From: an uncultured Opitutia bacterium
GTDB lineage: Bacteria; Verrucomicrobiota; Verrucomicrobiia; Opitutales; Opitutaceae
Reading direction: 5' to 3'
Assembly (NCBI GenBank): GCA_903855985.1
Contig: CAIOAO010000013.1
Span: 1-64,000, forward strand
Length of the DNA: 64,000 nt
Shown here piece by piece: positions 1 to 64,000 of the stretch. Every line of letters begins with the position of its first letter. Within the stretch, counting starts at the first letter, position 1. A program made the position numbers and the translations under genes. Under the pieces are notes generated by a model. The model saw only the letters and a program-made list of their open reading frames with translations, did not search any database and was not told the origin of the DNA.

Positions 1-838
<838 letters not shown>

Positions 839-893
839 TTAATTTTTTCTTCCTGGTGAACGTTGAAGGCGGAGAAGCGAAACCCCGGGCGGC

Positions 894-4673
<3,780 letters not shown>

Positions 4674-4773
4674 GAGAGTTCCCGATGAGGGTTAGGAGAC
4701 GAAAAAAGGAAAGGCGCCGGACTCAGCGTGCGGCGCGGAGAACCAACGAAAGAACAATAACGGAAAAGGCAAA

Positions 4774-4803
4774 GGACAGGCCGGGGGTGAACCCGGCCTG
4801 TCC
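4774..4803 (-). terminator. rplL-rpoB intergenic stem-loop (attenuator)
   Basis: A perfect 12-bp stem (GGACAGGCCGGG) encloses a 6-nt loop. On the minus strand it is followed by TTTGCCTTTT. It sits between rplL and rpoB, where E. coli has a partial terminator that sets the ratio of ribosomal protein to polymerase transcripts. The interrupted U tract fits an attenuator rather than a full stop. The stem is seen; the attenuating role is inferred. Confidence 0.7.
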
Positions 4804-4845
4804 GACTGAAAACGGACGGGATGCGGATGAAATCGCCAAGCGGTC

Positions 4846-5229
4846 TTACTTGAGTTCGACCTTGGCGCCGGCGGCCTCGAGCTTCTTCTTGAGCTCCTCG
4901 GCCTCGGCTTTGGCGACGTTCTCCTTGACGTTCTTGGGGGCCGCCTCGACGAGGTCCTTGGCCTCCTTGAGGCCGAGGCCCGTGATCGCACGGACTTCCT
5001 TGATGACGCCGATCTTGTTCGCGCCGGCCTCCTTGAGGACGACGGTGAACTCGGTCTGCGCCTCGGCGGCGGGAGCCCCGGCGGCGGCGGCGCCCGCGGG
5101 AGCGGCGGCGACGGCAGCGGCGGCGGACACGCCCCACTTGCCCTCGAGATCCTTCACGAGGGTCGCGAGTTCGAGGACGGGCTGGCTCGAGAGCCATTCG
5201 ATGACTTGGTCTTTGGTGATGTTGCTCAT
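4846..5229 (-). CDS. rplL: 50S ribosomal protein L7/L12
   Basis: The 127-residue stalk protein recruits translational GTPases to the ribosome. The N-terminal dimerisation helix (about 1-35) is followed by an Ala/Gly/Pro-rich hinge (about 36-58) and the C-terminal domain with the signature [12 protein letters not shown]. Length is normal for the family. It lies 139 b downstream of rplJ, in the order expected for L10-L7/L12. Confidence 0.98.
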
Positions 5230-5368
5230 GGTGACTGCTCCTTGGAGTGGACTAGCGGTTTCGGGAAGTGAAACGCGTTTAAGAGACGTATCCCCTAGCC
5301 TGCTCCGGTGGATTTATTGCTTCCCCGGCTGACGCCGGAAAAATTGGGTTGGATGGATGAGGGGTGGA

Positions 5369-5893
5369 TTAGGCGGCCGGGGCGGCGGGAGCCGCCGGGG
5401 CCTCGGGAGCCGCGGGCGACTCCTTCTTGACCTTGGCGTCGAGCACGCGGACGAAGGCCGCGGCGTTCTGGGTGAACAGGCCGAGCAGTTGCGAGCGCAG
5501 CGCCTCGAACGAGGGCAGGTCCGCAATCTTGGCGAGGTCGGCGGCGGAGACGATTTTCTTCTCCATCACGCCCACCTTCACCTCGAGCTTCTGTTTGTCC
5601 TCGAAGAACTTCTTCAGGATCTTCGCGACGCCGGCGGAGTTCTTGCCACCCACGACGACGGCCGTCGGGCCGGTCAGGGCGCTCTCGAACTCGGGCAGGC
5701 CCAGGGCCTTGGCCGCGACGCGGAGGGAGCTGTTCTTGACGACGTGAAACTCGGCCTTCTCGGTGTCGAGGCGCTTGCGCAGCTCGGCCACATCGGCGAC
5801 CGTGACCTTCGTGAAGTTGGTCAGGATGACGTAGTCGGATTTCTTGAGGTGGGTCTCAACCTCGGCGATCAGGTAATTTTTTTCGGCTCTCAT
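5369..5893 (-). CDS. rplJ: 50S ribosomal protein L10
   Basis: The 174-residue L10 anchors L7/L12 dimers to 23S rRNA. The N-terminal RNA-binding domain (about 1-130) contains TEKAEFHVVKNSSLRVAAK and GPTAVVV. The tail after about 135 is the helix that binds the L7/L12 dimers, and it ends in an Ala/Pro-rich extension. Only 14 b separate it from the rplA stop codon, so the E. coli-type long L10 leader is absent here and any autoregulatory site must lie elsewhere. Confidence 0.97.
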   Translation of the reverse strand: MRAEKNYLIAEVETHLKKSDYVILTNFTKVTVADVAELRKRLDTEKAEFHVVKNSSLRVAAKALGLPEFESALTGPTAVVVGGKNSAGVAKILKKFFEDKQKLEVKVGVMEKKIVSAADLAKIADLPSFEALRSQLLGLFTQNAAAFVRVLDAKVKKESPAAPEAPAAPAAPAA

Positions 5894-5907
5894 GGTTGGG
5901 ACTCCGT

Positions 5908-6606
5908 TTAATATTTGCTGAACTCGGTGGCGGCGACATGGACGCCGGGGCTCATGCTGGATGAGAGGGCGACGGTCTTGATGTAGTTGCTGCCCTTGAA
6001 GGTGGAGGGCTTGGCCTTGCCGACGGCCTCGATGACGACGTTGGCGTTCTCGAGGATCTGGGCGGCGGTGAACGAGCGCTTGCCGATGCCGACGCCGATG
6101 TTGCAGGCCTTGTCCATCTTGAACTCCACGCGGCCGGCCTTGACGGCCTTGATGCCGGCAGGGATGTCATCGGTCACGGTGCCGGACTTCGGGTTGGGCA
6201 TCAGGCCCTTCGGGCCGAGGACGCGGGCGATCGTGCGGACGGTCTTCATCGCCTCGGTCGTCGCGATCGCGACGTCGAAGTCGAGCCAGCCCTCGTTGAT
6301 CTTGGCCATCATGTCCTGAAGACCGGCGTGGTCGGCCCCGGCGGCGATCGCCTTGGGCGCGTCGTCGGTGAAGACGAGCACGCGGACCTTCTTGCCGGAA
6401 CCGTTCGGGAGCGGCGTGGTGCCGCGCACCATCTGCTCGCCGGCGGTCGCGTCGACCCCGAGGCAGAAGGACAGCTCGACGGTCTCGTCGAACTTGGCCT
6501 TCGGGAATTTCGTGAGGAGCTCGACGGCTTCCGCCAGCGGGTAATCCTTGGTGAGATCAGCGACCTTGAGGGCGCTGGTGTATCGTTTGCTATGGGCTTT
6601 GGGCAT
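5908..6606 (-). CDS. rplA: 50S ribosomal protein L1
   Basis: L1 forms the mobile L1 stalk near the E site. From the ATG at 6606 (MPKAHSKRY) the protein has 232 residues, normal for L1. The track's longer version begins 49 codons upstream in sequence that overlaps the intergenic gap and the end of rplK, and that extension does not look like L1. Family hallmarks include LTKFPKAKFDETVEL, RVLGPKGLMPNPKSGTV and the C-terminal KGSNYIKTVALSSSMSPG. It follows rplK in the standard order. Confidence 0.97.
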   Translation of the reverse strand: MPKAHSKRYTSALKVADLTKDYPLAEAVELLTKFPKAKFDETVELSFCLGVDATAGEQMVRGTTPLPNGSGKKVRVLVFTDDAPKAIAAGADHAGLQDMMAKINEGWLDFDVAIATTEAMKTVRTIARVLGPKGLMPNPKSGTVTDDIPAGIKAVKAGRVEFKMDKACNIGVGIGKRSFTAAQILENANVVIEAVGKAKPSTFKGSNYIKTVALSSSMSPGVHVAATEFSKY

Positions 6607-6676
6607 TAGGGACTCCTTGCGGTGCGAACGTTCCGGGTGGAACTCCCGCGTTGAGTTGGGTTGTCGGGTGGAAAAA

Positions 6677-7102
6677 TCAGTCGATGACGTCGATGCCCAT
6701 GTTGCGGGCGGTACCGGCGATGATCTTGATGCCGGCGGCCTCGTCCTTGGCATTCATGTCGGCCTTCTTCAGCTTCCAGATCTCGGCCAGCTGCTTCTTC
6801 GTGACCTTGCCGACCTTGTCCTGGTTGGGCTTGGCGGAGCCGCTGGCGATGTTGGCGGCCTTCTTGAGGAGGACCGACGCCGGGGGCGACTTGAGGATGA
6901 ACGTGAAGCTCTTGTCCGAGAACACCGTGATGACCACCGGCAGGATCATGCCGTTCTGGTCCTTGGTGCGGGCGTTGAAGTCTTTGCAGAACGCCATGAT
7001 GTTGACGCCCTGCGCGCCGAGCGCGGGACCGACCGGGGGCGCGGGATTCGCGGCGCCGGCGGGCAACTGGAGGCGGATGTAACCTTGGATCTTCTTGGCC
7101 AT
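6677..7102 (-). CDS. rplK: 50S ribosomal protein L11
   Basis: The 141-residue L11 binds the GTPase-associated centre of 23S rRNA. The N-terminal proline-rich domain shows the signature [19 protein letters not shown], the hinge region through which thiostrepton and release factors act. The C-terminal RNA-binding domain carries [18 protein letters not shown] and ends [10 protein letters not shown]. It is preceded by nusG with a 44-b gap and followed by rplA. Confidence 0.98.
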
Positions 7103-7146
7103 AAGAGGTGGTGTTTAGTTAAAAAGTTGGGAGCGGGGGCGGCAGG

Positions 7147-7728
7147 TCACTCGGTGACGCGGGAAACCTGCCAGTATTCGAGCTCGACCGGGGTGAAGCG
7201 GCCGAAAATGGAGACGGAAACCTTGAGCTTGCCGCGGTCGGGATCGATTTCATCGATCCGGCCGGTGAGGCTGGCGAACGCGCCGTCGTTGATCTTCACT
7301 TCCTCGCCGATGCTGTACTGGACCTTCGGCACTTCCTTGCCGTTGGCCGCCTCGATGCGGGAGCGAATCTCGTCGATCTCGGACTGGCGCAGGGCCGCGG
7401 GGGCCTCGCCGCCGACAAAGCCGATCACGCCGGAGACTTCCTTCACGAAGTACCACGGCTTGTTGATGAGCTTCTTGTCCTCGCCGAAGAGCACCATCTG
7501 GATGAAGACGTAACCCGGGTAGAGCTTGCGGACCTTCGTGCTCTTCTTGCCGTTCTTGACCTCGGAAACGACCTCGGTCGGGAGCAGCACCTCGAAGATG
7601 GCGTCGTCGAGCTCCTCGGCCTTTTTGAACTTCTCGATGTAGTTCTTCACCTTGTTCTCCTGGCCGGAGAGCGTGTGCAGGGCAAACCACTGGGCGGTGG
7701 CGGGAGCGGTGGGGCTGGAAGTGGACAT
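7147..7728 (-). CDS. nusG: Transcription termination/antitermination factor NusG
   Basis: NusG bridges RNA polymerase with Rho or the leading ribosome. I choose the ATG at 7728 (MSTSSPTAPATAQWFALHT), which gives 193 residues. The track's ATG lies 40 codons earlier and its extension lies inside secE. The NGN domain covers about 10-130, with KLYPGYVFIQM and WYFVKEVSGVIGFVGG. The C-terminal KOW domain holds IGEEVKINDGAFASLTG. The start is 7 b downstream of the secE stop codon, the conserved secE-nusG coupling. Confidence 0.97.
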   Translation of the reverse strand: MSTSSPTAPATAQWFALHTLSGQENKVKNYIEKFKKAEELDDAIFEVLLPTEVVSEVKNGKKSTKVRKLYPGYVFIQMVLFGEDKKLINKPWYFVKEVSGVIGFVGGEAPAALRQSEIDEIRSRIEAANGKEVPKVQYSIGEEVKINDGAFASLTGRIDEIDPDRGKLKVSVSIFGRFTPVELEYWQVSRVTE

Positions 7729-7735
7729 GGCGCGG

Positions 7736-7939
7736 TTAGCTGACCAACCTCGTGAACAGGTCGACGAAGTTATAGAGGGCAAAATCGCTGATGGAGGTGA
7801 ACACACCCAGGATGACCGCGGCGAGGATGACCACGACGGTCGAGTCACGCAGCTCGGTCCAAGTCGGCCAGGTGGCCTTCTTGAGTTCGTCGATCATCTC
7901 GACGACAAAGATGCGGGTGCTGCTGAACGGGTTTTTCAT
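7736..7939 (-). CDS. secE: Preprotein translocase subunit SecE
   Basis: This is a 67-residue single-span SecE, the short form found outside gamma-proteobacteria. The amphipathic helix contains MIDELKKATWPTWTELRDST and is followed by one membrane segment (about 34-56). The correct start is MKNPFSS at 7939; the 82-residue track version starts inside the tRNA-Trp gene. SecE clamps SecY in the protein-conducting channel. The rpmG gene often found next to secE is not present here. Confidence 0.95.
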   Translation of the reverse strand: MKNPFSSTRIFVVEMIDELKKATWPTWTELRDSTVVVILAAVILGVFTSISDFALYNFVDLFTRLVS

Positions 7940-7950
7940 GGGCTGGAATT

Positions 7951-8026
7951 TGGCAGGCGCGGAGGGAATCGAACCCCCAACCAACGGTTTTGGAGACCGC
8001 TACTCTACCAATTGAGCTACACGCCT
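7951..8026 (-). tRNA. tRNA-Trp (anticodon CCA)
   Basis: This is a 76-nt cloverleaf with CCA encoded. The acceptor arm AGGCGTG pairs with CGCGCCT, the discriminator is G, and the anticodon loop reads CTCCAAA with anticodon CCA. The T arm shows GGTTCGATTCC. It lies between tuf and secE on the same strand, a widely conserved position, and is probably processed from the tuf-secE transcript. Confidence 0.97.
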
Positions 8027-8051
8027 GTAATGGGCTTTCTTAGACGACGCA

Positions 8052-8077
8052 GCCGAGGCCCCCGAAAGGGCCTCGGC
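8052..8077 (-). terminator. Stem-loop downstream of tuf
   Basis: A 10-bp perfect stem (GCCGAGGCCC / GGGCCTCGGC) with a 6-nt loop lies just after the tuf stop codon and before tRNA-Trp. No U tract follows on the minus strand, so it may be a weak terminator or an mRNA 3'-end and RNA-processing element rather than a strong Rho-independent stop. Confidence 0.5.
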
Positions 8078-8105
8078 GTCGCCGAGTTAAACGGTTGATG
8101 GAGAC

Positions 8106-9296
<1,191 letters not shown>

Positions 9297-9374
9297 GTGG
9301 AGTTTGAGCGTTAACGGGTTAAACGATGAATTTGACCTCTATTTTTACGTCGCAGAAGTCGTGCGACGTTGACC

Positions 9375-9450
9375 TGGAGCCCAGAACCGGATTCGAACCG
9401 GCGACCTCGTCCTTACCAAGGACGTGCTCTGCCAACTGAGCTATCTGGGC
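9375..9450 (-). tRNA. tRNA-Thr (anticodon GGT)
   Basis: This is a 76-nt cloverleaf with CCA encoded. The acceptor stem GCCCAGA pairs with TCTGGGC and the discriminator is T. The anticodon stem CGTCC/GGACG encloses TTGGTAA, giving anticodon GGT. It lies 78 b upstream of tuf on the same strand, as in the classical thrT-tufB arrangement. Confidence 0.97.
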
Positions 9451-9487
9451 AGACCAAGGGAGGGTCAAAAAACGAAAAAGAGGGTAG

Positions 9488-9516
9488 AAAGTGCAGGCCG
9501 TAAAATGGACCGTCAA
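9488..9516 (-). promoter_or_regulatory. Possible sigma-70 promoter for tRNA-Thr-tuf
   Basis: On the minus strand TTGACG (9511-9516) is a good -35 box. Seventeen bases later comes CACTTT (9488-9493), a poor -10. The position, about 35 b upstream of tRNA-Thr, is right for the operon promoter. Only the -35 is convincing. Confidence 0.35.
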
Positions 9517-9543
9517 CAGCAAACTACACTTTCTCCGAAAAAA

Positions 9544-10260
9544 CTACGGGCCGATGCAGATGCGATAGAAACCGGGAGCCAGTCGCTGACCGGCATGAAG
9601 CGTTTTTACGAGGTAATTTTGGAAATATCCGTCCACAGCCGCCACCCGTGAGCTTTCGGTCAGCGTGGGCGGACCCACCAGGCCCATCGCATCGACCGCC
9701 ACGAGGAACTCCAATGGCTGCCAGGCCCCGCCCGGGGGATTGGCATTGGCCAAGGGTTGGGCCAGAAGTCGCTGGCCATTGACCGCCGCCAGTATCTCTA
9801 TAAAAGCTTTTCTTACAATTAGTTGAGTAGCCGGTTGATCCGACTGACCCAGCCCCAGGAATGACTGCCCGGACCGATCCGCCGCCAGGGCATCCGCCGG
9901 GCGCGCCGGTACCTTGATGGCCGCGGGAAAGTTCAAATTGAGCTCCGTTTCCGCAAACGCCAGTTTGGCGGGATAACCCTGAAAAGAGCCGCCCGGCTCG
10001 CGCTGGGTGTTCGCCGGCAGGGCATTTTGGCCGGAATTCCATTCGGTCGGCAAAAACAGCGGGGTCGGATCGGTCAGGGCCGCCTCATTGGGCTTCAGAC
10101 TCACCAGTCTGACGGCGCTTCCGGGTGTTTTTACCGGCTGCAGGGGCCGCACCCGGGTGCCACCCGGCGCCCGGAAGAGCAGGAAAAACGCGACCAGCAC
10201 GACCACGGCGCCGGCCACCGCATACACCCACCGGTATTGCCGGCCCGTCGCGGTCTTCAT
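9544..10260 (-). CDS. TonB-like periplasmic protein of the exbBD operon
   Basis: I do not recognise a named family with certainty. The 238-residue product has a short basic N-terminus, one membrane helix (about 12-30, VYAVAGAVVVLVAFFLLF) and a periplasmic remainder. The last 90 residues (IEILAAVNGQ to LAPGFYRICIGP) resemble the small C-terminal domain of TonB-type transducers only loosely, and there is no proline-rich Glu-Pro/Lys-Pro linker. It starts 5 b after the exbD stop codon, so it is translated with ExbB and ExbD and is the natural candidate for the transducer or effector of that motor. Confidence 0.5.
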   Translation of the reverse strand: MKTATGRQYRWVYAVAGAVVVLVAFFLLFRAPGGTRVRPLQPVKTPGSAVRLVSLKPNEAALTDPTPLFLPTEWNSGQNALPANTQREPGGSFQGYPAKLAFAETELNLNFPAAIKVPARPADALAADRSGQSFLGLGQSDQPATQLIVRKAFIEILAAVNGQRLLAQPLANANPPGGAWQPLEFLVAVDAMGLVGPPTLTESSRVAAVDGYFQNYLVKTLHAGQRLAPGFYRICIGP

Positions 10261-10265
10261 CGTCG

Positions 10266-10715
10266 TCAGCGACCCGGTGCCGGGTAGGCCGCCGGCTCTT
10301 CCGCCGCGAGGGTGATGTTGGAACCAAAGCCCGCCTCCCGGGCGGCGCTGACAATTTCATTCTGCACCGACACGGGGACGCCGGCGCTCATGCGTACCAG
10401 CAGCGAGGGGTGCTTGTTTTTCTTCGCCTCGGTTTTCAGCCATTCGCGCAGCTGCGGCAGGCTGAGCAGGCCGTCGGCAAAGATCTGCCCGGAGTTCTTG
10501 ACGCTGATAGTGCTCGTTGTGGTCACGGCGTTGCTCACCGCGCCCGGCAGTTTTGGCAGCTCAAAATCCACCCCCAGACCCGGTGCGAGCACGAAGCGGG
10601 AGCCGAACACAAAGAAGAAAAGCACCAGCATGCCCACGTTCACATAGAACAGGGCGTCGAGGTTCCGCGGCTGCGCCCGCAGCTTGGCGGCGAGATCCAG
10701 CGGGCGCGTGATCAT
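10266..10715 (-). CDS. ExbD/TolR-family biopolymer transport protein (Asp-to-Asn in the TM)
   Basis: The 149-residue product has the ExbD layout: a short cytoplasmic N-terminus, one membrane helix (about 24-40), then FVLAPGLGVDFELP and a periplasmic domain. In ExbD and TolR the membrane helix begins with an essential Asp (IDV in E. coli ExbD, Asp25). Here the aligned residue is Asn26 (VNVGMLVLFFFV), codon AAC at 10638-10640. Its ATG overlaps the exbB stop by 4 b (ATGA), indicating coupled translation. It may be a true ExbD that lost the proton-binding residue or a divergent stator. Confidence 0.8.
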   Translation of the reverse strand: MITRPLDLAAKLRAQPRNLDALFYVNVGMLVLFFFVFGSRFVLAPGLGVDFELPKLPGAVSNAVTTTSTISVKNSGQIFADGLLSLPQLREWLKTEAKKNKHPSLLVRMSAGVPVSVQNEIVSAAREAGFGSNITLAAEEPAAYPAPGR

Positions 10716-11383
10716 TTTTTATCCCCCGCCCCACCCTCGCCGGCAGGCCCGGTGCCCGGCGCCACGCCCCGGTAGTCCGTCTGCAGGTATTTCATGATCT
10801 CATTCCCCGCCCACTCCACGTCGCGCACGATGGCGCGGACGCGGCCGCTCAGGAAATGGTGCGCCAGATGCGCCGGGATCGCGAGCATCAGGCCCCCCGC
10901 CGTGCACAGCAGCGCCTGCCACATGCCCTTGGCGAGCACGCTGGCCGTGGCGTAGTCCCGCTCGAAGGCGAGAAACGTGGTGACAAAGCCCAGGACCGTG
11001 CCCAGCAGGCCGACGAGCGGCGCAACCTGGGCGATCGCCGCGATGCTGCCGAGCCGCCGCTCCAGCACGGGCAGCTCGACGATCGCGGCCTCCTGCACAT
11101 GGAAGCGCATCGCGTCGGCGCCGTCGTCCGCGTGCAGCAGCGCCGCCTTCACCACTGCCGCCACCGGGCCGGGGGTTTCCTCGCACACCGTCAGCGCCTC
11201 GACGATGCGGCGCTTGGCGAGGATGTTCTTGATGCCGCCGATGAAGGCCGTGGAGCGGATCTGCCCGCGGTGCAGGTAAAGGGTGCGCTCGATCACGAGC
11301 ATGAGGCAGAGCAGGCCGAGCGCGAGCAGCACCCACATCATCGGGCCGCCCTTGGCGAAAAGGCTGAAGTCAAAAACGGACAT
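10712..11383 (-). CDS. MotA/TolQ/ExbB-family protein (Glu-to-Gln in the pore)
   Basis: The 223-residue protein has three membrane helices (about 14-31, 118-140, 155-178) typical of ExbB and TolQ. The polar residues Thr129 (LGTVLG) and Thr161 (LLCTAGG) match E. coli Thr148 and Thr181. The residue aligned with the conserved pore Glu176 (AEALLATA) is Gln156 (MWQALLCTA), codon CAG at 10916-10918 on the coding strand. It is the second gene of an operon with the TPR protein upstream and ExbD-like plus TonB-like genes downstream. Confidence 0.85.
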   Translation of the reverse strand: MSVFDFSLFAKGGPMMWVLLALGLLCLMLVIERTLYLHRGQIRSTAFIGGIKNILAKRRIVEALTVCEETPGPVAAVVKAALLHADDGADAMRFHVQEAAIVELPVLERRLGSIAAIAQVAPLVGLLGTVLGFVTTFLAFERDYATASVLAKGMWQALLCTAGGLMLAIPAHLAHHFLSGRVRAIVRDVEWAGNEIMKYLQTDYRGVAPGTGPAGEGGAGDKK

Positions 11384-11447
11384 CGTGAGCGGGAGTTAGA
11401 CTGGGTTCATTCCGTGGCGTAAATCCGAAAGCATGCGGGCGGCGCGC

Positions 11448-14039
11448 TCAGGGTTTCGTCTCCGGGAGATTGAAGCGGGCCAGCCGCGCCTTCGCCAGGT
11501 CCTCGCCCGGGCTCAGCCGGGCCTTCAGGATCAGCAGCCAGGCCTCCTTGGCCTGCTCGAGTTTTTCCTGCGATTCGAACAGCGTGCCGAGTTCAAGGAG
11601 CGTGCGCGCCATCCAGTAGCGGCCCTTCGCCCCCAGCTGCGCCGCGAGCGCGGGATCCTTGACCAGGAACTCGTGCACCACGTCCTTCCACCACACCTCC
11701 TCGGCCCGGGCGGCGTCGCCCCGGCGCGCAAACAGATAGCCGAGATTGAACCCGGCCTCGACCCGCACATCCACCGGCGCGTCCACGCGGTCGCGCAGGT
11801 GCTCGAACAGGACGATGGCGCGCTCCGCCTGGCTCGGGTCGCTGGCGGATTGCGCGTTGTGACACTCCGCCAGCGCGAGCTGTGCGAGGATCACGTCCTT
11901 GTGCGCCACGTAGTTGTTCACGAGCGTTTCGTAAACCTGCTGGGCCTGCGGAAACTGGTTCAGTTTCCGCAGCAAGTCGCCCTGCTTGAGCCGGGCGTAG
12001 AACACCAGGTCGCTCTGCTGATACCTCTTCACCAGGTCCTCGATCAGCCGGTTGGCCTCGGCAAAATTGGCGTCCTGGCCGCGCCGTTCCGCCTGCAGCG
12101 CCGCCTGGTAGAGCGCATAGGGCGCGTAGGTGTTGTCCGGGAATTCGTCGGCGAGCTTTGTGAACAGCTGCTGGGCCTCCACGGTCTTGTCCTGCTTCTC
12201 GTAGTGCTCGGCTTCGACAAAGTAGGAATACACCGCGGCGTCCGACCGCGGGAAATCCGCGCGCAGTTTTTTCAGCAGCTCCAGCGCATCCGCCTCGCGC
12301 CCGAGGGCAAAGCTCGCCTCGCCCTTCAGCAGCGCCCCCGTGCTTTCCATCTCGCTCTTCAGCGCCGGCGCCACGCCTTCCAGCTTCGCCGGCAGCGCGT
12401 CCACCAGCTTGAGCGTCTGCTCCGGCTGGCCCGCCTCGAGTGACAGCCGGGCCTGCAGCCAGGCCATCCGGGCCTGCAGCTCCGGCGGCAACGAACCCGG
12501 CGACTGCCGCGGAAACGCGAGCAGCCGGTTCACCCGGTCGTACGCGTCCTTCGTCTGGTCATGCGTCTGGAGCGCGCGCGCCAGGTTCCACTCCGCCTGC
12601 CAGCGATTCACCGCGTCGAAGGCCGGATTCTTAGCCAGGTCGTCGAGCACCGTCTGCGCCGTGTCCAGCGAGCCGGCCTCCATTTCGGCGAGTACGCGTT
12701 GAAACATCAGGTTGCCCGGCGGCACACCCGCCGGTGGCTCGGCCAGCGTCGCCGCGTAGGCGTCGGCCGCGCTGCGAAAATCCCGCGCCCGGAACCACGC
12801 CTCGGCCACAAGCACTCCGAGCTGCGCATGTTCCGGCCCAGCAGCAAGTTCCGCACGCGCCTTGGCTGCGTTGTCGGCCGCCGTGCGGTAGCGCAGCTGC
12901 GCCCACGCCGAGCCGGTCAGCACGCCGAGGGCGTGGGCCTTGAGCGGCGAGCCGGGAAACTTCTGCAGCAGCGCGTGCGCATCGTCCTCGGCTTGGGCGT
13001 AATTCCGATCCGCCAGCGCCAGTTCGGCCCGGAACAGCAGCAGATCCTCCAGGATCGGATGCGCCGCCGGCAGGCCGATGAGCCCATCGAGTTTCTTGCG
13101 GAACTCCGCCCGCGCCGGATCGCGGTCGGACGCCCGGGCGAGCAGCTGGAGGGCGATGCGCTGCTTGTCGCGGTCGGCGCCCTCGCGCAGCAGTTCGTTG
13201 AGCGCGGTGCGGCCCGCACCTTCATCGGCGCCGGCGATCAGGCCCAGCACGAGCCGCGTGCTGTCCAGCTCGTCCCGTTCCTCCGCCGGCATGATGGCGA
13301 GCTGCCGTTGCAGCAGTGCGATGGCCTCGCTCTTCCGGCCGAGGGCGTCGAGCATGGCTGCGTACGTCCGCGCAATGCCGTAGCCGATTTTGCGGCCTTG
13401 AAATTGTTCGAGGTTCTTCCGCTGTGTCTCCGCCTCGGCGTCCGTCACCGGTCCGAGCCGCAGCCGCGCCTGCTCCCGCGCGAGGATGAAACGCGCCCGG
13501 GAAAAATTGGTCCCGGCCGCGCCCTCCGCCTGCTGGTAGAAATCCTTGGCCCCGTTCACGTCGTTCGCCGCGTCCGCCAGCAGCCCCTGCAGGTAGAAAT
13601 ACCAGGCCCGGTCGGTCGCCGCCACCTCGTCCGCCTTGATCGCCGCGAGTTCGCCCCGCGCCGCATCCACCTTGCGCTGCTGCAGCGCCGCGAGTGCCGC
13701 GCGCAGATGCCAGGCCGCGCCGCGCCAGCCAATGTACGCCTGCAGCGCCTGCTCCGCCTCGGCCGCCCGGCCGTCGTCCAGCAGCGCCGTGGCCAGCCGG
13801 AGGGTCAGTCGCGCGCGATCGCCATCCGGCGCCGCCAGCAGCCCGCGGTACAACTCCGCCGCCACGGCGGGAAAACCCATCTCGGCCGCCCGGTCGGCAG
13901 CCGCCAGGGTCAGGGCCTTGTCTCCCGGCGAAGCCGCGCGGGTTGCCGCCACGAGCGGGACCGGGGCGAAGAGCGGCGCCTGCGCGCGCAGGACCGTGGC
14001 CGTGGCCAGCAGGAGGACGGGGAGGATTCGGAATCGCAT
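11448..14039 (-). CDS. Exported tetratricopeptide-repeat protein
   Basis: From the ATG at 14039 (MRFRILPVLLLATATVLRAQ) the product has 863 residues with a clear signal peptide cut near ALA-like RAQ-AP. The rest is almost entirely alpha-helical TPR or Sel1-like repeats, for example YFVEAEHYEKQDKTVEAQQL followed by KLADEFPDNTYAPYALYQAA. It is likely a periplasmic scaffold and resembles the CpoB/YbgF or BamD type of partner that accompanies Tol-Pal or Ton motors. It opens the operon with exbB (64-b gap), exbD and the TonB-like gene. The longer track start adds 30 residues upstream of the signal peptide and is unlikely. Confidence 0.75.
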   Translation of the reverse strand: MRFRILPVLLLATATVLRAQAPLFAPVPLVAATRAASPGDKALTLAAADRAAEMGFPAVAAELYRGLLAAPDGDRARLTLRLATALLDDGRAAEAEQALQAYIGWRGAAWHLRAALAALQQRKVDAARGELAAIKADEVAATDRAWYFYLQGLLADAANDVNGAKDFYQQAEGAAGTNFSRARFILAREQARLRLGPVTDAEAETQRKNLEQFQGRKIGYGIARTYAAMLDALGRKSEAIALLQRQLAIMPAEERDELDSTRLVLGLIAGADEGAGRTALNELLREGADRDKQRIALQLLARASDRDPARAEFRKKLDGLIGLPAAHPILEDLLLFRAELALADRNYAQAEDDAHALLQKFPGSPLKAHALGVLTGSAWAQLRYRTAADNAAKARAELAAGPEHAQLGVLVAEAWFRARDFRSAADAYAATLAEPPAGVPPGNLMFQRVLAEMEAGSLDTAQTVLDDLAKNPAFDAVNRWQAEWNLARALQTHDQTKDAYDRVNRLLAFPRQSPGSLPPELQARMAWLQARLSLEAGQPEQTLKLVDALPAKLEGVAPALKSEMESTGALLKGEASFALGREADALELLKKLRADFPRSDAAVYSYFVEAEHYEKQDKTVEAQQLFTKLADEFPDNTYAPYALYQAALQAERRGQDANFAEANRLIEDLVKRYQQSDLVFYARLKQGDLLRKLNQFPQAQQVYETLVNNYVAHKDVILAQLALAECHNAQSASDPSQAERAIVLFEHLRDRVDAPVDVRVEAGFNLGYLFARRGDAARAEEVWWKDVVHEFLVKDPALAAQLGAKGRYWMARTLLELGTLFESQEKLEQAKEAWLLILKARLSPGEDLAKARLARFNLPETKP

Positions 14040-14166
14040 GCGAACGCGGCTAAGTTGCTGCGCCCCATGGAAACAATCAACCGCGTTGTAATCAGTTCCT
14101 TCTGGCGCGCCCGGGTTCCCTCGGCACACTCACCGGCGTCAGTTTTCCCCTTCAATTCATCCCATC

Positions 14167-14769
14167 ATGAGCATCGCACTTATCGTCCTCGTCGGCCTTC
14201 TCGCCGTCCTCGTTGTCCTCGGCCTCTGGGTCACGGGCATCTACAACTCCCTTGTCGCCCTCCGCAACCGCTTCAAGAACGCGTTCGCGCAGATCGACGT
14301 CCAGCTCAAGCGCCGCTACGACCTCATTCCCAACTTGGTCGAGACCGCCAAGGGCTACATGAAGCACGAGAGCTCCACCCTCGAGGCCGTCATCAAGGCC
14401 CGCAACCTCGCCCTCGCCGCCGCCCAGTCCGCCGCCGCCAACCCGGCTGACGCCAACGCCATGAAGAGCCTCGGTGCCGCCGAGTCCGGCCTGGGTGGCG
14501 CCCTCTCCCGCCTGATGGTCGTCTCCGAGCAATACCCCGACCTCAAGGCCAACCAGAACATGATGCAGCTCACCGAGGAGCTCACCTCCACGGAAAACAA
14601 GGTCTCCTTTGCCCGCCAGGCGTACAACGACAGCGTCATGGGCTACAACACGACGCGCGAGACGTTCCCCAACGTGATCTTCGCCGGCATGTTCGGCTTC
14701 CTGCCCGCCGAGTTGTTCAAGATCGACGACCCGACCGAGCGCAACGCGCCCAAAGTCAGCTTCACCTGA
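14167..14769 (+). CDS. lemA: LemA family membrane protein
   Basis: The 200-residue protein has an N-terminal membrane helix (about 3-24) followed by the LemA signature [15 protein letters not shown], then [20 protein letters not shown]. The remainder is the helical-bundle domain of the family. LemA proteins have no agreed biochemical role but are often encoded with M48 metalloproteases, as here, where an UPF0145 gene and an M48 protease follow on the same strand. Confidence 0.93.
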
Positions 14770-14789
14770 AGCCCCGGGCCGCTCCCGCC

Positions 14790-15110
14790 GTGCATAATAC
14801 CACCGGCTTTTCGCTCACCGGGTTCCGCGTCTCCTCGGAACTCGGGACCGTCCGCGGCATCGTCGTCCGCTCCCGCTCCGTGGTCGGCAACATCGGCGCG
14901 AGCATCCAGACGCTGTTCGGCGGCGACATCACACTCTACACCGAGCTCTGCGAGCATGCCCGCCAGGACGCCTTTGAGCGGATGTGTCGCGAGGCCACCG
15001 CCCGCGGCGCCAACGCCATTCTTGGCCTGCGCTACGACGCCACCGAGATCTCCCCTGGCGTGACCGAGGTGCTGTGCTACGGCACCGCTGTCGTCGTCAC
15101 CCCCGGCTGA
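14790..15110 (+). CDS. UPF0145 (YbjQ-like) protein
   Basis: The 106-residue product matches the YbjQ/UPF0145 family: STLG-like opening [13 protein letters not shown], the central region [27 protein letters not shown], and the end GTAVVV. The fold is a small pentameric beta-alpha ring; function is unknown. It lies 20 b after lemA and 65 b before the M48 protease, forming a three-gene unit. Confidence 0.88.
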
Positions 15111-15174
15111 TCCCCGCCGGCCGCGGCGGTGCACCGATTCCTCGTATCCCGCCTCCTCGACCGCCCAACCCGAC

Positions 15175-17148
15175 ATGGATTTCTTCGAAGCCCAGGCCCG
15201 CGCCAAGCAACGCACCGGGCGGCTCGTCGCACTTTTCATGGTCGCCGTGATCGGCACCATCCTGGGCGGTTATTTTGCGACGATCTTCCTGCTGGCCTAC
15301 AGCCCGACCCGCACCAGCCGCCACCGGTACTATCAGTCGTCCAACATCGAGACGACGCCGGTTCAGCTCTGGCAGCCACAGGTGTTCCTGACGGTCACGG
15401 TTGGCACGCTCCTCGTCGTCGGCATCGCCTCGCTCGTCAAATGGCAGGAGTTCTCCGCCGGCGGTTCCGCCGTCGCCGAGAGCGTCGGCGGCCGGCCGAT
15501 CAACCCGCACACCACCGACCTGCGCGAGCGCAGGCTCCTCAACGTCGTCGAGGAAATGGCCATCGCCTCCGGCATCCCCATGCCCGCGGTGTACGTGCTC
15601 GATCAGGAACCCGCCATCAACGCCTTCGCCGCCGGCCTCACCACCAGCGATGCCGTCGTCACCGTCACGCGCGGCACACTCGACAAGCTCACCCGCGACG
15701 AGCTCCAGGGCGTCATCGGCCATGAGTTCAGCCACATCCTCAATGGCGACATGCGGCTCAACCTCCAACTCAGCGCCCTGCTCTTCGGCATCCTCGTCAT
15801 CGGCCTCGCCGGCCGCGGCATCCTCTGGGCCATGACCCGCGGCCGCATCCGCGGCGACGGCAAGAACTCCGGCGGCGCCGTCATCGCCATCGCCGCCGTC
15901 GGCCTCGCCCTGCTCATCCTCGGCTACGTCGGGTATTTTTTCGGCAAGCTCATCCAGGCCGCCGTCTCGCGCCAGCGCGAGTACCTCGCCGACGCCTCTT
16001 CCGTCCAGTTCACGCGCAACCCCGGCGGCATCACCGGCGCGCTGAAAAAGATCGGCGGCTTCGCCCTCGGCTCCTCACTCGAGTCGAACAAGAGCTCGAC
16101 CATCGGCCATTTCTTTTTTGCCCAGGCCTTCGAGTCGAGTTTCGGCGGACTCTGGGCCACGCACCCGACCCTCGACTCGCGCATCCGCGCCATCGACCCG
16201 CAGTTCGACGGGAAGATGTTCGACCCGCCGGAGGTTGTGGACGTCAGCCAGGAATCCTTCGCCAAGGCGGGTTTCGCCCCCGGCGCCCTCGACCATTCCA
16301 CCCTCAAGCGTCCCGCCGCCCCGCGGCCCTCGCCCGTCGCCATCATCGCCACCATCGGCACGCTCGCCCCCGCCAACATCGCCCACGCCGAGACATTGCT
16401 CGCCTCGGTGCCGCCCCGCCTCCGCGATGCCGCCCGCTCGCCCACCGAGTCAGCCATCCTGCTGTACGGGCTGCTGCTCGACGGCAATGAGACGATGCGC
16501 GAACGCCAGCGCTCCCTCGTCGCCACCAAGGCCGGCGCCGAGTCACGGCGCCTGCTCGGCGAACTCGAGCCCGCCCTCGGCTCGCTCGGGCCCGAGCACA
16601 AGCTCCCCCTCCTCCAGCTGGCGGTGCCCGCTCTTCGCAACCTGCCGCCGGCCTCACTCGTCCCTTTCCTCGACACCCTCGACGAACTGGTCCACGCGGA
16701 CGGCAAGGTTTCCACCTTCGAGTTCGCGCTGCAAAAACTCCTCACGCGCTCCCTCGCCCTCGGGGAAAAACCCGGCGCCGCCGTCGTCCAGGTCTATTCG
16801 TTCAACGCCGTCGCCAACGAGATCAGCGTCGTGCTCTCCGCCCTCGCCTACACGGCGAGCAATGGCGGATTGGACGCCGCCGGGGCCTTTGCCGCCGGGG
16901 CCGACCAGTTGAAACTGCTCGAGGGCAAGCTGGCCCTGCTCCCGCCCGCCGCCAGCGACTTCGTCCGGCTCGACGCCGCCCTCGACAAGCTCGCCAACGC
17001 CAGCGGCCCGATCAAGCAGCGCCTCCTGTTCGCCAGCGCCCACGTGGTCGGCGCCGACGGCACGATTCTGATCGCCGAGGCGGAATTGCTCCGCGCCATC
17101 GCCGCCGCCCTCGACTGCCCGATGCCGCCGCTGCTCGCGGCCGCGTAA
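15175..17148 (+). CDS. M48-family zinc metalloprotease with C-terminal extension
   Basis: The 657-residue protein is an HtpX/Ste24-type membrane protease. Two membrane helices lie near 20-40 and 65-85; the zinc motif HEFSH is at about 183-187, and the third ligand lies in REYLADA. Additional helices follow at about 195-215 and 240-260. After about residue 350 a long extension, Ala/Pro-rich and then helical and reminiscent of TerB-like regions, is not part of the protease. With LemA and UPF0145 it probably handles membrane protein quality control. Confidence 0.88.
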   Translation: MDFFEAQARAKQRTGRLVALFMVAVIGTILGGYFATIFLLAYSPTRTSRHRYYQSSNIETTPVQLWQPQVFLTVTVGTLLVVGIASLVKWQEFSAGGSAVAESVGGRPINPHTTDLRERRLLNVVEEMAIASGIPMPAVYVLDQEPAINAFAAGLTTSDAVVTVTRGTLDKLTRDELQGVIGHEFSHILNGDMRLNLQLSALLFGILVIGLAGRGILWAMTRGRIRGDGKNSGGAVIAIAAVGLALLILGYVGYFFGKLIQAAVSRQREYLADASSVQFTRNPGGITGALKKIGGFALGSSLESNKSSTIGHFFFAQAFESSFGGLWATHPTLDSRIRAIDPQFDGKMFDPPEVVDVSQESFAKAGFAPGALDHSTLKRPAAPRPSPVAIIATIGTLAPANIAHAETLLASVPPRLRDAARSPTESAILLYGLLLDGNETMRERQRSLVATKAGAESRRLLGELEPALGSLGPEHKLPLLQLAVPALRNLPPASLVPFLDTLDELVHADGKVSTFEFALQKLLTRSLALGEKPGAAVVQVYSFNAVANEISVVLSALAYTASNGGLDAAGAFAAGADQLKLLEGKLALLPPAASDFVRLDAALDKLANASGPIKQRLLFASAHVVGADGTILIAEAELLRAIAAALDCPMPPLLAAA

Positions 17149-17149
17149 C

Positions 17150-17167
17150 GCCGGCACCACCGCCGGC
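17150..17167 (+). terminator. GC stem-loop after the M48 protease gene
   Basis: GCCGGC, a 6-nt loop ACCACC and GCCGGC form a short perfect stem directly after the stop codon. There is no T tract, so a terminator role is only possible. Confidence 0.25.
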
Positions 17168-17245
17168 CCCGTCTTGGGGTCGCTTGAACATTCGCTAGAA
17201 AACCGTTGCCCGGCCGCGCCCGGTCGCCGTCCATGGACGCCACCC

Positions 17246-19015
17246 ATGCGCGCCGTCGACATCTCCGCCGTCAAACGTCCCACCCGCCGCCGGGCCGCCG
17301 GTCGCGACGAACTCGCCTGGTGGCGCGAGGCGCGCTTCGGCCTCTTCATCCACTGGGGCCTGTACGCGATTCCCGCCGGCGTCTGGCGCGGCCAGCGCGT
17401 GCCCTACATCGGCGAGTGGCTGATGTTTCGCGAAAAAATTCCCGTCGCCACCTACGCGCCGCTCGCCGCGAAGTTCCACCCGCGTCACTGGGACGCCGCC
17501 GCCATCGTGCGCCTCGCCCGCGAGGCCGGCATGGGCTATCTCGTCGTCACCACGAAGCATCACGACGGCTTCGCGATGTACCGCTCGACCGTCAGCCCGT
17601 ACAACGTCGTCGACGCCACCCCGTGGCACCACGACCCCATCGCCGATCTCGCCCGCGAATGCCGCCGCCAGGGCATCCGCCTGTGTTTCTATTACTCGCA
17701 GGATCTCGACTGGCACCACCCCGACGGCGCGTGGAACACCTGGGACTACGCGAAGGAAACGAAAAACCCCGACCGCTATCTGCGCGAAAAAGTCCTCCCG
17801 CAGCTCACCGAGCTGCTCACGCGCTACGGCCCCGTCTGCATGGTCTGGTTCGACACGCCGCTCACGCTGGCGCGCGACCAGAGCGCCTCGATCCGCCGCC
17901 ACGTGAAACGCCTGCAGCCGCACTGTCTCGTCTCCGGCCGCATCGGCCACGGGCTCGGCGACTACAGCCTGCCGCGCGACAACTTCCTCCCGCCCGGCCG
18001 CCTCGAGGGCGACTGGGAGACCTGCGCCACGCTCAACCACACCTGGGGTTTCAAAAAGCACGACCACGAGTGGAAGTCCGCCGCCAACCTCATCACCACG
18101 CTGGTGGATCTCACAAGCAAGGGCTCGAACTACCTCCTCAACATCGGTCCCGACGCCGACGGCCGCGTTCCCGCGCCGAGCGTCCAGCGGCTCCGCGCCA
18201 TCGGCGCCTGGCTGCGCGTGAACGGCACCGCCATCCATGGCGCCGCGCCCAGCCCGTTCCGCTATGAGTTTCCCTGGGGCCGCATCACGACCAAGGACCG
18301 CACGCTCTATTTTCATTTCTTCGCGAAACCGCCGCGGCTCTTCCGCCTCCACGGCTTGAAGACGCGCGTCACCTCGGTCGCCGCCCTCGCCGCCCCGCGG
18401 AAAAAATTCCTCTTCCGTCAAACCACCGCGGTCGCGACGGGCACCCCTCTTCTCGCGCTCGACCTGACCGGGCTCCGTTTTTCCGCACCCGTGACCGTGG
18501 TCGCCGTGCAACTCGCCGCCCCGCCCGCCGTCGAGCCGCTCACCCTCCAGCAGCCGGACCACGCCGTCACGTTGATCGGCCCGCTGGCCCGCGTCGGCAC
18601 CGACGCAAAAGTAGCCACCATGCGCATGGGCGGCAATGGACTGACCGAAAACTGGCGCACGACTTCCGACTGGCTCCAGTGGCGTTTCACCGTGCTGCAG
18701 CCCGGCGCCTACGACCTCACCGTGGTCACGACCCACCAGCATCTCGAACCCTGGAGCGGCGGCCACACCCTGCGCGTGGACTGCGCCGGCCGCACGCTGC
18801 GCCGCAAGACTACGCGCGAGCGCGTCCTGCCCGGCTTGCGCTCCGCCTATTTTCCCCAGATCGCGACGCACTTCGGCCGGATCACTTTCGAGCACGCCGG
18901 CACTTTCACCCTCCGGCTCCAGGCCACCCGGCTGAATCTCGCGAAGAAAAACAAGACCCTCTTCTCCGACGGCGGCATCCAGTTTTCCGAAATCCGGCTG
19001 ACGCCTGTCGGCTAG
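17246..19015 (+). CDS. Alpha-L-fucosidase (GH29)
   Basis: From the ATG at 17246 (MRAVDIS) the protein has 589 residues. The GH29 barrel fills about 20-350: GLFIHWGLYA, TTKHHDGFAMY, FYYSQDLDWHHPDGAWNTWDY and MVWFDTP, where the Asp is the expected nucleophile. A C-terminal beta-sandwich follows. No signal peptide is visible, suggesting a cytoplasmic enzyme acting on imported fucosides. The track's earlier start is a TTG with an implausible leader. A LysR regulator is convergent next to it. Confidence 0.93.
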   Translation: MRAVDISAVKRPTRRRAAGRDELAWWREARFGLFIHWGLYAIPAGVWRGQRVPYIGEWLMFREKIPVATYAPLAAKFHPRHWDAAAIVRLAREAGMGYLVVTTKHHDGFAMYRSTVSPYNVVDATPWHHDPIADLARECRRQGIRLCFYYSQDLDWHHPDGAWNTWDYAKETKNPDRYLREKVLPQLTELLTRYGPVCMVWFDTPLTLARDQSASIRRHVKRLQPHCLVSGRIGHGLGDYSLPRDNFLPPGRLEGDWETCATLNHTWGFKKHDHEWKSAANLITTLVDLTSKGSNYLLNIGPDADGRVPAPSVQRLRAIGAWLRVNGTAIHGAAPSPFRYEFPWGRITTKDRTLYFHFFAKPPRLFRLHGLKTRVTSVAALAAPRKKFLFRQTTAVATGTPLLALDLTGLRFSAPVTVVAVQLAAPPAVEPLTLQQPDHAVTLIGPLARVGTDAKVATMRMGGNGLTENWRTTSDWLQWRFTVLQPGAYDLTVVTTHQHLEPWSGGHTLRVDCAGRTLRRKTTRERVLPGLRSAYFPQIATHFGRITFEHAGTFTLRLQATRLNLAKKNKTLFSDGGIQFSEIRLTPVG

Positions 19016-19064
19016 CGAAAATCTTGCGAGCCGGCCACGGGCCCACCCAGACACGGCCCGCAGG

Positions 19065-19967
19065 TCAGGGCACTTTGTCCGCCACCGCCCAGTCCGGCCA
19101 GGTGTCGTGCGAATAATTGCGCACGGCCTCGATCACCGCGCGCACCAGCAGCGAGGCCCCACCCCGCCACATCAGTCCCATCGTCAGCGGCGCAAAGCCA
19201 GCCAAGGGCAGCGCCCGCACGTTGCGGTGCCGGATGATCGCGGGAATCCCTAGGTTCACCCCGCAGCCGTCACCGTTCGCCACGTAGCGCGTGACGAGTT
19301 CGACCGAAGTCGCCTCCACGGCCTGGGGCCAGGCCACGCCCAGCCGCTTCAGGTCCCTTTGAAAATTTTGCATGACACTCGTCGCGGCCGGCAGGCCGAT
19401 GAGTGGCTCCGCGGGTCGCTTCTTTGCCCAGATTTCGGCGACGTCCTTCCACGGCCGGTCCCGCGGCACGAGCAGCACCAGAGGCACGCACGCCAGGCGC
19501 AACTGGCGCAGCCGGGCCGGCGCCCGGGCGTCTACCGGTCCGACCGCGAGGTCGATGAGCCCGTCCTGCAGCCACGTCGCAAGCTGCGCCTGATGTCCCG
19601 ATTGCAGGCTCAGTCGCATGCGCGGGTGCAACGCCCGCACGCGCTGCATCACAATCGGCATGTGATCGCGCAACACCAGTTCCGCCCCGCCAATCCGCAG
19701 TTCCGGATCCGCATCCTCGCGCAGGCCTGATGCCACGCTTCCCAGGTTCGCGAAAAAGGGCTGCACGTGCGCGAAGAGCTTCTCCCCCGCGGGCGTCAAC
19801 CGGAACGGGCTCCGCTCGAACAGCTTCGCCCCGACTTCCTCCTCCAGCTTGCCCATCTGGCCGCTCACCGCCGGCTGCTGGATGCCGTACGGAATCCGCC
19901 GCACCGCCGCACTGATGCCCCCGTGCTTCGCCACGTAATAGAACAGCTCGAGATGGTGCACGTTCAC
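19065..19967 (-). CDS. LysR-family transcriptional regulator
   Basis: The 300-residue protein has the LysR winged helix at about 1-65: HHLELFYYVAKHGGISAAVRR, then QQPAVSGQMGKLEEEVGAKL. The effector-binding domain occupies about 90-290. The usual SISAAAR and QPALS motifs are recognisable though diverged. It is convergent with the fucosidase gene and divergent from the PEDS1-like gene. A nearby operator could regulate the latter, but no T-N11-A box stands out. Confidence 0.9.
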   Translation of the reverse strand: MNVHHLELFYYVAKHGGISAAVRRIPYGIQQPAVSGQMGKLEEEVGAKLFERSPFRLTPAGEKLFAHVQPFFANLGSVASGLREDADPELRIGGAELVLRDHMPIVMQRVRALHPRMRLSLQSGHQAQLATWLQDGLIDLAVGPVDARAPARLRQLRLACVPLVLLVPRDRPWKDVAEIWAKKRPAEPLIGLPAATSVMQNFQRDLKRLGVAWPQAVEATSVELVTRYVANGDGCGVNLGIPAIIRHRNVRALPLAGFAPLTMGLMWRGGASLLVRAVIEAVRNYSHDTWPDWAVADKVP

Positions 19968-20221
19968 GCCCCGCTAAAAAATCCCACCCTCGCCGGCAGT
20001 GCAAGCCGTTCTCCCCCCACCTCAGCGCTAGCCCATCCACGGCCTGCCTCAACCCATCGCCCCTCACCCAGCACCTATCGCCTGCCGCCCCAGCGGACCC
20101 CCATCACCAAAAACGATGCCCGCCATCAAACTTATCAACTCACGCCCCCGCCGCGTTTCCGATATTCTGATCACGTCCCGGCCAAGTCCGGCGGGACGCC
20201 ACAGAAACCACCTCCTCTCCC

Positions 20222-20863
20222 ATGGCCTTCGTCCTCCTCACCCTCCGCATCGTCTTCCGGATCATCCTCGTCATCGCCCTCGCCGACTTCCTGGCCGGCA
20301 CCATCCACTGGGCCGAGGATGCCTACTTCACGGAAACCACCCCGGTCGTGGGTCCGCTCTTCATCCGGCCCAATATCGTCCATCACCACCATCCGCGTTT
20401 CTTCACGCATCTCACGTGGTGGCAGAGTTCGTGGGACCTCGCCCTCGTGGGTGCCCTTGTCCTCCTCGCCGCGTGGCCGCTCGGCCTTCTGGGCTGGCCG
20501 CTCGGGCTGTTCGTGGCCCTCAGCGTCAACGCCAACGAGATCCACAAATGGTCCCATCGCACCCGCCAGGAGAACGGCCGGATCATCTCCGCTCTCCAGG
20601 ACTGGCATGTGCTCCAAACCCCGCGCCATCACGGCGTCCATCACTCCGATCCCAAGAACACGTACTACTGCCCCATCACCAACTTCGTGAATCCCGTGCT
20701 GGAGCGCGTGGACTTTTGGGCGCGCACGGAGGCCGTGATCGAGGGCCTCACCGGGGTGAAACACCGCGTCGACACCGCCGTCCGCGGCCAGGGGCCCGGT
20801 CCCGCCTGGCTCGCCGAGTACCGCCCAAATTCATCCGCCCGACACCTGCAACGTGCTGCCTAA
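20222..20863 (+). CDS. PEDS1/CarF-type plasmanylethanolamine desaturase
   Basis: The 213-residue membrane protein matches the Kua/TMEM189/CarF lipid desaturase family. The His-box signature is complete: HHHHPRFFTH at about 54-63, EIHKWSH at about 106-112 and HHGVHHSDP at about 136-144. Three to four membrane helices occupy the rest. In animals and Myxococcus this family makes the vinyl-ether bond of plasmalogens. The adjacent genes (small peptide, lipoprotein, NERD) give no lipid context, so the exact substrate is inferred from the family. Confidence 0.88.
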   Translation: MAFVLLTLRIVFRIILVIALADFLAGTIHWAEDAYFTETTPVVGPLFIRPNIVHHHHPRFFTHLTWWQSSWDLALVGALVLLAAWPLGLLGWPLGLFVALSVNANEIHKWSHRTRQENGRIISALQDWHVLQTPRHHGVHHSDPKNTYYCPITNFVNPVLERVDFWARTEAVIEGLTGVKHRVDTAVRGQGPGPAWLAEYRPNSSARHLQRAA

Positions 20864-20887
20864 ACCGCCTTACAACCCCCGCCCGCC

Positions 20888-20977
20888 ATGATCTTCTGCC
20901 TGCTCATCCTTGCCCTCCTCGTCACGTTGGTGGTCTTCGATTCGGACGAACGCGACCGGCCGGACACCTCGCCGTGA
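20888..20977 (+). CDS. Small hydrophobic peptide (29 aa)
   Basis: ATG at 20888 opens a 29-codon frame: MIFCLLILALLVTLVVFDSD followed by a charged tail. It would be one membrane helix with a short hydrophilic end. Its TGA overlaps the GTG start of the next gene (GTGA), an arrangement typical of translational coupling and the main reason to believe it is real. It is too short for the ORF track. Confidence 0.45.
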   Translation: MIFCLLILALLVTLVVFDSDERDRPDTSP

Positions 20978-21771
20978 CAACCCCTGGCCCCACCTCCCGT
21001 TCCGCACGCCGGTGCGGCTGGCGTCTGGTGATCCTGATGCCCGCGCTGCTGGTCCTCACCGGCTGCGTCACTGCCAAGAAATACCGCCTGGCCAAGCCCA
21101 ATACCCCGCCCGCAAAATTGCTGAATTGGCAGGCCGAGACGCCGCCCGTGGAACTCACCCTCCAGACGGTGATCATCTTCAAGGGCCCGGGTTCATGGAA
21201 GCGCGAGGCCCGCTGGGATGAATACCGCGTGCAGCTCGCCAACCACGGCGACCAGCCCGCCATGGTGGACACCGCGGCCCTGACCGACCTGCAGGGCACC
21301 CCGCAGTTTCCCGGCACCGAACCGTGGGCGCTCGAACAGTTGAGTTACACCAATTGGGACAAATACGGGAAGAAAGGGGTCAAGCTGCTGGCCGGGGCGG
21401 GCGCCTTGATGCTGTACGGCGTGGCGGTCGAGGCCGCCGCGTTAAGTTCGTTTCTGGCCGGCGGAGCCACGACCGGCGCGGTGGTGATCGTCGACGTCAT
21501 CCCGGTGGTCGCCGTGGTGGACATCGCCGTCGTGGCGGTCATGAATCACAACAACAAGGTCAAGGTGCAGGAGGAATTTAACCGGCGCCGCCTGTCGCTG
21601 CCACTGACCCTCCCGCCTGGAAAATCCGTCGCCGGCAGTCTGTTCTTCCCCATGACGCCGGGCCCGCAGCGGCTCAGGCTGAAGGGAAGATCCGGGGACA
21701 CCCCGTTCGAACTGGTGCTCGAGCTCAAACCGCTCGCCGGCCTGCACCTGAAACCCGCCGCCGCGAAATAG
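20974..21771 (+). CDS. Putative lipoprotein
   Basis: The track's 551-residue ORF starts in unrelated upstream sequence. The likely start is GTG at 20974, giving 265 residues. The N-terminus is a basic leader followed by LVILMPALLVLTGC, a clear lipobox. The mature part contains a Gly/Ala/Val-rich stretch (about 130-190) that looks like one or two membrane-inserting hairpins. I recognise no family. Start choice rests on overlap with the upstream 29-codon ORF and on the complete lipoprotein signal. Confidence 0.7.
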   Translation: MTTPGPTSRSARRCGWRLVILMPALLVLTGCVTAKKYRLAKPNTPPAKLLNWQAETPPVELTLQTVIIFKGPGSWKREARWDEYRVQLANHGDQPAMVDTAALTDLQGTPQFPGTEPWALEQLSYTNWDKYGKKGVKLLAGAGALMLYGVAVEAAALSSFLAGGATTGAVVIVDVIPVVAVVDIAVVAVMNHNNKVKVQEEFNRRRLSLPLTLPPGKSVAGSLFFPMTPGPQRLRLKGRSGDTPFELVLELKPLAGLHLKPAAAK

Positions 21772-21823
21772 GCCGTGCGTCAAAGCGTTTGCCTCGGGCG
21801 CGCCGCTGCGTTGATGCTCGGTC

Positions 21824-22690
21824 ATGCTCCTGGCCCTCGCGCTCTACCTCGCCGCCTATGCCCTGTGCCTGGCCGCCCTCTGGCTCTTCCGCACCAACCG
21901 CCGCCGCGAGCGCCCGCCCGTCGCCCCCAAGCTCCTCCGCGGACCCGGCGAGTCGCTCCGCTGGCGGCTGCAGCGGCTCGACGACGTCCTCCTGCTCCAC
22001 GCCTTCGGCGCCGCGTTCCTGCCGATGGGCGTCTTCGTCGGCGGGCTCATGCTCGCGCTGAACAACCCCAATGCGCGGGAACGCGACGCCATCATGTTCG
22101 GCGCGTTCGCACTGTTCCTCGTCACGCTGTATTTCTGCGGACGCTGGATGCTCGACAAATTCACCCTCCGCCGGGACTGCCACCTCGGCCTGCTCGGCGA
22201 AAAAATCGTCGCCGAGGCGATCCAGCCGCTCACCGCCGAGGGCTGCAAGATTTTCCACGACGTCCCCGCCGCCGGGTTCAACCTCGACCATGTCATTGTC
22301 GGCCCGACCGGCGTTTTCGCGATCGAGACCAAGACCCGCCGCGCCGGCCGCGCTGAGCCCGGCCGCCGGCCCGACGAGATCACGTTTGATGGCGCGCTGC
22401 TGATTTTCCCGTGGGGCCAGGACATTTACGGACTCGAGCAGGCCCGGCAGCACGCCGCATGGCTCGGCACCTGGCTGCGCGACACCGCTGGCGAACCCGT
22501 GTTGCCCGTCCCCGTCCTCACCTTTCCCGGCTGGAACGTGACGACCACGGCCGCTGGCGTCGATGTGTCGGTCGTGTCTCCGAGCGCGATTCCCGGCCTC
22601 GTTCGCAACCGCCCCGGCCTGCTCAACGACCTCCAGATCGACCACATCGCCCGCCAGCTCGAGCTCAAGTGCCGGGACGTGGAGTTCTGA
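21824..22690 (+). CDS. Membrane-anchored NERD-domain protein
   Basis: The 288-residue product has an N-terminal helix (about 2-20) and two central helices (about 60-110). These are followed by a NERD (nuclease-related) domain from about 125: GEKIVAEAIQPL, the core FNLDHVIVGPTGVFAIETKT with its D-x-n-E-x-K type acid-Lys trio, then DRF-like partner regions. NERD proteins belong to the PD-(D/E)XK fold, but biochemical activity is not generally known. There is no restriction or defence partner nearby. Confidence 0.85.
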   Translation: MLLALALYLAAYALCLAALWLFRTNRRRERPPVAPKLLRGPGESLRWRLQRLDDVLLLHAFGAAFLPMGVFVGGLMLALNNPNARERDAIMFGAFALFLVTLYFCGRWMLDKFTLRRDCHLGLLGEKIVAEAIQPLTAEGCKIFHDVPAAGFNLDHVIVGPTGVFAIETKTRRAGRAEPGRRPDEITFDGALLIFPWGQDIYGLEQARQHAAWLGTWLRDTAGEPVLPVPVLTFPGWNVTTTAAGVDVSVVSPSAIPGLVRNRPGLLNDLQIDHIARQLELKCRDVEF

Positions 22691-22740
22691 CGCCGCGCGC
22701 AGCGCGGCGTAGCTGTCAGCAATCAGCTTTCAGCCGCCAG
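22691..22740. repeat. GC hairpin plus CAGC-rich intergenic repeat
   Basis: An 8-bp perfect hairpin (CGCCGCGC, loop GCA, GCGCGGCG) is followed by GTCAGCAATCAGCTTTCAGC. A similar composition, an AT-rich half next to a GCCGCGC hairpin, recurs at 43163-43253. Confidence 0.6.
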
Positions 22741-22809
22741 TTCATGAAGCCGCCAGCCGTGTAAGCCCTGGAGTTGAAACCCGGGCGAACCCGCCCCACG
22801 TTTTCAAGT

Positions 22810-23220
22810 GTGACCCCGACCGATCGCCAACAGCAGCTCTTGGACGACCTCCTCTTCATCGAGGACGCGCAAGAGCGGCTCGGCGCCGTGGTGGATAAGG
22901 CGAAGCGGCTCCCGCCTCTGCCCGCCGCAGATAAAACCGAGCCAAACCGCGTGACGGGCTGCATTTCGCAGGTCTGGGTTCTGGGCGAACTCCGCGATGG
23001 ACACTGTTTCTTTCGCTGCGATGCCGACGGGCCCCTCGTGAAGGGCCTGGTGGCGTTTCTCTGCGAGTTTTATTCCGGCGCCACGCCCGCCGCGATCACC
23101 GCGGGCACGGCCGACCCCATCGAATCTCTCGGCCTGCTGCGCAATCTCTCCCCCACCCGCGTCAACGGCCTCGCCGCCGTCCGGGCTCGGATCCGGGAGT
23201 TGGCCCAAACCATGAATTAA
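22810..23220 (+). CDS. sufE: SufE-family cysteine desulfuration protein
   Basis: With GTG at 22810 as start the product has 136 residues, and the catalytic Cys falls at position 51 (RVTGCISQVW), exactly as in E. coli SufE. SufE accepts persulfide sulfur from a cysteine desulfurase for Fe-S assembly. No suf operon is adjacent; TatD and TcdA follow, recalling the csdA-csdE-csdL group in which CsdE is a SufE paralogue. The stop codon lies inside the left arm of the 23217-23303 inverted repeat. Confidence 0.92.
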   Translation: MTPTDRQQQLLDDLLFIEDAQERLGAVVDKAKRLPPLPAADKTEPNRVTGCISQVWVLGELRDGHCFFRCDADGPLVKGLVAFLCEFYSGATPAAITAGTADPIESLGLLRNLSPTRVNGLAAVRARIRELAQTMN

Positions 23221-23303
23221 CCACGAAGGGCACGAAGCGCACCAAGATCGGAAACAAACCGCCAGGGCTTGGGCTTCGTGAGCTTCGTGCCCTTCGTGGT
23301 TAA
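23217..23303. repeat. TTAACCACGAAGG palindromic repeat, copy 1
   Basis: A perfect 22-bp inverted repeat has its left arm at 23217-23238 (TTAACCACGAAGGGCACGAA...) and its right arm at 23282-23303. The arms flank a 43-b spacer. The left arm contains the SufE stop codon and the right arm ends 4 b before the TatD start. A second copy lies at 46520-46608. Confidence 0.9.
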
Positions 23304-23306
23304 AAA

Positions 23307-24149
23307 ATGAACCTCTACGACGCCCACGCCCACCTGCAGGACGCCGAACTCGTGCCCCATTACGCGCGCGTATTCTGCGATCTCGCCGCCGTCGGAGTGA
23401 AACGCGTCGTCACCAACGGCTCCAGCGAGGCCGATTGGCCCGCCGTCGCCGCCCTCGCCGCCGAGCATCCCGTCGTGCTGCCGAGCTTCGGCCTGCACCC
23501 GTGGGACGCCGGCAACCGCTCACCCGCCTGGCAGGAAAACCTCCTCGCCCACCTCGACGCCCACCCGGGCGCCGCCGTCGGCGAGATCGGGCTCGACCGC
23601 TGGATTCTCACGCGCGCCAAACCCGGCGACCCGCGCCTTGCCGGCCTGCGCCGCGCCCCCATCGAGGAGCAAACCGAGGTTTTTCTCTGGCAGTTCGCCC
23701 TCGCCGCCGAGCGCAACCTCCCCTCCACCATCCACTGCGTGGACGCCCACGGCCTGCTCCACGACTTGCTCCGCGCTGCGAAGCGTCCCGCCCGCGGGTT
23801 CCTGCTCCACTCCTACGGCGGATCCACGGAGATGGTCGCCAGCTTGGCGAAGCTCGGCGCCTATTTTTCCTTCAACGCCAACTTCCTCGACGCCCGCCGC
23901 GCCCGTCTGCGCGAGGTCTATGCCACGGTTCCCGCTGACCGCCTGCTCGTGGAAACCGACGCCCCGTCCATCCGTCCGCCCGCCGCGCAGGAGGAATTCA
24001 CGCTGCCGGCCACCGCCGACGGTCGCCACGTCAACCACCCAGCCAATCTCACCGCGACATACGCCGCCCTCGCCGACCTCCGCGGCACCACGGTCGAAGC
24101 CCTCACTCCCCAGGTGGAGAAAAACTTCCTCCGCCTCTTCGGTTCCTGA
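23307..24149 (+). CDS. TatD-family metal-dependent hydrolase
   Basis: The 280-residue protein starts MNLYDAHAHLQD, the first metal site of the TatD barrel. Further signatures are GEIGLDRW (about 91-99), IHCVDAHG, HSYGGSTEM and VETDAPSI (about 211-218). TatD-like enzymes act as DNases or quality-control hydrolases. It is shorter in motif spacing than classic TatD and belongs to the broader subfamily. The ATG follows a repeat arm without a visible ribosome binding site. Confidence 0.88.
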   Translation: MNLYDAHAHLQDAELVPHYARVFCDLAAVGVKRVVTNGSSEADWPAVAALAAEHPVVLPSFGLHPWDAGNRSPAWQENLLAHLDAHPGAAVGEIGLDRWILTRAKPGDPRLAGLRRAPIEEQTEVFLWQFALAAERNLPSTIHCVDAHGLLHDLLRAAKRPARGFLLHSYGGSTEMVASLAKLGAYFSFNANFLDARRARLREVYATVPADRLLVETDAPSIRPPAAQEEFTLPATADGRHVNHPANLTATYAALADLRGTTVEALTPQVEKNFLRLFGS

Positions 24150-24160
24150 AATCGGATTCG

Positions 24161-24240
24161 CACGCAGAGGCGCAAAGTCGCCGAGTATCGATCGAAGAGA
24201 GCCTCTCTGTTCCGACTCTCCGGCTCAGCGGCTCTGCGTG
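24161..24240. repeat. CACGCAGAG palindromic repeat, copy 1
   Basis: The left arm CACGCAGAGGCGCAAAG and the right arm CGGCTCTGCGTG are inverted. The element sits between the convergent tatD and tcdA genes and supplies the last codons and stop of tcdA. The same family recurs at 33103-33170, also between convergent genes. Confidence 0.8.
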
Positions 24241-25049
24241 ATATCTTTGACCACCTCGCCCGCGGCGATCAGCCCGAACGCCCCGGTCACGAATACCGCC
24301 GAGCCAAAGCCTGTCTCGCAATCCATCATCAGGTTGCTGCCCGGCTCCGGCACCGCGGCACACGTGCCGTCCGCCCAGGGATAGATCGGCGGCTCGGTCG
24401 ACCACACGCAGCGCACGTCGAGCTTCGCGATCTTCTTGGTCGTGCCGTGCGTGAAGCCGTAATCGCGCCGCAGTTTTTTTCGCACCTGTCGCAGCAGCTC
24501 GTCGCTGAACGCCTCGCCGAGGTCCCCCGTTTGAATCTTCGTGGCGTCGCGCTTGCCGCCCGCCACGCCGACCGTCAGCACCCGCTTGCCGAGTGCCCGG
24601 CTCTCCGCAATCAGCAGCGCCTTGTTGGACATGCGGTCAATGGCATCCACGACATAGTCAAACGGCGCCGCGAGCAGCCGGTCCGCCGACGCCTTCGTGA
24701 AAAATTCCTGCACCGTCGTCACTTTGCACGCCGGGTTGATCGCCGCCACGCGCTCCGCCAGCACCGCGACCTTCGGCCGGCCAATCTGGCCGTCGAGCGC
24801 GGGCAACTGCCGGTTGATGTTCGTCACGCACACGTCGTCGAGGTCCACCAGCGTCAGCGCGCCGATCCCGCTACGGGCCAGCCCTTCGACCGTCCACGAG
24901 CCCACGCCGCCGACGCCCACGACGCACACGTGCGCCGCCTGCAGCCGCGGCAGGGCCGCGGCTCCGTAGAGCCGCCCGATGCCGCCGAAGCGCTGGAGAT
25001 AGTCCTCGTTCACGCCGGCACTCGTACCCGGCACCGCGCGCGGCGCCAT
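24225..25049 (-). CDS. tcdA: tRNA threonylcarbamoyladenosine dehydratase (TcdA/CsdL)
   Basis: The ThiF/E1-like enzyme cyclises t6A37 to ct6A in tRNA. Motifs include LQRFGGIGRLYG, the ATP loop VGVGGVGSW, DLDDVCVTNINRQ and YVVDAID. These match E. coli TcdA almost block by block, and the C-terminal TMV-like membrane-associating segment FVTGAFGLIAAGEVV is present. I take the ATG at 25049 (about 274 residues); an ATG 10 codons earlier and an internal GTG at VNEDYLQ are alternatives. The last residues ITQSR are encoded by a repeat arm. Confidence 0.94.
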   Translation of the reverse strand: MAPRAVPGTSAGVNEDYLQRFGGIGRLYGAAALPRLQAAHVCVVGVGGVGSWTVEGLARSGIGALTLVDLDDVCVTNINRQLPALDGQIGRPKVAVLAERVAAINPACKVTTVQEFFTKASADRLLAAPFDYVVDAIDRMSNKALLIAESRALGKRVLTVGVAGGKRDATKIQTGDLGEAFSDELLRQVRKKLRRDYGFTHGTTKKIAKLDVRCVWSTEPPIYPWADGTCAAVPEPGSNLMMDCETGFGSAVFVTGAFGLIAAGEVVKDITQSR

Positions 25050-25196
25050 CCCAAAAATTTCCGCCCTCCCGTGCCGCATTCTTCCGCATATCTTGTCATT
25101 AGCACGCGCAGCCCAAGGTCATCCGTTCCGTGATGAATGCTGGGGCACGGGGTTTATCGCTTCTGACCGCTCCCCTTGGCCGCTAGCCTCCGGCCC

Positions 25197-26879
25197 ATGC
25201 AGGGGCCCGTATCGGGCCTCTCCCTCAACCCAGCCATGAACGCGAAACCAGACCTCCACGGGAAACGCGGCGCCGATCTCCTCCACGACCCGCTCCTCAA
25301 CAAGGGCACCGCCTTCACCGAGGCGGAGCGCGACGCGCTCGGCCTGCGCGGCCTCGTGCCGCCCCACGTCGCCACCCTGGAGTCCCAGACCGCCCGCGTC
25401 CTGGAGACCGTCCGCCGCAAGTCCACCGACCTCGAAAAATACATCTACCTCGTGTCGCTGCAGGAGCGGAATGAGACGCTGTTCTACCGTCTCATCACCG
25501 ACCACGTCGCCGAGATGATGCCGCTCATCTACACGCCCACCGTCGGCCTCGCCTGCCAGCGCTACGCCTTGATTTTCCGACGGCCGCGCGGCCTGTACAT
25601 CAGCCTGCGCTATCGCGGCAGCGTGAAGCAGGTACTGCAAAACTGGGCCCACCGCGACGTCCGCATGATCGTCGTCACCGACGGCGAGCGCATCCTCGGC
25701 CTCGGCGACCTCGGCTCGAACGGCATGGGCATCCCCGTCGGCAAACTCTCCCTCTACACCGCCTGCGCCGGCGTCCCGCCCGACCAGTGCCTGCCCGTCA
25801 TGCTCGACGTCGGCACCGACAACGCGGCCATGCGCCAGGACCCGCATTACATCGGCACCAACCAGCCGCGCGAACGTGGCGCGGCCTACGACGCGCTCGT
25901 CGCGGAATTCATCACCGCCGTGCAGGAGGTGTTCCCCCGCGCCTGCCTCCAGCTCGAGGATTTCGGCAACGCCAACGCCTTCCGGCTCCTCCGCCAGTAC
26001 CGGGACCGGATCTGCACGTTCAACGACGACATCCAGGGCACCGCCTCGGTCGCCCTCGCCGGCGTTTACTCGGCCCTGCGCCTCACAAAGGGCAAACTCG
26101 CGGACCAGCGTTTCCTTTTCCTCGGCGCCGGCGAGGCCGGCATCGGCATCGGCGAACTCATCGTCGAGGCCCTCAAGTCCGAGGGTGTCACCGAGGCCGC
26201 CGCCCGCCGCCAGTGCTGGTACGTGGACGCCAACGGCCTCGTCTCGGCCAGCCGCACGGATCTCGCCGCCCACCAGAAACCCTTCGCCCATGACCAACCG
26301 GGCAGTGGCACGCTGCTGGGTGAGATCGAGACGCTGAAGCCCACCATGCTCATCGGCGTGTCCGGCACACCCGCGACCTTCACCGAGCCCGTGGTCCGCG
26401 CCATGGCGAAGCTGAACGCCCTCCCGGTCATCTTCGCGCTCTCCAACCCCACCTCGCGGGCGGAGTGCACCGCGGAGCAGGCCTACACCTGGACCGGCGG
26501 CCGGGTGGTGTTTGCCAGCGGCAGCCCGTTCCCGGATGTCACACTCAACGGCCGGACGTTCTCGCCGGGCCAGAGCAACAACTCCTACGTTTTCCCCGGG
26601 GTGGGTCTCGGCGTCATCGTCAGCCAGTCCCGCCGCGTGACAGACGAGATGTTCTTCGTCGCCGCCAAGGTGCTCGCGAGCCTCGTGACCGAGCAGGATC
26701 TCGCCGCCGGCCGGATCTTCCCCGCGCTGCAGCGCATCCGCGAAGTCTCCGCCGCCATCGCCGTCGCCGTGGCCCGGGTCGCGTTCGCGCGCCAGCTCAC
26801 CCCGGCGCCCTGCCCGGCTGACCTCCCCGCCGTCGTGCAGGCCGAGATGTACGAGCCCACCTACCGCAGCTATGTCTGA
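25197..26879 (+). CDS. maeA: NAD-dependent malic enzyme (oxaloacetate-decarboxylating)
   Basis: The enzyme converts malate to pyruvate with release of CO2. From ATG 25197 it has 560 residues (ATG 25236 is an alternative). Conserved blocks are LNKGTAFTEAERDALGLRGL, YTPTVGLACQRY, DGERILGLGDLG, QLEDFGNANAFRLL, FNDDIQGTASVALAG and the nucleotide loop FLGAGEAGIG. The wording is strikingly close to mitochondrial NAD-malic enzymes (for example CAGVPPDQCLPV and ECTAEQAYTWT). The 3' end overlaps the convergent NadR-like gene by 10 b. Confidence 0.95.
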   Translation: MQGPVSGLSLNPAMNAKPDLHGKRGADLLHDPLLNKGTAFTEAERDALGLRGLVPPHVATLESQTARVLETVRRKSTDLEKYIYLVSLQERNETLFYRLITDHVAEMMPLIYTPTVGLACQRYALIFRRPRGLYISLRYRGSVKQVLQNWAHRDVRMIVVTDGERILGLGDLGSNGMGIPVGKLSLYTACAGVPPDQCLPVMLDVGTDNAAMRQDPHYIGTNQPRERGAAYDALVAEFITAVQEVFPRACLQLEDFGNANAFRLLRQYRDRICTFNDDIQGTASVALAGVYSALRLTKGKLADQRFLFLGAGEAGIGIGELIVEALKSEGVTEAAARRQCWYVDANGLVSASRTDLAAHQKPFAHDQPGSGTLLGEIETLKPTMLIGVSGTPATFTEPVVRAMAKLNALPVIFALSNPTSRAECTAEQAYTWTGGRVVFASGSPFPDVTLNGRTFSPGQSNNSYVFPGVGLGVIVSQSRRVTDEMFFVAAKVLASLVTEQDLAAGRIFPALQRIREVSAAIAVAVARVAFARQLTPAPCPADLPAVVQAEMYEPTYRSYV

Positions 26880-27439
26880 GTCAACCCGGCGGCCGACCGC
26901 GCCAGCAGGCGCGTGACGGCGTCAACCGCCAGGCGGTTCCGCTGTTCGCCGTCGCCCCGGATTTCAACGCAGGGCAGACCGCGTTGCTCCAACGCCTCGC
27001 GCCAAAGCTGGCGTCCCCGGACCCGGCCCGCGGCATCAGGAAAACTGCGCTGCGGGTCCGGCACAAAGGGAATGTCCGTGTCACACAGCAGCCACAGCGC
27101 GACGCCCTTCGCCCGCTGCTCCGCCTCCGCCCGCACCCAGGGCGGACACGCACCAGGAAACAGCACGTCGTCCCAGAGCGTGCACGTGATGAGATCGGTA
27201 TCGAGGAACGCCACCCGCCGCGCCTGCGCCACGGCGCGATCCTCGTTGGCCATCTGACCCAGCGCAATCGTGCCGAGGTCCACGGGCGTGATTTTACCGC
27301 CATGCACGTCCCAGAACTCGCGCACGAACTCCGGCGACCAGGGCTCGCCAAAGTGCGCGGCGAGCGCCTGGGCCAGCGTCGTCTTGCCGGTGGACTCCGT
27401 GCCGAAGACCACGACGCGTTTGGGGCCGGCGTCAGGCAT
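26870..27439 (-). CDS. NadR-like nicotinamide riboside kinase / AAA ATPase
   Basis: From ATG 27439 (MPDAGPKRVVVFG) the product has 189 residues. The Walker A motif GTESTGKTT (about 13-21) and the downstream EFVREFWDVHGGKI and FLDTDLITC match the ribosylnicotinamide kinase domain of NadR; the adenylyltransferase and HTH domains of NadR are absent. It overlaps the upstream pnuC gene by 8 b. PnuC imports nicotinamide riboside and this kinase would trap it as NMN, a standard NAD salvage pair. Confidence 0.88.
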   Translation of the reverse strand: MPDAGPKRVVVFGTESTGKTTLAQALAAHFGEPWSPEFVREFWDVHGGKITPVDLGTIALGQMANEDRAVAQARRVAFLDTDLITCTLWDDVLFPGACPPWVRAEAEQRAKGVALWLLCDTDIPFVPDPQRSFPDAAGRVRGRQLWREALEQRGLPCVEIRGDGEQRNRLAVDAVTRLLARSAAGLTQT

Positions 27440-28028
27440 GCATCTTGGCCTCCGCCATCGTCCTCGCCCAGGCACGCCAGCCCCACAGCGCCATCACCCA
27501 GAAGATCAGGTAGAGTCCGCTCGTCAGCCGCAGGTCCTTCGCCCAATACACGCCGATCGCAACCGTGTTCACCACCAGCCACGCGGGCCAGTTTTCAATG
27601 TTCTTCCGGGCCTGCAGCCATTGCGCGATCAGGCTGAAAACCAAAATGAATGCGTCCCACCATGGCAGTGCCGCATCCGTCGTCCGGTGCATGAAAAATC
27701 CCCAGGCCACCGTGAGCACCGCACCGGCCGCAATCCAGGCGGCCACAGTCGCACCCGCTAGTCGCGTGACCGGAAGCACCGCTGGTGCTGATCCCGCACG
27801 GTTTTTGCCGCCCCGCAGCCAATGCCCCCAGCCGTAGGCCTGAATGAGGAAAAACGCCCCCTGCAGGATCGTGTCCGAGTACAGCTTCGCGTCAAAAAAC
27901 ACCCACGCGTACACCGCTACCTGGACGAGCCCCACCGGCCAGCCCCAGACGTTCTGCCGGATCATCAGCCAGACGCCGATGACCCCGAGAACCGTGCCGA
28001 TGATTTCCCAGCTGCTCATTTCCGGCAT
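27432..28028 (-). CDS. pnuC: Nicotinamide riboside transporter PnuC
   Basis: From ATG 28028 (MPEMSSWEIIG; ATG 28019 possible) the product has 198 residues and seven membrane helices. PnuC hallmarks are SSWEIIGTVLGVIGVWLMIR, WGWPVGLVQVAVYAWVFF, YSDTILQGAFFLIQAYGW and the C-terminal NWPAWLVVNTVAIGVYWAKD. The track's 10 extra residues derive from a repeat and are unlikely to be translated. The stop codon overlaps the start of the NadR-like kinase. Confidence 0.94.
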   Translation of the reverse strand: MPEMSSWEIIGTVLGVIGVWLMIRQNVWGWPVGLVQVAVYAWVFFDAKLYSDTILQGAFFLIQAYGWGHWLRGGKNRAGSAPAVLPVTRLAGATVAAWIAAGAVLTVAWGFFMHRTTDAALPWWDAFILVFSLIAQWLQARKNIENWPAWLVVNTVAIGVYWAKDLRLTSGLYLIFWVMALWGWRAWARTMAEAKMHA

Positions 28029-28082
28029 GTCATTGCGAGGAGCAGCGCTACGAGGCAATCCCTCTGTGGCCCCTGTGGCCCA
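28029..28082. repeat. GTCATTGCGAGG intergenic repeat
   Basis: GTCATTGCGAGG is followed, around a central AGCGCT palindrome, by CGAGGCAATCCC, so ATTGC and GCAAT are inverted. This type of repeat is common in many bacterial genomes. It fills the 66-b gap between hslO and pnuC and abuts the pnuC start. Confidence 0.7.
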
Positions 28083-28094
28083 AATTCCTGCCGC

Positions 28095-28901
28095 TCACTT
28101 GGTGTCGGCGACAAACGCCTCCATCGCTTCGCGGGTGACCGCGTGGCGCGCCCCGCAGCGCGGGCAGCGGATCTCAAGCTTCTCGCCGTCACCGAACAGC
28201 ACGCGCGGGTCCTGCCGCATCGTGGGCCCGAGCACCTCGAGCATCCGCGTGTGGTTGCAGCCGCAGTGCCAGCGGCAGACGCGCTTCTCCATCAGCACGA
28301 GGGTCTCGGTCTTGTCCAGGTCGCGCACGGCGCCGGGCGTGAGCCCGCGCACCCACGCGAGGTCCGCATCCGGATGCTCGGTGATGAGGGCAAATTCCTC
28401 CTCGGCCAGCTGGAAGTAGCGCGCCAGCCGCTGCTCGCTCTGGTTGTAGAAGTTCTCCGCCGCGACCAGGGGGTCGTTGCCCGCGAAGGTCACGGTGCTG
28501 CGCCGCTTCGGCTGCCCGCGGCGGACGATATCGGAGTAGAACAGGTTCTCCGGCAGCTCCTTCACGTCCTCCTCGAAGACCTGGCCCGTCACCATGCCGA
28601 GTTCGTTGTCCCCGGTGAGGAAGAGGTTCACCAGCGGGGACTGGCAGTTGATCGTCCACGCCGTGAGCTCGTTCCGCGGCCGCGAGGCGTTGTGCAGCAC
28701 GAAGCCCGCGAGCGCGCGCTTAAACATCGCCGTCGCCTCGGTGGACGGCTTCATCCGCTGCGCCCCGAGGTGCAGGTAGTAATCCACGTACAGCTCGCTC
28801 AGCTCGGCGCGGGCGAGCAGCACATTGCGGTTGCGCACAAAGTAGGTGCGCACCTCCAGGCCGAGGTCGGCATTGTTGGGCACGGGAATCAGGTCGGACA
28901 T
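28095..28901 (-). CDS. hslO: Redox-regulated chaperone Hsp33
   Basis: The 268-residue Hsp33 is a holdase switched on by oxidation. The C-terminal zinc switch is complete: Cys213-x-Cys215 and Cys246-x-x-Cys249, with the same 31-residue spacing as E. coli Hsp33. The N-terminal substrate-binding domain includes ELTAWTINCQSPLVNL and GMVTGQVFEEDVKE. It is upstream of pnuC on the same strand. Exported MsrA lies just upstream in the same orientation, so two oxidative-repair genes are neighbours. Confidence 0.95.
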   Translation of the reverse strand: MSDLIPVPNNADLGLEVRTYFVRNRNVLLARAELSELYVDYYLHLGAQRMKPSTEATAMFKRALAGFVLHNASRPRNELTAWTINCQSPLVNLFLTGDNELGMVTGQVFEEDVKELPENLFYSDIVRRGQPKRRSTVTFAGNDPLVAAENFYNQSEQRLARYFQLAEEEFALITEHPDADLAWVRGLTPGAVRDLDKTETLVLMEKRVCRWHCGCNHTRMLEVLGPTMRQDPRVLFGDGEKLEIRCPRCGARHAVTREAMEAFVADTK

Positions 28902-28953
28902 AGCCTACAAGGTCGCCCAAATTTCCTCGAAGTAAAGTGGGCCAGCCTCTTTC

Positions 28954-29106
28954 CGAGGTAGGGCGGGTCTTCGACCCGCCCTGGCTGCGGGAATACTTTC
29001 CCGCGCTTCATGGAGATGTCAGCGGATTGCTGGCATTCATCCGCGTTGATCCGCGAAATCCGCGGAAAGGTTTTCGGTGGTTTGCCGGGTCGAAGACCCG
29101 TCCTAC
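28954..29106. repeat. Composite repeat region between msrA and hslO
   Basis: Two inverted copies of GGTAGGGCGGGTCTTCGACC (28957 onward; inverted near 29086-29106) frame a 27-bp ATCCGCGTTGATCCGCG element at 29039-29065. The first copy is itself a perfect 9-bp hairpin with loop TTC; the second has a 6-bp stem with loop GAA. The whole 210-b gap between the genes consists of such repeats and has no coding signal. Confidence 0.85.
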
Positions 29107-29111
29107 CCGGA

Positions 29112-29711
29112 TCACTTCCCCACCGACAGGTGGTCCTTCAGCTTCTTCACCTTCGGCGCGATCACGAACTGGCAGTAGCCCGCGTCCGGATTCTTGGCGA
29201 AATAGTCCTGATGGTACTCCTCGGCCGGCCAGAACACCGTGAGCGGTACGATCTGGGTCGTGATGGGATCGCGGAAGACTTTCGAGGCCTCGGCGCGCGA
29301 CTTCTCCGCCGCGGCCTTCTGGGCGGCATCGGCGTAGAGGATGATCGAGCGGTACTGCGGGCCCATGTCATGGCCCTGGCCACCGACCTGCGTCGGGTTG
29401 TGGATGGACCAGAAATATTCGATGACCGCGTCGAGCGTCACGACCTTGGGGTCGAAATCCACCTTGACCACCTCGGCATGGCCCGTGGTGTGCGCGCAGA
29501 TGTCCTCATAGGTCGGATTGCGCTCCGCCCCGCCCGCATAGCCGCAGGTGACGTGGGTCACGCCGGGCAGGAGCTTGTAGGCGGCATCGGTGCACCAGAA
29601 GCAGCCGCCGCCGAGGACGACGGATTCAGTCTTAACCGGGGGAGTTTTGGCAGCAGTCATGGCGGAAAAGGAAAGCCCAAAGAGGGAAAGAAGCAAAGCG
29701 AGGCGTTTCAT
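29112..29711 (-). CDS. msrA: Peptide methionine sulfoxide reductase MsrA, exported
   Basis: From ATG 29711 (MKRLALLLSLFGLSFSAMTA) the product has 199 residues with a signal peptide, so it should repair methionine-S-sulfoxide in the periplasm. The catalytic motif GGGCFWC is at 34-40 (Cys37 nucleophile, Cys40 next). The rest is canonical: GYAGGAERNPTYEDICAHTTGHAE, YFWSIHNPT and EEYHQDYF. The track start 34 codons earlier extends into the upstream gap and is rejected. Confidence 0.95.
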   Translation of the reverse strand: MKRLALLLSLFGLSFSAMTAAKTPPVKTESVVLGGGCFWCTDAAYKLLPGVTHVTCGYAGGAERNPTYEDICAHTTGHAEVVKVDFDPKVVTLDAVIEYFWSIHNPTQVGGQGHDMGPQYRSIILYADAAQKAAAEKSRAEASKVFRDPITTQIVPLTVFWPAEEYHQDYFAKNPDAGYCQFVIAPKVKKLKDHLSVGK

Positions 29712-29852
29712 GCGGATATGAGCGGGGCGCCGGGTAATTATTCCCCGGCACCGTTGATCGTCACGGAGTGAAGGTTGAAAGCCAATACGCGCAACCCGGC
29801 CGGCTGGATTCATTTCCCGCCATCCGGTCGATCAACCATCAACCTGCCCCTT

Positions 29853-30677
29853 TCAACCCGCCGGCTTCCGCCCACCCAGCACCGGTACCTGCCAGACCGC
29901 GTATTCCTCCGGGTGGAGGATGTTGGTGATCATGGCGTCGAAATACGCGCGGACTTCCGCCTCGCTCCGCCCGGCCGACTGGCTGATCACCCCGGTGTAG
30001 CCATCGCGCCATGCCTCGATGATCGCGGCGAACGTTTCGCGCGGCACCCGCAGCGTGTCCACCGTCACATAGTCCACGGCCAGCTGCTCCAGCCCCAGGG
30101 CGCGCAACAGCGTCCACGTGCGCCGGCCGATGCGCTCGTCCACCCCCATGCCCTTGCACGCCGCCGGCACCAGCTCCTGCCAGAGACGGTCGGGATCCAG
30201 GTGACCCGGCATGAAATGCAGCATGCGGTAGTCCTCGCTCAGCACATGCAGCCAGCCACCCGGCCGGGCGATGCGCTTCATCTCCGCGAGTACGCGCTCG
30301 GGTTCGGGGATGGACTGCGTCACATGGCGGCAGACCACGAGGTCGTAATGCGCCGAGGGCAGCTTCAGCTCGAACGCATCACCTTGCTGGAACTGCACCC
30401 GCGGCGCCAGCGACGCATACCGGCCCCGGGCCAGCTCCACCGTGTGCGCCAGAATGTCGATGCCGACGATCTCCGCCCGCGGATACAGCGCCGCCAGCCG
30501 CGAGGTGATTTCGCCGCTGCCGCACCCGATGTCGGCGATGCGGCAGTCGGCCGGCAGATTGTAGCGCGCAAACAGCGCCCGCTCCTGCGGCCAGATCGCA
30601 TTCGCCTGCGCGGTCAGGTTGCGGATCATCGACTCGTCGGCCATCTGCTCGGCCTGGGGGTTGCGGTCTTGGCTCAT
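29853..30677 (-). CDS. SAM-dependent methyltransferase (class I)
   Basis: From ATG 30677 (MSQDRNPQAEQ) the product has 274 residues. Motif I IADIGCGSGEIT is at about 47-58, motif II EIVGIDIL follows, and the motif for the acceptor side is DLVVCRHVTQSIPEPERVL. The fold is that of small-molecule methyltransferases of the UbiE/Methyltransf_11/25 group; the substrate cannot be read from the sequence. It is divergent from the GH78 gene with a 105-b gap. Confidence 0.87.
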   Translation of the reverse strand: MSQDRNPQAEQMADESMIRNLTAQANAIWPQERALFARYNLPADCRIADIGCGSGEITSRLAALYPRAEIVGIDILAHTVELARGRYASLAPRVQFQQGDAFELKLPSAHYDLVVCRHVTQSIPEPERVLAEMKRIARPGGWLHVLSEDYRMLHFMPGHLDPDRLWQELVPAACKGMGVDERIGRRTWTLLRALGLEQLAVDYVTVDTLRVPRETFAAIIEAWRDGYTGVISQSAGRSEAEVRAYFDAMITNILHPEEYAVWQVPVLGGRKPAG

Positions 30678-30782
30678 GGGAGCGCCGAAATTGGTGACAG
30701 GACGAAGCGCTGCCAAGGCCAGACCCGCGCACGCGAATCGGCTCGAATCAACCGGGCGTTGCTGTTCCATCCAGCCTTCCCC

Positions 30783-33092
30783 ATGCCCGCCGCCTCCCCC
30801 GCTGCCGCCGCCCCGCAACTGCCGTTATTCTGGCACCCGGACCACAAGCCGGACGACAAGGACACCTACGTTGCCTTCCGCGGGGAGTTCGAGCTGCCCG
30901 CCGGCGGCGAGGTTTCCTTCCGGCTCTTCGGCGCCTCCTGGTTCACCGGCTGGATCGACGGCAAATACTTCTGCGAGGGCCCGGCGCGCTTTCCCCACGC
31001 CTTCCCCGAATTCCAGACCTACGTGGAAAAACTCGGCGCCGGCCGGCACGTGCTGGCGATCCAGGTCCGCCATCTCGGCGCCCCCACCCGCAGCCTGATG
31101 CCCATCGACCCGTTCCTCGGCTGCACCGCCCACGCCGGCGGCCGCGAGCTGCCGATCCGCTGGAAATGCCTCCGGCTCACCGGGTACTCGCCCGCGGTGC
31201 GCTTCATCAACTTCACGCTGGGTTTCATCGAGTGGTGCGACACCCGCGAAATTCCCGAGTGGCGGCCCGCCGCGTTTGACGACCAGGCCTGGATCGCGCC
31301 TGTGCCCGTCACCCGCCCCCTCGGCCCGCTCAAGCCGCTCCCCAGCGGCAACACCCATGCGATCCCCCACGACATCAAGCTCCTCGCCACGGGCGATCTC
31401 GTCGAGCGGTTCAGCTATGACCGCGATGACCCGCCCGCCCGGTTTTACCTGCGCAACCTCGCCCCCAAGGAGCAGCCTCCGCAGGGCATCTGGCGCCGCT
31501 ATGACCTCGGCCGCGTGCGCCTGATGCGCCCGCACTTCGAACTCGAGCTGCCCGCCGGGACCATCGTCGAGTTCGCCTACTCCGAATCACTCATCGAGGG
31601 CCGCGTGAGCCCGTGGATCACGCTGTCCACCAGCTCCTCCTGCAACATGGACCACTACGTCGCGCGCGGCGGCCGGCAGGAGTTCTTCCCGCTCACGCCC
31701 CGCGGCGGCCGGTTCATCGAGCTGCACATCTTCGCCCCCGTCAGCGCGGTGAAGTTCCACCGCGAGGGCGTGCTGGAGCGCGTGTACTACGACGCGGCCG
31801 CCGGGTCGCTCAGCACGGGCGACGCCCTGTTGGACCAGGTCTGGTCCGTCGGCGTCGAGACGCACCGCGCCTGCGCCGAGGACGCGCTCACCGACTGCCC
31901 CACCCGCGAGCGCGCCGAGTGGGCCGGCGATGTCGTCACCGTCGGCATGGACATTGCCGCCGTGGCATTCTCCGACCTGCGCATGTGCCGCCGTGGACTC
32001 GTGCAATGCGCGCAGTGCGCCCGCGAGGACGGCCTCGTGGCCGGCCTCTGCCCCGGCGACTGCGGCTACCTCACCACCTATGCCGCGCAGTGGATCACCG
32101 CGTGCCTGCACTATTGGGAACTGACGGGCGACCGCGCGCTGCTCGAGGAGATGCTCGACCATGCCGAGCGCAATGTCGGCGCCTTCGCGAAAAACCTCAC
32201 CCCCGATGGCCTGAAGGACGACATGGGCTGGGGCTTCGTGGACTGGGGTTACGTGCGCAATCCCGGCCCGAGCGACATGGCCGTGAACCTGCACGTCCTC
32301 GCCGCTATCCGCGACATGGCCCGCTGGTGCACGGCGCTCGGCCACGCCGACCGCGCCGCGAAACACCAGGCCCTGGCCGACCGCCTGGGCGCCATCATCG
32401 CGCGCTATTTCGCCGGGGAGTTTGCGGCCGGTGGCGACGTCTGGTCGCGCATTGGCTACCACCGCGCCGCTCTGGGACTGCGCCTGGGCTTCTTCGACGC
32501 CGCGCAGGCAAAAGCCGGTCGCGCCTTCCTGAAGGAGCACATGCTGCGCTGCTTCCCCAACAATCCCGCGGGTCCGCGGCTCAGCGATCCCGCCGCGAAC
32601 AACCCGCAGCTCATCACGCCCTATTTTGGACACTTCGCACTGCCGGAGCTCATTGAGAACGGCGACATGGACTTCGTCCTCGGCCAGTACCGCACCTGCT
32701 GGGGTTGGTCGCTCGGCGACGGCCGCACGACGTGGCTCGAGGTCTTCGACACGCGGTGGAGCCACTGCCACCAGTGGTCCGGCTGCCCGACGTGGCAACT
32801 GTCACGCGCCCTCCTCGGTCTGCGCCCGCGCTTCGACCTCGGCGCGATGAACTTCGACGTCACCCTCGCCACCGGTTCATTGACCAAAGTCTCCGGCCGG
32901 GTCCCCGTCGCCGGCACGAATCACGTCCTCCAAGTCTCCTGGACCAAGGATGCCGCCGGTCTGCACTACACGCTGGAAAGTCCCGTGCCGCTCACGCTAC
33001 ACCTCGATGCAACCCTTGCTGGAGGTGCGGGGAAGCAGGTTAAAGTCGAGCGTACGTTCACCGCCACGTGGGCGCTCGCGGCCTGCAGCTGA
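30783..33092 (+). CDS. GH78 alpha-L-rhamnosidase-like glycosidase
   Basis: The usable start is ATG 30783 (MPAASPAAAAPQLPLFWHP), giving 769 residues; the 1105-residue track ORF begins in the opposite-strand methyltransferase. An N-terminal beta domain resembles the rhamnosidase accessory domains. The catalytic (alpha/alpha)6 barrel has the family motif DCPTRERAEWAGD at about 371-383, with the Asp and Glu residues expected for inverting hydrolysis, and later GDGRTTWLEVFD. No signal peptide is visible. Confidence 0.87.
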   Translation: MPAASPAAAAPQLPLFWHPDHKPDDKDTYVAFRGEFELPAGGEVSFRLFGASWFTGWIDGKYFCEGPARFPHAFPEFQTYVEKLGAGRHVLAIQVRHLGAPTRSLMPIDPFLGCTAHAGGRELPIRWKCLRLTGYSPAVRFINFTLGFIEWCDTREIPEWRPAAFDDQAWIAPVPVTRPLGPLKPLPSGNTHAIPHDIKLLATGDLVERFSYDRDDPPARFYLRNLAPKEQPPQGIWRRYDLGRVRLMRPHFELELPAGTIVEFAYSESLIEGRVSPWITLSTSSSCNMDHYVARGGRQEFFPLTPRGGRFIELHIFAPVSAVKFHREGVLERVYYDAAAGSLSTGDALLDQVWSVGVETHRACAEDALTDCPTRERAEWAGDVVTVGMDIAAVAFSDLRMCRRGLVQCAQCAREDGLVAGLCPGDCGYLTTYAAQWITACLHYWELTGDRALLEEMLDHAERNVGAFAKNLTPDGLKDDMGWGFVDWGYVRNPGPSDMAVNLHVLAAIRDMARWCTALGHADRAAKHQALADRLGAIIARYFAGEFAAGGDVWSRIGYHRAALGLRLGFFDAAQAKAGRAFLKEHMLRCFPNNPAGPRLSDPAANNPQLITPYFGHFALPELIENGDMDFVLGQYRTCWGWSLGDGRTTWLEVFDTRWSHCHQWSGCPTWQLSRALLGLRPRFDLGAMNFDVTLATGSLTKVSGRVPVAGTNHVLQVSWTKDAAGLHYTLESPVPLTLHLDATLAGGAGKQVKVERTFTATWALAACS

Positions 33093-33102
33093 CCGAATTT
33101 TT

Positions 33103-33170
33103 CACGCAGAGACGCAAAGCCGCTGAGCTTCCGATCCGGGAAATTCTCCGCGGCTCTGCGCCTCTGCGCG
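33103..33170. repeat. CACGCAGAG palindromic repeat, copy 2
   Basis: Inverted arms at 33103-33127 (CACGCAGAGACGCAAAG...) and 33146-33170 lie in the gap between the convergent GH78 and ettA genes. It is the same family as 24161-24240. The predicted stem could act as a two-way terminator. Confidence 0.8.
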
Positions 33171-33183
33171 AGACCCCGAGACC

Positions 33184-34869
33184 TCACCGCGCCAGTTTCC
33201 GGTACTTGATCCGGTGGGGCTGGTCGGCCTCCTTGCCCTTCCGACGGCGGAGGTCCTCCTGGTAGCTCGAGAAATTCCCGTTGAACCAGTGCACGTAGCT
33301 GTCGCCTTCGAACGCCAGGATGTGCGTCGCCACGCGGTCGAGGAACCAGCGGTCGTGCGACACCACCACGGCGCAGCCGGCGAAATTCTCCAGGCCTTCC
33401 TCCAGCGCGCGGATCGAGTTCACGTCGAGGTCGTTCGTCGGCTCGTCGAGCAGGATCAGGTTCGCGCCGCTTTTCAGCAGGCGTGCGAGGTGCACCCGGT
33501 TGCGTTCGCCGCCCGACAGCACGCCGACCTTTTTGCTCTGGTCCGGGCCCGTGAACCCAAACTGCGCGCAATAGGCCCGGCTGTTGAGCTCGCGGCCGGC
33601 GAGTTTCATGATCTCCTCCCCGCCGCTGATCGCCTGCCAGATCGTCTCCTGGTCCGGCAGTGAGTCGCGGGATTGGTCCACGTGCGCGATGAGCACCGTC
33701 TCGCCGACGCGAAGCGTGCCGGCGGTGGGTTTCTCCGCGCCGACGATCAGCCGGAACAGCGTGGTCTTGCCCGCGCCATTGGGGCCGATCACGCCGACGA
33801 TGCCGCCCGGGGGCAGCGAGAAATTCACCTTCTCGAACAAGACGTTGTCCCCGTAACTCATCGTCAGGTCCTTCGCCTCGACCACGAGCGCGCCGAGCCG
33901 CGGGCCCGGCGGGATGATGAGTTCGAACTCCTTATCCCGCTCAGCTACGTTCTGCTTCAGCATGTTCTCGTAGGCGCTGATGCGGGCCTGCGACTTGGCG
34001 ACCCGCGCCTTCGCGGACTGGCGGATCCACGCGAGTTCGCGCGCCATCGCCTTCTGCCGGCGATCCTCTGTCCGCTGCTCCACCGCCAGCCGCGCCTGTT
34101 TCTGCTCCAGCCACGACGAATAGTTGCCCTTCCACGGCGTGCCGTGGCCGTGCGCCAGCTCGAGGATCCACTGCGCGACGTTATCCAGGAAATACCGGTC
34201 GTGCGTCACCGCGATCACCGTGCCGTCGTAGCGGGCCAGATGCTGCTCGAGCCACTGCACGCTTTCGGCGTCGAGGTGATTGGTCGGCTCGTCGAGCAGG
34301 AGGATTGACGGCTTCTGCAGGAGCAAACGCGCCAGGGCCACTCGCCGGCGTTCACCGCCGGAGAGTTTCTCCACGGGCTGGTCGGGCGGCGGACAGCGCA
34401 GGGCATCCATCGCCATCTCCACCTGCGGGCCGACATCCCACGCGCCGAGCGCGTCGATCTTCTCCTGCAGCGCGCCCTGTTTCTCGCTGATCTTGTCCTT
34501 TTCCGCGTCGTCGGTCGCAGCGCTGAGCTCGTCCCAGGTCGCGTCGTAGGCCGTGGTGAGATCGGTGAGGTGTTTCACGCCCTCCTCGACGCAGGCGCGG
34601 ACCGTCGAGCCGGGCGTGAGATGCGGCTCCTGCTCAAGGAAGCCGATCGGATAACCGGGCTCGAAGTGTACGCGGCCGTCGATGTCGGTGTCGCGCCCGG
34701 CGAGGATGCGCAGCAGAGAGGACTTGCCGGAGCCGTTGAGGCCGAGCACGCCGATCTTCGCGCCGTAGTAAAACGACAGCGAGATGTCGCGGAGGATTTC
34801 CTTGCGCTCGATTTTCTTCGAGACGCCCAGCATCGAGAAGATGATCTTCGGCTCGTCGGGTTTGGCCAT
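33184..34869 (-). CDS. ettA: Energy-dependent translational throttle protein EttA (ABC-F)
   Basis: From ATG 34869 the product has 561 residues, close to E. coli EttA (555). Two ABC cassettes have Walker A GLNGSGKSS and GPNGAGKTT, signatures LSGGERRRVALARLL and LSGGERNRVHLARLL, and Walker B LLLDEPTNHLD and LLDEPTNDLD. The EttA linker WILELAHGHGTPWKGNYSSWL is diagnostic. EttA binds the ribosomal E site and gates initiation according to energy status. A GTG 9 b upstream is an alternative start. Confidence 0.96.
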   Translation of the reverse strand: MAKPDEPKIIFSMLGVSKKIERKEILRDISLSFYYGAKIGVLGLNGSGKSSLLRILAGRDTDIDGRVHFEPGYPIGFLEQEPHLTPGSTVRACVEEGVKHLTDLTTAYDATWDELSAATDDAEKDKISEKQGALQEKIDALGAWDVGPQVEMAMDALRCPPPDQPVEKLSGGERRRVALARLLLQKPSILLLDEPTNHLDAESVQWLEQHLARYDGTVIAVTHDRYFLDNVAQWILELAHGHGTPWKGNYSSWLEQKQARLAVEQRTEDRRQKAMARELAWIRQSAKARVAKSQARISAYENMLKQNVAERDKEFELIIPPGPRLGALVVEAKDLTMSYGDNVLFEKVNFSLPPGGIVGVIGPNGAGKTTLFRLIVGAEKPTAGTLRVGETVLIAHVDQSRDSLPDQETIWQAISGGEEIMKLAGRELNSRAYCAQFGFTGPDQSKKVGVLSGGERNRVHLARLLKSGANLILLDEPTNDLDVNSIRALEEGLENFAGCAVVVSHDRWFLDRVATHILAFEGDSYVHWFNGNFSSYQEDLRRRKGKEADQPHRIKYRKLAR

Positions 34870-34955
34870 GTCCTCCACTCAAACGCACGGTTGACGCGCC
34901 GCAAGCTCCGGGACTTCCCTTGCGGCACGTCCCGTTGCCGCCCGCCCCTCCGCCC

Positions 34956-35753
34956 ATGGAACATCCGCCCCTCCAGCGCCCGGCCCTTATCGCCGCCGTG
35001 CGCGGCGCCCTCGAACCGCAGGCCTTCGTGCACTGCCTCTGGGAGGGCGGATCCACCGGCTTCAGCCGCGCCGACGCCTGGAGCGACGTGGACCTGCAAT
35101 GCGAGGTGGAGGACGATCGCGTCGCCGATACGTTCGCCGCCGTCGAGGCCGGCCTCCGACGCGTCGCCGAAATCTCGCTCTGCTTCGCGGTCCCGGAGCC
35201 CGCCTGGCACGGCCACAGCCAGCGGTTCTACCGCTTCGCCAACGCCGACCCCTGGCTGCAACTCGACTTCTGCGTGATGAAGCGCAGTTCGGCGGACAAA
35301 TTCAACCAGCCCGAGATTCACGGGGCCGCCGGCATACTCTTCGACCGCTCGGGGCTGTTCGGCCGCAACGTCGTCCGCGTGGACCGCCCCGCACTCGAAG
35401 TGCGGCTGCGCGGACGGATCGCGGCGCTGCGCACGCGCTGCGCCATGTTCCAGGTGCTGGTGGAGAAGGAAACCTGGCGGGGGAACCCCATTGACGCGCT
35501 GCATTTCTATTCCGGCCTTGCGCTGGCGCCACTCGTTGAGCTGCTGCGCATCAAGCACGACCCCCTCCGTCACAACTGGGGCAACCGCTATCTGCATCTC
35601 ACGCTGCCGCCCGCCGACGCTGCCCGGCTGCAGGGCCTGATGTACGTCGCGGCGCCGGAGGACATTCCCGCCAAGCGCGCCGCCGCCGCGGCGTGGTTTG
35701 AGGCGCTGGCCGCCGAGCTCGACGCGCGGCCCCGCCTGGTTCCGCCGGCCTGA
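34956..35753 (+). CDS. Nucleotidyltransferase-fold protein (putative)
   Basis: From ATG 34956 (MEHPPLQ) the 265-residue product has the nucleotidyltransferase fold signature WEGGSTGFSRADAWSDVDL at about 29-47: a GGS followed after 10 residues by D-x-D (Asp44, Asp46). A third acidic residue, Asp, appears in WLQLDFCVM. The rest is a helical domain like aminoglycoside nucleotidyltransferases and MNT-type toxins or antitoxins. No partner is present. Substrate unknown. Confidence 0.7.
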   Translation: MEHPPLQRPALIAAVRGALEPQAFVHCLWEGGSTGFSRADAWSDVDLQCEVEDDRVADTFAAVEAGLRRVAEISLCFAVPEPAWHGHSQRFYRFANADPWLQLDFCVMKRSSADKFNQPEIHGAAGILFDRSGLFGRNVVRVDRPALEVRLRGRIAALRTRCAMFQVLVEKETWRGNPIDALHFYSGLALAPLVELLRIKHDPLRHNWGNRYLHLTLPPADAARLQGLMYVAAPEDIPAKRAAAAAWFEALAAELDARPRLVPPA

Positions 35754-35810
35754 GCCCGACGTCGAGCTGCCGACTTGCCAGCGCCGGAACCGCCGGCTGA
35801 GGATGGGGAC

Positions 35811-37220
35811 TTGAGCACCCCACCCCCATCCACCGGAGCCGGCTCGGCGGCCGACCGGGCTTTTCTCGGCCATCCCCGCGGCCTCGGTTTCCTCGCCTTC
35901 ACCGAGGCGTGGGAACGATTTTCCTACTACGGCATGCAGACGCTGCTCGTGCTCTACATGACGCGGCAGCTGCTGTTGCCCGGCCATGTCGAACAGATCG
36001 CCGGCTTCAGCTGGTTCCGGCCCTTCGTCGCGCGGATTTACGGTGACGGTGGGGCGATGTCCACCATCGCCCTCGCGTCGGCTATCTTCGGCGTCTACAC
36101 GAGTTTGGTTTACCTGACGCCCATCGCCGGCGGCTTCATCGCGGATCGCTGGCTGGGCCGGACGCGCACCATCACGCTCGGCGCGCTGTTGATGACCGCG
36201 GGACATTTCCTGATGGCCTTCGATGTTTCGTTTCTCGTCGCGCTGCTTTGCCTGCTGCTGGGCGTCGGCTGTTTCAAGGGCAACCTCGCGAGCCAGATCG
36301 GCGCGCTCTACGCGCCGGGGGATTTGCGCCGTGCCGATGCGTTTCAGATCTATTACCTGTTCATCAATGCGGCCGTCATCATCGCGCCCCTCGTGACCGG
36401 CACCATGGGCGAAAAAATGGGCTGGCACTACGGTTTCGGCGCCGCCGGCGTCGGGATGATTCTCGGCTTGGTCATCTACCGGTCGGGGAAAAAGTGGCTG
36501 CCGCCCGAGCCTACGCGCACCAGCAAGGCATCCGCCCCGCGGGTCCCGCTCACCCGCGATGAGCGCAAAGCCATGATGCTGCTGGTCGCCCTGGTCCCCG
36601 TGCTCGCCCTCGGGGCCGTGGGCAACCAGCAGATATTCAACGCCTACATGCTCTGGGTGCCGGATCACGTCAGTCTCGTGTTCTTCGGCCAGACGATGCC
36701 GACCACCTGGCTGGTCACCTTGGACGCCATCGTAAGCGTGTCCTGCCTCGTCGCCGCCGTCGCCTTCTGGCGGCTGTGGGCCAAACGTTTCCCGGAGCCG
36801 AGCGAGGTGAACAAGATCACCCTCGGCCTGGCGCTCTGCACGGCCGCCATGGGCTGTCTCGCCATGGCGGCCGTGAGCTCCGCCTCCGGCCAGAAGGCCG
36901 GCATCGGCTGGGTGCTCGGCTTCGAGCTGCTCAACAGCATGGGCTTCGCGAACATCTTCCCCGTGGGCCTCGCGCTCTACGCGCGGGCCTCACCCAAGGC
37001 GATGGTGGGCACCATGGTCGGCGTCTACATGCTGCACCTGTTCCTCTGCAACAACCTCGTCGGCAAGCTGGGCGGGCTGCTCGAGCACATGTCGGGCACG
37101 AATTTCTGGCTGCTCCACGCCGGCCTCGTCGGCGCGTCCTGCGCCGCGATGTTCATTGCCGCCCGGCTGGGCGGGCACCTCTTGAACCCAACCGGCCCGG
37201 CGGACCAATCCGCCGCGTGA
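35811..37220 (+). CDS. POT-family peptide transporter (MFS)
   Basis: I choose TTG at 35811 as start because GAGGA at 35799-35803 lies 7 b upstream, a good ribosome binding site; the track start is a TTG 36 b earlier without one. The 469-residue protein has 12 or more helices and the POT signatures TEAWERFSYYGM (about 31-42) and GGFIADRWLGR. Members take up di- and tripeptides with protons. Other POT residues include GVGCFKGNLASQIGALY. Confidence 0.92.
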   Translation: MSTPPPSTGAGSAADRAFLGHPRGLGFLAFTEAWERFSYYGMQTLLVLYMTRQLLLPGHVEQIAGFSWFRPFVARIYGDGGAMSTIALASAIFGVYTSLVYLTPIAGGFIADRWLGRTRTITLGALLMTAGHFLMAFDVSFLVALLCLLLGVGCFKGNLASQIGALYAPGDLRRADAFQIYYLFINAAVIIAPLVTGTMGEKMGWHYGFGAAGVGMILGLVIYRSGKKWLPPEPTRTSKASAPRVPLTRDERKAMMLLVALVPVLALGAVGNQQIFNAYMLWVPDHVSLVFFGQTMPTTWLVTLDAIVSVSCLVAAVAFWRLWAKRFPEPSEVNKITLGLALCTAAMGCLAMAAVSSASGQKAGIGWVLGFELLNSMGFANIFPVGLALYARASPKAMVGTMVGVYMLHLFLCNNLVGKLGGLLEHMSGTNFWLLHAGLVGASCAAMFIAARLGGHLLNPTGPADQSAA

Positions 37221-37238
37221 CGCGTTGCGCGGCCCGCC

Positions 37239-38579
37239 CTACTGCCGCCGGGCCGACAGCGCGGTCGCACCCTGGCGAAGCACCATCGTTGTCACGGCGC
37301 CCCCGGCGTCGCGGCCAAACTCGTACTGGCGGTCCAGCTCCTTGAGGAAAAACCTGTCCGGGGCCTCCGGCAGCAGCTGGAACTTCGGGCGGCCCGTGAT
37401 CTGCGCGGCGAGGTGGTCGCCTTCGAGCGTCACCTGGTTGCGTTCGCCGTTTTCCATGACGTAGGTGCCGACGTACGGCTGCAAGTCCGGCGGTGACATC
37501 GTAATTTCCTTCCGCTCCCATGGCAGCCGGACGGACGCGTGATGGGCCAGCTCGCCCAGGTAATAGCCCAGCGCCTCCGGCGCCTGGCCGGCGAGATTTC
37601 CCAGGACCACGACCGTCACCTGCTCGTCCGGATAATAGCCAAGGTAGGTGTTGAAGCCTTCGATCGAGCCTTGGTGACTGATCAGCCGGCGGCCGTTGCC
37701 GGTGCCAACCACCACGCCGAGACCGTAGCCACCCTGGTGCGGCGTGGTCATCTGCCGCCACGATTCGGCCGAGAGCACCCGCCCGCCAAACAGTCCGCGC
37801 TCCCATTTCAGCAGGTCCTCCGTGGTCGAGTACAGGCCGCCGGCCGCAAAGGGCACGCTCATGTCAATGAAGGGCGCGTTCGCGAGACCCGTCCGGCCGC
37901 GGGTGTAGCCGGCGGCGCGGCGGGCGAGGATCTCGGCGTTGGCATCGTAGCCCGAATCTATCATCCCCAGCGGGTCGAAGAGATTCTTCCGGACAAACGT
38001 CGCATAGGATTCGCCCGTGATCCGCTCGAGGAGATAGCCGAGCAGGATGTAGCCGGGGTTGCTGTAGCGATAACCGGCACCCGGGGCGAACAGCAGCGGT
38101 TTGTCGCGAATCTTCCCCACCAGGGACTCGGGCGTGCTGTGGACCAGCTTGACGGGAGCCAGCTCGGGAAAGGAGTTCAAATCCCCGATGCCCGACGTGT
38201 GCGTCAGGAGATGGAAAAAGGTGATCTTCTCCCAGGCGGCCGGGACGTCCGGCAGGTAGTTGCCGATCGGATCGTCCAACTTCAGCTTCCCGCGCTCCTC
38301 GAGCAGCAGGATCGAGGCCGCCGTGAATTGCTTGGTGATCGAGGCGAGGCGAAACCGCGTCGCCGGTGTGTTGGCGATGCGCCACTCCAGATTGGCCGAA
38401 CCGTAGCCCCGGCTGATCAGGACCTCGTCGCCCCGGGCAACCAGGATGCAACCCATGAACTGGTTGTTCGCCGTGAAGCCTTGCGCCACCTCATCCATCC
38501 GCGCCGCCTCCGGCGCCGGGGCGGCCGAAAGCACGTGGCCGAGTGCGAGCGACCATAGCAGCAGAACGCGGGAGGGCAT
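37239..38579 (-). CDS. Serine hydrolase of the beta-lactamase/class C fold
   Basis: The 446-residue protein has a signal peptide (MPSRVLLLWSLALGHVLSAA) and the SxxK motif at Ser80-Ile-Thr-Lys83 (LASITKQFTAA). The Tyr-x-Asn equivalent is YRYSNPGY, and the KTG position reads as HQGS in the GRRLISHQGSIEGFNT block. This is the FmtA/EstB/LACTB type. It is better described as an esterase or D-aminopeptidase-like enzyme than as a resistance lactamase. The C-terminal region (about 350-446) is a lipocalin-like domain (DUF3471-type). Confidence 0.85.
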   Translation of the reverse strand: MPSRVLLLWSLALGHVLSAAPAPEAARMDEVAQGFTANNQFMGCILVARGDEVLISRGYGSANLEWRIANTPATRFRLASITKQFTAASILLLEERGKLKLDDPIGNYLPDVPAAWEKITFFHLLTHTSGIGDLNSFPELAPVKLVHSTPESLVGKIRDKPLLFAPGAGYRYSNPGYILLGYLLERITGESYATFVRKNLFDPLGMIDSGYDANAEILARRAAGYTRGRTGLANAPFIDMSVPFAAGGLYSTTEDLLKWERGLFGGRVLSAESWRQMTTPHQGGYGLGVVVGTGNGRRLISHQGSIEGFNTYLGYYPDEQVTVVVLGNLAGQAPEALGYYLGELAHHASVRLPWERKEITMSPPDLQPYVGTYVMENGERNQVTLEGDHLAAQITGRPKFQLLPEAPDRFFLKELDRQYEFGRDAGGAVTTMVLRQGATALSARRQ

Positions 38580-38648
38580 GGCCCGAGTTGAACCGTTTCC
38601 GTTCCCCGAGGCGAACCTCTATGATGGCCGGTTGCCCGGCGCCTGCGC

Positions 38649-38900
38649 CTAGCGGGTGGCGATCTCCAGCCGCGTCAGGAAAGCCAGCGCGGCGCCCCGG
38701 TCCGCGCCGCACATTTCCTCGGCCGGCCGGAGGCTCGCGCAGAAGGCGGGGCGTTCCGGCAGCCCGAACAGCGCGCAGCGATAATCGTCCCGGAGCTGCA
38801 CGCAGGGAATGCCCGCGGGCTTGCCGTGCGGCATGCCGGGGATCGGCGAGGTGATCGAGGGCGCGATGCAACACGCCCCGCAGCCGGTCCGGCAGTCCAT
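38649..38900 (-). CDS. YeiW/YkgJ-family cysteine-cluster protein
   Basis: The 83-residue protein starts at ATG 38900 (MDCRTGCGACCIAPSI). It matches E. coli YeiW nearly end to end, with PIPGMPHGKPAGIPCVQL and CALFGLPERPAFCASL. The eight-cysteine pattern suggests a metal or Fe-S site. It follows the DUF748 gene after a single base (TAACATG), implying coupled translation. Function unknown. Confidence 0.85.
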   Translation of the reverse strand: MDCRTGCGACCIAPSITSPIPGMPHGKPAGIPCVQLRDDYRCALFGLPERPAFCASLRPAEEMCGADRGAALAFLTRLEIATR

Positions 38901-38901
38901 G

Positions 38902-41900
38902 TTATTGCAGGCTGAGGAAGACGCGCGGACCTTTGTTTGTCTTCGTGGCGTCCTTGCTCGCGGAGAGAAACAGGCGCTCGGTGCCAATGTGGCCGACCGT
39001 GATCAGCTGGTCCCGCACCCGCTGGGCGCGGGCGGTGGCGAGGGCGCGCAGATCGTTGTCATCCACGGGCATCGCCTCCGCGAGCCGCCCGGTCATCTCG
39101 GCCAGCGGCAGTCCGGTCTGGGCCGCGACCTCGAGCGCTTGCTCCCGCTCGGCGGCGCGCTGGGCCTCGGCCTTCTTCGCCGCGCTCCTTTCCCGCGGCC
39201 CCGAAAAGGTGATGATGTTGACCACCCGTTTGAACAACCCGGGCGGCGGGGGCGGCGGCGCGGCGGCAACCACCGGCGCCTCGGCGAGCGGCGCGCCGAA
39301 CTTCGTACCGGGTGGGAATTTCTCGTTGAAGAGCTTTCGGATCATCGCGGCTTCATCCTCCGGTGATATGACCAGCTGGTCCGGCGGCAGGAGGTTCGGA
39401 TTGGCCGCCCGCTGCGCCTCCCAAACCTGACGGCGGACCAGGCTGGCCAGCTTCGTGCGCTTCAGCACAAAGGTGTCGGCGGCGGCATCATAGCCACCCT
39501 CGATGCCCAGGCTGAGGGCGGGCCGGTTCGTGAGCGCCTTGATCAGGATGTCGAGCTTCGGCAGTTCCGCCGCCTGCAGGTCGCTGGTCCCGGGCAGGAA
39601 CTCCTGGAACGCCAGCTCGTCGCCGCCACCGCCGAACATCGAGCCGAGCAGGGAGAACGGCGAGGTGGCGGCCTTCGTGAGCAGGTTGACGATCACGCGC
39701 ATCACGACCTTGCCGTAGCGGAAATTGGGGTCGTCCAGGTTGCCCTGCACCGGGAGATCGATGACGATCCGTCCGTCGCCGTCCTTCAGCAGCGCCACGC
39801 CCAGGCGCACGGGCAGGCCCGTCGCCTCCGGGCTGTTCGTCGCGCCGCCAAACGTGAACTGGTTCAGCGTGACGACGGTGGTCGAGTCGAGCTTCCGGTC
39901 CGCGACCGTGACCTTCGTGTCCACCACGAGCTGGCCGCGCGCGAGCTCGTAGCCGGCGAATTTTCCCGTGTACGGGCTGATCGGCAGCAGATCCACGTTC
40001 TTGAAGTCAATCTTGAGGTCGATCGAGCGCACCGCGCCGAACGGGTCGAGCTTACCGCTGACCGCCACCAGTCCGGCGCCGTTCACCGTGCCCTTGAGCT
40101 CCAATTCGGCCTTGGCCGGGTTTTCCGACGACAGGCCGGAGATGCTGCCGCCAAACTGGGTGATCGCCAGCTGGACGTTGGGTTGGATGGCCCGGTCGGA
40201 AAAACTGAAGTCTCCGCCGGTGATGACAACCTTGCCCACCTCGATCTTGGGTTCCGCCTGGGCGGGAACCGCGGGCGCCGGGATCGTGACGGTGACCACG
40301 GGAGCGGCCGGGGTGGTTTGAGCCGGTGCCGATGCGAGGGGCCGGAGTGCGGCCAGAAGGTTGATGTGTTTGTCCGCCTCCTTCAGCTGCTCCAGGTAGG
40401 GCTTGGCGGGATCGCCGCTGATGATGATCCGCGCATAGGGCGAGGTTACGGTCACCGCGTCGAGGGAAACGGCGAGTTGCGGGCTCGTACCGGCCTTGAG
40501 GCCCTGGAGCGTGAGTCCGGCAAACCCGGCGAGCGGCTCGCTGTTCAGCCCGTCCACCAGCCCGAATTTATCCACCGCAATGTCGCCCGCGAACGTGATC
40601 GCCGGCATTCCGCCCGCGGCGGGCAACGCGGCCGACACGGTGTTCGCGGTGGTGACGGTGCCCGAGGTGATGCGGGCGTTGACGAATTGCTCGAGGTACG
40701 GGCTGAGCGGCAGGATCGCCAGGGCGGTGACGTCGCTCTTCAGGTTGGCGGTGATTTCCGGTTTGAGCGTGACGCTGCCCGACACGTTGACCGTGCCCTG
40801 CGGCGCCCAGGCAAACGAGAGTTCCAGCGGCATCACAGCCCCCGGGGCAAGCGTGGCGTTCTTCAGCGAGAACTGCAGGTCGCTCAACCCGAGCTGCGCC
40901 GGCCGCGGCGCGGCGTTGTCGGTGACGTCGATCTTGAAATTTTTCACCGTGACCACGCCCACCGTGGCATCCGGGAGCGCCGCCGGGGCGGCGGGCGTCG
41001 CGGGCGGGGTGGAAACCGGCCCGGGCTCGGGCAGCAGCATTGTCAGCAGGTTCAGCGATCCATCCTTTTCGCGCCGGACCGCGACATGACCGCCGGTGAC
41101 GGTGACGCTCGCCACCCTGGCCTTGAGCGTCACGGCATCGGCATCAATGCCCATGACATCCAGCACCGGCAGCTCGACCGCCGGCTCGCCGTTGGCGCGT
41201 TCGTTGAGCTGCAGCTCGCGCAGGTGGACCTCCCCGGCCGCGAGTTTCATCGTGAGTTTATTCGGCTGCCAGCCGGCCTCGTAGCGACCGCTCACGGTCA
41301 GTTTGCCGGCGGTGAGGTCGGCGCGGATCTTGTCGGCAAAATACGGCGCATATTTTTTCAGGATGAGGTTCTCGAGGGCAAATTCGCCGTGCGATTCCAG
41401 CGGGCTGGCGGACAGCGTGCCACTCCAGGTGAGTTTCTCGCCGGCTTCCGTCGTCGCCGCGAACTGGTAGGGCGCGCCGCTCGAGCCCACCGTGCGGAAC
41501 TGGGACAGGGCAAAGGTCACCGGGCCCAGCTCCGTCTGAAACGGCTGGGACCGGGAGAGGTCCTTGAATTCCAGGCGGGCGGAATTCACCGTGAGGCTGC
41601 CCACCCGGATCGGGCGCATCGGCTTCGGCGGCGGCGCGCCGGCCGGGACGGCGGCGAGTGCGGTCGCCTTGGCGATCACGTCGGCAAAATTCAGCGCGCC
41701 ATTGGGCAGGATCTCGACGCCGAGGTGGGCGCCGTCGAGCTCGATATCACTCACCACCCATTCCCCGAAGAGCGAGCCGAGGACGTCCACGTTCACGTAC
41801 AGCCGGTCCCAGCCGAGGAAGGAGCCGGTGCCGTCCTTGAGCTCGATGTTGAACTGCTCGATCGTCATCGAGACCGCGTAGGGATTCATCCGGATCTTCC

Positions 41901-42054
41901 CGATCGTCACCTTGCGGCCCAGCTCGGCGGAAATGCGCTGCTCGGCCTGCGCCTTGACGATGGGCGGCAGGATGAAAAATCCCGTCACGGTGAACAGCCC
42001 AAGGACGATGGCCGCCGCGATCAACCAGCGGCGCTGACGCGGAGAAGGTTTCAT
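38902..42054 (-). CDS. DUF748/AsmA-like envelope protein
   Basis: The 1050-residue product has a single N-terminal membrane helix (about 10-31) and then repeating beta-rich blocks typical of DUF748. The opening VTIGKIRMNPYAVSMTIEQF is the family signature, and the C-terminal end RAQRVRDQLITVGHIGTERL resembles OmpA-like peptidoglycan-binding tails. AsmA/DUF748 proteins are thought to be bridges for lipid transport or assembly between the membranes. The mid-section is long Pro/Ala-rich linkers (about 340-360, 585-620). Confidence 0.88.
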   Translation of the reverse strand: MKPSPRQRRWLIAAAIVLGLFTVTGFFILPPIVKAQAEQRISAELGRKVTIGKIRMNPYAVSMTIEQFNIELKDGTGSFLGWDRLYVNVDVLGSLFGEWVVSDIELDGAHLGVEILPNGALNFADVIAKATALAAVPAGAPPPKPMRPIRVGSLTVNSARLEFKDLSRSQPFQTELGPVTFALSQFRTVGSSGAPYQFAATTEAGEKLTWSGTLSASPLESHGEFALENLILKKYAPYFADKIRADLTAGKLTVSGRYEAGWQPNKLTMKLAAGEVHLRELQLNERANGEPAVELPVLDVMGIDADAVTLKARVASVTVTGGHVAVRREKDGSLNLLTMLLPEPGPVSTPPATPAAPAALPDATVGVVTVKNFKIDVTDNAAPRPAQLGLSDLQFSLKNATLAPGAVMPLELSFAWAPQGTVNVSGSVTLKPEITANLKSDVTALAILPLSPYLEQFVNARITSGTVTTANTVSAALPAAGGMPAITFAGDIAVDKFGLVDGLNSEPLAGFAGLTLQGLKAGTSPQLAVSLDAVTVTSPYARIIISGDPAKPYLEQLKEADKHINLLAALRPLASAPAQTTPAAPVVTVTIPAPAVPAQAEPKIEVGKVVITGGDFSFSDRAIQPNVQLAITQFGGSISGLSSENPAKAELELKGTVNGAGLVAVSGKLDPFGAVRSIDLKIDFKNVDLLPISPYTGKFAGYELARGQLVVDTKVTVADRKLDSTTVVTLNQFTFGGATNSPEATGLPVRLGVALLKDGDGRIVIDLPVQGNLDDPNFRYGKVVMRVIVNLLTKAATSPFSLLGSMFGGGGDELAFQEFLPGTSDLQAAELPKLDILIKALTNRPALSLGIEGGYDAAADTFVLKRTKLASLVRRQVWEAQRAANPNLLPPDQLVISPEDEAAMIRKLFNEKFPPGTKFGAPLAEAPVVAAAPPPPPPGLFKRVVNIITFSGPRERSAAKKAEAQRAAEREQALEVAAQTGLPLAEMTGRLAEAMPVDDNDLRALATARAQRVRDQLITVGHIGTERLFLSASKDATKTNKGPRVFLSLQ

Positions 42055-42104
42055 GCCGGAAACATGCGCGATGTGCGGGTCGCGGCAACCCCGCAGCAGA
42101 AAAA

Positions 42105-42581
42105 TTACTTCAGCGCGGCCAGCACTTTCCGCAGCTGCGCGGCGTGGTCCGCCGTGTCCACTTTTTCCACCACGGCGAGCACCGTGCCATCGCGGTCCAG
42201 CACATAGGCGGCGCGCGCCGGGCCGCGGAACTTCCGGCCGTACATTGATTTCTCGACCACGGAGTCCGCCGCCTGGGCGAACAAATCCTCCGGATCACTG
42301 GCCAGCGTGTAACTGATCTTTTTCTTCGCCGCGTACTTCGCATGCGAGCCGCAGGTGTCGCGGCTGACCGCGATCAGGTTGTACCCGGCGCGGGAAAATT
42401 CCGCCGCATGCGCCGCCAGGCTGTCATTCTGACGGTCGCAGCCCGGTGTATTATTACGCATGTAGACCGACACAATGGTGCGCCGGGTAAGCAGGTCGGC
42501 AAAGCCCGCGGTTGTGGCCTCGCCGTCACGGAAGACCTTGAGCTGGAATTGGGTATCAATCTTTTGACCGGCGAAAATCAT
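42105..42581 (-). CDS. Peroxiredoxin (Bcp/PrxQ-like)
   Basis: The 158-residue thioredoxin-fold protein has the peroxidatic Cys in NNTPGCDRQNDSL (Cys48). A resolving Cys may be Cys77 in RDTCGSHAKYA. The spacing TPGC with five or more residues to the next acidic stretch matches PrxQ/Bcp. It reduces hydroperoxides using thioredoxin. It is divergent from the thioesterase gene with a gap of about 100 b. Confidence 0.85.
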   Translation of the reverse strand: MIFAGQKIDTQFQLKVFRDGEATTAGFADLLTRRTIVSVYMRNNTPGCDRQNDSLAAHAAEFSRAGYNLIAVSRDTCGSHAKYAAKKKISYTLASDPEDLFAQAADSVVEKSMYGRKFRGPARAAYVLDRDGTVLAVVEKVDTADHAAQLRKVLAALK

Positions 42582-42679
42582 GGTTTAGGAATGAGCCCGG
42601 CCGCCCCCGCAGGTCAAGCCGGGCGAGGCTGGCTACTATCGTGTCTTCGGACCGCACGGGCTTTGACGTGGACCGATTA

Positions 42680-43162
42680 ATGCTCCAACGTCCGCCACGA
42701 ATGAAACCGGTCAAGGTCCCCGCTCTGGAGCTTTTCCTGCACGAGATGATCCCGCTCGCGAAGGCGATGGGCGTCGGCGTGGAGGTCAGCGATGATCGCG
42801 CGCTGGTCCTGACCGCCCCCAAGGAGCAGAACAAGAATTCGCTCAACACCGCTTTTGGCGGCAGCCTCGTTTCCCTCGCCACCCTCGCCGGCTACGGCGT
42901 CGTGTGGGAGCTGATGCGCAATGAAAAGGGCGCCGACAAACCCATCTGGCACATCGTCGTGAAGGAAAGCCGCGCGGCCTACCGCCGGCCCGTGATCGGC
43001 GACCTGCGCGCCATCTGCGAGCGCCCCGCCCAGGCGGCCATCGCGGAGTTCAAGGAGGCCCTCCACCGTTACGGCAAGGCCAAGCTGAAGCTCAAGGCCT
43101 CCGTGGTCGAGGACGGCGCCGTCGCCGTGGACGTGACCGCCGCCTTCGTGGTGACGAGGTAG
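42680..43162 (+). CDS. Hotdog-fold thioesterase domain protein (YiiD_C-type)
   Basis: From ATG 42680 (MLQRPPRMKPVKV; ATG 42701 also possible) the 160-residue product fits the putative thioesterase family PF09500. The core is LTAPKEQNKNSLNTAFGGSL with an Asn and Gly-Gly-Ser-Leu, and then VVKESRAAYRRPVIGDL. No acetyltransferase half is present, unlike E. coli YiiD. The substrate, presumably an acyl-CoA, cannot be told. Confidence 0.75.
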   Translation: MLQRPPRMKPVKVPALELFLHEMIPLAKAMGVGVEVSDDRALVLTAPKEQNKNSLNTAFGGSLVSLATLAGYGVVWELMRNEKGADKPIWHIVVKESRAAYRRPVIGDLRAICERPAQAAIAEFKEALHRYGKAKLKLKASVVEDGAVAVDVTAAFVVTR

Positions 43163-43253
43163 CTGGAAGCTATAAGCACTCAGCCTTAAGCCAAATGCTT
43201 CGGATGTCTGAAGCTTAAGGCTTATCGCTTACCGCCGCCGCGCTTCGCGCGGC
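43163..43253. repeat. GCCTTAAGC palindromic repeat plus GC hairpin
   Basis: GCCTTAAGC at 43183-43191 pairs perfectly with GCTTAAGGC at 43213-43221, with longer imperfect arms around them. A GCCGCGC-TTC-GCGCGGC hairpin follows at 43237-43253, directly before the dUTPase stop codon. The element fills the whole gap between convergent genes. Confidence 0.8.
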
Positions 43254-43625
43254 TCAGATATGCTTCGAGTCCGACTCGTCCTTTTTGACGTAGCCGGTTT
43301 CCTGGCGCTGGTGGTTCACCGCGTTCTTCTTGAGGTAGGCCTGGTAGACATCGTCGGCCGTCATGCCGAGCGTCTGCGCCAGCGAGACGAGAAAGTGAAA
43401 CAGGTCCACGACCTCGACCTTCGCATTCTGCTCGTCGAACTTCTGGTACTTCGCCCACCATTTCCACGGCACGCTGTCGATCAGCTCGGCCGTCTCCTGC
43501 TGCATGGCGCGCGTGTAGTTGAGGATCCACTTGGCCTTTTCCTCGTCGGTCGGGGGCGGCAGGTTCACGCCAATCCGGGCATTTAAGGCGTTCTGCATGC
43601 GGAAGATTTCCTCGAGTTTGTCCAT
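43254..43625 (-). CDS. Dimeric all-alpha dUTP diphosphatase (PF08761-like)
   Basis: The 123-residue product shows the all-alpha NTP pyrophosphatase motif: QQETAELIDSVPWKWWAKY followed by KVEVVDLFHFLVSLAQTLG, giving the E-x-x-E and E-x-x-D metal ligands. It hydrolyses dUTP or related nucleotides. The C-terminus is short and charged. Confidence 0.85.
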   Translation of the reverse strand: MDKLEEIFRMQNALNARIGVNLPPPTDEEKAKWILNYTRAMQQETAELIDSVPWKWWAKYQKFDEQNAKVEVVDLFHFLVSLAQTLGMTADDVYQAYLKKNAVNHQRQETGYVKKDESDSKHI

Positions 43626-43843
43626 GATGGGCGAGGCTGCGAAGCCCGCCCGGCTCTGGCAAGCCCGCCTTGGTGCGTAAGTTGCGTGCCCAGCCCTAAT
43701 TTGAAGTTGCCCCGGGAGGGCGGTTGGGCGACTTTGAGCCCTTCACGCCCGCGTCGAGCCGCAGTTTCTGCGCTCCGTAGGCTCTCATCAACACATCCGT
43801 TCTGCCGCTTTGCGGCATGAGCGTTCAGGAAAGAAATAACCAC
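43626..43843. other. 218-b gap upstream of the RGG-protein gene
   Basis: No coding signal is visible. It holds a near-perfect stem (AAGTTGCCC at 43704-43712 with GGGCGACTT at 43726-43734) and a small hairpin TGCCGC-TTT-GCGGCA at 43803-43817, about 27 b before the start of the RGG gene. These may be leader elements of a structured 5' UTR; no motif I can name. Confidence 0.4.
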
Positions 43844-45007
43844 ATGTCAGATCCAGTATCGTCCGGCGACCCCCTCGGGGCTTCCGCCGCGACCGCCGCT
43901 TCGGCCTCCCCGGCCGCCGGCACTCCCGCGCCGATCGGTTCGTTCGGCACCGCCAAGGGCTCCGGCCTCCTGCGCGGCAAACGACCCACGCCCGCCGCGG
44001 CTTCCGCCGCCCCGTCCGCCGCTGCCAGCGGCTATCAGCCCAGCACCATCGAGGTCCTCCGGCCTGCGAGCGAGTACAAGAACCCGTTCACGGGCGAGAC
44101 GTCCGTGCCCTCGCCTGTTGTCAACGAGCCTGCCCCGCAGGCCGCTCCTGCTCCTGCCCCGGTTGTCGTGATCGAGCGCGCGCCTGTCGCCGCCCCGGCC
44201 CCGACCCCCGTGGCTCAGCCTGTCGTGGCCTCGGCCCCGGTCGCCGCTCCGGCTCCCGTTGCCGCCTCGACGTCCGAGTCCGAGCTGTTCCCGTTCACGC
44301 CGACCTCGGCGCCCGAGCGGAAACCCGCCGCCCCCGCCGCGAAGGTCGAGCTCAACATCCTCCCCACCGAGGAAGTGAAGCGTCCGGCCGTCAGCTGGGG
44401 TGAAAGCGCCTCCAGCCACAACGGCGACCGCCGCGACGAACGCCCGACGTTCAGCCCCGGCCGCCGCGAAGGCCGCGAGCCCCGTCCGTTCGAGCCGCGG
44501 GAACCGCGCCGCGAACCCGCCGCCGGTGGCGAACGCCCCGAGCGCAGCTCCTCCCCCCGCGACGGTCAGCGTGACGGTCAGCGCGATTTTTCGCGTTCCG
44601 AGCGCCCGGCCCCCGCCGCCGCCCCCGCAAAAAAGTCCGGCGGCTTCTTCGGCTGGCTCAAGAGCCTCTTCTCCGAGAAACCCGCTGCGACCGAGACCCG
44701 GACCGACGGACGCGGTGAGCGCGACGAATTTGGCCGCGACGGCCAGCCCCGGCACAACCGCCGCCGCCACCGCGGCGGACGCGGCCGGGGTGGTTACAAC
44801 GGTGACAACCGTGGCCCGCGCGAACAGCCGCGTGATCCCCGGGATGAACCGTCTTCCCAGGGCGGCGAGCCCCGTGGCGAACACCAGGGCGAACACCGTC
44901 ACGAAGGTGGCGGCGGTCGCCGTCGCAGCCGTGGCGGCCGGGGCCGCAACCGCGATGATCGCGGCGGCCCTCGTCCCGAGGGCCAGCAGGGCGGCGGCGC
45001 GATCTAA
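43844..45007 (+). CDS. Disordered Ala/Pro-rich protein with C-terminal RGG/RG tail
   Basis: From ATG 43844 the product has 387 residues and is largely low-complexity. The N-terminal half (about 1-200) is Ala/Pro/Ser-rich. It is followed by an Arg/Glu/Pro stretch, a short ordered segment KSGGFFGWLKSLFSEKP (about 265-282), and a C-terminal tail with repeated RGG, RGR and GGRGRN units (about 305-387). RGG tails bind RNA in eukaryotes and in some bacterial RNases and helicases. Function here is inferred only from composition. An optimal terminator follows. Confidence 0.7.
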   Translation: MSDPVSSGDPLGASAATAASASPAAGTPAPIGSFGTAKGSGLLRGKRPTPAAASAAPSAAASGYQPSTIEVLRPASEYKNPFTGETSVPSPVVNEPAPQAAPAPAPVVVIERAPVAAPAPTPVAQPVVASAPVAAPAPVAASTSESELFPFTPTSAPERKPAAPAAKVELNILPTEEVKRPAVSWGESASSHNGDRRDERPTFSPGRREGREPRPFEPREPRREPAAGGERPERSSSPRDGQRDGQRDFSRSERPAPAAAPAKKSGGFFGWLKSLFSEKPAATETRTDGRGERDEFGRDGQPRHNRRRHRGGRGRGGYNGDNRGPREQPRDPRDEPSSQGGEPRGEHQGEHRHEGGGGRRRSRGGRGRNRDDRGGPRPEGQQGGGAI

Positions 45008-45034
45008 GCGCCCCACCCGCTCCCATCATTCCAA

Positions 45035-45062
45035 GGCGCCCGCTCACCCGGGCGCCTTTTTT
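45035..45062 (+). terminator. Rho-independent terminator after the RGG-protein gene
   Basis: A perfect 8-bp stem (GGCGCCCG / CGGGCGCC) with a 6-nt loop is followed by six T residues. It lies 27 b after the stop codon and is the clearest terminator in the window. Confidence 0.93.
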
Positions 45063-45084
45063 GTGCCCGGACGGAATTCAGGCC

Positions 45085-45122
45085 ATAAGTCCCATGCGTC
45101 CCATAGGTCCTATCCGTCTTAT
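45085..45122. repeat. Four tandem 9-bp units (ATNNGTCCC)
   Basis: ATAAGTCCC, ATGCGTCCC, ATAGGTCCT and ATCCGTCTT follow each other in the gap before murA. It looks like a decayed tandem of a 9-bp unit. No function can be assigned. Confidence 0.7.
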
Positions 45123-45221
45123 CTCCTCTCGCTCCCGGGAAAAGAATTGCTGCGGCTCTCCCCGCCGCCTCACGGTGATTCAGGCTTTCCACTTTCACCT
45201 TTCCACCTTCAACCTCCCGCA

Positions 45222-46511
45222 ATGCCCGATCTCATCGTCAACGGCGGCAAAGCCCTCTCCGGCACCATCACGCCGTCGGGCAACAAGAACTCCGCGCTGC
45301 CCATCCTCTGCGCCACGCTCCTGACCGACGCGCCTGTGCGGCTGCTGAACGTCCCCGCCATCACCGACGTCGACAAGCTCGTCTCGTTTTTCTCCGAGCA
45401 GGGCTCGAAGATCACCTGGGACAAGGCCACGGGCACGATGACGCTCGACCACTCGTCCTTTGACGGCGCCCGCCTCCAGGGCGAACTGCCGTCCGGCATG
45501 CGTTCGTCCGTGCTGCTGTTCGCCCCGCTGCTCCAGCGTCTGAAGAAGATCGCCATCCCGACCAACGCCAAGGGCTGCTCCCTCGGCATCCGGGAGCTCG
45601 ACCCGCACCTTGAGATCCTCGAAAAACTCGGCGCCCGGATTTCCCACCGGAAGTCGCTGACGATGACGCTCAAGGATCGCTTCCAGGGCGCCCGCCACTG
45701 GCCGGACTACATGTCCGTCACCGCCACGGAGAATTTCGTCATGGCCGCCGCCCTCGCCGAGGGCACCTCCGTCATCATCAACGCCGCCAGCGAGCCGCAC
45801 GTGCAGGACCTCTGTGCCGTCCTCGTCGGCATGGGCGCGAAAATCTCCGGCCTCGGCACCAGCCAGCTCACCGTCGAGGGCGTGAAGCGCCTCAAGGGCG
45901 GCACGTTCACCATCAACACCGACTACCACGAGGTCGTGACCTTTCTCGCCCTCGGCGCCATCACCGGCGGCGAGGTCCGGGTGCGCCACTCGCTGCCGCA
46001 CCACTTCGACCTCATCACGCGCTCGTTCGAGAAGCTCGGCGTCGTCATCGAGCACCAGGGCGACACCGCCATCGTCCGCCGCGGCCAGAAACTCGTCATC
46101 GAGTCGCCCTACACGAGCAACCTCCTCCCGAAGATCGAGGCCGCCCCGTGGCCGTATTTCCCCGTGGACCTGCTGCCGTGCATGATCGCACTGTCGGTCC
46201 GCGCGAAGGGCGCCATCCAGTTTTGGAACAAGGTCTACGAGGGCGGCTTCACCTGGATCCCCGAGCTCTCGAAGTTCGGCGCGCATGTCGTGGTCAGCGA
46301 CCCGCACCGCATCATCGTCTTCGGCGACCGCCCGTTGCGCCCCGCCACCGTGGACGCCCCCTACATCATCCGCGCCGCCGTCGCGCTCTACATGGTCGCC
46401 GCCAGCATCCCGGGCCGCTCGGTCGTGAAAAACGCCGACACCATCAAGCGCGCCCACCCGAACTTCGTCGAAAACCTCCGCAGCCTCGGCGCCGAAGTGG
46501 AGTGGAAGTGA
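45222..46511 (+). CDS. murA: UDP-N-acetylglucosamine 1-carboxyvinyltransferase
   Basis: From ATG 45222 (MPDLIVNGGKALSG) the product has 429 residues. The active-site Cys119 sits in NAKGCSLGIRELDPH, so the fosfomycin target residue is present. The substrate-binding start SGNKNSALPILCA and the C-terminal KRAHPNFVENLRSLGAEVE match MurA. The sequence departs from typical MurA (for example CSLGIRE in place of CAIGARP), suggesting a paralogous or divergent form; EPSP-synthase folds always share this architecture. The track start lies in the RGG gene and is wrong. Confidence 0.87.
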   Translation: MPDLIVNGGKALSGTITPSGNKNSALPILCATLLTDAPVRLLNVPAITDVDKLVSFFSEQGSKITWDKATGTMTLDHSSFDGARLQGELPSGMRSSVLLFAPLLQRLKKIAIPTNAKGCSLGIRELDPHLEILEKLGARISHRKSLTMTLKDRFQGARHWPDYMSVTATENFVMAAALAEGTSVIINAASEPHVQDLCAVLVGMGAKISGLGTSQLTVEGVKRLKGGTFTINTDYHEVVTFLALGAITGGEVRVRHSLPHHFDLITRSFEKLGVVIEHQGDTAIVRRGQKLVIESPYTSNLLPKIEAAPWPYFPVDLLPCMIALSVRAKGAIQFWNKVYEGGFTWIPELSKFGAHVVVSDPHRIIVFGDRPLRPATVDAPYIIRAAVALYMVAASIPGRSVVKNADTIKRAHPNFVENLRSLGAEVEWK

Positions 46512-46519
46512 TTCCGGAT

Positions 46520-46608
46520 TTAACCACGAAGCTCACGAAGCCAGAGAAAAAACAATCTGCGGTCGGATCGAGGATTTCGCTTCGTGACCTTCGTGCCCTT
46601 CGTGGTTA
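46520..46608. repeat. TTAACCACGAAG palindromic repeat, copy 2
   Basis: The left arm begins TTAACCACGAAGCTCACGAA at 46520 and the right arm ends CCTTCGTGGTTAA at 46608. Arms are slightly diverged from the copy at 23217-23303. It occupies nearly the whole murA-ruvB gap. Confidence 0.85.
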
Positions 46609-46620
46609 AAAATAGACCTC

Positions 46621-47661
<1,041 letters not shown>

Positions 47662-47662
47662 G

Positions 47663-48715
47663 TCAGAGCTTGAGCGCGATTTCCTTGCCCTGGGCCGACG
47701 AGGCGTAGATCGCCTCGAGGATGCCGATGACCTTGATCGTCTCGGTCCACGGCACCGGCGAGGGTTTGCCGTTCTGCACGCAGTCCACGAACGCCGCGAT
47801 CTCGTTCCAGTGCGGGTGCGGCACGTGCCCCGGGCTCTTCAGCGTGCCCTGCGCGAACGCGCCGTTCGTCACCGTCGCAAAGTCCGCGCTGGGCCATTTC
47901 AGGCCGCCCTTTTTGCCAAAAATCTGGGCCAGCAGCTCCTCATCCTCGACCTGGTGGCACATCCACGCCGCCTCGAGGAGGAGCGTGGCGCCGTTGTCAA
48001 AGTGCACGATGCCCGTGGCAAAATCCTCGACGGAGTAACGCTCACGGTCCCACTCGCCCCACTGGTTGGGCATGTCGTGGCCCTTGGCGAAGACGGTCTT
48101 CGACGTGCCGGACACGCGCACGGGCTTTGGGAAATCCATCAGCCACAGGCAGAGGTCGAGCGCATGCACGCCGATGTCCATGCACGGGCCGCCGCCGGCG
48201 AGCTTGGCGTCGATGAAACCCGGGGAAGGCGGCAGCCAGGCACGGCGCATCGCGCGGACGCGGGCGTGGTAGGCCTCGCCCATGTTGCCGCCGTCCACCC
48301 AGGCCTTGGCGGCCACCGCGCTCGAGGTGAAGCGCTGGTGCTGCGCGGTCATGAGCTTGAGCTTGTTCTTGTCCGCCAGCTTGCCCATCGCGCGCACCTC
48401 CGCGGTCGAGACCGCCAGGGGTTTTTCGCAGATGACGTTCACCCCGGCGCCCAGCGCGGCGAGGGCGGCAGGCGTGTGCACCTTGTTCGGCGTGCAGATG
48501 TCCACCGCGTCGAGATCGAGCTTCAGCAGGTCGCGGTAGTCGGAGAAGGTCTTCACCCCGCCCGCGGCCGCCGCGGCCTTGGCCGCCGTGGCCTCCGAAA
48601 CGTCGGCGATGCCGACGATTTCGACGTCCGGAAGATTCTTCCAGCCGGGGATGTGCACGGCCTGGGCGATGCCGCCCCCGCCGATGAGACCAACGCGGAA
48701 TTTACGGGATTTCAT
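47663..48715 (-). CDS. Gfo/Idh/MocA-family oxidoreductase
   Basis: From ATG 48715 (MKSRKFRVGLIGGGGIAQ) the product has 350 residues. The Rossmann loop GLIGGGGIAQ (about 9-18) binds NAD(P), and the family Lys-Pro motif CEKPLAVS is at about 95-102. HGR-like catalytic segments include MDIGVHALDLCLWLM. It oxidises or isomerises a sugar-like substrate that cannot be named. The 563-residue track ORF begins 213 codons too early. Confidence 0.88.
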   Translation of the reverse strand: MKSRKFRVGLIGGGGIAQAVHIPGWKNLPDVEIVGIADVSEATAAKAAAAAGGVKTFSDYRDLLKLDLDAVDICTPNKVHTPAALAALGAGVNVICEKPLAVSTAEVRAMGKLADKNKLKLMTAQHQRFTSSAVAAKAWVDGGNMGEAYHARVRAMRRAWLPPSPGFIDAKLAGGGPCMDIGVHALDLCLWLMDFPKPVRVSGTSKTVFAKGHDMPNQWGEWDRERYSVEDFATGIVHFDNGATLLLEAAWMCHQVEDEELLAQIFGKKGGLKWPSADFATVTNGAFAQGTLKSPGHVPHPHWNEIAAFVDCVQNGKPSPVPWTETIKVIGILEAIYASSAQGKEIALKL

Positions 48716-48841
48716 AAGGTAAGCGGGGCAAGCGATGCCGACCGCGCGGCCCGCGACAACATCAAATCGTCCCGGGCGGGTTGGAACTTTCAACTCCCGT
48801 CCCGCCGGTGAATCTGCCTTGGCTTCGCCGGGACGGCGTTT

Positions 48842-49824
48842 ATGCCGGTGCGAATGGACGCTTCCACCCCACCCCCGGTCCCGCCGGTCTTCAAGGACCG
48901 CCGGACCGGCCTGATCGTCTTCGGTATTTTCGCCCTCCTCATCGGCGGCGCCTGCGCCCTGTTTGTGCCCCTGGCGTTTGTGAGCCAGATGATGGTGGCC
49001 CGGCGCTTTGGCACGGAGTTCGATGCCTCGGCCGCCTTCATCAGCGCAGGCCTGTATGGCCTGATTGCCGTCGTGATGATCTGGCTGGGCGTGGGCTCCA
49101 TTCTCGCGCGGCGCTGGGCCCGGGCGCTGCTGCTCTGCCTCGGCTGGCTGGGACTGATCATCGGCCTGCTCGCCATGCCCGCCGTGTACCTGGCGATGAA
49201 TTCCATCGGCGAAACCCTGCGGGCGCAGGGCCAGGCCGTGCCGCCCGGTACGCTCGCCCTCATCAAGTTTTTCGCGATCGCGACGACGTTTGTGATCTAC
49301 ATCGTGATCCCCGGTGTCGCCGTGCTGTTTTACCGCAGCCCCCACGTGAAGCATACCTGCGAGGTGCGCGACCCCGTCGAGCGCTGGACCGACCGCTGCC
49401 CGTGCTGGCGCTGGTCCTGCTGAAAAGCTTCGGCGCCGTGACCGTGCTGCTGATTCTTCCCGTCTATGGCAGCGTCTTCCCGCTCGCCGGCCTGGTCGTG
49501 CACGGCGGCGTGGCCCGGCTGTGCTGGCTCCTCGTGATTGTTTTCATGGCGTATGCGGCGTGGGGTTTCTACCGGCTGGATCGGCAGGCCTGGTGGGTCT
49601 ACGCCGTGGGCGCGACCGTGCTGTGGGCCTCGTCCCTGCTGACCTTCCAACACATCGGCCTGATTGAGTTCTACCGGCAGATGGGGATGCCCGAACGTCA
49701 ACTCGCGCACATGGCCGGAAACCCCCTCTTCCTGAACGGCACGCTCCTGTGGCTCAGCCTGCTCAGCATGGGGGCTTTTCTCGGCTACCTGCTGTACGTC
49801 CGGCGCTACTTTACCCGGTCATAA
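48842..49824 (+). pseudogene. Frameshifted eight-helix membrane protein gene
   Basis: Two overlapping frames together make one coherent protein. Frame A starts at ATG 48842 (MPVRMDASTPPPVPP) and has four membrane helices, then ends at TGA 49423 with nonsense WTDRCPCWRWSC. Frame B, open from upstream, reads LPVLALVLLKSFGAVTVLL and carries four more helices to 49824. Loss of one C in GACCGCTGCCC (49391-49401) joins RWTDR to LPVLALVL. It is either a decayed gene or a sequencing error. No family recognised. Confidence 0.65.
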
Positions 49825-50565
49825 GTCACCCAGCTGCGGGCGGAGGATGATCTCCTCCACCACGGTGCGGCGGGAGAGCCGGTAAATGTCCAGGAACGCC
49901 CGCGCCACGTCCTCGGCCGGCATCATTCGCGTCTCGGACACGCCGCTACCCTTCCACGAGGGCGACGCCGTCGCGCCGGGATACACGCAGCAAACGCGCA
50001 CGCCCTTGTCCTTCAGCTCGGCGCGCATGACCTTCGACAGCCCGGTGAGGCCGAATTTGGCGGAACTGTACCCCGTACCGCCCGGGTAGGCGCTCAGTCC
50101 GGCGATCGAGCCCATGTTGAAGACGTCGCCGCGGCCGCGCTTGATCATCGCGGGCAGAAACGCCCGTGAGACGAGGAACACGCTGCGCAGGTTGGCCGCG
50201 ATCTGCTGGTCAAACTCCGCCACGCTCATCGCGATCAGCGGCGCGCCGGCAAACTTGCCGGCGTTGTTGATGAGTACGTCCACGGTGCCGAAACGCTTGG
50301 CCACGGCCTTCGCCATCGCCGCGACCGAGGCCTCGTCGGCCACGTCACAGGGGAAGATCTCCACGGTGGCGCCGAGCTTCGCGCAGGCGCGGGCGACGGT
50401 GGCCAGGTTCTTGGCATTGCGCGCCACGAGCGCGAGGCGCACGCCCTTGATTTGCTGCGCAAAGACCTTCGCAATGGCCTCGCCAATGCCCTGCGAGGAG
50501 CCGGTCACCAGCACAACCGGCTTGATTTTTTCCGCGGATGACGCGGATGAACGCGGATTACTCAT
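49819..50565 (-). CDS. Short-chain dehydrogenase/reductase
   Basis: The 248-residue protein has the cofactor loop VTGSSQGIGEAI (about 20-31), the NNAGKFAG motif and the catalytic YSSAKFG. The structural position of Ser matches GSIAGLSAYPGG. The substrate is unknown. Its first 12 to 14 residues (MSNPRSSASSAEK) are encoded entirely by the 50532-50558 repeat, so the annotated start depends on it; an internal GTG at VVLVTG is an alternative. The ATG overlaps the stop of the GxxExxY gene. Confidence 0.9.
   Translation of the reverse strand: MSNPRSSASSAEKIKPVVLVTGSSQGIGEAIAKVFAQQIKGVRLALVARNAKNLATVARACAKLGATVEIFPCDVADEASVAAMAKAVAKRFGTVDVLINNAGKFAGAPLIAMSVAEFDQQIAANLRSVFLVSRAFLPAMIKRGRGDVFNMGSIAGLSAYPGGTGYSSAKFGLTGLSKVMRAELKDKGVRVCCVYPGATASPSWKGSGVSETRMMPAEDVARAFLDIYRLSRRTVVEEIILRPQLGDL
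50532..50558. repeat. 27-bp ATCCGCG repeat, copy 2 (inverted)
   Basis: On the minus strand this reads ATCCGCGTTCATCCGCG followed by TCATCCGCGG. Compared with 50941-50967 it matches 25 of 27 positions, in inverted orientation. It also matches 29039-29065. It lies directly downstream of the GxxExxY gene and encodes the start of the SDR gene. Confidence 0.9.
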
Positions 50566-50890
50566 CGGATTCTCGGATCACTCGTTTCCATTGGAGTTTG
50601 GCATGTTTGAAATTCAGCAGGAGAGCCAGCTTCAGTTTGGTGATGGCCAGATAACCAATCATTTGGCGCAGGTGCGTTTCACTGAATGTCTCGACGACCT
50701 TGGGATCGGCAATAACCAGGCCATCGATGATAGCATCCGGTATCAACGCGCCGATCTGTTTCCCGGAATAATAAACCGTGAAGAACTTCTGCTGCTCCAC
50801 TGCATGACCCCTCTTCTTCAACTCAATCACCAGTGCCCGTTCGTAGAGTTTCTCGTCCAGCCCCGGCCCAAGTTCATTCAATACGGCCAT
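50558..50890 (-). CDS. GxxExxY protein (PD-(D/E)XK-like), N-terminally interrupted
   Basis: The 110-residue frame carries the family motif GLDEKLY (G10-x-x-E13-x-x-Y16) and the conserved block PDAIIDGLVIADPKVVETFS, followed by the near-invariant QMIGYLAITKLKLALLLNFK. The family usually begins with an extra 14 residues. Those codons exist upstream (ATG 50930-50932, MIHEDLSGKAI) but codon 12 is TGA where GGA is expected. The remaining ORF starts at the internal ATG 50890. Nuclease-like fold; function unknown. Confidence 0.85.
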   Translation of the reverse strand: MAVLNELGPGLDEKLYERALVIELKKRGHAVEQQKFFTVYYSGKQIGALIPDAIIDGLVIADPKVVETFSETHLRQMIGYLAITKLKLALLLNFKHAKLQWKRVIRESDE

Positions 50891-50940
50891 GGCTGCTCAG
50901 ATCGCCTTTCCGCTCAGATCCTCGTGAATCATCGGCATTT

Positions 50941-50967
50941 ATCCGCGTTCATCCGCGCCCTCCGCGG
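50941..50967. repeat. 27-bp ATCCGCG repeat, copy 3
   Basis: The element reads ATCCGCGTTCATCCGCG then CCCTCCGCGG. It flanks the GxxExxY gene upstream (in the minus-strand sense) and is inverted relative to 50532-50558. It lies between folE2 and that gene. Confidence 0.9.
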
Positions 50968-50987
50968 AAAGGATCGAGCGTATTTTT

Positions 50988-51965
50988 TCAGCACCGCAGT
51001 GAGCTGAAATCCATGAAGTCGGCGCTGAAGCCGCCCTTCACGCCCTTGCAAATCACGCTCACGGCGTCGTGCGAGTGCAGCGACTCCTGGTGCGAGCACG
51101 CGATTTGGAAATCCTTAATGCGCCGGTCGCCGTTGAACTCGCGGTAGAGCAGCCGGGCGGCGTCCTCCACGAACTTCAGGTTCGCCCCGTTCAGCTCGGC
51201 GAACGCCTGCTCGTCCTCGCGCTTCACCATCACCTGCGTCTCCGTCTGGAGCGCGTTGAGGCAGTGGGCGCGGACGTCCTCGATCCAGATCTTTTTGCCC
51301 TCGCGCTCCTCGATGGTCACGCGCGCCTTGCTGCGCTGCGAGTGCGGCACGCCGTACTTGCCGCGCTTGTCCCGCGCGTGCTCGTTCAGCTCCGCCGAGC
51401 ACGGGCACGCGGAGGAATAGACGAAGTCAAAGTGGATGAAGCGGCGGTAGCGCCCGGCGCGCGTCATCACGCCCTCGAAGGCCACCTCGTAGTACTGCCA
51501 GCCCTCCAGCCCGCTGCGCAGGCTCGGCTGGAGCATCGGGTACGAAAACGCCACCTGCAGCCGCGCGGCCTTGCTGTCCACCTTGCGCATGTAGGCCTTC
51601 AGGATCTTGCCCATCCACTCGCCGGTGATCACGCCCTCCTTGTGATCGTAGAACGAGCGCATGATGCGGCTCATGTTGATGCCCTTCAGCTCGGCCTCGA
51701 GCGAGACGGTGCCGGTCACGCGGCTCTCGAGGGTGAGCGTCTTGCCGGCCTTGGTGCGGTATTTCAGCGGGAGGCGGAAATTGTGGATGCCGACCTGCTG
51801 GATCGGCACGCGCGCGCCCTGCAGCGCCGTCGGCGAGGCCTCCATCATGTCGGGCAGCGTCGCCACGTAGGCGGGGGTGGCGCGGAACGCCGCGTCGTAG
51901 GTGTGCTTGATCCGCGCGGCGGTGCCGTCCGCGGAGCGGTGGAGATACATCGGTTTGTGCTTCAT
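50988..51965 (-). CDS. folE2: GTP cyclohydrolase IB (FolE2)
   Basis: The 325-residue protein is the metal-flexible FolE2 type that makes dihydroneopterin triphosphate for folate and queuosine routes. Signatures are [48 protein letters not shown] and [31 protein letters not shown]. It lies 63 b downstream of queD on the same strand, so both genes can be co-expressed. Confidence 0.94.
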
Positions 51966-52028
51966 GTCGTTTTTGTACGTTTCAAACGGCCAGGCGGTTG
52001 TGACGATAACCTTGGCTGGCCGTAAATC

Positions 52029-52508
52029 TTAGGAGGCGTCGGGTCCGCGATACTCGGCGAAATTGCGCGGGGTTTCGTAGAGTCGCACGCAATGCAGCCG
52101 GCCGGCGGTGATGAACGGCTCGATCTCGTTCCAGAACGCAATCACGAGGTTCTCGGTCGAGGGATTGATGCCGCGGAGGAAGTCCACCTCCTCGTTGAGG
52201 TTGTGATGGTCGCACTTGTCCACCACCGCGCGGTGCAGGATGCGCTTCAACTCGCCGAGGTCCATGACGTAGCCGGTCTCCGGGTCGGGCTGGCCGCGGA
52301 GGGTGACCTCCAACACGTAATTGTGGCCGTGCCAGTGCGGGTTGGTGCAGAGCCCGTATTTCTCGGTGTTCCACTTCTGGCTCTTCGCCGGGTTGTGCAG
52401 CCGGTGCGCGGAGTTGAAATGTACCTGCCGGGTGATGAACACGGTGCCGGTGAGCACGCGCGGGGCGCGGTGAGCGGATGTCTGGCGGCGGCGGGGGGAG
52501 GCAGGCAT
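52029..52508 (-). CDS. queD: 6-carboxytetrahydropterin synthase (QueD) / PTPS family
   Basis: The 159-residue product is a 6-pyruvoyl-tetrahydropterin synthase homologue. Zinc ligands lie in FNSAHRLHNPAKSQ and GLCTNPHWHGHNY. The catalytic Cys is in LCTNPH, the Asp-His-His step is CDHHNLNEEV, and PSTENLV follows. With FolE2 next to it, queuosine precursor synthesis is the likely role, though queC and queE are not in the window. A GTG at 52442 could be the true start, removing 22 unusual residues. Confidence 0.9.
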   Translation of the reverse strand: MPASPRRRQTSAHRAPRVLTGTVFITRQVHFNSAHRLHNPAKSQKWNTEKYGLCTNPHWHGHNYVLEVTLRGQPDPETGYVMDLGELKRILHRAVVDKCDHHNLNEEVDFLRGINPSTENLVIAFWNEIEPFITAGRLHCVRLYETPRNFAEYRGPDAS

Positions 52509-52621
52509 GGCCGGACAGAGGTACGCATAAAATGCCTCGGGTCAATGCGTCACGGGGGTTTGCGCCGTCACGGCGGAATTGCATTGAGGACCTCGCCGGG
52601 GCGCGCTTGCTGGCAACCATC

Positions 52622-53425
52622 ATGGCCATGCGCTTTTGCATCCTCGGCAGCGGCAGTTCGGGCAACAGCGCCCTGCTCCACACCGAGGGCGCGCGCGTGC
52701 TGGTCGATGCCGGGTTTTCGGCGCGCAAACTGGCCGCGCTGCTCGCCGCGGCGGGCGAGGAACTCGGGCGGATTGACGCCATCTTCCTCACGCACGAGCA
52801 CGGCGACCACGCCGCGGGCCTCGAGGGCTTGAAGAAATTCCCCCATATCCGCGTCTTCGCCAACGCCGCCACCGCCCGCGCCGTCCAGGCCGGCCTCTCC
52901 CATAAACCCGACTGGCAGATCTTCGAGACCGGCGCCCGCTTCCGCTTCCGCGACCTCGACGTCGAGAGCTTCACCGTGCCGCACGATGCCCAGGAGCCGG
53001 TCGGCTACCGCTTCAGCAGCGGCGCGGAGGGCGACCTGTTCGCCCCGCGCCGCTCCCTCGCCTTCCTGACCGACCTCGGGCACGCGCCGCAGCACATCCG
53101 CGAGCACATCCGCGACTGCGAGGTCCTCGTCGTGGAGGCCAACCACTGCCCCGAATTGCTCAAGGCCGACCCGAAGCGCCCGTGGTCCACCAAGCAGCGC
53201 ATCAGCGGCCGGCACGGCCACCTCTCCAACGAGGGTGCCCGCGAACTGCTCGCCGCCGTCGCCAGCCCGCGCTGGCGCCGCGTCTACCTCACGCACCTCT
53301 CGCGCGACTGCAATTCCCCCGCCGCCGTCGAGCATGCCCTCGCGGAGGTGCGCGCCACGCTGCAGGCATGCCAGTTCGCCGTGGTCGGCGCCGGTGAAGG
53401 CACGCCGTTTTACGACTTCGAGTGA
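52622..53425 (+). CDS. MBL-fold hydrolase (WalJ/YycJ-like)
   Basis: From ATG 52622 (MAMRFCILGSGSSGNSALL) the 267-residue metallo-beta-lactamase-fold protein has the metal motif LTHEHGDHAAG (about 57-67), then later acidic and His ligands in EANHC and the terminal LTHLSRDCNSPAA. WalJ-type proteins are implicated in cell-wall and DNA-double-strand-break functions. The 3' end overlaps the convergent transporter gene by 16 b. Confidence 0.9.
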   Translation: MAMRFCILGSGSSGNSALLHTEGARVLVDAGFSARKLAALLAAAGEELGRIDAIFLTHEHGDHAAGLEGLKKFPHIRVFANAATARAVQAGLSHKPDWQIFETGARFRFRDLDVESFTVPHDAQEPVGYRFSSGAEGDLFAPRRSLAFLTDLGHAPQHIREHIRDCEVLVVEANHCPELLKADPKRPWSTKQRISGRHGHLSNEGARELLAAVASPRWRRVYLTHLSRDCNSPAAVEHALAEVRATLQACQFAVVGAGEGTPFYDFE

Positions 53426-54906
53426 CCGGCCGGCGCCTGCTTCGTCTCGTGCTCGCTGATGTATTTGCGGGTCGCGGCCGGCAGCTCGTTCCAAATCCGG
53501 TACGCGATGATGCCGCCCGCCAGTGCGAAGGGCATGAGGAAGATCGGCCACCACTGCCAGTTGTGACCCTGCCAGCTCGTGCCCGTAAGAAAACCGACGC
53601 ACACGGACTGCACGCTGCTGCCGAGGTAGACGCAGCCGTCAATCAGGCCGGAGCAGGTCGCCGTCGCCTTGCGCCCGCCAAAATCCGCCGCCGCCGTGCC
53701 CGACATCAGCGAGTGCACGCCCGTCACCGCGGCGACAATCAACAGCGCGGCGATGCCGACCATGTACGGAAACTTGAACAGGTTCATCGCCATGATTGCC
53801 GCCATCATGAGCATGAACATCGAGAAGATCGCCGCCGGCGGGCCGCGCCGGGACTGGAAAAACTTGTCCGAGACCAGCCCGCCCGCGAAGCCGCCGACGA
53901 TGCCGAAAAGGCAGAGCAGCAGGCCCCAGTTGGCGATGATACCCTCCGCCCCCGGCTGGGGCACCTGCTTCGCAAAGATCGTGTACCACTGCATGATGCC
54001 GTTGCGCAGCACGCCGGCGGTCAGTTCCACGCCGCCGAGCAGCAGCATGAGCGGGCTGAGGAAGACCTTCTTCAGCAAATCCATCGTCGAGTAGGTCTCG
54101 TGCATGTGGCCCGATGACGCGTCGTGCGTGTCGAGGTGCGGGAAACCCGCGTCCTCCGGCGTCTCCTTGATCAGCCACATGTCCAGCACCAGCCAGACCA
54201 GGAGGATGGCCGCGGGGACAAAAAACACCGCCCAGGTCGCGTCGTGGGCCGCGCCCGCCGGCACGAAGATCCACCGCAGCAGCGTGGACACCGGGTTGTC
54301 CGCGCCCGCCGCCACCTTGGTCAGGTTCACGATCGACTGGCCCCACTCGAAGGCGAAATACACGCCGAACGAGATCAGCGTGCCGAAGATGGCGCCAAAC
54401 ACGCCGCGCTCCCGCACGTGGAACCAGTTCGCCTTCACCTTGATGATCGAGACCGCGCCGTAGCTCTGGAAATACATGTTCAGCGAGTAGATCACCACAA
54501 ACGGCCAGAACAGCGGGATCGACGTGCGCCCCGTCAGCACCAGCCAGGTGATCACGCCGAGCGCGATGTTGGCCAGCGACGCGCCGAGCGCCGCGATGAC
54601 AATGCCCTTCTTGCCGCCGATCCGGTCCACCAGCGGCCCGTTCACGAGGAAGGAAAACGCATAGACGCCCGTGCCCGCCGCGAAGATCAGCCCGAAATCC
54701 TCGTTCGACATCAGCGTGCCGAAGGCGTTTTTCGCCACCGTCAGGTTGTACCGCCCCATGTAGAGGAACGAGTACGTCATCCCCAGCGGGAACCAGTTGA
54801 TGAAGCGCCGGCTCAGGAACCACGGCCCGTGCTTGAGGGGGTTGTTATAGAAATAAACCCCGATGACGGTGATGAGGCAGATGGCGACAATTCCGAGGGA
54901 CGACAT
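53410..54906 (-). CDS. OPA/MFS organophosphate:phosphate antiporter-like transporter
   Basis: The true gene starts at ATG 54906 (MSSLGIVAICLI) and has 498 residues; the track's 2303-residue ORF is mostly antisense to other genes. The GlpT/UhpT family signature FPLGMTYSFLYMGRYNLTVAKN is near residue 40, and GLVSDKFFQSRRGPPA follows in the second half. Twelve helices can be placed. Likely substrate is a glycerol- or sugar-phosphate. It is divergent from pyk (gap 171 b). Confidence 0.88.
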   Translation of the reverse strand: MSSLGIVAICLITVIGVYFYNNPLKHGPWFLSRRFINWFPLGMTYSFLYMGRYNLTVAKNAFGTLMSNEDFGLIFAAGTGVYAFSFLVNGPLVDRIGGKKGIVIAALGASLANIALGVITWLVLTGRTSIPLFWPFVVIYSLNMYFQSYGAVSIIKVKANWFHVRERGVFGAIFGTLISFGVYFAFEWGQSIVNLTKVAAGADNPVSTLLRWIFVPAGAAHDATWAVFFVPAAILLVWLVLDMWLIKETPEDAGFPHLDTHDASSGHMHETYSTMDLLKKVFLSPLMLLLGGVELTAGVLRNGIMQWYTIFAKQVPQPGAEGIIANWGLLLCLFGIVGGFAGGLVSDKFFQSRRGPPAAIFSMFMLMMAAIMAMNLFKFPYMVGIAALLIVAAVTGVHSLMSGTAAADFGGRKATATCSGLIDGCVYLGSSVQSVCVGFLTGTSWQGHNWQWWPIFLMPFALAGGIIAYRIWNELPAATRKYISEHETKQAPAGHSKS

Positions 54907-55077
54907 GGCGGGAAGCGTGGAGGAGGCGGGCGCAGCAAAGGCGAGGCCGCGCCCAACGTCCAGCCGAACTCCCGCGAATGCACGGAAAATCCGCCGCGCC
55001 GCGTCCGCCCCGTGACTTTCCCGCGACACCCGCCGGCACGCTTGCGCGGCTGGCACGTTTCCCGCAGCGTCCCGGGC

Positions 55078-56508
55078 ATGAGTGCCGTCGTCCCGTTCCG
55101 CCGTACCAAGATCATCTTCACGCTCGGTCCCGCCACCGAGAGCGAGGAAATGCTCGAGAAAATGATCCGTGCCGGCGCCGACGTGGTCCGCCTGAACATG
55201 GCCCACGCCCACCACGACTGGACCCGCGAGGTCATCCGCCGCGTCCGCACCGTCAGCGCCCGCGTCGGCCGCGAGGTGGCCATCATGATGGACATCAAGG
55301 GCCCCGAGATCCGCACCGGCGACCTCGCCACGCCCCTCGAGCTCAAGGCCGGCGAAATCTTCGACTTCACCGTGCGGCCCGGCACCCGCGACTCGGCCGA
55401 GGAGATCCGCTCGGTGGACGTCAACTACCAGAACCTCGTCAACGACATCTCCGTCGGGAGCATCGTGCTCGTGGACAACGGCCTGCTGCGCCTCGAGGTG
55501 CTGGCCAAATCCGACGCCCACATCCGCTGCCGCGTCCTCATCGCCGGCCAGCTCAGCTCGCGCCGGCACATCAACCTCCCCGGCGTGAAGGTCAACCTGC
55601 CCGCTTTCACCGAGAAGGACCGCGCCGACACCCTCGTCGGCCTCGCCGAGGGCATTGATTTCGTCGCGCTCTCCTTCGTCCGCGAGGCGAAGGACGTGCT
55701 GCAGCTGCGCGAGTTCCTCACCGCGCAGAAATCCACCGTCCGCATCATCGCCAAGATCGAGGACCAGTCCGCCATCACCCACCTCGACGAAATCGTCGCC
55801 GCCTGCGACGCCCTCATGGTCGCCCGCGGCGACCTGGGCATCGAGTGCCCGTTCGAGGAACTGCCCGTCATTCAGCGCCGCGCCGTGCGCGCCTGCCTCG
55901 CCCAGGGCCGGCCGGTCATCGTCGCCACCCACATGCTCGAGTCCATGATCACCCAGCCCGTGCCCACCCGCGCGGAGATCACGGACGTCGCCAACGCCGT
56001 CTACGAATACGCCGACTGCGTCATGCTCTCCGGCGAGACCACCGTCGGCAAATACCCGGTCGAGTGCGTCCAGATGCTGGACAAGATCGCCCGCCGGATT
56101 GAGTCCGAGGACGACCTCGACGACCGCGAACCCGCAAACTTCACCGGCGACCGCATGAAGGTGCTGCACTCCGCCGTCGTGCTCGCGAACGAGATCCCGC
56201 ACTCCAAGATCATCACCTTCACCCGCCACGGCTTCATGGCCAACGGCCTCGCCGCGCTGCGCCCGGTGCACGCGCCCATCCTGGCCATCACGCCGGCCCT
56301 CGGGCTGCTGCGCCAGCTCCGCCTGCTGCGCGCGGTCGAACCCTACCTGATGCCGCTGGCCGACGAGCCCGATGCCACGATCGAGAACGCCCTCGCCCTG
56401 CTCCGCCGCGCCGGCCGCATCGCGCCCGGCGACAAGCTCATCCTCGCCTCCGACATCCTCTCGCTCGACCGCCTGGTCGACAGCGTGCAGCTGCGGACGG
56501 TGACCTGA
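55078..56508 (+). CDS. pyk: Pyruvate kinase
   Basis: From ATG 55078 (MSAVVPFRRTKIIFTLGPATES) the 476-residue enzyme has the substrate Arg in KIIFTLGPA, MDIKGPEIRTGDL, the catalytic Lys in IAKIEDQ, DALMVARGDLGIE and the monovalent cation region of VMLSGETTVGKYPVE. The C-terminal domain is a little shorter than in E. coli PykF. The 794-residue track frame starts inside the transporter gene and is wrong. Confidence 0.97.
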   Translation: MSAVVPFRRTKIIFTLGPATESEEMLEKMIRAGADVVRLNMAHAHHDWTREVIRRVRTVSARVGREVAIMMDIKGPEIRTGDLATPLELKAGEIFDFTVRPGTRDSAEEIRSVDVNYQNLVNDISVGSIVLVDNGLLRLEVLAKSDAHIRCRVLIAGQLSSRRHINLPGVKVNLPAFTEKDRADTLVGLAEGIDFVALSFVREAKDVLQLREFLTAQKSTVRIIAKIEDQSAITHLDEIVAACDALMVARGDLGIECPFEELPVIQRRAVRACLAQGRPVIVATHMLESMITQPVPTRAEITDVANAVYEYADCVMLSGETTVGKYPVECVQMLDKIARRIESEDDLDDREPANFTGDRMKVLHSAVVLANEIPHSKIITFTRHGFMANGLAALRPVHAPILAITPALGLLRQLRLLRAVEPYLMPLADEPDATIENALALLRRAGRIAPGDKLILASDILSLDRLVDSVQLRTVT

Positions 56509-56538
56509 AACCCCGCCAATTTTCCCGCCCTGGCCCGC

Positions 56539-57462
56539 ATGAACGGCAAGGAACGATTTCTGAAAACGCTGCGGTTCGAGACGCCGGACCGGCCGCCGCA
56601 TTTCGAGGCCATGTTTGAGCTGGAACGGGAGGCGTTTGGGTTGCAGTTCCCCGACCGGAACGACTGGGCCACCGACCGGGACCGCAAGATCGGGACCTGC
56701 GTCGAGATCTACCAGCACATCGTCGAGCGCTACCAGTGGGATGCCCTGGCCGTGTACTGGCCGTGGGGCGATCCCGCCGGCGTGCGCGCCGCCCAGCGCG
56801 CATTCGGCGGGCAGATCGCCATCGGCGGCATGGTGGGCGGAGGGTTGTGGTGCATTGACCAGATTGATGACTGGGAACAGTTCGCCACCGACCTGGCCGA
56901 ACGCCGCGACCTGATCCACGCCGAGGCCGAGCGCCGCTGCCTCGACGCGTGCGGGCGGATTGACCGGTTGGTGGAGGCCGGGGCGGACTTCATCTATCTG
57001 CCGCACGACGTGGCCTTCAACGGCGGCACCTTCTGCTCGCCGGAGGATTTCCGCGAGATCGTCACCCCGTACTTGGCCCGGCTCGTCGCGCGCGTGAAGC
57101 AGCGCGGCGCCCTCGCGTTCTTTCACAGCGACGGCAACCTCATGTCCGTGCTCGACCAGATCCTGGACTGCGGGCCGCATGCGCTCCAGTCGCTCGACCC
57201 GATGGCCGGCATGGACCTGGCTGTGGTCAAACAGCGCACCCATGGCAAAATGGCGCTGATGGGCAACGTGCAGTGCAACCTGCTGCAGGATGGCCCGCGG
57301 GAGGCGATCCGCCGGTCGGCCCGGTATTGTCTCGAGCACGGCAGCCCGGGTGGCGGGTATATATTCTCCACGTCCAACACGATTTTTCCCGGCATGCCGC
57401 TCGCCCACTATGAGTACATGCTGGAGGTTTTCCGCGAATTTTGCCGCGAAGGGCCCAAATGA
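56539..57462 (+). CDS. Uroporphyrinogen decarboxylase-like protein
   Basis: The 307-residue TIM barrel resembles the HemE/MtaA/CmuA superfamily: DRPPHFEAMF, AGADFIYLPHDVAFNGGTF, FHSDGNLMSVLDQI and ALQSLDPMAGMDLAVVK. The last block is typical of URO-D-like methyltransferases rather than true HemE. Ligands for zinc or corrinoid systems cannot be assigned. It starts 30 b after pyk on the same strand, so co-transcription is likely. Confidence 0.8.
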   Translation: MNGKERFLKTLRFETPDRPPHFEAMFELEREAFGLQFPDRNDWATDRDRKIGTCVEIYQHIVERYQWDALAVYWPWGDPAGVRAAQRAFGGQIAIGGMVGGGLWCIDQIDDWEQFATDLAERRDLIHAEAERRCLDACGRIDRLVEAGADFIYLPHDVAFNGGTFCSPEDFREIVTPYLARLVARVKQRGALAFFHSDGNLMSVLDQILDCGPHALQSLDPMAGMDLAVVKQRTHGKMALMGNVQCNLLQDGPREAIRRSARYCLEHGSPGGGYIFSTSNTIFPGMPLAHYEYMLEVFREFCREGPK

Positions 57463-57530
57463 GCGCCGGCCGGCTGATGCCGCGCAAATGGCTTGAACCG
57501 GGTCCGGGGGCACGTTTGCTCGCCCGCGAC

Positions 57531-57926
57531 ATGCGCCGCCAACTCTCGCTCCTCCTGACCCTGACCGCGTGGCTTCTCGCCACGGGCAGCCATTGGGACC
57601 TGGTGCAGACCTTCGGGTGGGGCCGCATGATCGCGACCTACACGCAGTCCATGCCACTGTTGCGCGCGGTGGAAAAAACCCTCGCCGGCGACACCCTCTG
57701 CGGCGTGTGCGTGGTCGTCCAGGACGCGAAGCAGCAGCAGGACGCCGCCGGCGCCAAAGCCCCCGGCTCCAAGGCACCGGAGAAGATCTTTTTCGTGAGC
57801 ACGCCCGGCGTGCTCGTGTACGCCTCGCCCGCGCCGCTGTGCGCCGGCCTGGTCCCCGCGGGGTCGGCGCTCCGGAGCGCCGATCGCACCGCCCCGCCGC
57901 TCCCGCCCCCGCGGACGCTGGCCTGA
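57531..57926 (+). CDS. Small secreted protein preceding the TonB receptor
   Basis: From ATG 57531 (MRRQLSLLLTLTAWLLATGS) the 131-residue protein has a signal-like hydrophobic N-terminus, WDLVQTFGWGRMIATYTQSM, then a two-cysteine DTLCGVCVVVQDAKQQQ, and a Pro-rich tail. I have no family name. Its position directly before a TonB-dependent receptor and PepSY gene suggests a role in the same metal locus. The track version starts 30 codons upstream of the signal peptide. Confidence 0.6.
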   Translation: MRRQLSLLLTLTAWLLATGSHWDLVQTFGWGRMIATYTQSMPLLRAVEKTLAGDTLCGVCVVVQDAKQQQDAAGAKAPGSKAPEKIFFVSTPGVLVYASPAPLCAGLVPAGSALRSADRTAPPLPPPRTLA

Positions 57927-58077
57927 ACCTGCCGCCGCGCTTCTGAGCGTGCCGCGTTTCCGCCTGCTTCGGCGGGACGCCACCGACCCGCGTTTCACGG
58001 CGGCCTTCGCCCACCCGGCCCTTCCGGCCGTGCCTCCGCGCGCCCGCGCGCCCACCCGCCAGCAACCGTCTTCTTCC

Positions 58078-60369
58078 ATGAATTTCCGTCTCCCTCTTTC
58101 CCTCACTTTCTCCCTTCTCCTCACCAGCGCGGTTTCCGCGCAGGTGCCCGGCTCCGGGGATCCCGCGCAGCCGGTTTCCCTCGACCGCATCGATGTCACC
58201 GCCGGCCGCGGTGGTCCGGCCACACGGGACAATTCCCTCCTGCCGGTCACCGCCAGCATCACCGCCCCGCGCCTCGAGGAAACCGTCAACCTCATCGACA
58301 CCGAGGACGCCGTGAAATACCTGCCCAGTCTCTTTCTGCGAAAGCGCAATTACGGCGACACCCAGGCAGTGATGGCCACGCGCACCTGGGGCGTCAGCTC
58401 CAGCGCTCGCAGCCTGGTCTTTGCCGACGGCGTGCTGCTCACCGCGCTGGTGGCCAACAACAATACGATCGGCGCCCCGCGCTGGGGCCTTATCGCCCCC
58501 GCCGAGATCGACCACATCGACGTGAGGTACGGACCGTTCTCCGCCGCCTACGCCGGCAACTCCATGGGCGCCGTCATGGAAATCTTCACCCGCCAGCCGG
58601 AAAAGTTCGAGTCCTCCCTCGTCCAGGCCGAGGCCTGGCAGAACTTCGCCCTGTACGGCACCAAGGGCGATTTTTACACCCACCAGACCGCCGCACTTGT
58701 CGGTAACCGCGCGGGCAAGTTCTCGTTCTGGATCAGCGGTAATTTCCAGGACAGCCACAGCCAGCCGCTCACCTTCGTCACCGCCGCGACCTTCCCGGCG
58801 GGCACCACCGGCGGCTACGCGGATCGCAACAAGCTCGGCGCGCCCGCCAATGTCCTCGGCGCCAGCGGCCTGCTCCACACCAAGATGAGCAACGCCCGGT
58901 TCAAGGCCGCCTACGACCTCACCCCGTGGCTGCGCGTCGCCTACACCTTCGGCCTCTGGCGCAACGACGCCAAGTCCACGACCCAGACCTATCTCACCAA
59001 CGCCGCCGGCCTGCCCACCTACGCCGGCCAGACCGGCTTCGCCAGCGGCACCTACGGCTTGTTCGAGCAGCACTCGGCCCACAGCCTCACGTTCCGGACC
59101 GACACCAAGGGTCACTGGGACTTCGAGCTCGACGCCAGCGCCTACCACTACGACCACGACAAACAGCGCACGCCCACCACCGCGTCCGCCACCAACGCGG
59201 GCGGACTCGCCCTCGGCTCCGCCGGCCGCGTCGCCGTGCTCGATGGCACCGGCTGGTCCACGCTCGATTTCAAGGGCACCTGGCGCCCCGACGGCACTTC
59301 CGGCACGCACACGGTGACGTTCGGCGCGCACCACGACCAGTACCGGCTCTTCAACCCGACCTACAACACCCCTGACTGGACCTCCGGCAGCACATACTCG
59401 TCCGTGGCCACCGAGGGCGACGGCAAGACCCGCACGCAGGCACTCTGGGCGCAGGATGCCTGGCAGATCGCCCCCGCGTGGAAGCTCACCACCGGCCTGC
59501 GCTACGAGGACTGGCGCGCTTTCGACGGCTACAACGTCAATGGCGTCACCAGCGTCCGCCAGCCCACCGTCACCGCGTCCAATCTTTCGCCCAAGGTCCG
59601 GCTCGTCTGGACCGCCTCGCCCGTATGGACCGTCACCGCCTCCATCGGCCAGGCCTACCGTTATGCCACCGCCGCCGAGCTTTATCAGCTCGTGTCCACC
59701 GGCACCACGTTCACCTCGCCGAACCCCAACCTGAAGCCCGACGACAACCTCTCCGTCGAGCTCGTCCTCGAGCGTTCCTTCGCCCAGGGCCGGGCGCGCG
59801 TGTCCCTGTTCCAGGACGACGTTCACGACGCGATCATCTCGCAGTTCCTGCCGCTCGTTGCCGGCTCGTCCACGCTCTACTCCTACCTCGCCAACGTGGA
59901 CCACGTACGTGCACGCGGCGTGGAGTTCTATGTCGAGCGGCGCGATGTGCTCGTCCGCGGTCTGGAGTTCTCGGGTAGCGTGACCTACCTCAACGCCCGC
60001 ACCCTCGCGATCTCCGGCGCCGCCAGTGCCACCGCGCCCGCCGGTTCCGCCATCGGCAAGTTCCTGCCCAACATCCCAGAGTGGCGCATGGGATTCCTCG
60101 TGACCTACCGCCCGGATGAGCGCTGGGCGTTTTCCGCCGGTGGCCGCTACAGCGACAAGCTCTGGACGACCCTCGACAACTCCGACGTGAACCCGAACAC
60201 GTACCAGGGTTTTGCCGCGTGGTTTGTCGCCGACGTCCACGTGAACTTCCGGATCGACCAGCACTGGTCCACGTCCGTGGGTCTGGATAATGTCCTCAAC
60301 CGGAAATATTTCCTGTTCCACCCGTTCCCCCAGCGGACCGCCGTGGCGAACCTGAAGTACGCCTTCTGA
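58078..60369 (+). CDS. TonB-dependent outer-membrane receptor
   Basis: From ATG 58078 the 763-residue protein has a signal peptide ending VSAQ. The plug domain (about 40-180) includes DAVKYLPSLFLRKRN, then ARSLVFADGVLL and EIDHIDVRYGPFSAAYAG, and the beta-barrel follows to a terminal Phe (AVANLKYAF), the outer-membrane signature. No histidine-rich loop stands out. Substrate unknown; the PepSY and metal-ATPase neighbours suggest metal or metal-chelate uptake. There is no obvious Fur or Zur box upstream. Confidence 0.9.
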   Translation: MNFRLPLSLTFSLLLTSAVSAQVPGSGDPAQPVSLDRIDVTAGRGGPATRDNSLLPVTASITAPRLEETVNLIDTEDAVKYLPSLFLRKRNYGDTQAVMATRTWGVSSSARSLVFADGVLLTALVANNNTIGAPRWGLIAPAEIDHIDVRYGPFSAAYAGNSMGAVMEIFTRQPEKFESSLVQAEAWQNFALYGTKGDFYTHQTAALVGNRAGKFSFWISGNFQDSHSQPLTFVTAATFPAGTTGGYADRNKLGAPANVLGASGLLHTKMSNARFKAAYDLTPWLRVAYTFGLWRNDAKSTTQTYLTNAAGLPTYAGQTGFASGTYGLFEQHSAHSLTFRTDTKGHWDFELDASAYHYDHDKQRTPTTASATNAGGLALGSAGRVAVLDGTGWSTLDFKGTWRPDGTSGTHTVTFGAHHDQYRLFNPTYNTPDWTSGSTYSSVATEGDGKTRTQALWAQDAWQIAPAWKLTTGLRYEDWRAFDGYNVNGVTSVRQPTVTASNLSPKVRLVWTASPVWTVTASIGQAYRYATAAELYQLVSTGTTFTSPNPNLKPDDNLSVELVLERSFAQGRARVSLFQDDVHDAIISQFLPLVAGSSTLYSYLANVDHVRARGVEFYVERRDVLVRGLEFSGSVTYLNARTLAISGAASATAPAGSAIGKFLPNIPEWRMGFLVTYRPDERWAFSAGGRYSDKLWTTLDNSDVNPNTYQGFAAWFVADVHVNFRIDQHWSTSVGLDNVLNRKYFLFHPFPQRTAVANLKYAF

Positions 60370-60381
60370 GCCGCCCTTCCC

Positions 60382-61818
60382 ATGAACCAGCTCTCCCCGG
60401 GCTCATCCCCGCCGTCTGAATCGCAGTCCGCGCTCTACCGCGCGGTCTGGCGCTGGCACTTTTATGCCGGCCTCTTTGTCGCGCCACTGGCCATCCTGCT
60501 CTCCGTCACCGGCGCGATCTACCTCTGGAAACCGCAGTATGAGGCGTGGCGCTACCGGGCTTTGCTCACGGCTCCGGTCGGCACCGTCACCCAATCCGCC
60601 GCGGCCCAGTTCGCCGCCGCCACCGCCACGCATCCCGACGCCACCGCGATCACGTTCACGCCGGCGTTCACGCCCGGTAGCACGAGCGAGACTGTCTTGC
60701 GGCTGCGCGACGGCGAAAAAACTTCGGTCTATGTCGATCCCGCCACGGCGCGCGTCACCGGCGAACTGGCCGACTCCGACCGGTTCATGCGGATCGTCCA
60801 CGACCTGCACGGTACACTCCTCGCCGGCTCCGCCGGCGAGTACGTCGTGGAGCTCGCCGCCAGCTGGGCCATCATCCTCTTCCTGACCGGCCTGTACCTC
60901 TGGTGGCCCCGCCCGCATTTCACCGCCTGGGGCTTCCTGCTGCCCCGGTTGCGCGCGAAGGGCCGCGTTTTCTGGCGTGACCTGCACGCCGTGCCCGCCG
61001 TCTGGCTCGCCGCCGCCACGCTGTTCCTTCTGACCACCGGACTGCTGTGGACCAAGGCCGCCGGCACCTGGTATCGCACGATTTCCGCAGCCGTCGGCCA
61101 GGGCACGCCACGCGAGTCCAACGCCGGAGCCCACCGCTCCGAGCTGACCGGCTGGTCCCCGCCCCTCCAGGCCGGCCTGGCCCAAAAAATCGACGCCCTC
61201 GTCTCCGCTCCGCCCGCCGACGACCCCCACGCCGAGCACCGCCGGGCGTCAGCCGAATCGAAATTCGAAAATCGAAATTCGAAAATCCCGTCCCTCTCCC
61301 TCGATCGGGTGATTGCCATCGCCGCCGAACACCACGTGACGCAACCCTACGCCATCGCCCTCCCGGTCGGCCCCACCGGCGTGTACAGCGCCCTCACCGA
61401 CCGCAACCTCGCCTTCTCGCGCGTCTATCTGCACCTCGACCGCTACTCCGGCCGCGTACTCGCCGAGGTCCGCTACGGTGATTTCGGCTGGCTCGCGAAA
61501 TTTTCCCTCTGGGCGATCATTGCGCACGAGGGCCAGCTCTTCGGCCTGCTCAACCAGCTCCTCGGCACCCTCGCCGCGCTCGGCGTCCTGCTCCTCGCCG
61601 TTACCGGCCTCACCATGTGGTGGCAGCGCCGCCCCGCCAGCCAGCTCGCCGCCCCCGCCAGCGACGCGACCCTGCCGCGGGCAGTCTTCGTCGGCACCCT
61701 CCTCCTCGCCGCCTTCCTGCCCCTGCTGGCCGCCTCGCTGGTCCTTGCCTGGCTGGCGGATCATTTTCTCCGGCAGCGTTGGCCAGCCTTGTCGCGCGAC
61801 AACCCCACGACCGACTGA
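60382..61818 (+). CDS. PepSY-associated TM helix protein (PiuB-like)
   Basis: The 478-residue protein has four membrane helices and the PepSY_TM layout: LYRAVWRWHFYAGLFVAPL near the N-terminus, RFMRIVHDLHGTLLAG and the C-terminal LLNQLLGTLAALGVLLLAVTG. Such proteins accompany siderophore receptors and iron acquisition. It starts 12 b after the receptor stop. An unusual AT-rich insertion (61257-61284) encodes KFENRNSKI in the soluble loop. Confidence 0.87.
   Translation: MNQLSPGSSPPSESQSALYRAVWRWHFYAGLFVAPLAILLSVTGAIYLWKPQYEAWRYRALLTAPVGTVTQSAAAQFAAATATHPDATAITFTPAFTPGSTSETVLRLRDGEKTSVYVDPATARVTGELADSDRFMRIVHDLHGTLLAGSAGEYVVELAASWAIILFLTGLYLWWPRPHFTAWGFLLPRLRAKGRVFWRDLHAVPAVWLAAATLFLLTTGLLWTKAAGTWYRTISAAVGQGTPRESNAGAHRSELTGWSPPLQAGLAQKIDALVSAPPADDPHAEHRRASAESKFENRNSKIPSLSLDRVIAIAAEHHVTQPYAIALPVGPTGVYSALTDRNLAFSRVYLHLDRYSGRVLAEVRYGDFGWLAKFSLWAIIAHEGQLFGLLNQLLGTLAALGVLLLAVTGLTMWWQRRPASQLAAPASDATLPRAVFVGTLLLAAFLPLLAASLVLAWLADHFLRQRWPALSRDNPTTD
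61257..61284. repeat. Two perfect 14-bp tandem units inside the PepSY gene
   Basis: ATCGAAATTCGAAA occurs twice in tandem (61257-61270 and 61271-61284). It is very AT-rich compared with the gene and contains the palindromic TTCGAA-type core. It encodes SKFENRNSKIPS in frame. This looks like an intergenic-type repeat captured in a coding region. Confidence 0.9.
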
Positions 61819-61935
61819 ACGTCTTAAACCCTGCCGCTTGTCATCGCGCCATTCTGCTCCCTAGTGTTGGCCTAATCGCCGGCATCCGGACCTGCTTGCA
61901 GCATGGACGGGGGCACTGCATTACGCCCGCTCTTC

Positions 61936-62619
61936 ATGAACCAACCCGTCCTCGTCACGATCTCCGTCACCGGCTTCAGCGTGGCGTTCCTCCATGCGGC
62001 GATCCCGACGCACTGGCTGCCGTTCGTGCTGACCGGCCGGGTGCAGAAATGGAGCCGGGGCAAAACCCTGCTCGTCACGGCGCTGTGCGGCTCGGGCCAC
62101 GTGTTGTTCACCGCCGTCCTGGGGCTTCTCGTGGTCTGGCTCGGCTTTGTCCTCAACGACCGGATCGGGGCCTGGTTTCCGCGGATCGCCGGCGGCACGC
62201 TGCTGGGCTTCGGCTTGTTTTACCTCTACCGGCAATTTGCCGGCCTGGGTCACGGCCACACCCACGCATTCGGCGAAGCGGAGTGCGGGTCAAACCCGGA
62301 CGCACCGGGGCTGAATCCACCGCTCCCCGCCAAATCGGACCGCGCCGCCATCATCAGCCTCTGGATCCTGCTCACGTTCTCCCCCTGCGAGGCCTTCATC
62401 CCGGTCTATGTCTCCGGCGTGCGCTACGGCTGGGGCGGGTTCGCCCTGCTGACCGCCCTGCTCTGCGTCGGCTCCGTCCTCGGCATGGTGGTGTTCACCT
62501 GGCTGACCCTCATCGGCCTCGAGAAACTGGAACTCAAGTGGATCGAGCGCTACGATCGCGGCGTGCTCGGCGGACTGCTGTGTGCCCTCGGTCTGTTCGT
62601 CATGTTTTTTGAAAAGTAA
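61936..62619 (+). CDS. Polytopic membrane protein with GHGHTH loop
   Basis: From ATG 61936 (MNQPVLVTISVTG; ATG 61903 also possible) the 227-residue protein has about six helices with HAAIPTHWLPFVLTGR and a His-rich GLGHGHTHAFGEAEC between the third and fourth. The layout resembles the NicO/UreH/DsbD-like transporter group, and the two-half repeated GSG and SPCE elements fit. It ends 11 b before the P-type ATPase gene, so an accessory role in metal handling is plausible. Confidence 0.7.
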   Translation: MNQPVLVTISVTGFSVAFLHAAIPTHWLPFVLTGRVQKWSRGKTLLVTALCGSGHVLFTAVLGLLVVWLGFVLNDRIGAWFPRIAGGTLLGFGLFYLYRQFAGLGHGHTHAFGEAECGSNPDAPGLNPPLPAKSDRAAIISLWILLTFSPCEAFIPVYVSGVRYGWGGFALLTALLCVGSVLGMVVFTWLTLIGLEKLELKWIERYDRGVLGGLLCALGLFVMFFEK

Positions 62620-62630
62620 GGGCTCCCTCC

Positions 62631-64000
62631 ATGGCACACGATCCGGCTGCAGACTCCCACCAGGAACACGCCGACCATGGGCATCACTGCGACCATAACC
62701 ATGACCACGATCATGACCACGACCACGAGCACGGTGACCACGACGGCCGCGGACATGGTCATGAGGGCTGCAACCATGAGCACAGCGAAAGCCGGGCCGG
62801 GACCCTGAGCCTGGCCGTCTCCGGACTGTTGGTGGGCGTTGGGCTCCTGTTCCACTGGCTCAACCTCGGCCCGGCCCTCCTGGCGACCGGGATCTTCGTC
62901 GCCGCCATCCTCCTCGGCGGCTGGATGCTGCTGCCCGGGGCCTGGGCCGCCGTGCGCGGGCTGCGCCCCAACATCAGCTCGCTCATGGTCATCGCTGTCG
63001 TGGGCGCATCCGTCATCGGCGAATGGGCCGAGGCCGCCACCGTCGTGTTCCTCTTTGGCGTGGCCGAATGGCTTGAGGGCTGGGCGGACCGGCGCGCCCA
63101 GCACGCCGTCGAGGCCCTGCTCGAAATCGCCCCCAAGACCGCCTTCGTGAAACGCGCGGGCCGGTTTTCCGAAGTCTCCGTGGACGACGTCCAGGTGGAC
63201 GAAACCGTGGCCGTGAAATCCGCCATGAACATCCCGCTGGACGGCGTCGTGCTTGCCGGTGAATCCGCGGTCAACCAGGCGCCGATTACGGGCGAGTCTG
63301 TGCCCGTGGACAAAAAGCCCGGCGACCCGGTCTTTGCCGGTACGGTGAACGGCGAGGGTTCGCTCGAAATCCGCGTCACCAAGGCGGCCGGCGACACCAC
63401 CCTCGCCCGCATCATCCGCCTGGTGAAGGAGGCGCAGGAGCAGAAGGCGCCCACCCAGCGCTTCGTGGATGGGTTCGCCCGCTATTACACCCCCACGGTG
63501 ACCGTGGTGGCGCTGCTCATTTTTCTGGTGCCCCCGCTGCTGTTCCACGGCGAATGGTCGCAATGGCTCTACCGCGCCTGCGTGCTGCTCATCATCGCCT
63601 GTCCGTGCGCCCTCGTCATCTCGACGCCGGTGAGCATCGTCGCCGGCCTCACCGCCCTCGCCCGGCGCGGCGTGCTCGTGAAAGGCGGCGCGCACCTGGA
63701 AGCCGTCGCCAAGCTCCGGGCCCTCGCCGTGGACAAGACCGGCACCATCACCGAGGGGAAACCCCAGGTGTTGGGCATCGAGTCGCTCAACGGGAAAACC
63801 GAGCCGGAGATCCTGCGGATCGCCGCGGCCATCGACGACCACTCGCCCCACCCGCTCGCCGCGGCCGTGGTCGCGCACGCGAAAAAACAGGGCGTCACCT
63901 TTCCGCGCGCGGAAAACTACCAGGCCCGCAGCGGCCGCGGGGCCGAGGGGGTCGTCGAGGGCCACGCCTACTTTGTCGGCAATCACCGTTTCACCCATGA
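62631..64000 (+). CDS. Zn/Cd-type P1B ATPase with His-rich N-terminus (3' truncated)
   Basis: The frame opens at ATG 62631 and runs off the window, about 456 residues visible. The first 51 residues contain 18 His in runs such as HNHDHDHDHDHEH, plus two Cys, in place of a classic HMA domain. Membrane helices follow from about 57. Signatures are TGES (actuator), the CPC motif at 324-326 within CPCALVISTP, the phosphorylation site DKTGT at 368 and the SPHP loop. CPCALVISTP indicates Zn/Cd/Pb rather than Cu. Not in the ORF track because it is open at the edge. Confidence 0.95.
   Translation, partial: MAHDPAADSHQEHADHGHHCDHNHDHDHDHDHEHGDHDGRGHGHEGCNHEHSESRAGTLSLAVSGLLVGVGLLFHWLNLGPALLATGIFVAAILLGGWMLLPGAWAAVRGLRPNISSLMVIAVVGASVIGEWAEAATVVFLFGVAEWLEGWADRRAQHAVEALLEIAPKTAFVKRAGRFSEVSVDDVQVDETVAVKSAMNIPLDGVVLAGESAVNQAPITGESVPVDKKPGDPVFAGTVNGEGSLEIRVTKAAGDTTLARIIRLVKEAQEQKAPTQRFVDGFARYYTPTVTVVALLIFLVPPLLFHGEWSQWLYRACVLLIIACPCALVISTPVSIVAGLTALARRGVLVKGGAHLEAVAKLRALAVDKTGTITEGKPQVLGIESLNGKTEPEILRIAAAIDDHSPHPLAAAVVAHAKKQGVTFPRAENYQARSGRGAEGVVEGHAYFVGNHRFTH

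Follow-up and report, generated by a model that had tools for sequence, protein, structure and literature searches.

The 64,000-nucleotide stretch of uncultured Opitutia DNA analysed here (the window) carries on its minus strand an operon encoding, in order, a TPR protein, an ExbB/TolQ-like protein, an ExbD/TolR-like protein and a membrane-anchored protein of 238 residues, followed by tuf. The TPR gene spans 11448..14039 (-) with Met31 as the likely start, a choice that is our reading of the sequence, within an ORF that opens at 14129; its product matches the TPR_6 profile (9.6e-7) and the YbgF-like profile TIGR02795 (1.4e-12, which is below the cut-off of TIGR02795), and is probably periplasmic given its N-terminal signal-peptide-like stretch, MRFRILPVLLLATATVLRAQA. 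The ExbB-like protein (223 residues; 10712..11383, -) and the ExbD-like protein (149 residues; 10266..10715, -) are both encoded by intact ORFs, which overlap by ATGA, and the gene for the 238-residue protein follows at 9544..10260 (-). The same four genes are found in the same order at 80 related loci of public genomes, with a TPR orthologue at every one of them and the fourth gene detected in 78, and ExbB and ExbD are each encoded once per operon. The EF-Tu gene, tuf (8106..9296, -), is the next gene downstream and is a conserved neighbour that lies outside the complex; it is found downstream and on the same strand in 69 of the 70 related loci with room for it, the basal loci have it too, and its constancy fixes the orthology of the loci. 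The region downstream of the operon (894-9296, -) contains rpoB, rplL, rplJ, rplA, rplK, nusG, secE and tuf, all on the strand of the operon, such that co-expression with this translation cluster is possible; no match to a sigma-70-type promoter was found between 9250 and 14300. Divergent neighbours at 14167-17148 (+) resemble LemA, a YbjQ-type protein and an M48 peptidase, as read from their ORFs. Elsewhere in the window there is a TonB-dependent receptor barrel (58933-60294, +; PF00593, 4.8e-46) inside an ORF at 57949-60369, followed by what reads as a PepSY-like membrane protein (60382-61818), and a link between this receptor and the ExbBD operon is not evident.

The ExbB-like protein belongs to its Pfam family with 86.6 bits against PF01618 (1.5e-24; cut-off 22.9 bits), and has the TM2/TM3 pore segment with GLxGT and the equivalent of Escherichia coli Thr148. 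Its top score is with TolQ (TIGR02796, 5e-20, below the cut-off of that model), and its best PDB relatives are TolQ and ExbB chains (TolQ at 6.6e-13, and weaker). The glutamate found at E. coli position 176 is absent, and a profile alignment with solved TolQ/ExbB chains sets GmwQALLs against GiaEALLa, with Gln156 (codon 10916..10918, -) in its place. The original prediction proposed that this glutamate and the membrane aspartate of ExbD had co-evolved to their amides as a pair, a proposal that does not survive comparison with relatives. Residue 156 varies beside a fixed ExbD Asn, being Q in 68 of 81 sequences, E in four, H in four, R in three, and A and M in one each; all 15 rows from the family's basal genera (L235-L249) carry ExbD Asp, 14 of them with ExbB Gln; and across the class an Asp-bearing ExbD is accompanied by Q, N, V, K or E in ExbB, and an Asn-bearing one by Q, M, H, R, A or E. 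The Glu/non-Glu state of ExbB changes eight times on the Opitutales tree. In two other systems of this genome, C43 and C6, the ExbB residue aligned with Glu176 is Ala in one and Leu in the other while the ExbDs retain Asp, so Glu176 is not defining for the ExbB family at large. A 2013 paper by Baker and Postle, cited in PMC12215075, to go by its title, reportedly found that ExbB transmembrane mutations exclude a proton-pathway role. Because position 156 is not paired with the ExbD state, because of the Ala and Leu in Asp-bearing systems, and in view of that title, the ExbB half of the finding carries little weight and the ExbD half is the meaningful one.

The identity of the ExbD-like protein is similarly clear, as it scores 37.5 bits against PF02472 (2.9e-9; cut-off 25.4 bits), has a single TM helix and the ExbD periplasmic fold, and has ExbD as its best PDB relatives (4.7e-9). 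Foldseek pairs its model with the periplasmic domain that E. coli ExbD shows when bound to TonB (8p9r and 8vgd; prob 1.00, TMt 0.80-0.81), and gives a prob of 1.00 for 8pek as well. Asn26 (codon 10638..10640, -) lies at the position of E. coli Asp25, and for both this residue and Gln156 the placement given in the original prediction is borne out by profile and in-family alignments. The register of Asn26 is ungapped against an Asp-bearing ExbD of this genome, with FF at +7/+8 and F at +15 in line, alignments with at least 80 orthologues give the same placement, and the same stretch reads MIDVCLIFIFFSLLSSKFVLA in basal orthologues and YVNVGMLVLFFFVFGSRFVLA in the window. A PDB ExbD profile alignment instead places N26 on an INVT segment, a register that we rejected on the strength of the downstream aromatics and of orthologues that bear the Asp. 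Residue 26 is Asn in 79 of the 81 sequences and Ser in the other two, with neither Asp nor Glu in any; the proton-carrier Asp is thus absent from the window ExbD, and the change is no isolated mutation of one genome, an outcome that had been named as a possible refutation. The expectation that Gln and Asn are both conserved is therefore borne out for Asn26 (79/81) and not for Gln156 (68/81). Three residues before the site, Phe23 (codon 10647..10649, -) occupies the alignment column of the Pro of PxxD in Asp-bearing relatives; this -3 position is Pro in 35/37 Asp rows of the subfamily and Phe in 48/55 rows of the Asn clade. Restoration of Asp through deamidation of the Asn is not favoured, the following residue being Gly in only 19/55 rows. 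The near-invariance of the Asn could reflect a specific ion or conformational role, and not neutrality.

In the E. coli structure Asp25 adjoins Thr148 and Thr181 of ExbB (PMC6778125). The neighbouring Thr residues had been described as retained, and both are indeed present in the window, as Thr129 (codon 10997..10999, -) and Thr161 (codon 10901..10903, -) respectively; across orthologues this holds for Thr129, which is T in 55/55 Asn-clade rows and 15/15 Asp-bearing rows of the family, but not for Thr161, which is Thr or Ser in all 46 rows with ExbD Asp and is relaxed without it, with a non-hydroxyl residue in 22/89 such rows. The Asn clade has also gained or fixed ExbB residues elsewhere, namely Gln119 (55/55), Thr136 (52/55) and His172 (51/55), and the pattern of these three argues for re-specialisation over decay. 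In Asp-bearing relatives the same positions are less fixed or different. New constraints have thus arisen, as would suit a working motor in which ions follow a different path via other polar or ionisable residues. We nonetheless consider such a motor improbable, as the alignment contains no alternative conserved acid in the clade's ExbB TM2/TM3 or its ExbD helices: ExbB E32/R33 are fixed, but sit where TM1 ends and are common to Asp rows, His172 and His176 are near the cytoplasmic end of TM3, and ExbD Asp20 precedes the helix, is not fixed and is likewise common to Asp rows.

The gene at 9544..10260, which did not figure in the original prediction, provides a further part of the picture. In the AlphaFold2 model its product has a single TM helix, then a linker of poor order and a compact alpha/beta domain at the C-terminus, which is modelled with confidence. 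A Pfam search with the protein gave no direct match, TonB_C included, and PDB profile and Foldseek searches were negative or weak, the best TonB (9dc4_T) having a prob of 0.20, which is not significant. A stepwise comparison of profiles is more informative: the family aligns with the third genes of other Opitutales families (hhalign E 2.7e-26) and of other orders (1.7e-7), and class-level third genes align with TonB_C domains of related genomes (prob 95, E 1.9e-8), while a reversed control gave nothing. Judged by this chain of order- and class-level homologues, the fourth gene is probably a diverged TonB homologue. Strands are predicted with low confidence at residues 51-56 and 59-63, right after the TM helix, where TonB has its D-box.

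TonB of E. coli contacts Ser34 and Trp38 of ExbB through His20 and Ser16 (PMC12215075). A central TM-helix His is present in the basal genera and in most other families (for example VIAIVIAVVVHGVAL in L235 and FLVLSLGAHAL in L149), but the window helix contains no His at all, and the SHLS-type mid-helix His is missing from 79 close relatives, nine of which have a His at the helix edge. The TonB His is sometimes Gln in families f19, f23 and f52. On the ExbB side, alignment of the TM1 segments places Gly23 (codon 11315..11317, -) at the Ser34 position, which is Ser in 15/15 Asp-bearing members of the family and 10/10 other Opitutales, and Gly in 40, Ala in 13 and Ser in two of the 55 rows of the Asn clade. 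Across 92 rows the two residues occur together in 49 and are both missing in 35, with Ser alone in seven and His alone in one, the latter due to an alignment gap (Fisher 3e-17, phylogeny not corrected). Both residues were lost together on at least three separate occasions, in the window clade, f11 and f23. When linked loss is tested with correction for the tree, the direction is consistent, although the independent contrasts are too few for significance. On these alignments, the replacement of Asp by Asn is accompanied by loss of the TonB-type His, the ExbB TM1 Ser and the ExbD Pro at -3.

Besides the window operon, the genome has three ExbB loci and four ExbDs, every one of these ExbDs with Asp, and the second acidic ExbBD that had been suggested as a check is thus found in triplicate: C34 has ExbB-ExbD-ExbD with TonB, C43 is Tol-like with a TolA-like partner, and C6 is the third. 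Proton-driven Ton and Tol work can therefore be covered elsewhere. The abundance of Asp-bearing ExbDs also raises the prospect that the operon is still energised, either because its neutral ExbD joins an acidic partner from C34, C6 or C43, or because another ExbBD or TolQR powers the TonB-like protein, and cross-complementation of ExbBD and TolQR is known (PMC11658791). We regard a mixed motor of this kind as unlikely, albeit worth keeping in mind, given that the His-Ser docking contact is lost from both the TonB-like helix and the window ExbB, so that docking on another pentamer is not favoured, and given that each operon has one ExbB and one ExbD of its own and the acidic ExbDs are far diverged from the window subfamily. 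Alternatively, the neutral complex might act as a regulator or decoy that binds TonB boxes or shares partners of the acidic Ton systems, dampening or timing Ton activity. A probable TonB origin of the C-terminal domain, the 13 TonB-dependent receptor barrel matches in the genome, and the finding that Asn mimics the protonated state in MotB D22N (PMC9389320) would all suit such a role, yet the receptor-binding part has diverged past direct Pfam recognition and the operon adjoins tuf with no link to receptor genes; we think this role rather doubtful.

The timing of these events can be followed on a tree of ExbB plus ExbD with the trait columns removed, which was obtained by quick searches with single support values and has some deep nodes open. 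On the Opitutales tree the switch from Asp to Asn maps to one branch only, that leading to a clade of 55 rows (SH-aLRT 97), 54 of which kept Asn. The operon descends from an acidic, presumably proton-driven form that persists in the basal genera of the family. Comparison of the window with six relatives by simple counting gives dN/dS of 0.07-0.21 for ExbB, 0.13-0.32 for ExbD, 0.14-0.19 for the TonB-like gene and 0.14-0.29 for the TPR gene; all four are under purifying selection, and the operon is kept as functional. It is scarcely credible, then, that the locus is the decaying remnant of an acidic motor or an artefact of assembly: although losses do recur across the class, as decay might produce, an ExbD-profile match is present in 120/120 sampled genomes of the family, dN/dS is 0.07-0.32 throughout, and the same state appears in dozens of independent assemblies. 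A pseudogene or a one-genome mutation is ruled out for the Asn clade by the 81 sequences, the 120/120 genomes and dN/dS. On the class-wide tree of Verrucomicrobiota, likewise a quick search, the ExbD acid state has switched at least 10-11 times, to Asn, Thr, Cys, Ala, Gly or Met; seven or eight of the switches are independent contrasts on well supported branches. In many other Verrucomicrobiota families (L108-L179) this site of ExbD is occupied by Asn, Thr, Cys, Ala, Gly, Met or Leu.

In the Ton machine a proton gradient normally drives outer-membrane uptake. The window operon resembles the E. coli TonB-ExbB-ExbD system in the folds and Pfam families of ExbB and ExbD, the ExbB Thr148 equivalent, the TonB-bound-like ExbD periplasmic domain, and a third protein, probably of TonB origin, that has a TM helix followed by a linker; it differs in having Asn for ExbD Asp25 and Gln for ExbB Glu176, in lacking the equivalents of TonB His20 and ExbB Ser34, in its TPR gene, and in a TonB domain that is barely recognisable. 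Likeness to TolQ-TolR-TolA with CpoB/YbgF lies in an ExbB that is closest to TolQ and a TPR protein of the periplasm that weakly resembles YbgF, whereas no TolB or Pal is seen beside the operon, the acidic TolR residue and the SHLS-type His are lacking, and the Tol-like set of this genome is C43. A cluster described in the PVC superphylum, to which this organism also belongs, has a TPR gene followed by a tolQ-like gene, two tolR-like genes and a vWA transducer, and that paper stresses PMF-driven force, not acid loss (PMC12204202). The gene order there is similar, with a TPR gene, then motor-like genes and a membrane-tethered periplasmic protein, but the window operon has one ExbD and a third protein of the TonB type, not vWA; we looked in the window operon for a second, acidic ExbD and for a vWA match and found neither. 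In GldL-GldM, a 5:2-type assembly, the proton residue is not an inner-dimer Asp but Glu49 of GldL (PMC8986121). GldL-GldM is thus comparable in dispensing with Asp as the proton residue on the inner dimer and in the stoichiometry predicted for the window complex, and differs in that the GldL membrane Glu is strictly conserved while the window subunits have no conserved pore-helix acid.

E. coli ExbD D25N and TonB H20A are reportedly inactive (PMC11658791); the His mutant is H20A only, and other replacements might work. As lesions like D25N and loss of the His come together in the window complex, we infer that its 5:2 core would no longer move protons. The likeness of the ExbD fold to the TonB-bound form and the strands predicted in the linker indicate that the periplasmic grip may persist. 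The explanation that we favour, with modest confidence, is that a Ton-type complex of 5:2 stoichiometry was converted, on a single occasion, to a scaffold or tether uncoupled from protons. The operon would supply a TPR protein in the periplasm, a pentamer of ExbB that encloses a dimer of ExbD, and a strut resembling TonB; on one ancestral branch ExbD Asp gave way to Asn, and the TonB-type His and its ExbB Ser partner were lost. ExbB5-ExbD2 would then be a static membrane anchor with a neutral core, whose ExbD periplasmic dimer may still hold the TonB-like linker by strand recruitment, and the TonB-like and TPR proteins would form a fixed periplasmic tether or platform. The simplest role is thus probably to anchor the TonB-like strut and the TPR protein at a fixed point of the inner membrane, and the retention of the operon after these losses suggests a function needing no proton power. 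As for the neutral state from which the analysis started, the neutral ExbD is real, old and conserved, a joint change at ExbB position 156 is not supported, and a non-motor assembly is the best fit among the options originally offered.

A search of the open-access full-text literature (subscription papers lay outside its scope) found no report of a conserved ExbD family without the Asp. The Asp of ExbD, TolR and MotB is taken as indispensable in these ion-driven motors, and here is a lineage in which it was lost on one branch. With the class as a whole in mind, we put forward, tentatively but as a serious proposition, that the Ton-like 5:2 complex of the Verrucomicrobiota has repeatedly shed its proton-binding Asp with the operon kept, and that de-energised complexes are a recurrent, selected, non-motor outcome. 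Acidic sister orthologues at the same chromosomal place, together with the linked loss of the transducer contact, provide natural before-and-after pairs, which bear on what such complexes do besides moving protons and on which residues serve coupling and which serve assembly. They also carry a warning that not every ExbBD should be annotated as a proton motor.
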